Below the pieces are notes generated by a model that saw nothing but the letters and a program-made list of their open reading frames with translations, did not search any database and was not told where the DNA came from. A stretch of 64,000 nt of DNA. It comes from Gibbula magus. Lineage: Eukaryota; Mollusca; Gastropoda; Trochida; Trochidae. The DNA is taken from positions 79,931,436-79,995,435 of the forward strand of contig OW388291.1 of the NCBI GenBank assembly GCA_936450465.1. The letters run 5' to 3'. Below are positions 1 to 64,000 of this stretch, piece by piece. The position numbers were made by a program, and so were the translations under genes. Numbering within the stretch: the stretch's first letter is position 1; each line of letters begins with the position of its first letter.

Positions 1-819
1 GTCAGTACTTCCCGTATTCAGGTACCCATGTGGAGTTACATACTTTACAAATTTTATTCTGAAGTATCTTATTAAAGTTGTGTCCATCTAAAAGTCTCCA
101 GCCATTCCAGAGTTGACATTTTCTGTTACACTTTTTGACAGATGCTTTTGATCTTGTTGACAAACTCCCAATGAAAATATCAATTATAAAAACGTGCCTA
201 CACACACGCAAGGCACTATATTGTTATTGCCTTTAATCACGTTAGTTTATAAAATTTTGTTTGGGATCAACAAACAGTTCATTTGCCAAATATCATAAAC
301 GTGTCATTACTTGTAAAACATATATAATTATCGTTATAGGCTGTTCATATCGTATCTACTTAAGTAAAAAGAGAACTTCATGTACAGAAATCAACCAATC
401 GATGAACCCGCCTCCAAAGAAACATATATGTTAACACAATTAACGCCTCTGTGGTAGTTTGAGAAGTATACATTTAATAGTTCTCTTGGCACATTATAAT
501 TTCCTATTTCCCGCCAGTATATTGTATCTTGTTTTAGATCAGAGAAAATGCAAGTCATCGTGTATTTCTTTTCTAGGTAATGAATTTTATTCGATAAAAA
601 GGCGAAACTGACAGTAAGACTATAAAAGTAAAAGTTATAGGAAAAGAATCGAAAGAAAAAATAATTTGGTTTTACAAAAAATGATGAGAATAGAGTATTC
701 GTGTCCCTGTGATCTAGCGTTCAATACTGGTATTTGATTCCTCTGTCTGCAGATCAATTGATATTATAATTGGATAGTCCCTATAAAACACACCGCGTTG
801 ACAACTGAACGAACATTAG
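1..819. other. No gene recognised
   Basis: AT-rich sequence. The short open frames here show no recognisable domain, and I see no RNA gene or clear repeat. Confidence 0.5.
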
Positions 820-1075
820 GCATATATAACTCTCGAGAAACACGTGCATGGTAGGATATATGCATATGATTTTAAATGTGTGTAAATGAACTTTGTCTTC
901 TTTAAAATATGGAGTAAAAGCTTTCTTATTGTCTTGATGTGTATGAACTTATGTTTTGAGGATTGCAATATTCTGAATTTGGAACCATTTAATATGATAT
1001 GAGAGTCAATGTTCATACACATCAAGACATTAAGAAAGCTTTTATGTCCTACCAAGCACGTTTTCTAAGAGAACA
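820..1075. repeat. Foldback (inverted-repeat) element
   Basis: The two ends are inverted copies. On the left, a segment with CACGTGCATGGTAGGA runs into AAAGCTTTCTTATTGTCTTGA. On the right, TCAAGACATTAAGAAAGCTT runs into TCCTACCAAGCACG. Arms are roughly 110 bp with about 60 bp between them. It looks like a non-autonomous hairpin MITE; no transposase or target duplication was identified. Confidence 0.6.
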
Positions 1076-1203
1076 AGTAGTAAGTACTTTATATACAGCA
1101 CTATGCCAACTGAGTTTATCAAATGCAATAGCCAATTGGAAGAAACGCTACCAAAAACACAAGTTAGTTTAATCCACAAGTTACATAAGTTTTAACGTCA
1201 AAG

Positions 1204-4200
1204 TTATCTAAGAAATCGTTTCTTTGTTGTATAATATTTCACAGTAGAGAAGTATATGGGGTTATATGTTAAACGCCATTTAGAGGCGTATTTAGATACA
1301 ATATCAAGTGATGCCTGCAGGCCTCTAGGAGATGTACTTACGAGTGTAGTATCGTCAGCAAGCAAGACAGACGGAACGTCTGTTCCAAAGACATGAAATC
1401 CACAGTTTGCTAGCCTTAACGACATAATCAATCTTTTATAAAAACGAGAAAAAACCAAGAGGAGACTACTCTTCTCTGACCAACACCTTGTTTGATCAGG
1501 TAGTTTTCTGATCTTTCGCCTTGATAACAGACAAATGATTCACTATTTGTATAGCATTGATGAAGTAATTTCCAGGTATTACCCCCAATACCCAGTTCAT
1601 ACAATTTGTAAAATAAGCCGTTATGCCATATTCTATCAAAAGCTTTTGCGTTGTCAAGAAAAGCTGCATATACAGGGGAATTATAATACTGAAGGCTTTC
1701 CATTAGGGTAAAGACAAACATTATGGCTCCGTGTTCTTTTCGAAATCCAAATTGTAATTTATCAGGAAATTCAGGTTTAGATTTAGATAATTTATATTCG
1801 ATTCTCCTTAGCAAAAGTTTTTCCAATAACTTGCCAATAACTTGTAAGTCTAATACCCCTGTAGTGGCTTGGGTCAAATTTACTATTTTTACCCTTATAT
1901 AATTTTCCATTCCAAGTCTATTTTCACAAGGGACATATTGGGATTCAATCATATGATTGAACAATCTACTTAAGTGACTAATGAGGGCATCGCTTGCATG
2001 TATAATATGCTCATTGGTTATTTTATCAAGGCCAGGAGATTTGTTTTTGCTGAGGGCACCAATTGCGTCCTTCACTTCCTGAAATACGAATTCACTATCT
2101 AGTTCTTCATCAGATTCCTCAGGGCTATTATCAATATCCCGAACCAGACAAGATATATGATTTTTGAAGTCGTCATCAAAATTTTCTGATTCATGTGGTT
2201 GAGCTTAGTCAGAATAGTATCTGCCCCATATTGTACATACTTCAAAGGGCGTTGAGCCACTTTCGCTCTGATACGCAATTGTAGATACATCTGTTACTTC
2301 TGCTTTTTGTTTGCTGACAGTTTTATAAAACATGTTTACATCTAGCTCAGAGGATATTTCTATTTCTTTTAACAGTTCAGTTTTATTGGATCTTTTAGAT
2401 TTACGGAACTTACATCGCAATTCCCTTTTCTGTTCTTTATAGGCCAAAGGATGTTCAGAGTCAAGTTCTCGGGGTTTAACCTTACTTATCCACTAACGTC
2501 TAGCAACTCGCATATTGTAATGAGCATCATGAAGACCGTTAGCCTTCCAAAATGGTTTACGGTATGATGTGTATTTTATGTGAGGTATAGACTCTTTTTA
2601 TACATATAAAATAGCAGAAGATATCACATCATTGTAGCAATCTATACTGGCATCACGCTTAAAATCTAAGTTGGATGTATCCCAAAAACTTGCAATGTCT
2701 TCAAAAGTTCTTTGGTAAGAGTTCATGTTATTTTCATCAGCTAACTTCCATTTTGAGATACCACATTGAGTATTACTATATAGCAATCTTTCGCTGGAAT
2801 ATTAATGGTGACATAGCAGGGTCGTCGGTCTGATACGCTAAAGGGACACGTTTCATCTATTATAGCAGAAGTTACGTTTCTACTTAGACAGGATGGTATA
2901 AGAATGTAGCCAATCATACTTTGACACACACATGTATTGTTTTTAGATCTACAAGTGTATCCCAGACTATGTACAGGTGATAATGTTAAAGCATCAGAAC
3001 ATCTCTATCAGATAGACAAATTTTCACAAACCTATCTCTATTGCAAGTAGAACCTTACACACGTCAGCCGTTTAACCCTTAACTTGCGGGTCCCGGAATT
3101 ATCCGGGAGGGCTATAAGCAGTTACGGATCCCGGATACGAGACTTACGGATAATTCACGGCCGTCTCTTAGTTTGCTAGCCGTGGCCCCGGGCTGCTAGC
3201 GATTGTCTCCGGAATAAAGGTTGTTTCTATCTCCTTAAAATAGTCATACACATCCAACAACTCAGTGAGGGCATTACAGTAAGTTATATGCAAATACGTT
3301 AGTTGATGGCAAGCGACAGACAATAACCTAAATAAAACAGTAGTTATACCGGCTGAGTTTATAATTGCTATGACATAATCAGAATTTACTATTACACTTT
3401 CTACTTTCCAAGCGGACTTGGTATAAACCAAGAGTACTAGACCATGAGACCCACGTGGACATGATTTGTCAGCTTTCACACAATTAAAGGTAACAGTATT
3501 CAAATCATAAAACATATTCAAATTAAACAAGTTACCTGAGGAAAGCCAATGTTCTTGAATAGCAGCCACATCAACGGGTTGTGACATTGTCTGGTTAATA
3601 TATTCACCGCCGTGAAGTAATCCTCGTATATGCCATGTTAACATACACAACGTCATGATTAACACAATACAGGAACATGATAGCTTTGTAGATCGACTAG
3701 TGATTGAATCAATCATATGGTTGGTAGTTATTGTTTTATGTGTCACTTTCATCTTTATATGATCTGCTTTTAGGGACATAGTCTCTCTAATTCTAACTCT
3801 AATGCCCGGTGACCAGAACTCTCTGTTACCAGAGACATAGTCCTCACAGTCGTCAAAGTCCAGATTTACTTGAACAGTATATGTGTCTGGATAATTAGAT
3901 CGAACATTTCTCTTCAGAACCTCACAAAGGTAACACGCACATTCTGATCATGAGTGTAGTCATGAATACGGTCTTTTACTGAGTCAAATGATTCCTCGGC
4001 ATTTACATTGAAGAGAACAAGTCTTTTGGTTTTGACTCGAGGAATGCCCAGGAGAACATGATACCTCTTCGAGAGTGATCTTATCTGATGTACCGTATCA
4101 TGTTTTACCTTGTCAGTAGTGTTGGTATTGGTCTTCGTCGTTTGATGGTCAGCTTTCTTTCTGGAATCAGCGTTGTCTGTGCGACGTAGATCTAGCGACG

Positions 4201-4440
4201 GGAAGTCCTTGTCGTAATCATCATATAAGGTCGAGGTGATGTTCCTGCTCTCCTGTAGTTGAGACGTAGTATATTCCTCTGTCTGGCCTGATATGACCGG
4301 AATGTGACGTGGTTCTTGATTCTCTGTCACTGTAGTTTCTTTGTCCTGTAATGATGTTTGGTTCTGTGATGTAGTAGCAGTAGCAGCTGATGTCTGCGTC
4401 GACGTCTCACTGCAAGGATATCTTCCCTCTGCTTTTTCAT
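1204..4440 (-). mobile_element. Decayed non-LTR retrotransposon (ORF1, endonuclease, reverse transcriptase)
   Basis: Read on the minus strand, the parts of a LINE appear in the right order but in several frames. ORF1-like protein covers about 4440-3785 (acidic, Thr/Ser-rich N-terminus, then a conserved-looking C-terminus ending near REFWSPGIRVRIRE). An apurinic-type endonuclease follows at about 3779-2740, with AAIQEHWLS and a later SDRRPCYVT block. Reverse transcriptase lies at about 2075-1290, with the catalytic block AFLDNAKAFDRIWH and the LLADDTTL box that stands for the usual YADD. Stops and frameshifts break every part, so it is dead. The pattern fits the CR1/Jockey-like group, but the clade is an inference. 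A GC-rich segment at about 3060-3215 interrupts the endonuclease. Confidence 0.85.
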
Positions 4441-4924
4441 GACAGTAATTTTTATTATTTGTAATGATTAGAACATTGATTTCTCAATATTTTGCAGTAG
4501 ATGAAATACTATGTTTAAAACTTTATCATTCTTACCCTTTGAAATAAACTTTTGGCGGAGGAGAAAGAAATGGAAAGCGATGATTCAATTTTGAAAGCAA
4601 AATTTAAAGGATTAAGGAAAAAAACGATATCAACTCATGGTTGGTAGGAATTGAATATTCAGAAAGTAGCACATATTGTATCCTTAAACTAATAAACAAT
4701 GTCGTGTTGTGCCGTAGGAAGGTTTTCCACACTCATAGCGTCGATGAATGGCTTCACTTCTCATTGTTTTCATTTTTGAAAGAATGTGTGTTCGCCTTTA
4801 TAAGATGTTCCAATATAGAGTCATAAAAACATTACCCTCAGATATATGTTTCACATGTATTATGCAATAAGCATGTGTTAATACCATAGTAATTATACGA
4901 GTAAATAGGAATGTCCTCTCGAAT
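4441..4924. other. No gene recognised
   Basis: AT-rich spacer upstream of the retrotransposon. A 61-residue open frame at 4641-4826 has no recognisable features. Confidence 0.4.
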
Positions 4925-5710
4925 TTCGTTTCCACAAAAAAATGGTGATCGGAAAAAAAGTCACAGAAAAAAATGTCCCAGTAAAAAAGTCACAAATTTG
5001 TCTAGGAAAAATGTAACAGGTAAAAAAGTCACAAGATTTTATGAGTCACAAATTCAATATTAAGTAAACAATAACACGCATATTTATCATTACATTGTAG
5101 CTATTTTCTGTTCATAAACGAATAACATACATATTTATCATTTCATTATACACCGTTTCTGTTCATAAAAGGTCACAGGTCTTTGGGTTTTAGCACTACT
5201 AACTTATAACAATAATCTGGTCATAGGTCATTGACATCACATCAGCAAGCACTAACACTAACTAGCATCAGTTTAGCAATAACGGTACTGTAACTTCCAT
5301 CACATCTGGAATCACAGCCGCGATATAAGTGAAATACTCTTTGAAGCGGCGTTAAACCCCAACTCACTCACTCACTCACTCCATCACATCTGGCATTCAA
5401 TATTCTTTATTTGTTCTAATGTTCCAACTAACTCCATAGAGGAAATCAGGGATATTAAACAATTAATCAAAAACACATCATAAAGGCAACACATCAACCC
5501 ACAGAAAAGATCAAAGAGCCAACCTGTTTACAACAGTGGCCATGGCAATCTACTTACTCTACTGACAAACGTGATAATCTGCTATATATTAACCAATTAA
5601 TTAAAAACACAACACAATCAACTAGATTTGATTTACTCACTCTACACTTATACAATATAATTTGTGACCTTTTTTACCTTAGACTTTTTTAGGGTGACTA
5701 ATTTTCCTAC
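4925..5710. repeat. Repeat with AAAAAAGTCAC motifs at both ends
   Basis: The left part repeats AAAAAAGTCACA-type motifs (4960-5050). The right part near 5655-5700 carries the inverted form (TTTGTGACCTTTTTTACC, ACTTTTTTAGGGTGAC). This looks like a non-autonomous element with inverted ends into which a SINE tail has been inserted. Borders are approximate. Confidence 0.4.
5311..5381 (+). mobile_element. SINE 3' tail fragment
   Basis: AGCCGCGATATAAGTGAAAT, then GCGGCGTTAAAC and CTCA repeats, match the 3' part of the complete SINE at 12587-12885. No tRNA-like head is visible here, so this is a 5'-truncated copy. Confidence 0.75.
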
Positions 5711-6345
5711 ATTCCCAAAAATACCCGCTAGAACCCTCTCTTCAATTAATCGAAACTTCCATTAGCGGACTTATCTTTCAGATAAGTTAGTAAATACTTA
5801 ATCCTATACGCGATTGATCGTTGGTAAACAAAAGGTGATTAGAAGATCAATAAGATGTACACACATTTCAACATCTTGAAAGTACATTTATTGGTATCGA
5901 TCTAAAGTAATTGTAGAAATTGATCGAACTTGCATGTCACCTTTTTTTATCCATTATCAACTTTAAACACCATTTGAAAAATATTACTTGATTTATTATA
6001 AACTTGTTCCAAGTAGACCAAGGTACATAATTTTGAAATGATTCGACAAACCGATGAGAGATAACCGTACTGGTTCAAATGCTGTGATACAAACTTGGAA
6101 TTCTATATTTTCCTTTTTCTTTATATCATTGCTATTCCGGCGTTTATTAGAATTCTATATGAACCTCAGGTGCCATATTTGTGCCATTTTGGAGGTTATT
6201 CTTTTCTTAGGTAAACCTCCATACTGATTATCCCTGGGTCATTCTATAGAACTTTAACGTGAATTGTAAATTCTGAAATATCCTCATTTGAGGTTTAATT
6301 TCAATCACAGAACAAATCGAAAATTATTTAAAGTTACTTGACATG
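5711..6345. other. No gene recognised
   Basis: AT-rich intergenic DNA; I see no coding, RNA or repeat signal that I can support. Confidence 0.4.
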
Positions 6346-6400
6346 ATGGGATTCGAACCTACGATCCCTTCGGGACATAAACTTGGCTCTCCGACTTTGT
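6346..6400 (-). repeat. tRNA-like fragment with B box
   Basis: On the minus strand the segment contains GGTTCGAATCC, a perfect RNA polymerase III B box, but no full cloverleaf can be folded around it. It is probably the head of an old SINE rather than a tRNA gene. Confidence 0.4.
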
Positions 6401-6404
6401 TAAT

Positions 6405-6765
6405 GTAATTGTAATGGAAGGTAATAACATGTCATAAGCAAAACGCAGTGATCTGCGATTGGCTTTCCGACTTCAGTTTATGTAAGGTAGTAACATGTCA
6501 ATAAGCAAAAGGAAGTGATCTGCGATTAGATCTCTCCGATTTCACTTATGTTATAGTAATGGAAGATACTAACACGTCATAAGCAAAAGGCAGTGAGCAA
6601 AACTCAAACTCCCTTTTGCAATATCGATTCCAGATCAGACCCTGCAATCTGTAAGAGAGTAATACAGCTTGAGAAGTAGAGCAGCACTCTTTTGTAGCGT
6701 GAATGTAGGAGTTGTTACGGATTTGTTAATGAATAAGGCTCGATAATCATTGGTCATTATATTTT
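6405..6765. repeat. Dispersed repeat, copy 1 (internal units of about 85 bp)
   Basis: A unit with CAGTGATCTGCGATT, CTCTCCGA and ACATGTCATAAGCAAAA recurs about every 85 bp. The whole block, down to TTAATGAATAAGGCTCGAT, recurs at 7432-7750, on the other side of a LINE fragment. Confidence 0.7.
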
Positions 6766-6776
6766 AAATTTTTAAC

Positions 6777-7431
6777 AGACAGACAGACAGACAGACAAAT
6801 TTTTATTCAAGTCTCGCCACAACATGATACATAGATATAATACATAAAACATAAAATTATAAAGTAAAACGTTGAGCCATTCCCTTCGGAATTATGAGAG
6901 ACAATTATGCCATTTGAACAAACAGAGTAAAGAAAAAACCCTAGATATTGCAAATTCAAATAAAAGGGGAGATATACACTAAGACGATATATACACATTT
7001 TCAGTACGCTTTTTAAGGATATTAAGACAGGTTTTGGCAGATAAAAACATCACATCTGGACAGCCGAGTATAAAACTAAGTTTTGCACCATCATCTAGAC
7101 TTAAAAATATATCTAAAATACTTGTACATTTTACTAAAAGTTGTGATCGCTCATTGGCATATAAAGGACAGTATAATAAAACATGACATTCATTTTCAAT
7201 AAAATCTTTACAGTAAAAACAGGGTTCTTTCTATTAAAGGACAACCATTGTACCGACCAGTTTCAACTTTTAGCGGTGCTACTCCACATCTAAAAAGAGC
7301 TAGTGCTTTTCTCATTGCACGGGACATATTACAAGTAACATAAAATTCACAGCCAAACTCAAATTTAAAAGTGCAATACGTACGTAGCTTATTACCACCC
7401 TGGCCATTTATACTTTCAACTCGCGATAACT
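6777..7431 (-). mobile_element. LINE 3'-end fragment
   Basis: On the minus strand, just inside the 5' end, a frame reads ALALFRCGVAPLKVETGRY. This resembles the C-terminal region of mollusc non-LTR reverse transcriptase polyproteins, and it then breaks into stops. The element ends in a simple (CAGA)n-type tail at 6777-6796. It is 5'-truncated, non-functional, and sits between the two copies of the 300-bp repeat. Confidence 0.6.
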
Positions 7432-7750
7432 CGCAGTGATCTGCGATTGGCTCTCCGACTTCAGTTTATGTAAGGTAGTAACATGTCAATAAGCAAAAGG
7501 AAGTGATCTGCGATTAGATCTCTCCGATTTCACTTATGTTATAGTAATGGAAGGTAATAACACGTCATAAGCAAAAGGCAGTGAGCAAAACTCTAACTCC
7601 TTTTTGCAATTTCGATTCCAGAACAGATCCTGCAATCTGTAAGAGATTGGTACAGCTTGAGAAGTAGAGCAGCACTCTTTTGTAGCGTGAATCTAGGAGT
7701 GGTTACGGATTTGTTAATGAATAAGGCTCGATCCTCAATGTTCATTATAT
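7432..7750. repeat. Dispersed repeat, copy 2
   Basis: A close match to 6450-6765, including CTGCGATTAGATCTCTCCG and AGCAGCACTCTTTTGTAGCG. The similarity continues to ATTATATTTTAAA in both copies, so a duplication is more likely than one copy split by an insertion. Confidence 0.7.
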
Positions 7751-9495
7751 TTTAAACTTTGAACATGTTAGTAGTTTTTACTTTAGAGAGATAGGTACAA
7801 CAATGTAATTCTTGTAATTATGTGTACCTGATGCGCTACAGAGGCAATGGCTCTACTTTGTACAGACACTTTTCACCCAAGAAATTGCACATTATGTTAT
7901 ACTCATTACTGGTTTTTTAAATGTGTATATTTACACTATTCTATTAACCGTTGTTTTCGAAGGAGAATATTTTCTTTGAAGTATCAAAGAAATTTAAAAA
8001 AAATGTAGAACCGAATATATATCTTTAGAATGCTAATGTGTGTTTGGGAATGGTCGTTATAAATAAATATACTGAAACGGAGAGAGCCATTATTTTTTTT
8101 AACTAATCGGGAAGGGTCGTAGTTTTATATCTAAACCCAAGTAAAAATAACCGGTTAATGACCCATGTGAGAATATATCTGTTGAGTCTGACTCTCTGAT
8201 TGGCCCTACTTGTTGAATCATATGTGATGGGGAGAAGATGGACATGGAACTGATGATCATCAGAAGATGAAATGTTTTCGCCAATACATTCGTAGCATTA
8301 GATTTTTCAAGGAAAATTACGTTCATGAAATTGCGATAAATCCCTTCGTAAGCTCAAGCAATTATTGCTATGTTTGTTCAAAGTGACTGCCTTCCAAGTA
8401 GCAACGTATATAACCAGTTGACACTGTTGACGAAGGAATTACCAACTGTGTAAAACAAACTGCATTTGTGCTGCTGGGTAAGGCCAACTTAATGTGAATC
8501 TATTATTTTTTTAAAGTTATAAATGAAAATAATTAGCATTTGCAATCATCTTTTACAAATAGGAAAAATCATTTGTTTTCCAGAACAGTATGTAAACTCT
8601 GTATACAACAGTAAACATTAACTTCGTTTCTAACACATTAATTATGAATGATTATCTTAAGCAATACAAATGTGTTTCAAACATGTACATGTATCGTTAA
8701 ATAGAATTGGTAAGAAAGTAATGATCTCATTTAGACATAACATTAAAAACGAATTCATAAACATTTTAGCCAGATATTGTGGGTTGCACCAATGTTGTTA
8801 GTCTTCTATTTGCCGTTGAAGCTGCTAATACCAGTGCTGTTGATTCATCTAAACCGTGATTGGAATTAACTCAAGGGAAGCAAAATTTATTGGAAAATTT
8901 AAGATGAGGTATGATTCTCAGATTCAAACTACTACCAAGAAATACACATGAGAGAAAATATTTTGACAACTAGAAGTTCAAATGCTGTGATGTTTTATTT
9001 GCTTCCTAAAGTTTATCAGGCTGAACATGATGTTTGAAGTGATATAAATGTTGGAAAATGTGAGGACTGTGTTACAACGGATTAAAACATTATGAAAGTG
9101 ATAGGTATAATGACCTAAAGGGAACTGTTTGTGATGACTGTTTTGACACAGAAACCAAGTTTGATGAGATAGTTAGTGACATTCCTACATGTACAATTCA
9201 TGAAATTGACAAAGTGACACTCAACTTTGGGTGAAAACCAGAGAGTTTAGAATTACAAGTAGCAATCTCAACGACATTCTTACAAGACAACAACCAACTG
9301 ACCCAGCTGTGTTAGTCAACATATTCACAGACTGAAATATTTGGGGTTGTATAAATGAATCAATCGCTAAGTAATTGCCTCCAAGAACTTAAAAATGTTA
9401 GTGATTGGGTGAGAAAAAAGAGTTACCTAGGGGTCAAATATATTTATGAAGAAACAAACTTCGTAAGAGATAAAATGTCGATTTAAATGACAAAA
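7751..9495. other. No intact gene; possible decayed coding remnant at 9070-9480
   Basis: Most of this stretch shows nothing. Around 9100-9230 (+) a frame contains CDDCFDTETKFDEIVSDIP and ends in stops, with further short peptide-like pieces to 9480. This could be an old gene or retroelement fragment; I do not recognise the family. Confidence 0.3.
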
Positions 9496-10672
9496 TAAAC
9501 TAGTGTCCAAAAGAAACGATACCACGTCTTTGAGCGGCCATTACAGGAAAACTTAATGACACAGAAATTTATAATTGGTATTATTCTTTTGAGATTTCGT
9601 TCATTTAACATGTGTACAAAATTCATTTCAATCAGTACTTTGCATTCATTTGTGCAGGTCTGTATTGACGTGAGGGGTCTGAAAATGGAAATTTCATTCA
9701 CACAAATGACTGAGACAAATGTTGAAAATGTCAAAAGAGGCGTCACTAAGTCACATTTGTATTCGGTATGTCCATCCCGAGCGTCAGAACGGGCTAGTAC
9801 ACGTCTATGGGTTGATGACGTCAACGTCGGATGACGTCAGAAGATAAGCTTTGTCAATCATCATGGAGGCAATTGGCTGACTTGATGGACGCATTTGAGA
9901 GAGTAAAGGTCAGTAATTCTTCGGTAAACACGCTGTCTACCATTGCTTTTGAAGATGCAAAATCGGCTCCTTTATGAGAGCATGACCATTGCTCAATCTC
10001 TCTGTTTCCAACGTTGAATTCGTATGTTTGTTTACTCGTTGTTGAGGCCTCAGGAACGTTTTGTGGTATGGACGACGTGTTCAGATATCATGAGTCTTCA
10101 ATCTCTTTTACCAAGTTTGTCTGCTAATCACGTGTCTCAGTGACGTCTTTGACGTTAACGTCGTAATGATGAATGGGTTTCGGAGATGAAATACCCGGAT
10201 GTGGCGGTCTTCAATAAGCGTAATCACCTTCTTCTCGACCTGCATGTTGTCCGATCTCTATCACGTAACCGTTGCGTTAACCTGATGACTGCTATGCGCG
10301 CGCAACCGAACCTTCTGGCGTCGTCGGCGTGTGAGACTCGCTATGTGACGATTCCAACGGCTCTCTCTCACTCTCAATGGCTGTCAAAACCGATATTTTC
10401 TTGTGTGCTTTTTGTTGCTTTGATACCAACGTGTATGGTCAGCCGTTTTATACACTTTATCTGCAGTTGCAAACTATGCTACCTTAAATAACGTCATTTT
10501 CACAAAGTGCACCATTTCTCCGGAAGTGATAAAATGTTCTCGGTATTTTCGATTGAAGACACTGCATTTGGGATGTGGGATACGCAAAACCATGTGTTCA
10601 TACGAAAAAAATCACTTTGTAAAAAGATATTTTAAAAAATAGATGGTATCGTTTCTTTTGGACACTAGTTTA
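9496..10672 (-). mobile_element. Tc1/mariner-type transposon relic
   Basis: The terminal inverted repeats begin AACTAGTGTCCAAAAGAAAC and are flanked on both sides by TA (9496-9497 and 10671-10672), the target duplication of the Tc1/mariner superfamily. On the minus strand, near 10200, a frame reads TLIEDRHIRVFHLRNPF, which resembles the N-terminal DNA-binding half of Tc1-like transposases; stops follow and the catalytic domain is missing. The open frames at 9483-9834 and 10186-10491 are by-products. At about 1.17 kb it is a deleted, non-autonomous copy. Its ends resemble those of the element at 60189-60985. Confidence 0.8.
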
Positions 10673-10815
10673 GTACAATGAGAGATGCGTGCAAAGATGA
10701 ATGATTTTATTGTGACAATGTCAGATGGCGATTTGCACAGCTCATGTGAATGTGTTGTTTACCAAAACGTCGATATCAAAACAATTTGTGTTGATTTTTG
10801 CCAAGCATTATGGTC

Positions 10816-11134
10816 CACCCTAAAGGACAAATATCACCCCTTAAGGACAATAATACCCCTAAAGGACAAATATCACCCCTAAAGGACAAATATCACCCCT
10901 TAAGGACAAATATCACCCCTAAAGGACAATAACACCCCTAAAGGACAAATATCACCCCTAAAGGACAAACATCACCCCTAAAGGACAATAACACCCCAAA
11001 AGGATAAATATCCCCCATATAAAGGACAATAACACCCCTAAAGGACAAATATCACCCCTAAAGGACAAATATCACCCCTAAAGGACAAATATCATCCCTA
11101 AAGCACAATAACACCCCTAAAGGAAATAACGCCC
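10816..11134. repeat. 20-bp minisatellite, about 16 copies
   Basis: The unit is close to AAAGGACAAATATCACCCCT, with a variant in which AATATC becomes AATAAC. Copies run head to tail with few length changes. The units are directly adjacent without unique spacers, so it is not a CRISPR array. Confidence 0.95.
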
Positions 11135-12573
11135 ATTTTAAAGACATTTTACTTATTTTAATGAGCAAATATGATGGGACGACAGATCAACTTTGTTTAA
11201 TTGTTTTATTCTGTATCCATAGCATAGATTGATTGTTAGATATGTCAATAACTTTGTCAGAAAGAAGGACGGATGGTAAGTTACAAGATAAACATCAAAC
11301 TGACACGAATCGAAGATACACAGTGTCAGGTTACATTATCGAGTGCTTACACTTTACTAAAGGTAGAAAAAGGTTTGTTAGTACACTGTAAACAAAGAAT
11401 CTAAACCGCTATTTCGACTAACTTGCAAAACAAATTTTAAATGTTTTTAATCTGTTCCATTTTCCTCTCCATGTTAATTCTAACAGCAACTACTCTTCGC
11501 TACATTAAACGTCTGTCTTGCTCGATTGTCATGGAGATGAAAGAAAGTTTGGGCAATACAACTTGCTGTTTTTACCTTTGAAATCGTTTTTAAAATAGCT
11601 TTACTTAATAATCCATTTTGCAGTTACCTACTCTCACGCGTTATGAAAACATCGGATGGGCTTACTTAATGCTACATTTTGCAGTTACCTACTCTCACGC
11701 GTTATGAAAACATCGGATGCAGATCCCCCCATAAACTGTTGACCTAAATACAACTGCTTCAGTCAAACTAATACCCTCAAGAGCCTTGAGACTATTGTGA
11801 TATTTATAATGTGAGTAGCTTTAGGTCTGAGACTTGTTTCTGCACAGTCAAGAATTAGTCTGGTATCTCTACAACTTTGAAAACAAGCTGTAAGTGTCTG
11901 CTGTAATAATCTAACTTTGTGAGAAAGACAAGTTGTTGCATACATGAGTGCATGAAATAAATCTAAGCTGAGAAAATTCTTGATATCCGACCAGCTGATA
12001 TCACTTACACTTTATTAGAGGTAGATAAAGGTTTGTTAGTACACTGTAAACAAAGAAAACAAAGAATTTGACCAGCTGATATCATAAACCGAAATTCAAA
12101 ATCATGCAACAAAACGTCTAATAGCAAGCACCCTCATCAATATCACGAAGAATGTATCGACGACTCTTAAGTTATTTTACGATTAACAAATTTGATTCCA
12201 AGTCCCAAGAGGAAACAAGCACTTGAAGAAAATCAAAAACCCACAAGTAATCAGATTAAGAATACAGATTTTCAAATGAGATCGAATATATTTATTAAAA
12301 GTTTTACAAATATACTAATAAAGCTCTGCAATTATCTAATAATAGTCACAGGCAGAAACCTTGCATGTATTTCCGATGAGTTTGTTGACAGTGACGCAAA
12401 GCAGAATCCAAATAAAGTGTCCAAAGTCTAGAACTCAATAATAGAATAAAATTGCATTCCCAAAACAACAGTCTTTATACTCAAACTACCTCTAGAAGTG
12501 AACGAAGTTTCCATTATGTTCCACACCAGCCAAGGTGATTGCCAGTGTAAGTCAGACTTGACATACGCACATC
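11135..12573. other. No gene; small local duplications
   Basis: A segment of about 43 bp containing GTTACCTACTCTCACGCG is present twice (near 11622 and 11682). A second pair, with GGTTTGTTAGTACACTGT, is found at 11348-11402 and 12004-12061. I see no coding signal. Confidence 0.5.
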
Positions 12574-12586
12574 CCTGCTTGGAGTA
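12574..12586. repeat. SINE target-site duplication, left copy
   Basis: CCTGCTTGGAGTA; the identical 13 bp follow the SINE at 12886-12898. Confidence 0.9.
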
Positions 12587-12885
12587 GTTGCGGGATAGCG
12601 CAGTGCATGGTTAGCGCGTTCGGTTTCGGATCAAGAGGTCCGGGGTTCGAATCCCGCCAGGGGCACGGCAACTTTGTCTGCAGTAGAGAACTGTTCTACA
12701 CGCAGTAAGGTTTGGGTGCAATGCTACAGCGTAGTACCATGGTTCGCTAGTTCCAGCCGATGCTCGCAGGTTTCACCGCAATGCATAGCCAAATGGTGTT
12801 GCGGGCTTTCTCCCTGCCGTAATACTAGCAGCCGCGATATAAGTGAAATACTCTTGAAAGCGGCGTTAAACCTCACCTCACTTCA
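12587..12885 (+). mobile_element. Complete tRNA-derived SINE of molluscan type
   Basis: The head (12587-12665) is tRNA-like, with an A-box region (TAGCGCAGTGCATGGTTAGC) and a perfect B box (GGTTCGAATCC). A unique body follows, then the 3' domain CCGCGATATAAGTGAAATAC to GCGGCGTTAAAC and a CTCAC-rich tail. It is flanked by identical 13-bp target duplications. The length, about 299 bp, is normal for a SINE, and the perfect duplication indicates a fairly recent insertion. The 3' domain is shared with the fragments at 5311-5381 and about 23965-24078. Confidence 0.92.
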
Positions 12886-12898
12886 CCTGCTTGGAGTA

Positions 12899-14515
12899 TG
12901 ACAATGTCTTCATGAACCTGCCAGAAGGGAGCTAGGCCACTCCATTCTATTCCAAGCTAGTTCACTGACAAAAGTCCCACGTAGCTCTTCCAGACGTTCG
13001 TCTTGTCTTGTCAGGATCCAGAGTTCCAAACATGCTTAACAGATCTAGAGTCCTGTTGAAGCTCTGGCTGTGTTTGATTTGCGGACTCGAGTCTCGAGTT
13101 TCCTAATCAAACGCATGTTCTCAACCAAATCGACAAATTTGCGAAAACAACTCGAGTCAGGTCACAATTAACACATTATGGGTAGTGGAGAATGTTATTA
13201 CTTTGATACATGTACATGTTTATTTTTCGAGAAGTTGTTATTCAACGGAAAAGTAATGTGCTTATGTTGATAGATGAGGCGAATTTCCCATTACCCATTT
13301 GTCCATGCATCCCAGGGAGAGATCACAGTTCCGTCATCAGTTTTGGCGTGGATCAGAATGTTTAATATTAAAAGATGAAAATTTATTTGAAGAAGGATGT
13401 ACATATAATAGAATTCTTTATTGTTTTGTCATATATAAGTTGTGGTTAAAGAATAGCAGAAAACTGCAGTAGTAGTTTTTAGTTTGATGTTGGTTCATAT
13501 TCATTCTATTTTCATGATTATTTCATTGCAATAAACTGATTTTTCAGAAAATAAACAGTATGCATGTGTCCGGATGTACCCCACCCCTTGTCCGAAGTGG
13601 GGTACCAACGGACAATGTGGACATCTTTCAAAATCTGATACACTTTTTTTACTACGAGAGGTACCATTCTCATTCAAGGCATATACATAGATAAGATATT
13701 AAGCTTTATTGAGGCATGTATCATGGCTTTCATATCTTAGTATTTAAAAGTCCAGGAAGATTTGTCTGAAAATCGTCCGAACCATCCCCGCTCTCCCCTA
13801 TATAACTATTTATAACTAGACACCGAAGGACACTCTCAAGTATAGATTTGGAAATGAATACCATTGCTATTGAATAATTGTTCGAACAACTAATATTCAA
13901 TCTATATACATTACCAAAATACAAATGAAAAAAATAGACCAAAAGTGGTTACTACGCTATTCCTCCGGATATAGAGATGTATTAGATTTCTCCGGATTTT
14001 ATTAAGCTCTCAACATTGCAAACGCTGTGTGGAATTCATCAGCTCCGGACACCGACATAATGCGCTTGTTTTCATCCAACTTAAATGGTTCTGTGTAGAG
14101 CTGTTAGCCATGTGTTTTGTTAGTTTCATCACTAAGTTTGTTGTTTAGTCTTTATTAATTGAAGTACTAAAGTTATAAATTCTACGTGAGTACACTTACT
14201 ATTTTTATTCGAGCTAGATCAACTTAGTTTACTGCACTTTACCGGGCGCTTATAATTATAAATCTGTACTGCATTTCCATTCCAACCCTAGCTTCTTGTC
14301 AAGAGAGTCTTGAAAACCGTGGTTTAAACATATTTTATTCAATAGAAAAGGATTGGCAAACAAGCCTAAATGGCTTATATTAATGCCGCTCCAGAGTACA
14401 TAATACATAGGTTCACATTTAAACAGAATTGTGTACACAAAAACATACACATAAATATAGTATTAAATAATCTAAACATGTTTGTTTCGTGGTCAGCTGA
14501 TACAAGTAAGTCAAA
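12899..14515. other. No gene recognised
   Basis: Intergenic DNA. There is a short perfect hairpin at about 13575-13604 (GTACCCCAC / GTGGGGTAC arms). Open frames at 13730-13942 and 14256-14558 look random. Confidence 0.45.
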
Positions 14516-14529
14516 CATGAAGCATAATA

Positions 14530-14823
14530 TTAAGAATCAAATCGTTTTGAAGAAATAATGAATTGATGAACTGACTCAAGAATATGTATATTCCTCTCGT
14601 GCGATATTGAGTTATTACCGTTTAGTACATCCCGTATGGAAAATCCTTTAACGTAGAAGTATGATTCGTATCGAATGTTACTATATTCAGGACACATGAA
14701 AAAGAAATGGAAGGCATCCTCACATACATGTGAGCATGAACAGCGGGAATTATTCAGGTACTCATGGTACATGGGATTGACAAACAGGGTTGCCCCTATA
14801 TAAATGTCTCTCCCCAAATACAT
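14530..14823 (-). mobile_element. LINE 3'-end fragment, second copy
   Basis: The frame contains SRCSCSHVCEDAFHFFFMCP, a C-x-C...H-x(4)-C zinc-knuckle-like motif, and parallels the longer fragment at 14883-15425 (SRCSCGHAYEDAHHYLFICS). This is the C-terminal end of a non-LTR reverse transcriptase polyprotein. The two fragments are head to tail, so two copies inserted or duplicated here. Confidence 0.65.
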
Positions 14824-14882
14824 AGTAGTACATCATGAAGATACATAAATACATCGTAAAACAAGCATTATATAAAATGTGT

Positions 14883-15425
14883 TCAAGTGAAACGTCTACT
14901 GAGAGACATGAATTTATAGACAGATTCGATTATTTTTGTATTGATGTGATTAGACAGGGTCTTATTACCATATAAAACAGTATTCAGGTTGTAACCATTA
15001 ACATAAAAGAAGCTGTCATGACGAACTTTTGTATATTTTGAACAGATAAACAAGTAATGATGTGCATCCTCGTACGCATGACCACAGGAGCAACGCGAGT
15101 CGTTATCAATAAATCTATCGAATTTGTGTCCATTTAGGTTGCTACATCCCAGTCGGATTCGACAAAGTAATATTTGCTCGTTTCTAACACCGTAATTTTG
15201 AAAAATTTCATGAACTGAGCTGCTGTTATTACACAATCTGTTTTTGAACATTGCATACGATTCGGATTCCGTTAACGTTTCATCGAGGTTATTCCATTCG
15301 ACAACGGCAGATGGCAAGAAAGATCTTTTGTACAATTCCGTACGACAATTAGGAACTTGAATAGCGTCAGAGTTTCTTAATTCATAAAGCGATTGGCGAC
15401 ATATATGATGATATTTCGACTTCAT
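14883..15425 (-). mobile_element. LINE reverse transcriptase C-terminal fragment
   Basis: The 180-residue open frame has the layout of the C-terminal region of CR1/Jockey-like elements. It shows SFLPSAVVEWNNLDETL, then LLCRIRLGCSNLNGHKF, then a Cys/His motif (CSCGH...EDAHH...C) near residue 110. No reverse transcriptase core is present, so it is a 5'-truncated relic. It ends about 175 bp before the first exon of the helicase gene. Confidence 0.75.
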
Positions 15426-15598
15426 TTTCAGAATTCATTGAAGATGTGGTGATCTGCTTACATCAAGGATCAGGATACGACAATCATTGTCCCACTGTAT
15501 AGGCTAGCCAGTAGTAAACAGAGGAAGCAAATCAGTTTAGATCTACATTTGAACCCGCACTGCGCTGTAGCTGGTTGCTTGATACTGTCGCTGTTGAA

Positions 15599-18500
15599 AT
15601 GGAAAAGTCTTATCTGTTCAGATTGCTGTTCCAGCTAGTAAAATGCAACAGATATTATTCTGTACGTATTGAATTTTATCATTTCTAGATATTAATATTG
15701 TTGAAACTTAACTTATACTTTCATAAAAGATCATTTTATATATCGTTTATGAACATGCAAAAGATACTGTCAATGCGAATTATATGAATAGTTTTGAAAA
15801 GTTATATTTTGTTTGTTTCATATTGATCTATAATATTCAGACTGTGTATTGTTATCAAATTACTTCATTCTTCTTTCCAATCCAATTATTTTTAAATCCA
15901 GATGAACAGATCGAATTATGAATTGCCAAGGATAACAGTTCCTCAGAAAATGATACGTCACATTGACAAAGCCAAAGAAAAGCAAGCATTGTTATCTCAC
16001 CGAAAGAAGCGATCACCTAAATATAAGTCGCCACTCGTCATCTCTTGTAAACGAGATGTCTACAATCACCACCAGGGCCAGACCTACAGTGGATTCAATC
16101 CTTCTAATTTAGCATCACACGGTTGGAAGAATAAAGCATCAGCTGGCGACCATTTTACAATATTGCCACATGCTGAGGTAACTTTATACAATTGTCAGTC
16201 ACTTCGAATTGGAAAAAATGTTTTGCTGAAATTGTCCAATAAATATTATTTAAAGTTAAACAACTTATACATGTATGTGAAGATATGATGAAAGAAACAT
16301 GCATATTTTTATCTTGAATGAATATGAGATCATTTGACACATTGTTCTTCATTTGTAATAGAAAGAATGTTCATCACCTTCTTGCTTATATGTAGATTAT
16401 TACAGGTCTGTGTGCCATGCAATTTTCACAAAATGAGTGAGAGATATGTTTATGTTCATGTTTTACCTTATATTAGTTAATATAAAATATTTATGAATTT
16501 TCATGTTGACAGAACCCTGCAGTAATGAGCAGCAAGAAAATGTTTACTGATTTTGACCTCCACGAGGGACTTCAGACCGGAATAAATAATCTTGGTTTTA
16601 CTCAACCAACACCTATACAGGTAGGTACATGTTGAGGGAAACCACTGTGACACTTTGTAGTCTTCTTTTATATGTGAGAAAAAATTCATTATAGTTGAAT
16701 GATGCTTTTATGTAAGGTCTATTGAAGGTGATCAAAGATAGATTTGTCTTAGCACACTACTTCATGCTAATATAGAAATAACACGGTGTGCTGCACACCG
16801 AGACAGATACTGTAAATATGAGTTGCGTTCCACAATTTGTAAGATATGTGTGATTATGCTCTGTTTCTAAAAATAACAATTGTTATGGAATTTATGTAAT
16901 TAATTATGATTATGCTGTGTTACTCATAAAGAAAAAAGATTATTGTGACAGTTAAAGTATAATAGAAACTCTTTGTTCTTTCCAGAGTTTGGCTATTCCT
17001 AAGATTCTGGATAAAAATAATATTGTGTGCGCTGCTGAAACAGGTCGGTGTGATGTGTCAGTTATATTGTTCATTGTAGGGTAGTTATTCTTTAATATCC
17101 TTTTTGAAAGGGGGAAATACACTCAGCAATGATAAATTAAAATATTAATAAAATTTTATATATATAGGGTAAATGCAGTGCACAGTAGATTTTGAGGACT
17201 TCGAAATTATTTTCAAGGTTACAGCAAAAAGGTCATGTTAAAAAAAAAAAAAAATTCAGTCAGGTTTGAAAATGTTTTTTGGTTTCAACAACCACATTGA
17301 AACATATAAAATAAATTAAATTGTTTCATGTTTCTGTTGACATCTAATTTCTTATCACAAACTATGCAGACCTCAACTTTCGGGAGGGAATCATGTCACC
17401 TTTATATGGTGACAATTGCGCTGTTGAATATCTGAAATATTAAGATGTTAATAGCTCTTCAACTGATGAATCAGTTGGTGCCAAATCATCCTGACCAATT
17501 TACAGGAAAACTATTTATGAAAGCAAATACCCCTGAATGGCTCGCTGGGTAGAGATAGGTTATCCCAGAATCAGTATGGACCCATTCATAAAAGGTTAAT
17601 GATTGATAGTACACTCTTGTCAAACTGACAGACTTGAGATAATTGAAAATGCAACAATTTAAAGCTTTTTGTCTCTCTGAATAACAAATGGTTTAGACAA
17701 CTGTCTTTGTGATATCTGACTATAATAAAGTAACCAATATTGTCTCAGGCAGTGGGAAGACCTTAGCCTACCTGTTACCAGCTCTACAACACATACATGA
17801 GCAGAAACTCAAGCAGAAACACACTCAGCCTGCCAACTCGCCTCGAACTCTCATCCTCACGCCGTCACGGGAGCTGGCTGATCAGATTGTTGTATGTACT
17901 GCAACTTTACACTCCAAATATTTGTTGACATGAGAAGTTTCTTACCGGTACTTCATTGATTAAGAGTGAATATTAGAAGTGTGTAGGTCAACAAGCATTT
18001 TGATTATTCATCAACTTAAGTCATAAATGTAAGCTGTTCACAATTTTGATTGTAATACTAAAATACAATTTGAAAGAAAAGATCTTCACATGCATTTCCA
18101 TGATATTGAATTTCCATCAAAGTGTCCAACTTCCCTATGTAACGAATTCATGATTCTTGCCGATCTCCATCACTGGCTGATTTAAGCCTTGCCATGTATT
18201 TCCTTAAGGTTTCCATGCCAGGAAATCAGAGCCCAATATGCTTTCAGGTGCAGCAATTCACTATCTTGGCACGGAATATCGAGGGAAATACTGCAAGGCT
18301 TAAATCAGCGAGTAATGGAGACTGGCAAGAGTCAACTTCTGCCCATCCTCGGTTACCCATGGTTTTATATATGCTCCATTACTCTCCACTATATCACCTA
18401 TGGGAAACCTTATCATAAAAATCTGTACTCAAATTACCCGCCCTTGGCCGGCGTGAGCTAATCAAACTGCTACGCAGATTGGACCTGCGAACCAATGACA

Positions 18501-21500
18501 ATTCATATCACTTCGTTGCAAAGCACGCAAGGTCATTTTGATAGCCCTCCGTCGCCGGTTGTCTCCCTTGACCACTTCCATATTATCCTATTGAGCATTT
18601 TCTTTGGTTACTGACCTCGTTACGCCGGCAAAGGCCGGTAATTTGAGTACAGATTTCTCTGATAGAGTTTCCCATGGGTGATATAGTGGAGAGAAACGGA
18701 GCATATATAAAACCATGGGTAACCGAGGATGACTTCTGCCTTGCATAGGAAAGTTGCAAAGTGTCAAGCTTTTAGCTTTTTTAAACGTTATGATTCAATT
18801 TTAATTTGTTCTATACTTTCAGGACGTTTGCAAAAGGATCACACACAATGCAGACTTCACAGCTCATGGTTTGTGTGGAGGCAGAGGAACCAAGGTACAG
18901 CAGTTTATTATTTCTTAATGGAACTACATCCAGTGATTTTCAAATTGAATGTGAATAATTTTCATTGGTTACAACTGGTTTGTAATTAATAATGGCTTGG
19001 TTTTATTATTGAATCATCGGAATATTTGATGAGCTTCAATAAAAAAAAGGTACCGGGTATGTGAATTTCAGAAGTATTTTTTGTTTTGATTATTTTAGCA
19101 AAGACTTGCATGGAGCAGGAATATAATGATGGACGTTCTGGTGTCGACTCCAGGTGTGCTGAGAAAGTTCATCAATTCTGGTAAGTTTTCTCAAACTCGT
19201 ATAAATACCATAATCAGCAATGTTAGTCCACTCTCTGGTATCTTTGACTCTTAATCAGTGTTAAAATGGGTAATTTTATTCATTAAAACAGTTAGCCCTC
19301 CGGTTTACATGCTCTAAAACTATATTTTGTGTGAATGTTCCAAGATACCTTGTTCTATCATTAGGTTTGACATCCATGTGATTAAATGTCCCTGCAAGGC
19401 TCACGCCAGTGTCTATCACTAGCTAACTTAAGCCTAGTTTCAATTCTTCGCCTCTTCTGAGCTAGAGATTTTTGATTGCACTACGACGTCAAGGTGCAGC
19501 ATGCTGATACTCTGGCACAGAAAAGGTGACAAGATGCAGCAAGACTTTAATCAGCCTGTGTTAGAAGTTGGCGTTAATTATGCCTCGCAGGGGATATTGG
19601 TTACTTTATGTCAAACCTAATGATATACAAGGCATCTATGAACCTCACTGAAAAACAAAATATAGTTTTAACCTCTAGAACTATCATTTAGACCAAATAA
19701 ACAAAGGGGTTAAAATATTTTCAGTGTCTGTAAGTCATGGATTTCACTTCTCATTATTTTGTTTTTGTAATGAATGTGTGATATTCTTTGTCAAATTGTC
19801 AAATCTAAAGAAACCAATAAATTACCCTCAGTAATATGTTTCAACTGGATTGTTATTATCATGTATACACACAAAAGCAAGAATATCACCACAAAAGTTT
19901 CAATAAAAAATGCCGGGGAAACATTGGCCTCCTTGTTGCAGACCAAATCAAGCCTCAGTTCCTGCAGCACATTATACTGGACGAGGCAGACTCCCTGCTA
20001 GACGACAGCTTCTCCTCCGAAGTGAACTACGTGCTCAATAGGCTGCAGGTAGACCATGGCTTATATTTGTATACAAGATATGTAAATTTGAACTAAACTT
20101 TATGACATGACAACTGAAGATCCAGTTATTTGTTGGTGCTGCTTGGCATAACAAGGCTTAAGTTGAAAGCTCTTGAAGATGTGTATTTTAACTGTGCCAG
20201 GTATCTGGAGGGGGAGACGGGGGAACTCTCTTCAGCCTGGTCAGTGCTACCATGCCGCGCGGTCTGGATCAGATGACGGAGTTCTCCATACCTGTAAGTC
20301 CTGAACAATGCCAAAGGTTTATAATGTTAAGGGGCACTTGCACCCTTCTCATGGGAACAGGAATGTAAGTACGGCTTGAGTACCGTATATTACCGGGTAT
20401 AAGTCGACCCCGCGTATAAGTCGACCCCCTTTCTCAACTACCCAAATACTGGTCAAAACCCTATATCTCATGTAAAAGTCGACCCCCCTTTTACCACGTG
20501 CTGACTGACACCGAGTGACAAGTCGACATGCCCAAGAGTCAACACAGCGGCTATTGGTAAGCAGTGATGTCGATCGATTTTATCAATTGTTTTGACCTAA
20601 CTATTATTAAATGATAATTTATTTTTCAGACGTTGTAAACAACCAATACAAAAAATACAACTTGTGACTCACGATGTCTGTTATTATTTTTTTCAATCAA
20701 ATTACATTTTCCTCTCATCAAGTCGAATATACTACGACCAACATGTTGACAAAGCTTTATTAGATAACCGGTGAATAGTTAAATTGTTACCTAGAAGAAA
20801 AATACATTGTTTTTACTTTTGAGATGAGAAGTGACAGGCTTTCATTAATGTTAATTACTATCAATTACTGTTAATTCAATATCAACATTAATATTTTTGA
20901 ATATATGCTATGTTAGAACATCACAGAAATTATACGATTACTCGTACCAGTAATTTTCACTTCTCACTACGTAAACATTTGATTATATTTTCATGAGGAT
21001 CTACCTCGCATGTCACCGGCTTCTATGTAGAATCTCATTGGTCAACGTGACCTTATCGGGTCACTTGACTTGCATCAAGGCTAGATATCGATCGATGTTT
21101 GTCAGGTAATAGTGAAGATTATAATAAAAACTTGATGAACTTTCGTGATTGAAATGTAATTTTTAGCTCATCAGGCCTGAAAGGCCCGATGGGCTTATGG
21201 CATGGCATGGCGTCCGGCGTCCGTCCGTCCATCCGTCCGTCCGTCCATCCGTCCGTCCATCCGTCCGTAAACTTTGCACATTTTCGACTTCTTCTCCAGA
21301 ACCAATGATTCCACAGAGCTAAAATTTTATGTGCAGACTCCTTGGCCAATGGGGATTCTAAATTGTAGATTTCGTGACCCTGTGACCCAAAATGGGGTCA
21401 CAGGGGTCACATCCTTAAAAACCTATTTTCATCTTCTTCTCCAGTTCCAAAAGGTCAAGAGAGCTGAAAAGTTGTGTACAGACTCCTTGGCCAATGGGGA

Positions 21501-24500
21501 TTCTAAATTGTAGATTTCGTGACCCCATGACCCCAAATGGGGTCACCGGGGTCACATCCTTAAAAACCTATTTTCATCTTCTTCTCCAGTTCCAAAAGGT
21601 CAAGAGAGCTGAAAAGTTGTGTACAGACTCCTTGGCCAATGGGGATTCTAAATTGTAGATTTCGTGACCCCATGACCCCAAATTGGGTCACCGGGTTCAC
21701 ATCCTTAAAAACCTATTTTCATCTTCTTCTGCAGTTCCAAAAGGTCTAAAGAGCTGAAAAGTTGTGTACAGACTCCTTGGCCAATGGGGATACTAAATTG
21801 TACATTTTGTGACCCCATGACCCCAAATGGGGTCACAGGGGTCACATCCTTAAAAACCTATTTTCATCTTCTTCTCCGGTTCCAAAAGGTCAATAGAGCT
21901 GAAAAGTTGTGTGCAGACTCCTTGGCCAATGGGGATACTAAATTGTACATTTCGTGACCCCATGACCCCAAATGGGGTCACAGGGGTCACATCCTTAAAA
22001 ACCTATTTTCATCTTCTTCTCCAGTTCCAAAAGGTCTAGAGAGCTGAAAAGTTGTGTACAGACTCCTTGGCCAATGGGGATACTAAATTGTACATTCTGT
22101 GACCCCATGACCCCAAATGGGGTCACAGGGGTCACATCCTTAAAAACCTATTTTTATCTTCTTCTCCAGTTCCAAAAGGTCTAGAGAGCTGAAAAGTTGT
22201 GTGCAGACTCCTTGGCCAATGGGGATTCTAAATTGTAGATTTCGTGACCCTGTGACCCCAATCTAGGTCACGGGTCATGACCCAAATATTTTCATCTTTA
22301 TCTTAAGTACGTAAAGCTGTAGAAAGGTGAAATTGTAATTGTAGGATTGGTGACCCTGTGACTCCAAAGTTGGGTCACAGGAGTCATGGTCTAAAAAACC
22401 TATTTTTTTCTTGATAACAATGTATTACTTGATATAACTTAGATAGTCAACCTTAGATAATAATCAATGAAGTCTTGATGAGCTACAGAGCCCATGGCTC
22501 TATTTTTTATTCATGTATCACGTTATATTTGTATTTTAAAAAGACAACAATAAAGCATATGGTTTTTATTCAATGATTTTAATATTGACTGGACATCGAT
22601 GTTTGTGAATTGTTTCCGGTGTAAACATCGTCTGTTCGACTTGCTGGGCTGGCAGATACTTACCTGGCCTCTAGATTTTTGGGTCTGAAACATAGACCCC
22701 GTGTATAAGTCGACCCCCCCTCCTTGACCCCCTAATTTTTTGTATCAAATTCTCGAATTATACCCGGTAATATACGGTACTTTAATTTGAGTCGAGTACA
22801 GGATGAAACAAGTCCAATTGAAAGAATTGAAGTACATGAAATATATTGTTTTATCACATATACACACTTTCATAAGAGTTGTTTCTTCTCATGTTAAATT
22901 CCTGAATTTCAAAATGTGTCTTTCTAATATTGATGTTTTCAATGTGGTCAGGTGGACAGCATTGAGCGAGTATCGACGGATCATCTGCACCGACTGATGC
23001 CGCACGTACCTCAAACCTTCATGAGACTGAAACCCTCACAGAAGGGAGGTGGGTAGTTGATAGGAGTATGCATAGATCTGTTGAATCGGGCAAACTGACC
23101 GAGCTTGAGACAGTGTTCCAATTCAAATATTATGAAAACTGTGTAAAAAACAATTATCTGTAGAAAGTCAATTTCAACAAACTATTTTGGGAAAATAAAG
23201 AATTTAATTTGAGTTTGATCTGTTGTAAGTTGTAAGAAAGTATTCTACCGTTGACAGAAACTGTGGTCCAGCTCGTTCACAAGAACGTGCAGCAGGGCGT
23301 CCCGACTCTGATCTTCTGCAACAAGAGCAGCACCTGCTTCTGGCTGAGTGAACTACTGCAGGAAAACAACGTACCCAACTCCCTCATCAACGGAGTCATC
23401 TTGGAGAAGGTGGGTTCTGTATTATCAATTGAACTGTTTGAGAGGCATTCTAGATTTTGGTGGAATAGAAAGACAAGGATATTTAATGTATGATCAACTT
23501 CTTAATTTCACAATGGCGACATTTTGGTAAAGATCCTAATACCGTTTTCAAGTTTCAAATTGTTATGTGCTGTTATTTAGATTCCCTGCTCAATAGGAAG
23601 TTTACTTTGATCTTCCCTTGGTCTTGAATATCAACATCAATATATATTTTTGTAATGTTCTGCCAATTGTAACATAATGCCTTTATGTTTACAGAGACGC
23701 TCAGTTCTGTACAACAAGTTTCAGAGTGGACATACTGATGTGATGGTGGCCACAGATATCGCGTCCCGAGGGCTGGATTTACTCCGAGTGAGCAATAGGA
23801 AATAAGTTCAAGTGCCATGCACATAATAGTTGAATTATAGAAAAGTGTGAAGTAACTTAGTGTCCAGTCTCTTTCAACCTTACTCAGCTTCTACTAGCTT
23901 TGCTAGACATCTGTTGATACAACCAAATATGCAATTTATGCTGCTGTATTTCAAGATCTCAAAGTTGCTCAAACTATTGCAGGTTTCACAACAATGAATA
24001 GCCACAGTGATGTCGCAGATTTTCTACATGCAATGTTACTAACAACTTTGATATATGTGAAATAAACCTCACCTCACCCACAGGTGAAGTTTAGCACAAA
24101 TATGTTGCCCAATAGAGATGAACGACCGGTTTTCCCTATGTGCGAACGAGGTGAGCAAAGGTTGGCAACGTCTTTCTCTCGACTCAAATCGAAATAATTT
24201 TGTAAAGTCAAAGTTCAATGTCCCAAAAATTCAAACTCAACACCCATTTGAACACAGGGTCGTGCTCTCTTAATCCCAACCCCATAATATGTTACATTTA
24301 CACACGTAAAATATATACAATTAATGATTTTGAGCGCTCAGAGCGGCATCTCTGGGAGTTCTTCGCCTCCATTCCCACTCACAAACTGAATAACCAGGGG
24401 AGTTAACTCCAAATACTGTTTGTACGACACAACCTTTTTCACTTTAAATAGTTTATAGAGCAAAATACAAATAGATATCTCTTCATCATAAAACAAATAC

Positions 24501-27500
24501 TATACTGCACAATTATAATACAATGATTTTATTATCATATTTCTAGACAGTTATTAAAATTTCTAATGTGCATGACGGACACTGTTAATGGAAATGTACC
24601 TTAGGCTACAAGGCTATGTGGCTACACGGCCTATCTGAATCTGACAACTGAGAAACAATGGTATTAATAAAATATACAAGAATAAAAAGTCAATCGAGTC
24701 AGAAAAGAACAAATCTAACATCAGTGATTGAATATAGAAAAATTATCAAAATCTCGATATTACTCAATCCGTACAGAGGTACAAATACCCAATCTATCGA
24801 AAACTTGCACTGCAAATTACAGAGTTATTGCCCTTGGTCAATATTTCGACATACGTCTTTTAAACTACTAAAAAATTCAAGGAATACGACAAAACATCCC
24901 ATAAATACAGATTAAAAAGTTTAAGCAAATTGGGGTAAAATTATAATTCTTCTTAATGTCAAAGTATCCCTTTCATTCGCTCAGTATAGCAAAAGTTTGT
25001 GAGTGGGAATGGAGGCGAAGAACTCACCGAGATGCCGCTCTGAGCGCTTAAAATAACTAATTGTATTTATCATCAAAATCTGTGTTCCACAGGAGATAGC
25101 GCTTGTGTGAGATCAAGCGATACCTCCTAGGAGATATCGTTTTGGCAGTAGATTTTGAACAATACATGACATTACAATGCTTTTACATCATCGAGTAATG
25201 ACATCACAATGCTATGACGTCATAAACATGATGACGTCACAATGCTATGACATCACCAAATTGGAAGTCAAATGGCAGAGCTGTCATTAGCCCAGAGATG
25301 TACACTAATGTCATTGAAACGTAATAAGAATGATTTTGGATGGACTCGTTGCAAGCCTTGGATATGTGTTACTTTTATCAACTCGTGTTGATATAGTTGA
25401 TATCAGAAGACAATTGTGTGAGATTCTCTATATATTTTACGTGTGTAAATGTAACATATGGGGTTGGGATTAAGAGAGCATGACCCTGTGTTCAAATGGG
25501 TGTCGAGTTTGAATTTTTGGGACATTGAACTTAGAAGATACAAAATTTGTTCGCACATAGGGAAAACTGGTCATTCATCTCTGTTGCGCAACATATTTGC
25601 GCTAAACTTCACCTGTGCCTCACCTCACCTCACCTCACATTAGGGGTGACTATTGACCCACAAAGACTATTGCGATAGTCTATCGTGACTAACTATTGTG
25701 ATAGCGATAGTCTATTGTGACCTACTATTGCAATAACTATTGCGATAGTTTGTCAATTAGCAAAAATAAACAAATTTTAGAATAAACAGTGTTTTTTTTA
25801 TTTTACTTTGACCTTTCTTCTTCCAAAGTGACAGAATTTAGTGCAAAGACAACAAGAATGATAACTCTCGATCTTCCTGTTGTTATTTTTAGCTGTCCGT
25901 GATCGTTTTGGAGTGTTCCAGCATTTTTATACCCCCGCTACAAAGTAGTCGGGGGTATATAGCGCTCAGCGCGTCCGTCCGTCCGTCCGTCCGTCCGTCC
26001 GTCCGGAACACTTTTGGTTCCGCTCATAACTCAAATACTACTTGTTCAATTGTTATGAAACTTTATACATGTACACTTTATGGTCCCTAGATGTGCCTTT
26101 TCTATGTTTCCCTCAGATTCCATGATTATTTTTTCAGATTTTCCACTTTTAAGCGTCTTTGTGTGTGCGTCTATGGTCACACTTTTGGTTCCGCTCATAA
26201 CTCAAATACTACTTGTTCAATTGTTATGAAACTTTATACATGTACACTTTATGGTCCCTAGATGTGCCTTTTCTATGTTTCACTCAGATTCCATGATTAT
26301 TTTTTCAGATTTTCCACTTTTAAGCGTCTTTGTGTGCGCGTCTATGCTTACACTTTTGGTTCCGCTCATAACTCAAATACTACTTGTTCAATTGTTATGA
26401 AACTTTATGTATGTACACTTTATGGTCCCCACATGTGCCTTTTGTATGTTTCGTACTCTAATTTGCATAATTTATGCAAATTTTCTCCGTTTTTCGACTT
26501 TGCCATTCAGTTTTTGTTCCACTCATAACTCAAATACTAATTGTTCAAATGTCTTGTAACTTGATACATATAATCATCACGATGTGTACATCTGCCTTTT
26601 GTATGTTTCATACCCTCATTTGCATAATTTATGCAAATATTCTCCGTTTTCGACTTAACCATTCACACTTTTTGTTCCACTCATAACTCTGAAAGCAGTT
26701 GTCCAAATGTTAAGAAACTTGATATATACAATCACCATGATGTGTACATCTGCCTTTTGTATGTTTCATACCCTCATTTGCATAATTTATGCAAATATTC
26801 TCCGTTTTCGACTTAACCATTCACACTATTTGTTCCACTCATAACTCTGAAAGCAGTTGTCCAAATGTTAAGAAACTTGATATGTACAATCACCATGATG
26901 TGTACATCTGCCTTTTGTATGTTTCATACCCTCATTTGCATAATTTATGCAAATTTTCTCCGTTTTTCATCCTCGCCATTCACACTTTTTGTTCCACTCA
27001 TAACTCAGACACTAATTGTTCAAATGTTACGAAACCACTGATGTGTACATCTGTCATTTTTATATTTCATACCCTCATTTGCATATTTGTATGTTTCATA
27101 CCCTCATTTGCATATTTAATGACATTTTTCAAATGTTTCGACTTTTACTTCTAAAACATGGTTACAAGTGTAATACTTACTCTGCTTTAATAATACTTAT
27201 ATATAATGGTCTGTTCATACAAAAGTTTAAACATTGATGCCCTTTTGCTATTTTCAAACATTTCTTTTTTACCAATGTTAAAAGCGGGGGTATCATGAGT
27301 GAGCTGTGCTCACTAATTCTCTTGTTCGATTCTAAAAAACGCATTTGTGATCAAATTTACTGTGAGGTTCAAGTAAACAACTGGATTGAATAAAATGTTG
27401 AAACTGTCGATAGTTAGCCATGCTATCGATGCTTTTGATCATCTTTAAAGTTATTATCAATAAAGTACTATTGACACAGTAACTATTGCGATAAATCGAT

Positions 27501-29613
27501 CGTTCAATCTATTGTTACACCCCTACCTCACATCACATTACCTCACATCACCCACATCACATCACCTGCATTATTGACTGAAATGATTCTATATTCCCTT
27601 TGCAGGTGGGACACGTGATCAACTTCGACTTCCCTCACTTCATATCGGACTACATCCATCGAGCTGGCCGTGTGGGTAGGGTCGGGTCTCACGGGGCAGG
27701 GAAGGTGTCAAGCTTTGTTGTACAGAAGTGGGATGTTGACCTTCTTTGGCAGATTGAGGTACAAATTAGATCAGATCGAATGAACACTGCTGATGAGTAA
27801 TTGGGACAAAGTTTTATTTGAGGCAATGATATACTATCTAACTTTAAAGGTACATCCATTGTGTTGTTGGGGGTCAAATATGCCAAACGTTATAAGTGGT
27901 CTTACTTTATCGAGAAGTACCAACTGTTACCGAAAACTACCATTTTGAGGATACTCGACTTAGTATATTGACGATATGAAGGTAAAAGTATCGATTTTAA
28001 TTGGAAACTAGTAATTATGATATATTTGGCGATTGGGGATGAATATGCAAACTATGCAAAAACTTTGTACTGTAAACAGCACATATGGTGTGTTAGAGCG
28101 TATTTAAGCCAAATACAATTTTATGAAACACAATGGATGCACCTTTTAACAATGAACAAATGTGAGAACACCTCTGGGAAAATATACTCCACTTTCGTCA
28201 AACTTTACACACATTAATGAATAATGTTATTGTGCCTTTTGCTATATGAAGTTTCTTTGACCAAAGCTGGGTCTACTGGTATTTTTAAAATCAATTGTGA
28301 CTGAATATTGGAAAAAATTATAAAAAATATAGGTAAATAAATCTCCTGCTATGTTTAGTTAGAACTTCAGTGAAACAGAAAATCATAATATGTGATAACC
28401 GTAGACACTAAGTTTATCACTTAAAGGGGCAGTAGCACGTTTTTTCGCTCAAATAAGTCGATGAAATGTATTTGAAAAATAAGTTCACGAATAGTAAAAC
28501 AGACTTCTCTCTTCGGAAAATGGACTTAAATATTAGTGTACATGGATCAGTAAAGCCATGGGAATCGTTTTTTGTAATACAAAATAATAAATTGTGTTCA
28601 CAATAAAATGGCCGCCATACAATTTGTGCTTTACACGCAACCGGCCTCTATCTCCAAAACCGTTCAATATTTTTTCACCAAACCTAGTATATGCTTAGAC
28701 CTAGTGATAGAGTGGTGCCTTTTGCTACTTTGGTTATTCTGAATTTTTTATTTTTAGCTCATCAGGCCTGATTTTCATCTTCTTCTCCAGTTCCAAAAGG
28801 TCTAGAGAGCTGAAAAGTTGTGTGCAGACTCCTTGGTCAATGGAGATTCTAAATTGTAGATTTTGTGACCCTGTGACCCCAATCTAGGTCACGGGTCATG
28901 ATCCAAAAACCTATTTTCATCTTTATCTCAAGTATGTACAGCTAAAGAAAGGTGAAATGTTGTGTAGAGACTCTTTGGTCAAAGGTGATTCTTAATTGTA
29001 GGATTGGTGACCCTGTGACTCCAAATACGGGTCACAGGGGTCATGATCTAAAAACCTATTTTTTGCTTGTTAACAATGTATTACTTGAGATAACTTAGAT
29101 ATTCAACCTAAGATAATAAATCAATGACATTCTGATGAGCTACAGAGCCCATGGCTCTATGTTTACTGGTTTCCATGGCAACAATTTGAACTTTTGGGCT
29201 TTCGACCTCTTTCTCCAAAACCGTTCAATATTTTTTCACCAAACTTTGTATTTGCTTAGACCTAGTGATAGAGTGGTGCCTTTTGCTACTTTGCCTATTC
29301 TGAATTTTTTATTTCTCGTTATTATTGCAGTATTAAACTAGTGCTTAGCATAAGTGAAAAATAAGGGTAATATGACTAGATTGGATTGAAAGTTGGAGGG
29401 GGGGACATCACAGTGCATCACATGCACATATTTCTAGTTATTAAGTGGAGTTCCTTTACGTCTGAGAGTACTGTCTTCACGACTGCCTCTACGTGACTGT
29501 CTATATTTCAGACTGCTGCCCGTAGACATGAAGCCCTCCACAACGTGAACGCCAACATCAAGCGGAAGATCGACAGTATCGTGGCCCACAAGTTTCCTCA
29601 GGCTCAGCTCTAG
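15599..29613 (+). CDS. DDX28: DDX28-like mitochondrial DEAD-box RNA helicase, 14 exons, about 532 aa
   Basis: ATP-dependent RNA helicase; in mammals DDX28 acts in mitochondrial large-ribosome assembly. Exons: 15599-15661, 15902-16177, 16513-16620, 16986-17043, 17749-17891, 18823-18894, 19099-19180, 19942-20048, 20201-20293, 22952-23048, 23258-23409, 23695-23787, 27606-27758, 29512-29613; all phases agree. Motifs in order: Q motif FTQPTPIQ, I AAETGSGKT, Ia TPSRELADQ, Ib STPG, II LDEAD, III SAT, IV IFCNKSST, V TDIASRGLD, VI HRAGRVGRVG. DDX28-specific similarity includes LASHGWK, VCAAETGSGKT, LMPHVPQTFMRLK, and WDV ahead of TAARRHEAL at the end. Exon 1 supplies a basic, hydrophobic 21-residue start that fits a mitochondrial presequence; ATG 15599 is the weakest boundary, since exon 2 also opens with ATG. 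Length matches the human protein (540 aa), whose gene has no introns in its coding region. The introns carry many transposons. Confidence 0.93.
17044..17748. other. DDX28 intron 4, no feature seen
   Basis: AT-rich intron interrupting the Walker A codons (GSGKT is split after the first base of the Gly codon). I see only an A-run near 17240. Confidence 0.5.
18344..18731. mobile_element. Mutator-type MITE with 9-bp target duplication
   Basis: Inverted arms of about 100 bp start CATCCTCGGTTACCCATGG and end inwards near CTGTACTCAAATTAC. The element, 388 bp long, is flanked by the identical 9-mer ACTTCTGCC at 18335-18343 and 18732-18740. Long terminal inverted repeats plus a 9-bp duplication are the signature of the MULE superfamily. 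There is no coding capacity. It lies in DDX28 intron 5. Confidence 0.88.
20381..22779. mobile_element. TA-flanked inverted-repeat transposon in DDX28 intron 9
   Basis: The ends are inverted copies of CCGTATATTACCGGGTATAA, flanked by TA on both sides. Just inside each end are TATAAGTCGACCCC repeats (20400-20490 and 22700-22730). The TA duplication and GTATAAGTCGACCCC-type ends suggest the Tc1/mariner-pogo superfamily. No transposase is recognisable; the centre is taken up by a tandem-repeat element (21165-22505), so this is a nested, non-autonomous unit. Confidence 0.75.
21165..22505. mobile_element. Tandem-repeat element (148-bp unit, about 7 copies), possibly Helentron-derived
   Basis: The left end is AGCTCATCAGGCCTGA, followed by a (CCGT)n tract at about 21218-21270. 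Then come about seven copies of a 148-bp unit with CTTCTTCTCCAGTTCCAAAA, CCTTGGCCAATGGGGA and a GACCCCAAATGGGGTCAC palindrome. The right end is GATGAGCTACAGAGCCCATGGCTCT, in two parts, with a terminal hairpin AGAGCC-CATG-GGCTCT type. A microsatellite next to tandem core repeats with a 3' hairpin is the layout of Helitron/Helentron-derived non-autonomous elements known in molluscs; that assignment is inferred. Confidence 0.7.
23965..24078 (+). mobile_element. Degenerate SINE 3' part
   Basis: GCAGGTTTCAC..CAATG.ATAGCC followed by GATATATGTGAAATA and AACCTCACCTCAC parallels the body and tail of the complete SINE at 12587-12885, with many substitutions and the GCGGCG block lost. It lies in DDX28 intron 12. 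Confidence 0.5.
24079..25617. mobile_element. Large foldback element, right arm carrying an insertion
   Basis: The left arm, about 24079-24386 (from CACAGGTGAAGTTTAGC to TCCCACTCACAAAC), is inverted at about 24995-25617. The right arm is interrupted at roughly 25067-25428 by another repeat containing CAGGAGATAGCGC and CCTAGGAGATATCG, related to the segment at 34740-34815. The centre, about 600 bp, is AT-rich and non-coding. Both outer ends border CCTCACCTCACC simple repeats. No target duplication could be fixed. Confidence 0.7.
25929..27325. mobile_element. Tandem-repeat element with ATACCCCCGCT ends, possibly Helentron-derived
   Basis: The left end ATACCCCCGCT is inverted at 27283-27293 (AGCGGGGGTAT). 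A (CCGT)n tract occupies about 25975-26003. It is followed by about seven units of 155-175 bp, each with TTCC(G/A)CTCATAACTCAAATACTA and TGTATGTTTCATACCCTCATTTGCAT-like segments. The right end has a hairpin GTGAGC-TGT-GCTCAC followed by TAATTCTCTTG. The overall plan matches the element at 21165-22505, though the sequences differ. It lies in DDX28 intron 12. Confidence 0.7.
28423..28575 (+). repeat. Dispersed repeat (GGGGCAGTAGCACGTTTTTT family)
   Basis: The sequence from AAGGGGCAGTAGCACG through AATGTATTTGAAAAATAA to CCATGGGAATC recurs at 44425-44580. Both copies lie outside exons; no ends or coding are identified. Confidence 0.7.
28653..29318. repeat. Small copy of the AGCTCATCAGGCCTGA element inside a 105-bp direct repeat
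   Basis: A short relative of the 21165-22505 element (about 28755-29160, roughly two units) is flanked by two copies of a 105-bp sequence (28653-28755 and 29213-29318). That sequence contains AAAACCGTTCAATATTTTTT and AGACCTAGTGATAGAGTGG. It lies in the last DDX28 intron. The direct repeats are much longer than any normal target duplication. Confidence 0.65.
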
Positions 29614-29710
29614 CAGTGTGTCATGGATGAACTTGCAGAGAAGAAAATTCATATTGAAGACAATATGTTACTTGCCTGAATGCATAGTTGTCATTGTTCA
29701 GGCTGACAAT

Positions 29711-29785
29711 TTCGTGGTGTAATGGTTTAGGTGTACTTGGCCAGAACCCAGCACGTCATAGGTTCGACTCCATGCTTCAACAAAA
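29711..29785 (+). repeat. tRNA-like sequence
   Basis: It has an A-box-like TGGTGTAATGGTTTAGG and a B box GGTTCGACTCC at tRNA spacing, just after the DDX28 stop codon. The acceptor stem does not pair, so it is a degenerate tRNA or SINE head rather than a working gene. Confidence 0.4.
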
Positions 29786-30550
29786 ACATTTGTGAATTTG
29801 ATTGGTGTTGATTCTTGCTATTTTATGAAGCATATTCTCTTACATTTGAGAAATATAAATGTAAAAAGACATTAGTTTATAACAAGAAATATCCAGTCAA
29901 GTGTTCATAGCCATACCGGGTGTTAATGAACACCTCTGCCCATACATAACAGTCATCAATGTGAGTTAGTATGAATGTTGAATACCCGAATAAAACAAAG
30001 GAGCCAGTATGTTAGGCCACTTAATAGGTCTGGTTGCCTGACAGGAGTAGGTTATCTGCTGGTGTATACGTAGTTTTGAAGATGATACAAGCTTCTGTTT
30101 AAAATCATGAAAAGGCCATACGTTTACTAAGGGATACAGCTTTGTTCGCAAAATGCATTCATTTATTAGTATTTTGAATTACTTTGAATTTGTTATATTA
30201 TTGCTATGACTTTGTTAGGGGACATATATACTATACAGAAGAGATGCATGTACATACAGTGATTTTGAGTTGCAATATATTGATTGAAAAATGTGACTTA
30301 GATTATATTTTCATGTTTATGAAATAAAAATCAAACTAAATGTTAATCTTATTATTTCTAAGAATAAGACAAGATATCTGTCCTCACCCGAGTTTCAGGG
30401 ATTAGACTCGAATCTTCAGTTTCCTTGACTCAAAACAAGACAAAAAGTTGATTGTATTCAATGCCTATAGCCCATTTATAGTTTACAGAGTTATACATAG
30501 GTATATTAACAACAAGTGAAAGTCTGATAGAGGTGTTTGATTTGCCTGGA
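29786..30550. other. Region after DDX28, no gene recognised
   Basis: AT-rich. AATAAA-type polyadenylation signals occur near 29990 (GAATAAAAC) and 30322 (GAAATAAAAATC) and could serve DDX28 or the decayed LINE downstream. Confidence 0.4.
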
Positions 30551-30554
30551 GAAC

Positions 30555-31220
30555 ATTTTATAGAAGAAAAAACCCCACTTTTGACAATGATGACTTAAAC
30601 CAAATGTTAACTCAACCAGTCTGGTTAAACCATTTATTTAAATCGTCATATATGATACAAAAATGTTTTGATTATGGTATACACTGCATCAGAGATATTT
30701 ATAATGAAAATGGCTTCCTTAGCTTTGAAAATCTTAAACAGATTAAAACTTTTTAGATTATCAGCATTTATTGAATGTCATCCCAAAGATCTGGAGACAA
30801 AACTTGAGGAACCAGAACTAGTGGCTTGAACAGCATACCCATTAATCATGTTCATAAAGATAGGATCTCTAAATGGTAAAAACAATATGACTCTTTAAGA
30901 TACCGCAATACCGTCTTTCAACAGCATATGTATTCTGGAAGGATGTATTTGGATATTGCAAGAAATGTACAAATGATTTAAAGCTATTAGAATTTCAATA
31001 CAAATGTACGGTAAATCCTTGAATAATGGCCCAGTTTAATTTTAACCAAAAGATTCATTTTTGTTTCAAGTATAGAAAAACATGCTCTTTATTCTGAGGC
31101 ATTTCTTTTAAAAGAAACTTGCAGAAATGAAAAGATTGCAACCTGAAAAAATAACAGGTCAGATAATCTCGTTATGAAATGGAATCATTTACTGTCATAC
31201 TTGGAATTGATTGAAGCGCC
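30555..31220 (+). mobile_element. Decayed L1/Tx1-like ORF2 C-terminal fragment
   Basis: A broken plus-strand frame reads YGIHCIRDIYNENGFLSFEN, preceded by TQPVWLNHLF. This arrangement resembles the region after the reverse transcriptase in L1/Tx1-type ORF2 proteins (GI-x-x-(I/V)-x-D(L/I)Y-x-x-NG-x-x-x-SFE). Stops and frameshifts follow. The clade is an inference from this short match. Confidence 0.5.
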
Positions 31221-31694
31221 CATAAAATACTATATCCTTGCTGTACCTCAATTGTACATGTAGTCACAAACTAGTTATTTACCTTATCAAGCTTATCCTC
31301 CAGGTGGAACACACCGGTGATATGTATATTGTCTTCCATTGCATATGAAATGTATTTGGGATTCTGAAATGAAATATTCTGAACTAGATGGTCCATGACC
31401 GCGGTAGTCATGGAGTTCAATTACTGATTGAGCTACAGATGAAAAGTGGACGAGAAAACATGCAAGCACCTAATGCACTATTTTTTAAATAAAAAAGTAG
31501 TAGTGTAACACGCGGTTACAATAGCCTACATTGTTAAAGCATACATTATATGTTGAATATGAAAATAACATTTTTCGTAACATATTGTGCAGTGTAAAAG
31601 TACATAAGCTTCGTTCTCAACAACATCTTACCAAACCATAAACTTTGAGTGGAAAACCTAATAGAAACCCCCTGCGTATCGATGTCAATTACAG

Positions 31695-31749
31695 TGACGT
31701 CACAATGCGACGGATGACACTTCGGCACGTGATTGTATCTATGACGTCA
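31695..31749. promoter_or_regulatory. Two perfect CRE sites upstream of the CBM20 gene
   Basis: The palindrome TGACGTCA is present at 31695-31702 and 31742-31749, 47 bp apart, ending 56 bp before the chosen ATG. Paired CREs close to a start are typical promoter sites for CREB/ATF factors. No TATA box is evident. Confidence 0.6.
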
Positions 31750-31805
31750 CAGAAAAAATCTTGGTAACAATCATTGTGTCGACGAAACCTTTGCGGCTAG
31801 TCATT

Positions 31806-33739
31806 ATGTCAATAACCTCTGCAGAAGTCAACAACTCTAACTCTTCCATGGATCTCAAAGTTTCTTTCCGGTTATTCCACCTACCTAGGAACATCAAGGA
31901 GTTCTTAAAGAACCAGCAACAGGAGGGGAATATGGTTTACGTTTGTCTTCTCGGTTCCATCGCTGAGCTCGGAGAATGGAACTTAAGGAACAAGCTAAGA
32001 GCAAACCCCTCGGCGTCAGATTCCAACGTCTGGGAGGTTAGCGTCCAGATCCCTGCACGTGAAGCGTTTTACATGGCATGGCTCGTTGTAGCTGGAAGCG
32101 AGGTCGTTAGTTGGGATCCATCTGAGGATCGTAAGTAAGTTAAGATAAGATAAGATAATTCTTTATTATCCCGAGGGAAATTTACATTACATCTTATACA
32201 GTCTCCAGTATATAAAAAACAACATACAACCACCATATAAACAATATTATAAACATTATATACACTTGTGTAAATTGATCATTAAAAATTCATTCCAAAA
32301 ATGTTCCATTAAAGGCATAAATGCTATTCAGAACAAATGATTGACGAAACCTGTTACCGGTGTCTCCAAAACAGTTTCATGAATCAATTGTATTTTGAAG
32401 ACACGAGGTTCCCCATGTTTGAAACTTTATGAATGTTCATTTATAAAACTGATATGAAAACTAAGTTATAAAGTCGTATTGAACTTCAACAGTGCGTAAA
32501 CGATAAAATATGTGGTTTGAATACGCAGGCCTACACTTCATTTGTTTTATATATGTTCATTTTCAGCGTGCGACTCTCCTACCATGATACAACCGTACAA
32601 GTGTCCTGGGGTAGAGATCCCACCTACTTGCTCTCTCGGTCATGTACACTGAGCCTTGAGACCGAGTACTTCTGTGCAGAGGGACAAGCCCTGGCAGTTG
32701 TCGGATCTGATCCATGTCTTGGATCCTGGGATCCACAATATGGTGTCATTGCAGGGGAAGTTCCCAGAGGATCAGGGCATTGGCAGGTAATATTAATTTA
32801 TTATTTCAAATTATAAATTGACAATATTTTGTCAGTTAGTTTACTTCATGAAATGATATGTTAACATGAAGATTAATTCATTCTTGTCGTGTTGCAGGCC
32901 ACTCTTCAAGTTGCTGTTGGTCGTCAGTATGAATGGAAGTGGGTAGTTGTAGACTTTAACACGAAGCTGGCCAAGAGATGGGAAGAAAGTCGGAACCGAT
33001 ACATCAGTACCAACTGCGAACGTGTGGAACTCTCAGCCCCGTGGAACAATCCTTCCTCCATCCTCTGGCACACTCCTGCAGTCTTCCAAGAAAACATCGA
33101 CATGCGCAAAGTCTCAAAGTTTTATGACTGTGTAGAAAATGGTGACAGTCTGATTACTAAGGAGATGAGGGAAGTGACCTCCTCATGGAAACTGTGCCAG
33201 GAGACCGAGGAGAAGCCATTTGTTGGTGGGTGAAATAAATTATAATTATGTGAATAAAAAGGTCTTCTGAAATTATAACGATATACTTCATTAATGCCTT
33301 ACTATTTCCACGTATATATATATTACTTGTTTTCATATTCAAAATGTTTAATGAAATAATATTCGAGGTTGTTATAAGTTTTCAAAATGATTGAGGTCAT
33401 TCATGAAGGAACTCCCATTAGGTTAAGCAAAAATAAGTCATAAATCCAAAAAGGTTTGCGAACACAGTATTCGGGTGTCGAGGCTGGGTCTATATGATAT
33501 AGGATAATAATGGTATTACCTTGAGTCTGTTGTTATTTTTTGTGTGAAAACGTTTTATTTTTATTTTGAGTTAAATGTCTCCCATCTTTTTTGCAGTAAC
33601 AGAGACTGAGAGAAGACAAGCACTTGAGGTTGAAGCCAGGAAATTGAGAGAACGCCGATCTTTCATTAGAAAGTTGGGTCGTGCTGTCTCTACTGTTACT
33701 GGCTTGGTCAGAGATGTTAGGATTGTTATGTCTTTGTAA
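31806..33739 (+). CDS. Protein with two CBM20-type starch/glycogen-binding domains, 4 exons, about 339 aa
   Basis: Exons: 31806-32134, 32567-32786, 32898-33225, 33597-33739; phases agree. The first domain (residues about 15-120) has VYVCLLGSIAELGEWN and later VVAGSEVVSWDPSEDR. The second (about 125-225) has ALAVVGSDPCLGSWDPQYG and YEWKWVVVD. Both follow the CBM20 pattern of a G-x-x-x-x-LG-x-W strand and a later Trp-containing strand, known to bind starch or glycogen. A basic helical tail follows (RRQALEVEARKLRERRSF). There is no signal peptide, membrane segment or catalytic domain, so a cytoplasmic carbohydrate-binding or adaptor role is inferred. ATG 31806 was chosen because paired CREs lie just upstream; ATG 31848 is possible. 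At exon 1 only the second GTAAGT of a doubled donor keeps the frame. I do not recognise a named orthologue. Confidence 0.8.
32135..32215 (-). mobile_element. LINE 3' tail next to a splice donor
   Basis: AGATAAGATAAGATAATTCTT then TTATTATCCCGAGGGAAATT is the reverse complement of the 3' end seen in RTE/Rex-type LINEs (a GGGATAAATAAAG-like end with a TTATC tandem tail). It starts within a few bases of the exon 1 donor of the CBM20 gene. Confidence 0.5.
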
Positions 33740-36279
33740 ATAGTGTGTGTGTATATATATTGTACATATTGTACATATAATCAAGTTCATGACCAAATCA
33801 CCGTATATCTAATTTATTTGTTAAAAATCAACAATTCTTGTGAAGTGTGTACATTTGTGGATACGCTTTATTATACCTGAAAAAGGTAATTAAATATATA
33901 TTCAATATTTAATTTGTGTTTGTTGTTGTTTGGGATAAATGCAAAATGTGCAACATATATCGTTCTATCTGAATCCAGTATTAGAAAATAGTGTGGCCTT
34001 TATTTTCAATCCCTCTGATGGTCTTACAAATTCTGACTGTTGCTTCCCAACCGATGTATACGTAGTTAAACGTAGCGTTAAGGTTATCGCCTATACAAGC
34101 AATTGCACATCTAGGGAGAGGAGAGCAAGTTGTTAAACAAACATGAGGGGGGTAAAGCATGAGAATGATATACCCCTCTCATGTTTGTATTACAAATCCC
34201 CATTGTATACCATTCTCATGCATGTTAATCTCCCTGATTGAGTTTTCTCAGAATTGTTTTGTTTGCTATATAAGTGTATCGTATTTTGTGTCTTACATTC
34301 TACCTGGTGAAGGAGTGAGTATATACTCCGAAACGTCGTGTATTTTCGCATTAAAGAAGTTGTTATCCAGAAAATCTTCCTGTTCTTATGTATACCACTT
34401 CTAAATGCCCTACAAAGACCTGAAGCTTTAAATAGTTATTACTACTTCTAGAATTTATTCAAGCTTCTGAAGACGTCTATATAAATCCACACTACACAGT
34501 TGTTTACATCACATTTCTAAGAAGTTCTAGAACCACATCTCTGAACACAGCACTACCATTTAACACTTTCGGTGTTGATGTCATAGAATTGTACGTGATC
34601 CTGTTAATGACGTCTTGGCATTGTGGTGTCGTGTCATAAGGTTATCAGTGGATAGCACTGTTAGTCATTACTTGATGGTGTAAAGAACCACTGTGATGTC
34701 ATGTCGTTGACGGTGATAGGACATTGTGCAAAATCTACTGTCAACATGATATCCCCAGGAGATATAGCTTGATCTCAAATAAGCGATATCTCCTGTGGGA
34801 CACAGTTTTGGATGATAAATTGGAATATCGCTGTAATTTTAAGCATACGCCTGTTCAAAGCAAACATGGCTCGGTGGGGTATAAGACAGGTATACACACA
34901 CTTTCCGAGGAGTATCGCTTAGTACTATCTGTCCTTCAAGCATTCAAGGACCATATAACCTCTTTAAATGGTATCCTAGAATATAAACACACATACTTCA
35001 TCTAATATTTAAAAAAATTAAAGCTTGCCATTAAAATGTTTTTGGTATCGCTTTAATTTACACTATGTTACCGTTTAGAATATACATTATGCGCCCAGAA
35101 CAACTTTACACAATAAATATGTATTATGTCTGTGCCTGGACTCTGATCTCCCGCATACTACAATACACATTGAACAAATATGAAAAACTCGGAGTCTTGT
35201 TGTAAGCATTATGCTGGAGATCAGCAATAATCTTAATATCAACATTACATAACGTCAATATCAGTAAACATTCTCTGTGACTCTAATCTCCTCCTATCTC
35301 CTGTCAGCTGTAAGTACTGCTCAAACAGTGTCAAAGCGCCCAGGTCCCGGCTGCTAGAATCACAGATTAAGTGACAGGCTTGGTTGAGGGAGATATCGAC
35401 ATCTTCAAAAAGGGTAGTCCATCCCTATGCAGTGTCCATACAGTCATTAGCGGTCCAAGAAGGAGCTTTGTGTGAAACTTGTCGAGCACCGAGTTGATGC
35501 TCCGGCAATCAGTGGCTGTGGCCTCCTATTGGATTTGCAAGTAAGTTGTTTTATCTAGGACAGGTCGACGACCTATATAGTACCTTCGAGGGCAAGTATG
35601 TCAGGTTCATAATTCTAATACGTTGCCTTTTTACCACAACTGTGGTGGATATATACGATATCCTGTCAATATTGAAGAGTAGATGTTGGCGAAGTTTCCT
35701 CAAGTTACGACCTGGAATAAATAGAATATATAATCGTGCCAATTGTAATTTTTTTAAACAAGACGATCGTGCATAAATTTATCCCACATTATCAACCTAC
35801 TAGCCATATAACGTGATACTTGAAACGACCTTTCTAAACCGAATCACCCGGTACGAGGGACTTAAAACGTTGTAAGTCCCTCCAGGAGGGTTTACACAGA
35901 CAGTTGTAAACCCTGTTAGAAGGAATTATAATGATTGTAAACCCTGATATATTTGCTAAGATGACGGCTTGAAAGTAAAGATCTGAACTTAGACTAATTT
36001 TGAAAAGATTGTTAAATTTACGACAGAATATGAACATCAAATGTTTTGCAGAAAGTGCGTCTCGAACCCGTGTCCACTATTACCTGTGGTTACTGAGCTA
36101 ACGCCTTAGTCTACTGCACCAAGGGGGCAGATGAGATTTCACGGTACAAAAGCAACTCATATAGCGCGGCTGTTAACAGGCTGATGTCAGGGATCCTTAA
36201 TATAACGCCAGGGATCTTCAATATAACGCGATAACAAACCTGTTTTACACTTAAAAACGGTTGATAATATGGAGAATCC
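33740..36279. other. No gene; repeats and foldbacks
   Basis: A small inverted pair GAGGGGGGTAAAGCATGAG / TACCCCTCTCATG is at 34143-34180. GGTGAAGGAGTGAGTATATA...CCGAAACGTCG near 34310 resembles a retroelement end. A segment at 34740-34815 (GGAGATATAGCTTGATCTC, GCGATATCTCCTGTGGGA) is related to 25085-25160. The open frames here carry no recognisable domain. Confidence 0.5.
36054..36128 (-). repeat. tRNA(Leu/Ser)-like sequence
   Basis: On the minus strand it reads GCAGTAGACTAAGGCGTTAG...GGACACGGGTTCGAGAC, with A- and B-box-like blocks at the spacing of a class II tRNA. The acceptor ends do not pair, so a pseudogene or SINE head is more likely. Confidence 0.45.
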
Positions 36280-37170
36280 ATGATAAATAATATAATAATA
36301 ATAGTGGGTATTTATAATGCGCCAACTTCCGTGCATGCAATGCTCGCTCAAGGCGCTACAAAGATAGAAATAAAGAAACAGTAAAACTATACACAATATA
36401 TACAGAGAGCTTAAGTTTAAGGTAAATACAATCTAAGAGAATGCTAATGAGAAATAATAGGTTTTTAAGAGGGATTTAAAAGAGTTCAGTGATTTGGCAC
36501 ATTTCACGTCAGCTGGCAGTGCATTCCAAAGTGAAGCTGCAGTGTAGGCAAATGTCCTATGGCCATAGGAGACAAGTCTGACTTTAGGAACTGCAAGTAG
36601 GTGTTGATTTTGTGATCTTAGAGATCTAGCAGGGGTGTACTGAGAGAGAAGTTCAGACAGATAGTCGGGAGCTTGACATTTCAGACATTTATATGCAAGG
36701 CACAAGATCTTGAAATTCACACGGTACTTAACAGGGAGCCAATGAAGGAAAATGAGAGATGGAGTGATGTGATCTCGTTTCGATTTCAGACAAACAATTC
36801 GGGCAGCAGAGTTTTGAATTTTCTGAAGTTTCTGTTCTTGTACAGAGGTTAATCCAGCAAGCAGGCTATTGCAATAATCAAGTCTAGAAAGCACTAGAGA
36901 TCTAACTAGGGAGTGGGCACAGTCTATGGTGATGTAACGGCGGATGGAGCTGATGGTTCTGAGGTGGTGATGGCAAACTTTACACAGATGGTTGATGTGG
37001 GCATCCAGAGAAAGGGAAGAATCTATGTACACACCTAAGTCTTTAGCAACAGAGGAGGGTTTGATGACAGATGATGCTATATGGATATGGTAAGGTTGTA
37101 GACCCTGATAGTCAGGAAAAACCCTCGGATGCTTCGCATCTTCGGGTTTTTCCTTCCTATCAGGGTCCAC
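36280..37170 (-). mobile_element. L2/CR1-like LINE 3' end, reverse transcriptase C-terminus
   Basis: A 245-residue open frame (36433-37170) carries the C-terminal part of an L2/CR1-type polyprotein: AKDLGVYIDSSLSLDAHIN, SRLDYCNSLLAGL, DHITPSLIFLHWLPVKYR, YTAASLWNALP. The catalytic reverse transcriptase core is missing. The 3' tail contains TTTGTAGCGCCTTGAGC and ATTATAAATACCCACTATT, the usual end of such LINEs with an ATT-type simple repeat. The frame is still open, so the copy is young or little decayed. Its 5' truncation point falls inside the hairpin at 37093-37175. Confidence 0.85.
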
Positions 37171-37175
37171 AACCT
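37093..37175. repeat. Hairpin with about 40-bp arms
   Basis: TAAGGTTGTAGACCCTGATA on the left pairs with TATCAGGGTCCACAACCTTA on the right, with a core around GGATGCTTCGCATC. It marks the 5' edge of the L2-like fragment. Confidence 0.8.
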
Positions 37176-37180
37176 TACAA

Positions 37181-37713
37181 TATCCTCGGTATCATGGTTT
37201 CTCCTTATATTAATCACCCGGGAAAACGGCTTTTCATGGACTCGTGTAATAAACAAAATAAAACTCGTCCACTGGTATAACACCTTCAATATAGTCTGTA
37301 ACTAAGTTTCACTTTTAAAATCTACGACGACAACGTTTAAAATTTTAATACGTGTATGGGTGGTTCTGAATAAAGTGGATACTCGGCATCATATAGTTAC
37401 AGTGTCAGTTCATCTTTGTTTATGTGCAATAAGTAAACGTTCAAATGTTATAATGTGTCTTACCGACAACAGTCTTAGAAAATATAGCTTCCATTTGTAA
37501 AACATGGAGCTTGTTAATCATTAGAACACTTCCTACCTACTTCAACATGTCTCTCAAATAAGTTAAACGTAAATTGCATGCAGTAACACGATTCAGGATA
37601 TTTGATCCTCCAGATGACCGTAACCTCGAGATCAACGAACTGGTGAAGCTATCACAGCGAGCATTACCACTTAAATACAACAGTGGAGTTACTAAAACCA
37701 CGACTCTACTAGG
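37181..37713. other. Upstream region of the acyl-CoA synthetase-like gene
   Basis: AT-rich, with no recognisable promoter motif and no coding signal. Confidence 0.4.
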
Positions 37714-40700
37714 ATGAGACATAGACTGGTGCTTTTGAGACGGGCCAAGAGCTGGCTGGGATCGTCACGTCTTGTGACGTCATCAGAACCAACACGTCAC
37801 TATAACACCACCACACAGGGGCACCGGACTCACAGCACCAGTACAACCCAGGGGCACACAGATGAGACGGTTCTTGTAGCTAAACATTTGTCACTCTCTG
37901 ACTACATCTTCCATGATGCTGATAAATATGGCAATAAACCAGCATTGGTGAGTATATCAACAACTTGTGTTATATGGTGGCCTACATGTTTATAATTTTA
38001 AACTTGGAGTAAGCAATCTACCTATCTATAAATATATGATAAAGGGAAAACAATTGGCTGGCCAATGCTTATTATTCCAATAATAGAGAATAAAAAAACT
38101 ATGCCCCGTTTAATAAATAACACGTTAAAAATTTTAATGAATTGTTTGGTATTTAACGAGCAAAAGCGACATCACGTCAAGGCGTTTTAACATAATGTTT
38201 AAGAACATTTTACATGAAGAAGACCGATAACGAGCGAGTACTGAACAAACTATATACTAAAAGTTGTCACCCAATCAAATACGACAAATGTCCGTACAGG
38301 TAGACGACCAGACTGGTTCAACGATTGGTTTCGAGCAGCTGCAGGAAGAGATTCGAACCCTGTCGTCAGCGCTGTACCACCTGGGCGTCCGACAGAGAGA
38401 GACGGTGACGTTGTGCTGTACCAACACACCCTATGTCGTCCACGTTGTGTGCAGCGTCACTGAGAACGGAGCAACCTTGTCACTGGCCAGTCCTCATCTT
38501 AATGCAGGTGTGTTAACATGTAGTTTTTTAGTCTTTTAATAGTTTATCAGAGTTTGTGTTTTCCTCAATATAGTGATTTATAGGGCCTACTGTTTCATAC
38601 CTGAAAACACTTCAATATACCGTAAGCGCAGTTTTATTGCAGTATGCAGCAATCACGTGGATGCTCTGTTTATATATATATAGATTATGTCACATCTTTG
38701 AACTGAAAATGTATTTAATTAACAAATTCACAATTAGACATTAAAAAATGGATTATGAACTTATTATATGAACTTATAAATTGAATACTCTGAAGCAATA
38801 AGCAATACCCTAATTAATATGCTACATGTTTATAGTGTCATGATATGCGTTTCAGATGACCTCGCGTCGCAGTTACGTCAGAGCAGGTCTAGATACGTCA
38901 TCGTGACGTCAGACAGTGCTGAGACCGCCATGAGAGCATCCTTCCTGTCCCCCTATACAGAGGTAAGCTACGTTAAATGTTGCTTGACCTTTAGTCTAAG
39001 CGGTATCCTTTCGGAGACAAATGAAAGGTCAGACCGAAATGTTTTCTTAATTTTAATCTAAATTACACTTTACTTTAAAAAGCAGCATTTGAAGGCATAT
39101 GTCAATGTACCACTATAGTGTCTTCACACATCTTCAATATTCTTATTTTGTAATACATATTTTCGTGTTGTAACCAGTTACCAATGTAAAAACAAATGAA
39201 GAGAAACATATTGTATGTTTTTACATTTATATGCATAATTTGTGTGCATTGATATCGTCCCCAGGGTGTGATATCAATCGGCGATGTGACTGGGTGTCGC
39301 CCCTTGCTGAGACTCCTGGGGGAGGATCACCCCCCTCACCCCCGCGTCCACATCAACCCAGACTCCACCACTGCCTTACTGCCCTTCTCCAGACGTTCCC
39401 CCTGGACAGATAGAGACACAGCCGGGACGTCCAGGGGCGTCATGCTCGGTCATACCAACATCACCAGCAGCATCGCCCAACTCAGGTACAGAGAGGAGTA
39501 TAGTACTGTGAACACGCTTTAATTATTTGGTAAACTGGTTGCTCGCAACTGTTTGGCTCGGCTCATTCTTTAAAAATGTGTTATGTTATGTTACCCGATG
39601 CTCGGTTACCTTTGACATTGATGTCAGCGCGTGTAATGGAAGTAGAAGAAACATTTGAATAAGTCAGCTTCGTTCCTTACAAGCAAAGTATTCATTATTC
39701 AACAAATTGTAACCTTCTGAAAATGAAAAATGGTTGCACATATACTTTGATATTATCAAGCTTGGTTCTGTCTGATTAACCATCACTTGTCTCTACCACA
39801 GACACTTCAGCTGCTTGCCCCTGGACCCAGACAGTGACGTATCTCTGGTCTCCAACCCCTCAGTGGAGATGTCAGCTCTAGTTCTGGGGGTGTGCCTCCC
39901 TCTATCCCGGGGGGTCACAGTCGTCTCACAGCCAGGCTTCAACCACCAGCACTTCCTCACAGCGGTCCAGAAACACAGGGTACGTAGTTACTTATAGTTC
40001 CGTAATAAATCATGACTGATGACAATTCACTGTTGAATGGATGTGGTCCATCACATTTAAAAAGTGTTACCATGACCTGGTCAAAAGGAAAATACAATCT
40101 TGTAGACCATAAGGTTAAACTATATTCCATAATTCTTTGCTCTTTGCCGTTTCTTTCATTCATATCTTTCAACGTCTTTTCGGTGGTATTGTACAACGAT
40201 TCGATACTGATTCTTGCATAAATTTATGAAGACATAAAATGTGCCTTCCATAAACCAAGAAGGCATCCGGTCTGTACACGTCATACATTAGGTACCATAC
40301 ATTAACAACAGTGTCATAGATAGAGAATACAAAAGGACGTCCCGTTTTATGGCATTTATGAAACGGGTGAATAGTTTGTTATTTGACGAGCGAAAGCGAG
40401 TTTCATAATGGTATGGTATGGTATGGTATGGTATGGTATGGTATGGTATGGTATGGTATGGTATGGTATGGTATGGTCATTTACATCTATAGATTGACAG
40501 ACAACATGTTTCAGTGTAACACCATCCTCCCCCAACAGATCTACTAAGATTAAGTCTATAATTCGCATGTATGCAGATATCGCCTATGTTGTGGGAAGAT
40601 GGTGTAACATGTCTCTGTGTAGAACCACTTCTTATATTATATATTATATTTTCCCCATTGGCAGGCAACAGTTTGCCTCCTATCTCCTACCGTGATGAAC

Positions 40701-42779
40701 TTCCTGAGTCAACACCCGATGGTTGACCACTACGACCTGACAAGTCTGACCACGCCCATCTGTGAAGCTGGATCTCTCAGTGAACTTGTAGCCAATTCGT
40801 ACATGGACAGGCTCAAAGTGAAGGGTATACGGCAAAGTGAGTCTCGTTTATACTATTGTTAACAAAAACTGCAACTTAGAGTACAATGTGCATATGTGCA
40901 AACTTGAATACAATGGATTTGCAGTTTCATGAACACTTACTCGGAGTTTCTCCTCTTTCTGGTTTTTTTTAAAATAACCAAATATAACTTTTCTAATTTT
41001 CTACTGGTTATTTATCAAATGTATTTTCGTAAATACTTGTATATTAGAACTATTAAAATCATCATAACAAATGAAAAGAGTAATAGTATAGCCACCGTTC
41101 GTATACTGAGCAGTTAATGTATTACAGAAATGGAACAGGTTCTATGTATTAACAAGACGTTATGTAATTACATATACTATACTTACTCCAGTTTACGGTT
41201 CCACGGAGACGTGCTCCGCTACCCATGTAACCCCACAGAGAGAGTGGAGGGACGGAGATGTTGGGAAACCACTCCCTCTCACCAAGTGTAAGGTGAGAAC
41301 ACATACTTCACATCCTCCAGACTTACCAGTTTACATTTACAGAATTATAACTCTTATTTGACTCAAATGAAACTGGATGTATTGTTGGTAGTTTTAGTGT
41401 TGTTCAAAAGCAAATTATGTATTGTGTATTCATTAGATCGCTATGTGACGATCAAATTACTGTAGAAGGACCATGGACATGACTTATTCTATGAACATTC
41501 TATGAACATTCCATGACATTTGTTATTACATAAGTTAAATCTTAAATTTTCATTTCTTGTATATACACTCAAAAATACTGACCGTACATTCTGTTTTTAT
41601 ATAACTTCTTTTTAAACAATATAATTTTTGAAATCAAAATAAGTAAAGAACTGTCCCAACAATAGGTCCTTGATCCGGCGACAGGTGCCCCCCTGGGTGT
41701 CGGGGAGTGGGGCGAGGTGTGTATCCGAGGACCCCAGGTGATGCGGGGGTACATTAATAACCCCCGAGCTACGCAACAGGCGTTTACACACGACGGTTGG
41801 CTCAAAACAGGTAAATCCTCAGTTGATATGGGTTTTTTTTTATAGTTAACTCTAACGTCTGCTTAATACAAGTTTAGATAACATTTGTGTGACGCATCGT
41901 GCATTATCCTATTAATACTTTGGTTTAAAACGGATATTATGATATATATTATATCTCATAATTATGACATAGACTCATTTAAGTATTATTTCTACCGGCA
42001 TATTGTAATTTGGGTTGTACTGTCAGGAGTGATTAGGAGTGTATGACTTAGTAAATAGTAACTGTCAAGTGACAGACATTTAGAAGAGGATACATAGGAA
42101 TAAAAGGTTTCCTTGGTAACAACATCTTCATTGTGGACATAACCGACGTTTTGAAGTATATGCTAATAAAGCACCAAGCATTAACATATCTGCAAACAAG
42201 AAGGTGTTCAGAACTGTTTTTACTATGTCGTTTACGATTGAAAACAATTGGAATCTTCTGTAGTTTGGAACATGTTGAAGGGTTATTAAAAAAGCTGGGT
42301 TCTGGAAATCGCAGTCTCTTCCCTGTTTCAGGTGATCTCGGCCATCAGGGTGAGGACGGGGAATATTTCATCCTCGGGAAGCTGGTGGGCCAGGAACACT
42401 CACAAGTAAGCTGTCATCAATAACGTCCACGTGAATATTGGACACCTAGATGTTATACTTCATGATGTAAACTACAAGAAATATCTTGTTCATATAGCAC
42501 AGTGCCATCTTAGTTAACGGTGACCACCGTACATCATTCAGTTCTGTGTCAATCAACATCAACACACTTGAAGTAATGTCAGCATGTGCCTGATTATCAT
42601 GAAAGGGAAAGTGCTTTATGAAATCTTCATGTTATATGTGGTTTAATACTGTACAACTGTTACATACATAGTTCTCTCCCAACCCTGGCGGCATCTGGAA
42701 ACTGCACCCACTTGCTAGCGGGATTCCAGCCATCGGACTTCCTTTCAAAACACTTGACGAAGTGCCTAAAGCTTTATGA
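37714..42779 (+). CDS. Acyl-CoA synthetase / 4CL-like protein, P-loop altered and C-terminus truncated, 10 exons, about 515 aa
   Basis: Member of the adenylate-forming family (fatty-acyl or 4-coumarate-type CoA ligase, luciferase-like). Exons: 37714-37947, 38300-38507, 38856-38962, 39265-39485, 39802-39979, 40665-40836, 41192-41292, 41666-41810, 42332-42405, 42672-42779; phases agree. The start ([18 protein letters not shown]) is basic without acidic residues, like a mitochondrial presequence. Intact blocks: [11 protein letters not shown] (A5), [19 protein letters not shown] (A6/A7) and GDLG (A8 start). The A3 ATP-binding loop, normally (S/T)SGTTG-x-x-KGV, reads [18 protein letters not shown], with about eight extra residues and no SGTTG. 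The protein stops at [13 protein letters not shown], so about 80-90 residues with the catalytic Lys (A10) are missing. It may be a pseudoenzyme or a dying gene; every splice site is still usable. Confidence 0.82.
40408..40477. repeat. (ATGGT)14 microsatellite
   Basis: Fourteen perfect ATGGT units in intron 5 of the acyl-CoA synthetase-like gene. Confidence 0.97.
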
Positions 42780-44424
42780 TGCAGTAGTATATACCCTTGG
42801 AGTACAGTCTAGTCCTGAACCACCACCTATGTACTGTCAGTGTTTTACATTAAAACGTTAGGCTATATTAGCCTGTGAAATAATGTAGCATGTGTGTAAT
42901 GAGCGTTAACTTACAAGGAAGAAGTATATCTAAAACTCTTCATTCCTACAGGACTGATAAAATGTACAAAATTTACAAACAGTATGTCCATTGGATTATA
43001 AAATGTACTTTTCGTCTTTATTAAATATTTTTAAATCCTCATCTTATGTTGTGTATTCTTTTTTACTGTTTGAGCATTTGTTGTGAGGTATAGGTATAGG
43101 TCTCAATAACATGATATCCTCATCATGTTTATGGACTCGCTAAGGTTCTCTTGTGGCTATACTTCATCAAAACACGTAACAAGATCACCATAAAATATAC
43201 ACACGTGTTCATATATTATAAACGTACACTACCGGGCAAAAGAAACGCCTAAATGACATGGGTTTATTTGTATGTAAAATGAAATAATTTCTAAAACATA
43301 ATTAATGGTGGGCTCCGAGTTATGCTGAAACAATGATCAGTATTACACCATTGAAATCGTGGGGGAAATGAGTTTTTGAGAAAACCTACCCCGATGAAGA
43401 CCGCTACTTCCGGTTCATTCACTTGCGAACCGTGACCACATACATCTGCAGCGTCATCACCACGTCAATGCGAGTGCGTGTCTGTACTATTGCTCGTGAT
43501 TGTTTGTAAATCTGTTTCAAATTTCAGTCGCTGATCAGGCACTGATCGACAACTGGACAGCTACCCTTGTCTCATTTAAACCATCGCCATTCGAAACGCT
43601 GTGCTAAAATGGTGCACCTTCATAATGCTATAGCATGTTGACATGATCTTTATAGTTTTCATGAAATCTGATAAGATATTTTATCACAGATTCTGTCTAT
43701 TTTTTAGCCGCAAAAACTTCTTGTAGTTTTTCCTTCCTGTATTACCTCTTATGGATATGTTCTTTTGAAGTAGGAGACAGGATAGATGTAGTGACATAAT
43801 ACCACGTTCGGATTTATTACAATGGAATGTCAATTTGACAATTGCTCGATTTTAAATTTCTGAAATCGGCCGATAAATTACTTATATACGGCTTTTTTTA
43901 AAAACCGCCCAATCTAGCCCCGGCGACCAGAAGGAAAATCTGCGGGGGTGTAGACCCTGAAGCGATAACTCCTGTGACGTCCTAATTCAACGTAATTTCG
44001 CAACATTTTGATTGTTAATTTCACAAACAATCTTGAATAAAACATCTTAAATTTTCCATATATCAAATGTTTAGATATCCAACAAGGTAATTCCGCAGAT
44101 GACAATTACATAATCATTGCATAAACATGTGTTTTTGGCGATTTAACTTCAAAATTCATAAATTAATTTAGCGGTAGTGATAACCATCATTAATTGTCAC
44201 AGACGACCTCGTCTGTAGTTAATCACAAGTCACGCCCCAATGATTGTCTCAAAGCGTTTGCCGTGCTGATTGTGGCATTGTTAAAATAGGTAAATTAAAA
44301 TCGTCTTAATAATCAATTGCAAGTGTATATTGTATCGATTTTATGCTCAATTGATTCCGATATATAATGTATGTAGAGGTAATAATCTGTCATTCTTGTG
44401 AAAAATGTATTACACCTGAACTTT

Positions 44425-44580
44425 AAGGGGCAGTAGCACGTTTTTTTCTGTCAGATAAGTCGATGTAATGTATTTGAAAAATAATGCAAAATAATACAAA
44501 AACAGACTTCTCTTCGGAAAATCAAGTTAAATATTGAGAGTACATGGTTCGGCAAACCCATGGGAATCAACAAAGGTCAG
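44425..44580 (+). repeat. Dispersed repeat, second copy
   Basis: It shares AAGGGGCAGTAGCACG, AATGTATTTGAAAAATAA and CCATGGGAATC with 28423-28575. Confidence 0.7.
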
Positions 44581-45029
44581 GATACCTTATTTGACACTCC
44601 AGGCAGGGGCGGATACAGCTTTTTGGGAAACAGGGGGTGTACTTTTCCAGACCTCGAAATAACTTTGTTCTGTTTAATGACAATGAATATCTATATTTAT
44701 ATTCAAATCTACACAATAACAACACAATGAAATACCATTATGTAAAACTTATTTATTGCCTGAACATTTCTGTGTAAATAAATAACATTCCTTACTTTTC
44801 AGCAAACAAGCAAAGATAATGAAACACATTTTGCTGATGGTAACACAAATAATTGTGGTATTCAAAATGTTATTATTTCTAATTAGTAGAGAATAATATC
44901 ATTGGACGATTTGTTTCATGCCAAACCTCTTAAAATCACCAAAGACCAATGCATCAACTCAAAGCATGATCAATCATAGTAAAAAAATATTTAAAAAATA
45001 GAGCAATGGGCCATCAGCCTTTAAGTATA

Positions 45030-45140
45030 GGTTAATCACCCAAACAAGGTAGTTATTTAGATTAACTATGCGAGGGCGTTAGCCCGAGCAGAGTTAATCT
45101 AAATAACTATCGCAGTTTTGGGTGATTAAACGGCTTATAC
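45030..45140. repeat. Foldback element A
   Basis: TTAATCACCCAAA...AGTTATTTAGATTAACT pairs with AGTTAATCTAAATAACT...TTTTGGGTGATTAA. The core reads GCGAGGGCGTTAGCCCGAGC. Confidence 0.85.
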
Positions 45141-45486
45141 CACGTGGGAATTTTGTTTTTATGTACGTTTAATGAATGAGATGTAAAGAAAATGATCATT
45201 ACAAGTGAAAAAAATTGTTTTTTAATTCAAATAATTGCCCTAGGGCGGTTATCAAGGTTATGTGAAATAAACCCTCTGAGAACAATAGACATAACCGACC
45301 CTAGTTGTATAACATGGCTTACACCCCTTGGGAAGTTATTTCTTTTGTTTAAGTTGCAGGTTATATGCCATAACCACCATCTGCGCAGGTTGGTTATCTC
45401 ATACCATACCATGGTCTGTTATGAGATATTCAACCTACGGAAACAAATGGACTTGTTCAAATTACATATGAAAATTTTGTAAGTAA

Positions 45487-45560
45487 CGAAAGTGGGATTC
45501 GAACCCTGGACCTCTATTTTGTCGAGCAGCGCCTTTACCAATGGATCTACCGAGGATCCA
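45487..45560 (-). repeat. tRNA-like sequence
   Basis: On the minus strand: GGTAGATCCATTGGTAAAGG (A-box region) and GGGTTCGAATCCC (T-arm with B box). The 3' end GTTAC has no matching 5' acceptor strand. It is probably a SINE head or a tRNA pseudogene. Confidence 0.45.
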
Positions 45561-45799
45561 TACCGATGAGTGTTCGTTCTTTTGTGTCATAGCTGTATTG
45601 ATATTTTTTCTAGTATTATATATACATATGTACGTATAGGTACCAATTAATGTCTATTTTGTGAAGGATTAAGTGTGAAACCTTCTTGTCGAGTCAGTAA
45701 TGATAGTATTGAGAATATTTCACTGATATATCTTGATCATGTCGTATAAATCAACAAAATACCCCTTTAAAATGCTTATATACAATTATTTTATAAATA

Positions 45800-45935
45800 G
45801 AACGTTCCGCGGGAGTGTAAGGCAAATAATGACCCGATTGCCTCGCGTTATGGCAATAAACTCTGCTCGGGCTAACGCCCTCGCGAGTTTATATGCCATA
45901 ACCGCTCGGCACCGGGTCATTATTTACTACCTGTA
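45800..45935. repeat. Foldback element B, core shared with element A
   Basis: AAATAATGACCCG...GCGTTATGGCAATAAACTC pairs with GAGTTTATATGCCATAAC...CGGGTCATTATTT. The core GCTCGGGCTAACGCCCTCGC is the reverse complement of the core of element A, although the arms differ. Confidence 0.85.
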
Positions 45936-48924
45936 ATCTAAGGTAATTTATCACTTGGTACATTGTACCATTGTTAGATGGACAGTTATGCAGATTTTAA
46001 AGGAAGGCTCATACATTGTAATTTAAAGGCAAAACATATGCATAGTATTGTTTTAAAAACACAGCAATGTTAATGAGTTAAACACTTGTATCACATTCAG
46101 GCCCCACCCAACCCTCAAGTAACTAACTGAAAGTGAATAAACTAATTTGATCCTGGAGTAAAAACAATGGATGCATTTGTATAGTGACAACATCACCTTC
46201 ATGATTATCTACAACAATTTATCATAGCCACAAAGTGATGAAACACTTTAAATTTTGGTAGTATGCTAATGAAAATTACAAATCTTAGACTAAATCTGTC
46301 AAAGATCATATACCCAAAATTTGAGCTTTCTACCATTATTGGTTCTTGGGAAGAAAACACTTAAAAATTTTGGGGTGGACACTGACATGCCCGTATTTGA
46401 TGGGGTACCAAATTAACAAACTAAAAACTTCGTAAAACAAAGATGTTATCCTGAAAATGTCAGCTTTCTATGTCAACTGGTTTCGGAGAAGAAGTCGTTA
46501 AAAGGTTTGGCTAATAATGCCTGCGACACCCATATTTGACGGAATCGAGGTCCAAATGGTGCCCTAGGTGCAAGTTAGCTAAGCACAAAATTTCAACTTT
46601 GGGGGTGCAGCAGGTCTTCTGGAGAAGTTGAAAATGTGAAAAGTTTACAGACGATGAAAGAAATGAAAAAAAGGTTTGAGGGGTGTCAGGCCCATATTTA
46701 AGGAAAGGGGGTTAGGACCAAATATAAAACAAATTCTGTCACCATATATAACAGAGACGTCATTCTGAAAATTTTAGTATCCTATGCTTAATGATGTTTG
46801 GAGAAGAAATCATGTTTGGAGAAGAAATCGTTTACAGGTTTAAGGATGGGTGAGTACCAACTTTGATCCGGAAGGTGGAAGGAACCTCCCCTGATCTTTG
46901 GAGATACAGCAGTTTCAAAGCAGAAAGTGATCAGATGCTGGATGATGCTGTATTCTATAAGCCCATCTGGCTGTATACCGGTAGTCCTAATGAGCTAAAT
47001 ATGCTAGGATATAGGATGACCATACAATACTGGTACAAGTATACATGTATATGGATAAGACATTGGTGGTCTCACGTTTGGACTGCAAAATTGGAAAATT
47101 TGGTAAAGACTCAACTTAATTAACCAATATTCACAATGAAGGCAATGCAACAATTTATTTAATAAATGAACAAATTCGTAATGAATATAAAATATTAATA
47201 CAATATCACAGCTTAACAGTCCGGGTAAAATAGAACTTCATTATACTATCTACATATACAGTGTAAGAAGTACCATATCTATTCCACAGAACATAACTCG
47301 GTAACTTTGCTCCCGGCTGATGACACTTTCAGACAGCTTCTTCTCATGCTTATTTCATAAAGTGACTATCGTGTATAGACAATAAATGATACCATCAGTC
47401 TTGCGATAAGTAAAATATGATAAGCCATTGTATATGTTATCAGGAGTGGTGTTAATATAAGCTACACAGCTTGTTCACCAATCCCAATTCATTTCATGAA
47501 TAAAAATATGTTTAAACCATATGATATCAGTGATTTTGAGCTATTTTGATAGGAGGTGACCAGTTTAGTTTATTACCAATTCTTTTGAAGAAAAAAATAA
47601 TAAATGAGACAGATTGAGTTATATTTAAAAGAGTAACTTTCTTTGAATAAGTTGATATACTCATCAGTCTTCAATGGGTTTTGTGGTTCATATTTTAATA
47701 AAACAGAATGAAACAAGATAAGTATATGAAAGTATCAATGTGAACATAAAGACCTTGGCAATTTTCTGAATGTTTGTTAGGAAGTTCCATCAAAAGGCTA
47801 GTTGTAGAAAAAAGGTAATGCTGTAGACCATCATGAACACTGTAATAATGATAATAGGGAGAATAACTTCTGCGCGACAATAAAAGAAGAACTATGAATG
47901 ATAAATTACAATTTTGATGGTGACCCTTTTCAGTTTGTAGACATCATAACCAGTAAATATTAAAATAAAAATAGATACCAAAATAATAGAGCCTACAACT
48001 TTAATATTTGATTTTTGTCTACATATTATTTACAATCACATCAATTAATACACATCATTAAGAATCTGGATCACAACAACAACTGAGTCAATCTTGGTTT
48101 GCTGTTGATGATATAAAGTTCGGTGATCAGTTTAGAAGGCACCGTACTATCTTCTTCACATAAACGAACCACTCTGTTCACAAGTTAACTTTGATAAAGT
48201 TTCCATGTTCAAACAAATAGATGTGACAAATTGGCTTTGTAGTCACGTAACTATGGAAGAATGTTGACCCAGCAAGTTATTGAAATTACCTACGTAACAG
48301 TAAGATGTTATGTATAATTACAAAGCATTTCAAGGAACAAACAGATTGAAAATATACAGCAGTTGATAAACTCGCATCTGAGAAATCCTCTGTAAACTTT
48401 AGATCAATTCGAACTGCTAAACAGTCATGATTATAAAAATTCCCTTGATTTATATAATGGCATTACCTGTATATACAAGGAAATAAAGTACTGCATCTTT
48501 GTGTAAGTTTCTTCCAAGTTTTTACTACCATTATTTTGGGAGATGTAGGACACTTTGCGTTCACTTTTATTACAAAAAACGTGACATTTCAGGGTTGGTG
48601 TTTTCACTGTAATCATTACTTGATCGTCACAATCATTACAAGAAAAAAGTTTTGGTCTAATAGAAATAATCCTTTTTTATTAATAACTCAGTGAAAGAAA
48701 GAGTGAACACTTTTCATATCCGTGTTTATTATCAGGGTATGTATTTTGCAATTTAATATCCTGATTGTGTGAGTAATGTAACCAGCCAATGAAATGACTT
48801 AATATCAAGCGAAATTGGCAGTCCCTGGATAAGAACATTTAAATCAATTTCATTGGTGAAAATATACCTGGTAAATATCGATGGGTAACCAGCCGGTAAG
48901 GGCTATGAGTATAACCCGTCCTAC

Positions 48925-48992
48925 ACAATCCGGGTATTAAGTATCCTTAGGGATTAAATACCCTGATGGTGCAGGATGGGTAAATACATAAA
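48925..48992. repeat. Foldback with ACCCGTCCTACAC ends
   Basis: ACCCGTCCTACAC and GGGTATTAAGTATCC on the left mirror GGATTAAATACCC and GTGCAGGATGGGT on the right. Confidence 0.7.
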
Positions 48993-49098
48993 AGTCTCCA
49001 CCAAGTTGTTATTTAATACCTATATTCATAATAGAGTCACCTCTTAATATCACCTGAATATCTCCTCCCTTTACAACACAGAACTATTTTTACCCAGT

Positions 49099-50602
49099 CT
49101 ACACATCCTCTCCCTGACTTGGTTTCTGCTCGGGCAGCTCCTCCTCCTCCGTGAGACCCAGGTACATAGTAACCAGCGCTAGCCAGGTGAGGAGGTGCAG
49201 CACCGCCCCTGTGATGTTTAGCACCGCCACCACCAACGACATCTGCACACGTTTCCTCAGTGCCAGGATGTGCAACACGAAGCTTGTGGTACCCCAGAGA
49301 AGGTTGATACCGGCCAACAGGAACACACCTTATGGGATTGAACACAAAAGTGTTATTACATAATTGAATCAAGTTCTTTTCATTTCTCATCATTTTCAAA
49401 AACAATTATGGTAATCATTTTAGCAGGTTTTCTGGTCTTTTTATGAACTTAATGCAGTACATGACTGGAGACAGGGGAATCGAAGGGATGAATGCATTGT
49501 TCATGTTCATTGACTGATATCATAGCAAGAGGGAAGCTTGGTAACTCAGAAAGTAGTTCCATCAACTTTCTCAAGGTCTTGAACAGGTTTACATGTATTA
49601 ACCATTTCAAATCATACGAACCATGACATTTTATTCAACATTCAGAAATTTGTAAAACTTCAAAATGCGAAAGTATACTTTGTCACTTGCTTCATAAGAG
49701 CTCATACACACGGAGATGAGTGGACATACCCTGAGCTGCTAGCTGCGATACCTCCAGGGTGCCCTCGGCCTGCATCCCACACGCAACAGCACTTGCCAGG
49801 TACGAGTTCCTACACCACGACAGGTAACCTGGACGCACAGAATATGGAGACAAATGAAATTTATACATACAGGACCTTCATTTGATATTCTGAATCTGGA
49901 GAAGCTCTCTATTGCTTAATGTGTTGAGCCAGTTTTACACCCAAATGAGATTAAGGAATACTTCTTTATCAATATCGATTACTTTTTTAACATCTACTGA
50001 TATAAATTATTGTCATCTACTTACCATTTTCATTTGCCAAGCGTATAGCCTAAAAAGAAAATTTAAGAAATTTATAAACAAGTAACATAAAACTATGAAT
50101 CAATGAATAATAAAATTGCAGCTGTGGATGTTAGTAAACTTTATGAAATGATTCACCGATACTAAGCTATATATATATGCTTTTGAGGATCAAAAGAGAA
50201 AGCATATTAAATAACAAGATTTATGATCATTTAGTAACATTTACACAGTGGATATAAGGAATTACACACCCAGGCTGAGTCTGGTGCCCCTTTTGTACTT
50301 GGGGACTGCGATGTTTTCACCAACTCAACTGATTCAGCTTCAGATTGATACTGTCCGCTACCAACACCTATGTTACTCCTTGTTCCATTGAAAGCAGAAA
50401 CTGATAACCCTCTGCACTGAACAAATTGTCCGAGAGTTCTGCAAGTGCCCTGACCTCCTTGGAAACTAGTCAAAACAACATCCCTGTTTGTGCTTTGGAG
50501 TAATGATGATTTGTAGTGAACTGTTCTGTGTTGTTCTTTATTCCTAAGAAGCTGTCTAACGTTGAAGGTTTGTTTTGTCAACCGCAGTAGCTGTCTCATC
50601 AT
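49099..50602 (-). CDS. TMEM160: TMEM160, mitochondrial transmembrane protein, 4 exons, 228 aa
   Basis: Exons on the minus strand: 50602-50270, 50049-50025 (only 25 nt), 49828-49730, 49328-49099; all have consensus sites and matching phases. Residues 1-111 are basic and Ser/Thr/Gln-rich with few acidic residues, which fits a mitochondrial presequence plus linker. Conservation with the vertebrate family begins at residue 112: ANENGYLSWCRNSYLASAVA aligns with the family's (H)ET-x-FLSW-x-RN-x-LLAS block. Hydrophobic segments lie at about 128-138, 153-176 (GVFLLAGINLLWGTTSFVL) and 182-211, ending at MYLG, with an acidic tail (EEEELPEQ). The molecular role is not established; the vertebrate protein is mitochondrial. 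The first of two adjacent ATGs was taken as the start. Overlapping frames on both strands are by-products. Confidence 0.9.
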
Positions 50603-51502
50603 TTCTGCAGAAATAAATATCAGTTATGTTAGGTTGATATTGATTCATGCCTTTATGGTATCAATAACATCTTATCATTATTGCTCAAAATTCAAAGTTT
50701 TGATTGCTATCAGGATACCACTAATGCACTATTTTGTCAAATATTTCAATAACAAACTTCAGATAAAATCAATTAAATAGAATAACCTTACATTTTTACA
50801 TATATTTACTGTGTGACAGTCAAGTACCCTTCCCCGGGGTTAGATGCTAAAGAATCAAGCCAGGATGAGTTTCTGTCATATTTTTGTCTTGTCTACTCAA
50901 AATCAAATGACATTGACAACGTTATTGAGTGAGCGTGTTCTTATTTTATATCAGGGTCAACTTTCAAATACATCTTGAATGAAATTCAAAGATATTAAAT
51001 CTTGCTACTATTATTAATTGGACGAAAACTTATTTAGATCTACCATTTTATGAAAACTCACGTAAAAGTTGGCCAGCAATGTGACAGCAATCAGAGTTAC
51101 GTGTCCATAATATAATCTAAGGTCAAGGACGTTTTACACTAGTTATGTGATGTAGTTGCGTCTGCGCAAGTAATTGAGCAAGCTCACCGTAAAGACTTTG
51201 CTTCACAATTTTAAATAGTCTACTCGCAGTGTTGCTAGGGTTCCCTCTGTGTGCACCAATTTGTCTTACCTTATCTGTAATCATAGCCGTTTTTATTCGA
51301 ATCTGAAAACGGAAATCTACACTTTTTTGTCTCCTCAGTTTATTTGACGATCTTTGGATTTTTATGTTTTATTGTGATCTGCTCACCACATGAGCGATTG
51401 TCAGTTAATTAAGGTAAAGTGACAAGCTCATCAAACAATTATTCAGAAATGCTAAACCTTATAACAGACCGAGATTCATGGAAGAAAACAATCACAATCG
51501 CT
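50603..51502. other. Spacer between TMEM160 and the 7-kb element
   Basis: Presumably holds the TMEM160 promoter. I see no motif that I can support and no coding signal. Confidence 0.4.
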
Positions 51503-51535
<33 letters not shown>

Positions 51536-51625
51536 GTGGAATTTTTCCGCCATTTTGTTTTTCAAATAGCCTTGACATGACCTTTAAGTGACCTTTAATT
51601 AAGGTAGAAGGTGACCTTTAGGTCA
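51503..51625 (+). repeat. Left terminal inverted repeat with G31 run and subterminal sites
   Basis: G31 at 51503-51533, then TTGTGGAATTTTTCCGCCAT. The match with the right end is near-continuous to about 51590 and resumes at the GGTGACCTTTAGGTCACC palindrome (51611-51627). Confidence 0.93.
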
Positions 51626-51732
51626 CCTGTACCCTCGCACATGATATGTAGGTGACCTTTGATTAATGGGGTTCAAGTGACCTTTAGGTCACCTGTACCT
51701 TCACACATGATATGAAGGTGACCTTTAGGTCA
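51578..51732. promoter_or_regulatory. Cluster of nuclear-receptor-type half-sites, left end
   Basis: Everted repeats TGACCT-NN-AGGTCA occur at 51612-51625, 51678-51691 and 51719-51732. A direct repeat TGACCT-N5-TGACCT (DR5 spacing) is at 51578-51594. One more everted copy is in the right end at 58473-58486. The same palindromes could instead be binding sites for an element-encoded protein. Confidence 0.55.
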
Positions 51733-53045
51733 CCTGTACCCTCTCATGTGACTTGAGGTAACTTTGATTTGACAGGTGTGATCAATAACTTGAATGAAAA
51801 TATCTTACAAGTTTTAACTATTTTGATTAAGAGCTTACTTAATGTTTTGAAAAATGAAAATGAGTTGGATTAAGGTTTTTAATTTCTATCCATACTAATT
51901 CATAATTCATACAACAACATTTTACAGAAGTGTTTAAAATTGCCTGAAGATAAATTAACCGAGATGTCATTGACCAGTGGTCAGTAAGTGTAGAAATGCC
52001 GACGGAAGTGAACAGGATATAACATCTCAAGTACTCCTTCAGTTTGACCAGTCCCTATACTATACAGGAAGTTCTCAACTGGACATACAGTGATATCCAT
52101 AATCGTTGTGTGTTTAAGTTACTGAATGAAACAAACAATGTCTGGTTAGGGTAATTTCAATGGAGTAACTATAAAACTTGTTAAACTTCTGTTAATCTGT
52201 CAATTGTCTTATTCTTATTGAATAAACCATTTTAGCATGAGTTTTCTTTACGGGCATACATATCAACATTGATTCAATATTCAATCTGAAATAAAAGACT
52301 AACACTCAGTCTGCGCTATTCTAGAATAGAGATTGTAGACTGGCTACATATTGGGGAAGCCATACTGACCACATTATGACAATAAAACAATAAAAGCAAC
52401 ATGTTTTTAAAGTCTGGAATAATGTAATGTTTTACTCCTATGTTAGTGACAAGAATGAAGGATAAAATATACCCTATGACAAATCCATGTGTAGCTCTAT
52501 TTGTAGATTTTCTAGCTTTATTCATTCAAAAGGAGTTTTGGGGGAGAAAAGGACACAAAGCTTGATACGATAATATCAAAGTGAAGGACAATAATCAAGT
52601 CTATCATTTGCCATTTAGCTGCTTACAAACCCATGGGGAGGGCAACACTGACACACTGAAACCTCAGTAGCCATTTCCTTAATAACATAATGCGTTCTTA
52701 TGCGCCCAGATAAGAATGTGGCACAAGATTCATATAAATGAGCATACTTATAATACCTTAGACTTTGCACAAGTTTGCTTAAACATCTGAATACCATTTT
52801 CTGAAAATGTCATTTACAAGTGATTAGCGATATGGTTTTTTCATACATTTTAGTTTGTTATCATATATCTTGCTCTAGATTTGCTCTAACATTTCTAGAA
52901 AAATGTCACTTTATGGGGTGGGTACGCAATATTGTTATGGATTTGTTATGAGAGTAAGGTCTAAATATTTCTGATAATACAATCATTTTACATTAGACAT
53001 CTATCATGTTTTCATTAAGATGAGAAACAAGATGAGATCAACATA
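51733..53045. other. Non-coding left part of the 7-kb element
   Basis: Minus-strand open frames at 51839-52030, 52316-52525 and 52615-52797 are short and show no recognisable domain. I see nothing else in it. Confidence 0.4.
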
Positions 53046-53500
53046 TAAACCTAAAGTAGGCACATATGTCCTGTCTGTGGTAAATTGTTCAGACAGGTGA
53101 CCTTTTGGCCCATCACAAACATTTTCAACTAATGTACTTAAGTAGGAACATCCTGTTTTTTGGTAAAAATATGACAGACAGGCAGCTGGACTTTTGACCT
53201 GTCACAAAAATGACAAAAATAGAATTACCTAAAAGTGGGCACATCCTGTTTGTGGTAAATTGTTTATAAAGGTGGCCTTTCGGGCCATCACAAACATTAT
53301 TAACTAATATCCTTAAGTAGGAATATCCTGTTTTTTTTGGTAAACATATGACAGATGGGCAGCTGGACTTTTGACCTGTCACATAAATAGATAACCTAAA
53401 AGTGGGCACATCCTGTTTGTGGTAAAACTCTGACAGGCAGGTTACCATTTCACCTGTCATCAACAGATGTCCTTAAGTAGACACATCCTGTATCACAGAA
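53046..53500. repeat. Tandem repeat, about 175-bp unit, nearly 3 copies
   Basis: The unit includes CCTAAAAGTGGGCACATCCT, TGTGGTAAATTGTT, CATCACAAACAT and CAGCTGGACTTTTGACCTGT. Copies start near 53049, 53229 and 53394. The open frame across it is a product of the repeat. Confidence 0.8.
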
Positions 53501-54661
53501 AAATTTAGTCAGCTGACCTTTAGACCCTATCAAAAACACCTATAAAAGCCCATGCTTTCCCACAATGTTCATTTGTAAATCGTGGATTTTTTAATAATGT
53601 TGTATTAATTACCAGACTCTACATATTTTATATATTATGTTAAATAATTTGTTTCCATATATTTTATAATACACTGTGGTGTACAATATTTAGTATCAAA
53701 TATAATATTTATTTAATGTGTACATCACAAGTTGAAGCTGCCAGCTTCTTAATGAAACTTCATCTTACAATTAAAATGTGTGAGAATGACCGGCCATCAT
53801 CAATGACTTATTTGTTGAGGAGATAATGAGGCAGCCGAGTGGTCACTAAAAGAGGTGTTCATCCTATTCAAACCAACAGTATAGTGGTCAAGTAGTTAAT
53901 GAGAGCCAATTAGTAACCGGGCCATAAGCCTGTGTATGGGTGAACTGCTTGAGTAACAACTACTCAAGTACTTCACACTTGAGTGATTCTCACTGGGGGC
54001 AGTCAAGATATTTCACTGTTGATGGGGGTTCTATTACATCTAGCGGACCCTTTAAGGGATATGAGAGAGAGAGATGATGTATTATCTCTGAAAGAGTTTT
54101 CAAGTATTGAAAGTTTGTTAGTAAGGATTGTTTTGATTTGTTTGGCAAGTTAACATAGTTACATGCTGGGACAGTTGGTGAATGTTTAACAGGGTAAATT
54201 GGAATAAATTGGAATAAATTGAAAGTATTGTTTCAAGACAATGTGTATATGTTATTGTAGTATTATTTTATGAAATATTGATAAATCGCATACAAACAGA
54301 GTGTATGTAAGAGTTAACACATTCATGTATTTTAAAAATTGTCTCAATTGTACAATAACTAAGTAACCATCTGTTCAGTGAGTGTGTGAATGTATCACTT
54401 ATAACAGGGTTGGCTACTTTTACTACAGGAAGAAAAACCCCATCATCCAAGTGTTTGATAAACTGAAGTATTTCATGCAAACTTTGCAGTGTGTAGAACA
54501 GTTGTTTAAACCAAGACCATTTCAAAACGTTTATGTCATGAGTATCATAAGAAAATAACAAATAATAAACTAGAATACAACATCAAACATTTTTTATTAG
54601 CCCCGTTTCAATGAGAAGATTTTAGGATAAGGAGCACTCCTGTAAATCTGCTTTACAACGT
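53501..54661. other. 3'-flanking region of the ATPase gene
   Basis: On the minus strand an AATAAA polyadenylation signal (plus-strand TTTATT, 54593-54598) lies about 64 nt after the ATPase stop codon. The 97-residue open frame at 54268-54561 (-) has no recognisable features but could be a small gene of the element. Confidence 0.45.
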
Positions 54662-56344
54662 CTATTGGCTTTCATCTTCATCCTCCGATACCTCACTCTC
54701 GTCATCAGATAGCGTTTCGTCGTCATCATCAATTAAATCTTCTATCCAAGATTTATATTTGTACAATTTAGAAAACACAGTGTGATATATATCATTGGTG
54801 TCTTCTACTTGATTCAAAAGTCCTTGTGTCTTTGGTCCCCATTGCAAATAGTGCAGATACATAATAAAGTGTGCATACATTTCTTTAAAAGCTCTCCATG
54901 TTAACTTCTTCAGTTTATCATCTATCATTTCTTCAGTGAGACCTCTTTTCAAATAAAGTTGTCTTTTCTCTTCCAAAAAGTCTTTATTTTCCTCACGTAC
55001 ATTTTTATACATTTGTCTTATTCCTTGCTCCTCAAGATCACCTGCTTTCTGTGGTTTATCAGCATGGTTTGTAACACTATCATCATCGTCGTCGTCATCA
55101 GTAGCATTTTCCATTTCAGGACATTGTTTATCATGGAGATGTCTCTGCAAGTTATGACTATTACTGAACATTTGCCCACAATAAACACAATCTTCCATTT
55201 GACGTGGTTTTTTCACAGTAATGAAATCCTCTTCCAATTTTCTTTTCATTCTCCCATCAGGTAATCCAGGAGGACTCTGTCTAGAGTCTCCACTCTCTGG
55301 ACACCAATTTTTTCTATGTTTTTGCAGATCAGAATGGTCCTGAAATACTATTCCACAATCATCACAGGAAGGCATGTTTGAGAGGTAATTTTCACAAGTC
55401 AGCACTCTATGGAGATTTCGCTCCAAATGAATGTTCTGTGGTGTGTGTTCTCTTTTAATACTAAATACATTAGGACAGAGCCGATCAGAGTTGGGAGTAA
55501 ATGGTTTAAGGTCGACAAGTAAATACCCATACGGTTTTTGAGTAGCCAACTGAAATGTTTGCATAAAATGTTGAGATCGGGTTGGATACATTTGCCTTGC
55601 TAAAGTCATGATAGGTTGTTGATCCACTGGATTGTTAAAAAGGATGAAATAGAGACAATTTCTCCGTTGTGTTGGGTCCCTATTATAGAAAAGGTTTTGA
55701 TTGATGGCGATGACAGAGAGGTTGCGATGATGGGAACCTTCTGTAAATAGATCTGTTATGCGTGGGTCCTTACTCGCTGAACTCATTAGATCATCAAGAA
55801 CGAGGACATTCACCATAGTAGGATCAAGAAAATCATCCTTTTCAAGGCCAGAAGGAATACCTTGGAAGAACTCAACATTTGGATAAACGTCTGTAAGAAT
55901 TGTGTTGTACAAAGGCTGCCATCTCTTGTATAACCAGATAATTCGTTCTGGATATGGTTTAATCTTCATCCTCTCTAGAAACTGCTTCACTAATAAACTT
56001 TTACCACTCGAAGTGGGCCCAGAAACTACCATTGTAAAGGGATGTAATAGCCTGAATTCTTCAGTCGAATGATGAGTAGCATCATGAGGAGGAGGAGGGC
56101 CATGAGGAGTAGGAGGAGGGCCATGAGGAGGAGGAGGAGGGCCATGAGGAGGAGGAGGAGGGCCATGAGGAGGGCCATGAGGGGACGGCGTCGGTAATGG
56201 TTGCTGCCTGTGGTTGTCTGTCGTTGGCTGTGTATTTGTCTGTGACTGTGAATTTTCAAAAGCAGGTTTGTGTTTAGATCTCCTGTGTCTCAACATATTG
56301 TCAGTTCTGGAAAAAACTTCCCCACACACTGGACACATCACCAT
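54662..56344 (-). CDS. A32/FtsK-HerA-like packaging ATPase fused to three zinc fingers, 560 aa
   Basis: Likely drives ATP-dependent genome packaging, as A32-type ATPases do in Polintons and large DNA viruses. N-terminal C2H2 finger: C4, C7, H20, H25. A (PPHGPP)-type repeat covers residues 53-87. The ATPase starts at HPFTMVVSGPTSSGKS (Walker A 109-116), has Walker B VLVLDDL (180-186), GSHHRNLSVIAINQNLF with a polar sensor at 215-217, and a C-terminal YGYLLVDLKPFTP block. Two further fingers of C2HC form follow: C327, C330, H343, C348 and C386, C389, H402, C408. Between them lies a bipartite basic stretch (MKRKLEED...VKKPR), a probable nuclear localisation signal. The tail is strongly acidic. 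The start ATG at 56344 lies about 35 bp downstream of a TATA box, and 56 bp separate it from the upstream gene. Proteins with this ATPase core are scattered in invertebrate genomes. The frame is intact. Confidence 0.85.
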   Translation of the reverse strand: MVMCPVCGEVFSRTDNMLRHRRSKHKPAFENSQSQTNTQPTTDNHRQQPLPTPSPHGPPHGPPPPPHGPPPPPHGPPPTPHGPPPPHDATHHSTEEFRLLHPFTMVVSGPTSSGKSLLVKQFLERMKIKPYPERIIWLYKRWQPLYNTILTDVYPNVEFFQGIPSGLEKDDFLDPTMVNVLVLDDLMSSASKDPRITDLFTEGSHHRNLSVIAINQNLFYNRDPTQRRNCLYFILFNNPVDQQPIMTLARQMYPTRSQHFMQTFQLATQKPYGYLLVDLKPFTPNSDRLCPNVFSIKREHTPQNIHLERNLHRVLTCENYLSNMPSCDDCGIVFQDHSDLQKHRKNWCPESGDSRQSPPGLPDGRMKRKLEEDFITVKKPRQMEDCVYCGQMFSNSHNLQRHLHDKQCPEMENATDDDDDDDSVTNHADKPQKAGDLEEQGIRQMYKNVREENKDFLEEKRQLYLKRGLTEEMIDDKLKKLTWRAFKEMYAHFIMYLHYLQWGPKTQGLLNQVEDTNDIYHTVFSKLYKYKSWIEDLIDDDDETLSDDESEVSEDEDESQ

Positions 56345-56375
56345 GTTGACAGTTCAATGGTTTATTTCAAACTAA

Positions 56376-56384
56376 CTTTATAAT
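56376..56384 (-). promoter_or_regulatory. TATA box of the ATPase gene
   Basis: ATTATAAAG on the minus strand, in the 56-bp gap after the small basic protein gene and about 35 bp before the ATPase ATG. Confidence 0.5.
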
Positions 56385-56400
56385 TTGGTGTTGTTGGTAG

Positions 56401-56772
56401 TTAAAAGATTGTTTTCATTCGTTTTCTTGGACCTCCTCTCACTTTGATTTCCTTTGACTGTTTTAAATTTGCCTGTACTCTTTTTTCCTGAGCTTTGGCT
56501 TGCTCCACGACGTGTTGTGTAGGGGAGATAAAGTTGAGTTTGGGTTGTTCAGAATAAGGCATGTTCCTTGCCTGTTCTTTTCGTTTCCTTTCTTCCAAAA
56601 TTTTAGGCCACTCGGGATCGTACAGCTCCAATGTTCTGTCCACAGACATTATACCCTGCTGTTCCCCACCTCTCATGACAAAATTATATGGTTTCAGTTT
56701 ACCCTGGACTTGTAACATATAATAACGAGTCCATTTCTCAGTGTCTGGGACAAATAGTTTGTATTGACTCAT
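56401..56772 (-). CDS. Small basic protein of unknown function, 123 aa
   Basis: The start is the ATG at 56772 (context CACCATGA); the frame stays open further upstream to 56805 but without an ATG. A TATA-like box sits about 60 bp upstream. The N-terminus (MSQYKLFVPDTEKWTRYYML) looks folded. The middle is rich in Lys, Arg, Glu and Gln and probably helical. A GG pair occurs in NFVMRGGEQQG, and the C-terminus is RGGPRKRMKTIF. Position and charge would suit a DNA-binding or minor structural protein of the element; this is inference. I do not recognise a family. Confidence 0.65.
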   Translation of the reverse strand: MSQYKLFVPDTEKWTRYYMLQVQGKLKPYNFVMRGGEQQGIMSVDRTLELYDPEWPKILEERKRKEQARNMPYSEQPKLNFISPTQHVVEQAKAQEKRVQANLKQSKEIKVRGGPRKRMKTIF

Positions 56773-56829
56773 GGTGATGCGTTCAGTTTGAATATTCTGA
56801 AGCAAATGAGGTTAGTCACTATCTCGACC

Positions 56830-56838
56830 TATTATATA
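56830..56838 (-). promoter_or_regulatory. TATA box of the small basic protein gene
   Basis: TTATATAATA on the minus strand, 58-66 bp upstream of the ATG at 56772. Confidence 0.5.
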
Positions 56839-57002
56839 AGTTCTGTCAACCTATATTGAATTCAGTTCCCATATCAGTCTGATAAAATACCAAGTATACG
56901 ATCTTGTGTTTTTCAAAGGTCTGTCAAAGCTTTCACCACTTCTTGACCTTTGGTAGACTGCAGTGGACAGACCCAAAAGATAACGTGAAATTAAATCGAA
57001 TC

Positions 57003-57212
57003 TTAACCTTCAGCTTTCACAGCTTCGAATAACTTTTTTGGTCCGGCATAACTGATGTTAAGGATCATAATAAATATCATGTAATGTAAGGTGTCATGAT
57101 GGGTAAATGGGCCTATCCTATTGATTTTCACTGTATTTATATATCTACAAAAAGAAGACCAACACAAGAAAAATACATACAATATGTTTATAACAAAATC
57201 ATGGTATACCAA
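57003..57212 (-). other. Short hydrophobic open frame after the BIR relic
   Basis: A 69-residue frame with a hydrophobic stretch (NILYVFFLCWSSFC). It starts right after the stop of the preceding frame. It may be leftover coding sequence of the broken IAP-like gene or chance. Confidence 0.2.
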
Positions 57213-57279
57213 TCATACTGTTGAACCAAGGTAACATGTTTTGCCAGGATTGTCTCTCTTTTGGTTTGGTTGTCCTACC

Positions 57280-57403
57280 ATATACAAATAGTCAGTCTTG
57301 TGACCACCTCTTATGTTCCACCCAGGGGTCATCTGTATAGGCCAGTCCTTGAATGAGTCAAGTCTCAGCGCAGAATGAGTTCTACCAGTTGATATAGTCA
57401 CTA
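57280..57403 (-). pseudogene. Relic of a BIR (IAP-type) domain
   Basis: BIR domains bind caspases or other partners and block apoptosis. The start of a BIR is readable directly after the PC4 stop codon as ALRLDSFKDWP. Its C-terminal part is readable immediately downstream in a different frame as DDPWVEHKRWSQD, followed by a stop codon where the family has its last zinc-binding Cys, and then LFV. The central part, about 40 residues including the C-x2-C pair, is absent, and the two ends are out of frame. Three independent breaks show that it is dead. Both ends match the family at the correct order, so chance is unlikely. IAP genes are carried by several invertebrate DNA viruses. Confidence 0.6.
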
Positions 57404-58434
57404 GGATTGCACTTCGAACATTGCAAATGCTCCATTTGACCCTGATGAAAATGTTCATCATCTACACCAAGATCATCATCGTCAACACTCTCATCATCAT
57501 TACCATCATCAGAAAATGGTGGTGACCTTAAATCGAGGTACATTGGCGGCGATTCATCTGATGTATTGAAAGGTGTTGCAACCTCATATTGTGGTCTTCC
57601 ATCAGATGCTGTGGTTTTAATATAACCAATAGGATAATGATCAGGTTTCTTCCCCTTAACCAAACTGCTATACCCTGGAATCAGTAAGTCCATCTGCGGA
57701 TCAAATCTTCTGTAGTCTTTATCCATCTCCTCACGGATCTGACGTATTTGTTGATCTACATGATCCTCTCCTTCAGTGTTGGGAACTTCTTTGTCAGACT
57801 GAGACCCATCATCATCCGGTAGTTTTCTCTTTAAGGATTCATTCGAGTTCTTAGACTCATGGGTCTCGTTCTTCTTCTCTATAAGTTTATTTGAATCTGT
57901 ACTCTTAAGAGAGTCAGTTGGGCATGTCATCATGTCCCTCAGTTCAGGCACAAAGTCTGGCATCACATCACAACAATCTCTCAATCGTTTCCACTGGTCT
58001 TGAGATAGTAGAATACCCTTTGAGGTTGGAACTAGTTTACCAGCATCATCTTGTTCCCATTGCCTAAGATCCACACCATGGTCTTCTGATGTTGCATACA
58101 CATTTGCTCCAACATGTGTATAATCACCTGTCTCACTGCATTCCTCCAAGTAATAGAAAACTCCAGGAAACTCAAGCCAGTGTTTAAGAGTTAGCATAAT
58201 ACCACGTTTTGTAGGGTAAGACTTGCCACTAACATACACCGTATACTTCCTGATGTCAATGTATACAACATCGTTCCATGTCTTTGCTGTCGCAAACACA
58301 TTGTCGCCAAGATCAAGATGACAATGATGGTCTTGAAGAGTAGCCAAAGTTTCATCTAGGGAATTCTTGTCTGAAGTATTCATCCTTGCAGTGTTAGTTG
58401 ACAACTGTTGAAATGACTTAAAAAGATAGGTCAT
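57382..58434 (-). CDS. Protein with two tandem PC4-type ssDNA-binding domains, 350 aa
   Basis: PC4/SUB1 domains bind single-stranded DNA as dimers and act in transcription and replication. Domain 1, residues about 39-95: LDLGDNVFATAKTW, VYIDIRKY, PTKRGIMLTLKHW. Domain 2, about 104-165: VGANVYATSEDHGVDLRQW, PTSKGILLSQDQWKRL. Both show the family's LG-x-N-x-(Y/F)-x-(T), DIR-x-(Y/W) and P-(T/S)-KGI-x-L-x-x-x-x-W pattern. A linker with a basic KRKLPDDD stretch (likely nuclear localisation) and an acidic tail (DDESVDDDDLG) follow. Two copies in one chain might form an internal dimer. The first ATG (58434) directly adjoins a TATAAA, so transcription from it would favour Met18 at 58383. An everted AGGTCA repeat lies 40-50 bp upstream. 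It is the outermost gene at the right end; the frame is intact. Confidence 0.8.
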   Translation of the reverse strand: MTYLFKSFQQLSTNTARMNTSDKNSLDETLATLQDHHCHLDLGDNVFATAKTWNDVVYIDIRKYTVYVSGKSYPTKRGIMLTLKHWLEFPGVFYYLEECSETGDYTHVGANVYATSEDHGVDLRQWEQDDAGKLVPTSKGILLSQDQWKRLRDCCDVMPDFVPELRDMMTCPTDSLKSTDSNKLIEKKNETHESKNSNESLKRKLPDDDGSQSDKEVPNTEGEDHVDQQIRQIREEMDKDYRRFDPQMDLLIPGYSSLVKGKKPDHYPIGYIKTTASDGRPQYEVATPFNTSDESPPMYLDLRSPPFSDDGNDDESVDDDDLGVDDEHFHQGQMEHLQCSKCNPSDYINW

Positions 58435-58440
58435 TTTATA
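58435..58440 (-). promoter_or_regulatory. TATA box of the PC4-like gene
   Basis: TATAAA on the minus strand immediately before the first ATG, 33-46 bp inside the everted repeat at 58473-58486. Confidence 0.5.
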
Positions 58441-58472
58441 ATGGATAACATGACCAAGTTTTCTACAAAAGG

Positions 58473-58550
58473 TGACCTAAAGGTCACCTGAACCACTTAA
58501 GGGTCATGTCAAAGGCTATTTGAAAAAACAAAATGGCGGAAAAATTCCAC

Positions 58551-58582
<32 letters not shown>
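58473..58582 (-). repeat. Right terminal inverted repeat with C30 run
   Basis: Read on the minus strand it starts with G30 (plus C30, 58553-58582), then TTGTGGAATTTTTCCGCC, and ends at the palindrome AGGTGACCTTTAGGTCACC. It mirrors 51503-51625. Confidence 0.93.
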
Positions 58583-60186
58583 TGTACAACAACAGCCACC
58601 TCAAGAATACTTCTAACAAGAACAGCCAGTTGTTATATCCCTGTTCATCTCATTTATAAAACATTGAATAACATTGTGTAGGAAGTTTGCCAGTGCTCAG
58701 TACAGTGTAATTCAACAATAAATAAAGGTTCAGAAATTCAGAATAAAATACGTATTCAATAAAGTAAAGAATTGCAGAGAGGAAATACTTAAGGCGTCAC
58801 CTGAGTTATTTCGTGATCAGTTGATCTTCATTGATTTTATTAAGAAACAAAACAGCACATCAGTGAGAGGAGTACATATTGTCAATGCCATACGTATAAT
58901 TCTTCGTCACAATCAGTGAGGTTACTGCTATCGTCTTGGAGGGACTGGGGGCGGAAATCAGAGGTCATAATTGAGGTCAATTCATGTTCATGCATATTCA
59001 TGTTAGCCATGTTTTCCTCTTTGTTGTTGACTTTGTGATAATAATATTTCCTGTTTTCACATCCATTAAAACAACGAAACTCCAAACAATCGATCATTAG
59101 CACAGATGAGTTGCATTTTGTGTATATACTAGTTAGAAAGGACTACAGGGGTAATTATGACTTTTATCACTATTATTCTTAGTTATAAAGAATTATTAAA
59201 GAGGTCCTGAATTAGCGACACTTTCAAGAGAACATGAGTATGAGCTTACATACATCCTATTGACTTGAAAATACAGAACATCTTAAACCAATTTTGTAAA
59301 AGGGAGAAAGTTAGTAATACCAAGCTGGCACTGAATTGGACTTTTTACCGAGAATGTATAGGAATGCTGTGCTAATAGTTGTTGAAAGGTATGAACAAGT
59401 AAGTGTAACCGAATTTAGATAGTGTGCTCACTTTCGTTGGCATATGTTTACATTGTAAGATATAAAAAAAATAATTGATTAGAGAACTAACACCTTTGTC
59501 AATGTTTTAATAATATTTATAATTAAGGATAGACCGCCTCATTTAATTATTGAATGATATCTCATAGCAATATTTTATAAGCAGATCTAGACCGATACCT
59601 TATATCAAATACCCAAGATATATTCATTATTGTTTTTTTTAAAGCTACTTGTATAAGTGTTGATTTGGTGAAAGGAACACCCCCTGTATTACCAATGTTG
59701 TTATTTTATCGTTATATATCAGGAGGAATTACCCTTCAATATTCAGTATAGTGACACTATTATGATATTTCCTCGTGACTATGATCGAAAATCGAACAAC
59801 AGTTCACGTAGCAAACAAACAAGAGACAGATATTGGTTGGTATTGTTCAATGGGTCATTTAAATTGTATACTTGTATATGGGGCACATAATTTTGGCATG
59901 CATTAAGTCGTTGCTCGATTTTCATAGAAAGCACGTTATTGTAAAATATATTTGGCATTAGACCCTGCAGGATGAACCTAGCTGGTAATGCATTTCTTCA
60001 ATTTCAACGGACATGATCAGACGATTTGACGTGTTTCATGGGGAGAAGGGGCTGACTTGAGGCCACGCCAGATACTGAAGCAGTTCTGTCTATTTTGTCG
60101 TCGTTTTGGTTGTGATTTGATCACATGAAATTAAAGTGACATATAAAATGTGACCCTATGATGTTATAATGAGAACTTTCACTTTA
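58583..60186. other. No gene recognised
   Basis: AT-rich flank of the 7-kb element. The open frame at 58882-59103 (-) shows no known domain. Confidence 0.4.
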
Positions 60187-60188
60187 TA

Positions 60189-60985
60189 AACTGACTTGCA
60201 AAAGAAACGCCACCAGAATACAAAAGGTTATTATTTTTCGAGGAACGAAGCCTACCGATTGAAATTACTTTAAACATGTCTTCTAAATGTAACCTGTACA
60301 TTCACTGTACGCAAATGCAAGTTTTCGTAGTTAAGTAATTTTCGAGAAAAATGAACTTATTGGTCAACACTTTCAGATTGTGTACAAAGTGAACCAAATG
60401 AAATTCGGGTACAAAACATCAACAGAATGGAGGTTTTGCATTAAACTATACGATTGCAAGCGACGAACATGGCTTTTTAAAGTGCTACAGAAAAAGAGAG
60501 AACAATTTGCACCCTGCAGGTTGGAGCGACGCTTAACCAAGTTGCCTAATCATGGATTGCATCAAGTGTACAATAGCCAGACTCGCTAAATTTTACAGAC
60601 GAACTGACAGCATTGCGTACAAGCCACGGAGTGGAAAACCAAAGTTATCCACTCCGTAGAAAGACTGATCTGCTGACTTGTCACCCATTGAACAACTTTT
60701 GCAATTCCAACCTCGGCCATTAACAATAGATATTTGGCCTTTCCCTCATGTGTCTATTAGCCTTCTTACACAATTAAGCTTAAAATATCGTTATTCTATT
60801 CAATGTTCTAAAAATCCTGATGATCGAAAACTGGACAATTGACCCTTTACGTCACGTCAATTAATGGTTATTTTTACTGAAATACCCTTCCAATTGTATG
60901 TATTTTCGATACATACTATTATAATATGAGTTTAATTGATTTGGGACCAAACATGTTTTGGTTGCGTTTCTTTTGCAAGTCAGTT
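60189..60985 (+). mobile_element. Tc1/mariner-type transposon relic, about 0.8 kb
   Basis: Terminal inverted repeats AACTGACTTGCAAAAGAAAC are flanked by TA at 60187-60188 and 60986-60987. Near 60560-60660 (+) a broken frame contains ARLAKFYRRTDSIAYKPRSG, the helix-turn-helix and GRPR-like region of Tc1-type transposases. The catalytic domain is deleted. The ends resemble those at 9498-10670. Confidence 0.82.
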
Positions 60986-60987
60986 TA

Positions 60988-62454
60988 TATGAAGTTGTGA
61001 ATGTTCTTTTGCAATAAATACATTATAAATGATTGAAAATATGTTCCTGTTTTGTGTATATGAATAAAATTTCATGGTGTGAACTTTCTTTCTGAATTCA
61101 ATTTATTTGAATAGAATAAATCTCTCAAATTTCTGGTAACGCCCTTTTAACAGCCATTTAACAATATGCCGTCAACGTCACCGTCACCTATTATAAATAT
61201 TATTATGTTTACTATAATGCATGCTGAATTTAAATTTCCTTGTATATGCAACTGATAGTTTCTTTTCAACTCCCTCAGAGTTACACTAGAATTAATCAAA
61301 ACGGACGTGACGACGGGTTTCTACTTTTTTAAAGTGATGAAAAACGTTCCGTGGCACCGATTTATTATTTTCGAACTCGATTTTCATTCATCGAACATAT
61401 CACATTACTTTTGTTAGCAAAACGTTGCATGTAATGAAAATACGACTGAATATACGACGGTCACGTATTTTGTTTGAGTCGTGACCATCTCGGTAATTAA
61501 CACGGCAGTATCATTATCGCGGAGTGTTTCTTTATTGACAAATGTTATCTTATATCGATGTTTTTATTTATTATGAAAGGATGAGATATTGCTTACATTT
61601 ACCAATTAAAATAAAAGTTTATTTTCACTCTGAGATATAACATACTGTAACATTTGTGTCATTGAAATGACAAATACAATGCTATGTCGTTGCATGTATG
61701 TGATGGTACGGAAACACGTCAGGTTAATAATCTCATTATCATATAATCATGTCATTATTGAAATAAGGGCTTATGAGGCAAATGTGAGAGGAGAAATGGT
61801 CACAGTATTTGCGGAGGAATTTCATTGACAGTACACCAAGGTGTAGGTCACTATGTCCATGTATATGATTGTAAACTGCTTGGAAATATTCCTTAATTAA
61901 GCATTTTAAAAAAACGATATACGAGACATTAGATACCTAATACCTAGAAACCTAAATATGGACATTTTTAATCAACTCATCATTAACTGATAACTATATT
62001 TTAAAACTCATATATTATCATGTGGCCCCATCACCCTGGTACCCTGACTCAGTAGCGCTACGTAACATTCCTCAACTGGGCTTCGCTATTACTGAGCGTG
62101 GGGACCAGGATAGTACCCCATGGTATATCGGCTATCATTCGTGCACAATATATCAACACTCGTTGATAAAAGAAACTTTTTGTGGACAAACCTCCGATAT
62201 ATGTTCGTTGTATCAACACATGTTAATATAGTTGATAACACTAGGTATAAATATTCTATATATCTAGCCACATGACAAACATCTGCGACCTGGACAACGC
62301 GTCAGTAATGTTATCTCATTCAGTGAAGGTTGATATCATTCAATAAACTCCTGTTTAGGGATAGGACTGATAGCCGCATATGTAATAACTAACTTCTGTA
62401 GTTACTCGACTACTCCAAATTATAGTTTATCTTATATTCTAATTTATTTTACAG
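60988..62454. other. Upstream region of the LRR receptor gene
   Basis: No coding signal. Small inverted repeats with TATCAACACTCGTTGATA-like units occur at about 62145-62240 and resemble sequence at about 25378-25405. The exon acceptor TTTTACAG ends at 62454. Confidence 0.45.
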
Positions 62455-62476
62455 ATCCGTGGGATCATTGACCACC

Positions 62477-64000
62477 ATGCACTTTACATTCTTCTTGAGT
62501 GTAGCATCACTTCTACTCGGTGCAACACATGCCCGGATTCTTCAACAGGAAGGAAGGAAATCAGAAATTCCAGTACCGTGCTATCTCCACCTATGTTTCT
62601 GTCAAGGAACCGTTGCTAACTGCAGTGGAGCCAACCTCACCTACATACCCCGGGTCTGGCATAATGTCACCAGTGTCATCATGACTGACAATCTTCTATA
62701 TAATATCACAAAGACCTCGTTTAAAAACCTGACTTTTCTAAAACTGACAGATCTAACTCTTGCAAACAACAAAATAGTTCACATTTCAGCGGACGCCTTT
62801 ACTGAGTTTAAATCCTTGAAGATGCTATCATTGAGCACAAACACAAAGTTAAACTCTTCTAAATTAATGACAGCGTTCGAAGGACTAAGGAACTGCAGAC
62901 GTCTCCAGGAACTGCATCTTCAAGAAATGGGACTTCGACATTTACCAAAGGATATGTTCCAAAGTCTTCGTAAAACTAAAATGAAGCATCTCAAATTAGG
63001 TCATAATAACCTCAGTGTTTATGATCAATCAGTTTTTTCTCCTTTCAAATTTTTGGAATCGATTTTCATTGGGTTTAATCACATCAAAAAAGCTACTTGG
63101 GGTTTCGCACCAAATCTGAAATATATGTATATTTATAAGAACTATCTTTCGGATTTGCATTCTTTGTGTCAGAATAGGACCAGCTATTATCCTAATTTAA
63201 GAGAATTGATAATTGATAACAATTATATTGTAGATATACCACAGTTTCCATCCTTTTGTTTGCCAAATGTAGAGATACTTGGATTGAATCAAATTCCAAT
63301 CAGAAACATAATGTCCAATACATTTTCTTTCCTGCCAAGACTAAAAGTAATATTTCTTCATGATCTCTTTGGGCCTGGCATGTTGATACAGGGATTTGCA
63401 TTCAACAATAGTCATGTGACTCAAATAAGTCTTAAGGGTAGTGGTCTAGAATTTAAGAAAAATGTGAATAAAGACGTTTTTAGAGGATGTTATTCTCTTA
63501 AACTCTTGGATCTTTCCTACAATTCTCTTGGCAGTTTGAGCGAGGAAAGTTTCTGTGATTTGATTAAAGACAGTCTAGATTTGACAGTGTTGAGCGTTGA
63601 TTCGTCCAAACTCAAAAATATTTCAGTCATTCTGAACTGTGGATTAAAACGACTGAGTAAACTGTCAATGTATGGCAACCCAATAACAGAACTACCGATT
63701 AATTTGTTTACGTCTTTTCCTAATCTTACTCATATGATAGCTGACCGCAATGCCATCTCTACTCTTGATGAAAGCACGTTTCCAATGATGGTTAGAAAAC
63801 GACTGAAGCAGCTCCAGCTTGGTCATAACCCCTTTGCCTGTACGTGTGATTTAAGGTGGTTTATCCAATGGGCTGAGCAGAATCAGAAGAAGTTTGGAAG
63901 TTACCCTCATCATTATACTTGCAAAACACCGGCCAAATACAGAAACACAAAACTATCAGATCTGAAACTAACCGATCCGGAGTGTCTGTTGAATAAGACT
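62477..64000 (+). CDS. Leucine-rich-repeat receptor, probably Toll-like (partial at 3' end)
   Basis: The frame is open from ATG 62477 (context ACCACCATGC) to the window end, 508 codons. It lies in an exon that starts at 62455 after TTTTACAG, so a 5' non-coding exon is implied. A signal peptide (MHFTFFLSVASLLLGATHA) is followed by an N-terminal cysteine cap (CYLHLCFCQGTVANCSG). Then come about 15 leucine-rich repeats of the L-x-x-L-x-L-x-x-N-x-(I/L) type with several N-glycosylation sites. The C-terminal cap is NPFACTCDLRWFIQWAEQ with later CKTP and CLL cysteines. Toll-like receptors have exactly this ectodomain; the membrane segment and TIR domain would lie beyond 64000, so the type is inferred. 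It probably acts in pathogen recognition at the cell surface or in endosomes. Confidence 0.85.
   Translation, partial: MHFTFFLSVASLLLGATHARILQQEGRKSEIPVPCYLHLCFCQGTVANCSGANLTYIPRVWHNVTSVIMTDNLLYNITKTSFKNLTFLKLTDLTLANNKIVHISADAFTEFKSLKMLSLSTNTKLNSSKLMTAFEGLRNCRRLQELHLQEMGLRHLPKDMFQSLRKTKMKHLKLGHNNLSVYDQSVFSPFKFLESIFIGFNHIKKATWGFAPNLKYMYIYKNYLSDLHSLCQNRTSYYPNLRELIIDNNYIVDIPQFPSFCLPNVEILGLNQIPIRNIMSNTFSFLPRLKVIFLHDLFGPGMLIQGFAFNNSHVTQISLKGSGLEFKKNVNKDVFRGCYSLKLLDLSYNSLGSLSEESFCDLIKDSLDLTVLSVDSSKLKNISVILNCGLKRLSKLSMYGNPITELPINLFTSFPNLTHMIADRNAISTLDESTFPMMVRKRLKQLQLGHNPFACTCDLRWFIQWAEQNQKKFGSYPHHYTCKTPAKYRNTKLSDLKLTDPECLLNKT

Follow-up and report, generated by a model that had tools for sequence, protein, structure and literature searches.

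A repeated 7-kb element of Gibbula magus with a packaging-type ATPase, a probable satellite related to Polinton/adintovirus-type viruses

Introduction

Polintons (Mavericks, polintoviruses) are thought to be endogenous viruses; their terminus begins with AG and their target duplication is 6 bp long. The short element described here from the gastropod Gibbula magus resembles them in its terminal inverted repeats (TIRs), its FtsK/A32-type ATPase and its 6-bp target duplication. It differs in starting with TG, in having neither PolB, integrase, protease nor double jelly-roll capsid gene, and in its protein with two PC4 domains (PC4x2) and its C2H2 fingers. With adintoviruses, it has in common an animal host, a packaging ATPase and relatives with an adenain-type protease, but PolB and the capsid (virion protein block), which define adintoviruses, are absent. 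PICI-type phage satellites redirect the packaging of their helper and are, like the short element, capsid-less with a packaging-type gene of their own; the short element is eukaryotic, has an ATPase instead of a small terminase and is a presumed dependent of a helper. It shares its small size with virophages and Polinton-like viruses, DNA elements of which some depend on others and which have their own capsid. We know of no capsid-less Polinton parasite from animals that keeps a packaging motor. Among the best matches of a literature search, no published description of this element was recognised, which is no proof of absence. Its 7 kb compare with the 15-20 kb given for Polintons in PMC4028283.

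Results

Extent and ends of the window copy

The window, i.e. the whole analysed stretch of 64,000 nt of G. magus DNA, contains one copy as a bounded unit with inverted ends at 51503-58591 (Table 1). All of its genes lie on the minus strand in an intronless block (PC4x2, BIR relic, 123-aa protein and C2H2/A32-like ATPase). The initial annotation had recognised both the inverted ends and the one-strand block, but had given the extent as 51503..58582. Sister copies terminate with TGTTGTA(C/T/G)AGGGAGGGGTTGTGG outside the expanded G run, which is an expansion interior to the terminus. The G run was therefore rejected as the real terminus and the right end was corrected to 58591. The arms 51504-51562 and 58524-58582 are 100% complementary over 59 nt; leaving aside the G run, the perfect match is 29 nt long, and an indel-containing extension reaches ~95 bp. 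Because the window copy lacks the outermost motif of the left end, a target duplication is not readable at this site. The left half, compared with sister copies, gave longest matches of 74.7-95.8% identity (two larger segments); its divergence mostly exceeds that of the genes in window-type copies.

Table 1. Features of the window copy (positions within the window).
Feature	Position	Strand	Remark
Left TIR, inner part	51503..51597	+	outermost TGTTGTANA motif of sister copies absent
Expanded G run inside left TIR	51503-51533		
Subterminal palindromic repeats, AGGTGACCTTTAGGTCACCT type	51608..51740	.	extra copy 58469-58494
Left half, no gene recognised	51641..54661	.	comparison with sister copies
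Direct repeats in left half	53069-53512		
560-aa C2H2-finger/A32-like P-loop ATPase	54662..56344	-	packaging type by family resemblance
123-aa basic protein MSQYKLFVPDTEKW...	56401..56772	-	strongly constrained
BIR (IAP) relic	57216..57365	-	N- and C-terminal parts retained, zinc-binding core gone
350-aa protein, two PC4 domains and acidic insertion	57382..58434	-	
Right TIR	58494..58591	-	outer end TGTACAACA at 58583-58591

Copy number and insertion sites

A genome search with the left arm gave 40 full or nearly full-length places that were scored (the best of 205 candidates). A scored PC4 match was faced at a distance of 2.0-7.6 kb by 28 of the 40, while 12 had none. Both arms therefore belong to one unit, contradicting the counter-reading that the inverted ends are parts of separate repeats. 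The short-type ATPase was scored at 78 places (best 78 of 7471 candidates); 49 of these are at least 94% identical over the matched part, some being partial only. In the 21 sequences examined (20 short loci and the window copy), both ends were located by pattern in 13, and all 13 have an identical 6-bp target duplication, every site being different. The short element recurs as one discrete unit whose ends are fixed and whose 6-bp duplications lie at different sites. Dozens of copies of the same 7-kb structure are present, which had been named beforehand as the sign of a distinct unit.

PC4 occurs as a host gene in animals, and this general knowledge would favour host genes lying within unrelated repeats. 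However, the same gene block recurs with the same ends at many sites, and the 6-bp duplications at differing sites led us to reject a host-gene origin, which is hardly credible; single-copy host genes, the other counter-reading proposed, are contradicted likewise.

Genes of the short element

In the window ATPase, Pox_A32 scored 21.9 bits, just below its cut-off of 22.8, and Adeno_IVa2 reached 19.6 in the window copy (cut-off 21), where three C2H2 stretches were found. Pox_A32 was recognised in 27 of 33 aligned ATPase proteins and a profile match connects the short with the long-element ATPase (E 4.7e-31), in line with the packaging type assigned initially. Foldseek found nothing at E 0.001 for the ATPase structure modelled with AlphaFold (mean pLDDT 68.5); the top match was an isocitrate dehydrogenase (0.092), and the weak list includes RecA/Rho-type P-loop proteins. 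IMG/VR scans with the ATPase, with PC4 and with the capsid candidate of the long elements (see below) found zero relatives. In prokaryote genomes, scanning turned up a single contig of 5.7 kb from a Bathymodiolus symbiont bin (L037) with broken C2H2-ATPase frames; judging from motifs, frames of this contig are presumably PolB.

The predicted two-PC4 protein was confirmed with 76.0 bits across two stretches (cut-off 25). The 123-aa frame noticed at the outset is most likely 56401-56772; a second one of this length (50231-50602) lies outside the element. The IAP-like relic, also noticed then, aligns with the intact BIR of sister copies. Its zinc-binding core is lost in the window copy and in 14 window-type copies, whereas the BIR is intact in L029, L031, L033 and L034. 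The BIR gene adjoins PC4, and a CARD fusion is seen in some abalone PC4 proteins.

Frames are open in 14 of 15 window-type copies for PC4, in 13 of 15 for the 123-aa protein (without deletion) and in 10 of 15 for the ATPase. Over all compared copies, dN/dS was 0.13 for the 123-aa protein (18), 0.36 for the ATPase (13) and 0.43 for PC4 (21); the three genes are under purifying constraint (dN/dS <1). Between L034 and window-type copies, dS was 0.47 for the 123-aa protein and 0.03 for the ATPase, pointing to recombination between copies.

Long elements in the same genome

Long Polinton/adintovirus-type elements of the same genome carry an rve integrase, an adenain-type protease, PolB, a capsid candidate and a related ATPase. 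As they also have a PC4x2 gene (at one end) and a relative of the 123-aa protein, the initial statement that the combination with PC4 matches no element does not hold. Long elements whose frames are open are candidate helpers; in L032 and L030, the ones tested, integrase, protease and PolB scored above the Pfam cut-off. The label of the capsid candidate rests on gene position and on a likeness to F54H12.2-like proteins; it had zero PDB matches, its predicted model was worthless (28.7) and the term F54H12.2 was absent among the best literature-search matches. The 123-aa protein is likely a remote relative of the 138-aa protein adjoining this candidate, judging from a match of shallow profiles (91%/1e-6).

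Thirteen long-element proteins served as queries. The ATPase was the only one to match, and it did so in all 21 sequences (20 short loci plus the window; E 0.001); PolB, integrase, protease and capsid candidate had no match in any of these. As a control, L025 was matched at ≥90% by ten of the 13 queries, PolB lying outside the L025 locus. Six of the longer frames of the window copy were scanned and had zero matches to capsid, polymerase and integrase families. Of the long-element genes, those for integrase, polymerase, protease and the capsid candidate are missing from the copies read, in agreement with the initial description of an element without recognised replication or capsid genes. No scored match to the capsid candidate or to PolB was located within 20 kb of any of the 78 short-type ATPase places. 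Scoring covered only the best candidates (96 of 352 in the capsid-candidate search, 69 of 345 in the PolB search), so that a neighbouring capsid or PolB of divergent sequence could escape detection. In the control, PolB was found within 12 kb in 46 of 93 capsid-candidate places.

The ends of short and long elements are alike over about 10 bases only. In favour of a relationship, a foldback element with a long-type PC4 has the terminus AGTAGTAAAG and a 6-bp duplication, the short-element counterpart being TGTTGTACAG. No long-element ends were obtained from the comparison of L030 with L025 or from L038.

A derivative or an old lineage

Short and long-element ATPases are only 29-34% identical. 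A fresh deletion derivative of these long elements, one of the three origins suggested initially, does not fit this value of ~30%, while a satellite and a distinct lineage survive as options. The short element may instead derive from an unseen longer one with the same TGTTGTA...TTGTGGAATTTTTCCGCC ends. As an ordinary internal-deletion derivative of such an autonomous Polinton-like element, its kept genes would hitch-hike, and the low dN/dS could be inherited from the master. Inverted left-end pairs 18.9 kb (C15:47252272-47271147) and 19.2 kb (C5:87202544-87221764) apart and a C5 left end separated by 18.5 kb from a PC4 match (C5:20389970-20408640) have the size of a full element and could be this master; the 901 bases read from them had no significant match. 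Internal deletion also occurs in the long family, where L028 kept the integrase but lost ATPase, protease and most of the capsid candidate, and recombination among copies is visible (L034). Against this origin, none of the scored matches to capsid, PolB or short-type ATPase falls within these intervals. Furthermore, 10 of 15 ATPase places with 62-81% identity are stop-free over the matched part, and a scored capsid candidate or PolB was located within 20 kb of none of these 15 (the surroundings were read for one, L022). The capsid-less state therefore looks old, and we consider the internal-deletion origin rather unlikely.

Discussion

Intact-looking packaging and DNA-binding genes are kept, while shell, polymerase and integrase were not recognised; the short element thus probably spreads with parts borrowed from larger elements. 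With a probability of roughly 0.57, it is an old non-autonomous lineage related to Polinton/adintovirus-type viruses that is mobilised in trans, probably as a satellite using helper capsids, as its genomic setting suggests. The rve-type integrase and protein-primed PolB of the long elements would copy and insert it in trans. Its own packaging ATPase, the 123-aa core-like protein and the ssDNA-binding PC4 protein would bring its DNA into helper capsids, which may be why these three are kept; phage satellites keep a packaging subunit of their own in a parallel manner. BIR or CARD modules travelling with PC4 would counter host cell death and would have been lost in some sublineages, e.g. that of the window copy.

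Constrained genes, the lack of a local capsid and the presence in the same genome of capsid-candidate elements that carry a related PC4 gene would also suit one segment of a two-part virus, i.e. a complete and not parasitic unit with capsid and replicase on a separate element. This is improbable, as the long elements look self-sufficient: each component in question (ATPase, PC4 and a relative of the 123-aa protein) is encoded there too.

Taken further, the satellite reading leads to a tentative picture of an animal counterpart of the packaging satellites of phages. In this picture, a capsid-less lineage with constrained ATPase, core and PC4 proteins would exploit those Polinton-type viruses of its host that have a capsid, would shuttle BIR/CARD anti-death genes and would thereby have seeded part of the mollusc IAP expansion. 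PMC7831173 describes intronless single-exon BIR genes in the hard clam, 'G3' IAPs combining BIR and PC4, and DNA transposons enriched near BIR genes. The single-exon BIR, the association with PC4 and the nearby DNA transposons are alike in the snail element; that paper treats the clam genes as IAPs of the host that spread through retroposition and co-option, whereas the snail BIR lies in an element. Since the BIR gene adjoins PC4, is intact in sister copies, and since CARD is fused to some abalone PC4 proteins, part of the mollusc IAP genes regarded as 'retroposed' may be cargo of such elements. The PC4-BIR neighbourhood offers a concrete route to intronless mollusc IAP genes other than retroposition, and it calls for caution where single-exon double-PC4 genes are treated as host stress genes. 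If the satellite reading is true, both partners occur within one snail genome, in many copies whose frames are open, and dependence, packaging and cargo transfer would therefore be testable.

Gene content and termini of the short element

The initial annotation had proposed a virus-like element with inverted ends at 51503..58582, and a real unit was indeed recovered, with inverted arms and genes on one strand. Over 59 nt, 30 of them a G run, the two arms are perfectly complementary; once indels are allowed, pairing extends to ~95 bp. The termini of sister copies read TGTTGTA(C/T/G)AGGGAGGGGTTGTGG and therefore the long G runs are expansions. The inverted ends of the proposed limits stood, while the G run proved not to be the terminus: the true right end lies at 58591. 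The outer left motif is absent from the window copy.

Recognisable genes of the window copy, all on the - strand
Feature	Position	Length	Strand	Remark
PC4x2 protein		350 aa	-	two PC4 domains
BIR relic			-	core missing
123-aa protein	56401-56772	123 aa	-	
ATPase		560 aa	-	three C2H2 stretches

The ATPase of the window copy scored below the cut-offs of both Pox_A32 (21.9 bits, cut-off 22.8) and Adeno_IVa2 (19.6 bits, cut-off 21). Among 33 aligned ATPase-type proteins, namely the window's own and 32 picked from 120 listed of 355 matches, 27 were matched by Pox_A32 and 14 by Adeno_IVa2 (E 0.01). A proline-rich repeat (PPHGPP) lies inside the ATPase gene at window 56071-56195, and the frame length differs among copies. 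No convincing gene was found in the left 3 kb of the element, where divergence between copies is mostly greater than for the genes. Outside the element, frames at window 1428-2075 and 36433-37170 resemble, by their motifs, pieces of a non-LTR retroelement reverse transcriptase.

Copy number and genomic distribution

Gibbula magus, the turban top shell, is a vetigastropod snail, and 1,470,318,725 bases of its genome were searched. Only the best candidates were scored, so that all genome-wide copy counts are lower bounds. At least 150 matches were obtained for the PC4 family (150 of 591 candidates scored); several PC4 pairs from this search face each other, 4-11 kb apart. Fourteen sister copies of window type (L009-L021, L024) were retrieved plus related loci. 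All 14 have the window copy's gene set and order, including the BIR relic without its core, and their PC4 proteins are 94.5-97.6% identical.

Both ends were found by pattern in 13 of 21 sequences (20 loci and the window), with lengths of 6,411-8,024 bp. Each of these 13 is flanked by a 6-bp duplication whose two copies are identical, and the insertion sites were all different; in the remaining eight, window copy included, the pattern did not recover one or both ends. For the short-type ATPase, 78 places were scored out of 7,471 candidates and yielded at least 99 matches. Identity over the aligned stretch was ≥94% at 49 places, where some matches are partial, and 62-93% at the other 29. Thirty-nine places have a scored PC4 match no more than 9 kb upstream in the same orientation, and the other 39 have none.

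Full or nearly full-length left ends numbered at least 40 (40 scored, 205 candidates), and 28 of them face a scored PC4 match 2.0-7.6 kb away. Six of the 12 others form three inverted pairs spaced 18.9, 19.2 and 6.9 kb apart, the last with an ATPase inside, and one more lies 18.5 kb from a PC4 match. The simplest rival explanation, deletion from an autonomous element sharing the same ends, would find candidate masters in the two wide pairs, which are possible long forms (G000:C15:47252272-47271147 and C5:87202544-87221764), and in the 18.5-kb interval. No scored capsid-candidate, PolB or short-type ATPase match falls inside any of the three, and a 901-base sample from one such interval gave no significant match.

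Constraint on the genes

The genes of the short element are kept and constrained. The window-type set comprises 15 copies, counting the one in the window: 14 have PC4 as a single uninterrupted frame, 13 retain a 123-aa protein free of deletions and 10 have an ATPase frame that is full or nearly full. By the Nei-Gojobori method (mean dN over mean dS for all pairs, uncorrected for shared ancestry), dN/dS was 0.126 for the 123-aa protein (18 copies; 0.225 within 15 of the window type), 0.355 for the ATPase (13 copies; 0.372 within 10) and 0.426 for PC4 (21 copies; 0.541 within 15). At locus L034, dS was 0.47 for the 123-aa gene and only 0.03 for the adjoining ATPase, a contrast that we read as a sign of exchange between elements.

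Long Polinton-type relatives in the same genome

Long elements are represented by L025, L026, L032 and L036. From one end, they encode PC4x2, a ~250-aa protein, integrase, a 148-aa and a 138-aa protein (its frame shorter or longer in some), followed by a 436-aa capsid candidate, protease, a 143-aa protein, ATPase and two more proteins. In L032, rve (35.5 bits), Chromo (31.6) and Peptidase_C5 (25.9) exceeded the Pfam cut-offs, and Pox_A32 (19.7 bits) lay below its own. A PolB (L030, DNA_pol_B_2 46 bits) adjoins L025 and is encoded by the other strand. One long-type copy, L028, has undergone internal deletion: the integrase survives, the capsid candidate is reduced to 34 residues, and neither the protease nor the ATPase of the long elements was matched there.

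For the capsid candidate, at least 97 matches were obtained from the 96 candidates scored out of 352: 63 with ≥88% identity, 2 with 76-80%, 18 with 46-52% and 14 with 41%. Of the 63, 41 are preceded by a PC4 match 2-7 kb upstream in the same orientation. The 46-52% and 41% identical sets are two more families with many uninterrupted frames, and no scored PC4 match was found within 15 kb of them. After removal of four second pieces, 93 capsid-candidate places remained, and 46 of these have PolB within 12 kb (68 rows from 129 PolB matches, a few places counted twice). Many of the PolB frames are longer than 1,450 aa.

Relation of the short element to Polintons

Of 13 long-element proteins, ten were matched in the control L025, but the ATPase alone in the 20 short loci and the window (tblastn, E 0.001). 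No capsid-candidate match or PolB row was scored within 20 kb of any of the 78 short-type ATPase places. Short and long ATPases are 29-34% identical (profile E 4.7e-31). Profile comparison related the 123-aa to the 138-aa protein with 91% probability (E 1e-6, both profiles very shallow), a relation that plain tblastn did not find in the same loci and window at E 0.001. The short-element end is TGTTGTACAGGGAGGGG, as against AGTAGTAAAGAAGGGGGG in L035, a foldback element with long-type PC4 and a 6-bp duplication read from its flanks. The ATPase, 123-aa and end comparisons argue that PC4 and ATPase are common to the short lineage and Polinton-type elements, as the 123-aa protein probably is, and that the lineage split long ago from the long elements compared here.

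In foldback elements L029 and L035, PC4 genes lie within large inverted arms, along with a BIR in L029. A 713-aa open frame with many tandem CPDCGNWYKDLRNH-type repeats (L027:7762-9900, cut at the locus end) adjoins a broken short element.

Polintons are described, in the passages of Krupovic et al. used here (PMC4028283), as 15-20 kb long with PolB, integrase, ATPase, protease and capsid proteins. The short copies read carry no long-type capsid candidate, polymerase, protease or integrase; with these four looked for and not found, the element is by definition neither Polinton nor adintovirus. It nevertheless belongs among their wider relatives on account of its ATPase, its 6-bp duplication and the probable homology of its 123-aa protein. 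It is a discrete unit with fixed ends, 6-bp duplications and constrained genes. Long elements may integrate and copy it in trans, and it would use helper capsids via its own packaging ATPase. Chimeras between virus groups, adintoviruses being among those surveyed, are reported in passages of Buck et al. (PMC11071296), which do not describe this gene combination; 'PC4' is absent from the main text of that paper. Mollusc virus-like DNA with C2H2-ATPase frames (L037) was also seen binned into a Bathymodiolus symbiont genome, and a Sedimenticola bin encodes another relative (P0018).

BIR and CARD as possible cargo

An intact BIR gene (75-82 bits) lies beside PC4 in L029, L031, L033 and L034. With a PC4x2 frame from a sister copy as query, 8 proteins were matched (31 candidates), five from Haliotis. 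In four of six scanned PC4 proteins (P0124, P0126, P0129 and P0131), three from Haliotis, the PC4 domains are fused to a CARD that exceeded the cut-off. A study of hard clam (PMC7831173) reports that 51 of 159 IAPs are intronless, that DNA transposons are over-represented close to IAPs and that a BIR+PC4 'G3' type occurs there and in mussels, findings it attributes to retroposition and domain co-option. Bay scallop is reported to have five PC4 genes, of which two consist of one exon and encode a pair of PC4 domains (PMC9223095). These IAP and PC4 patterns could be explained as element cargo.
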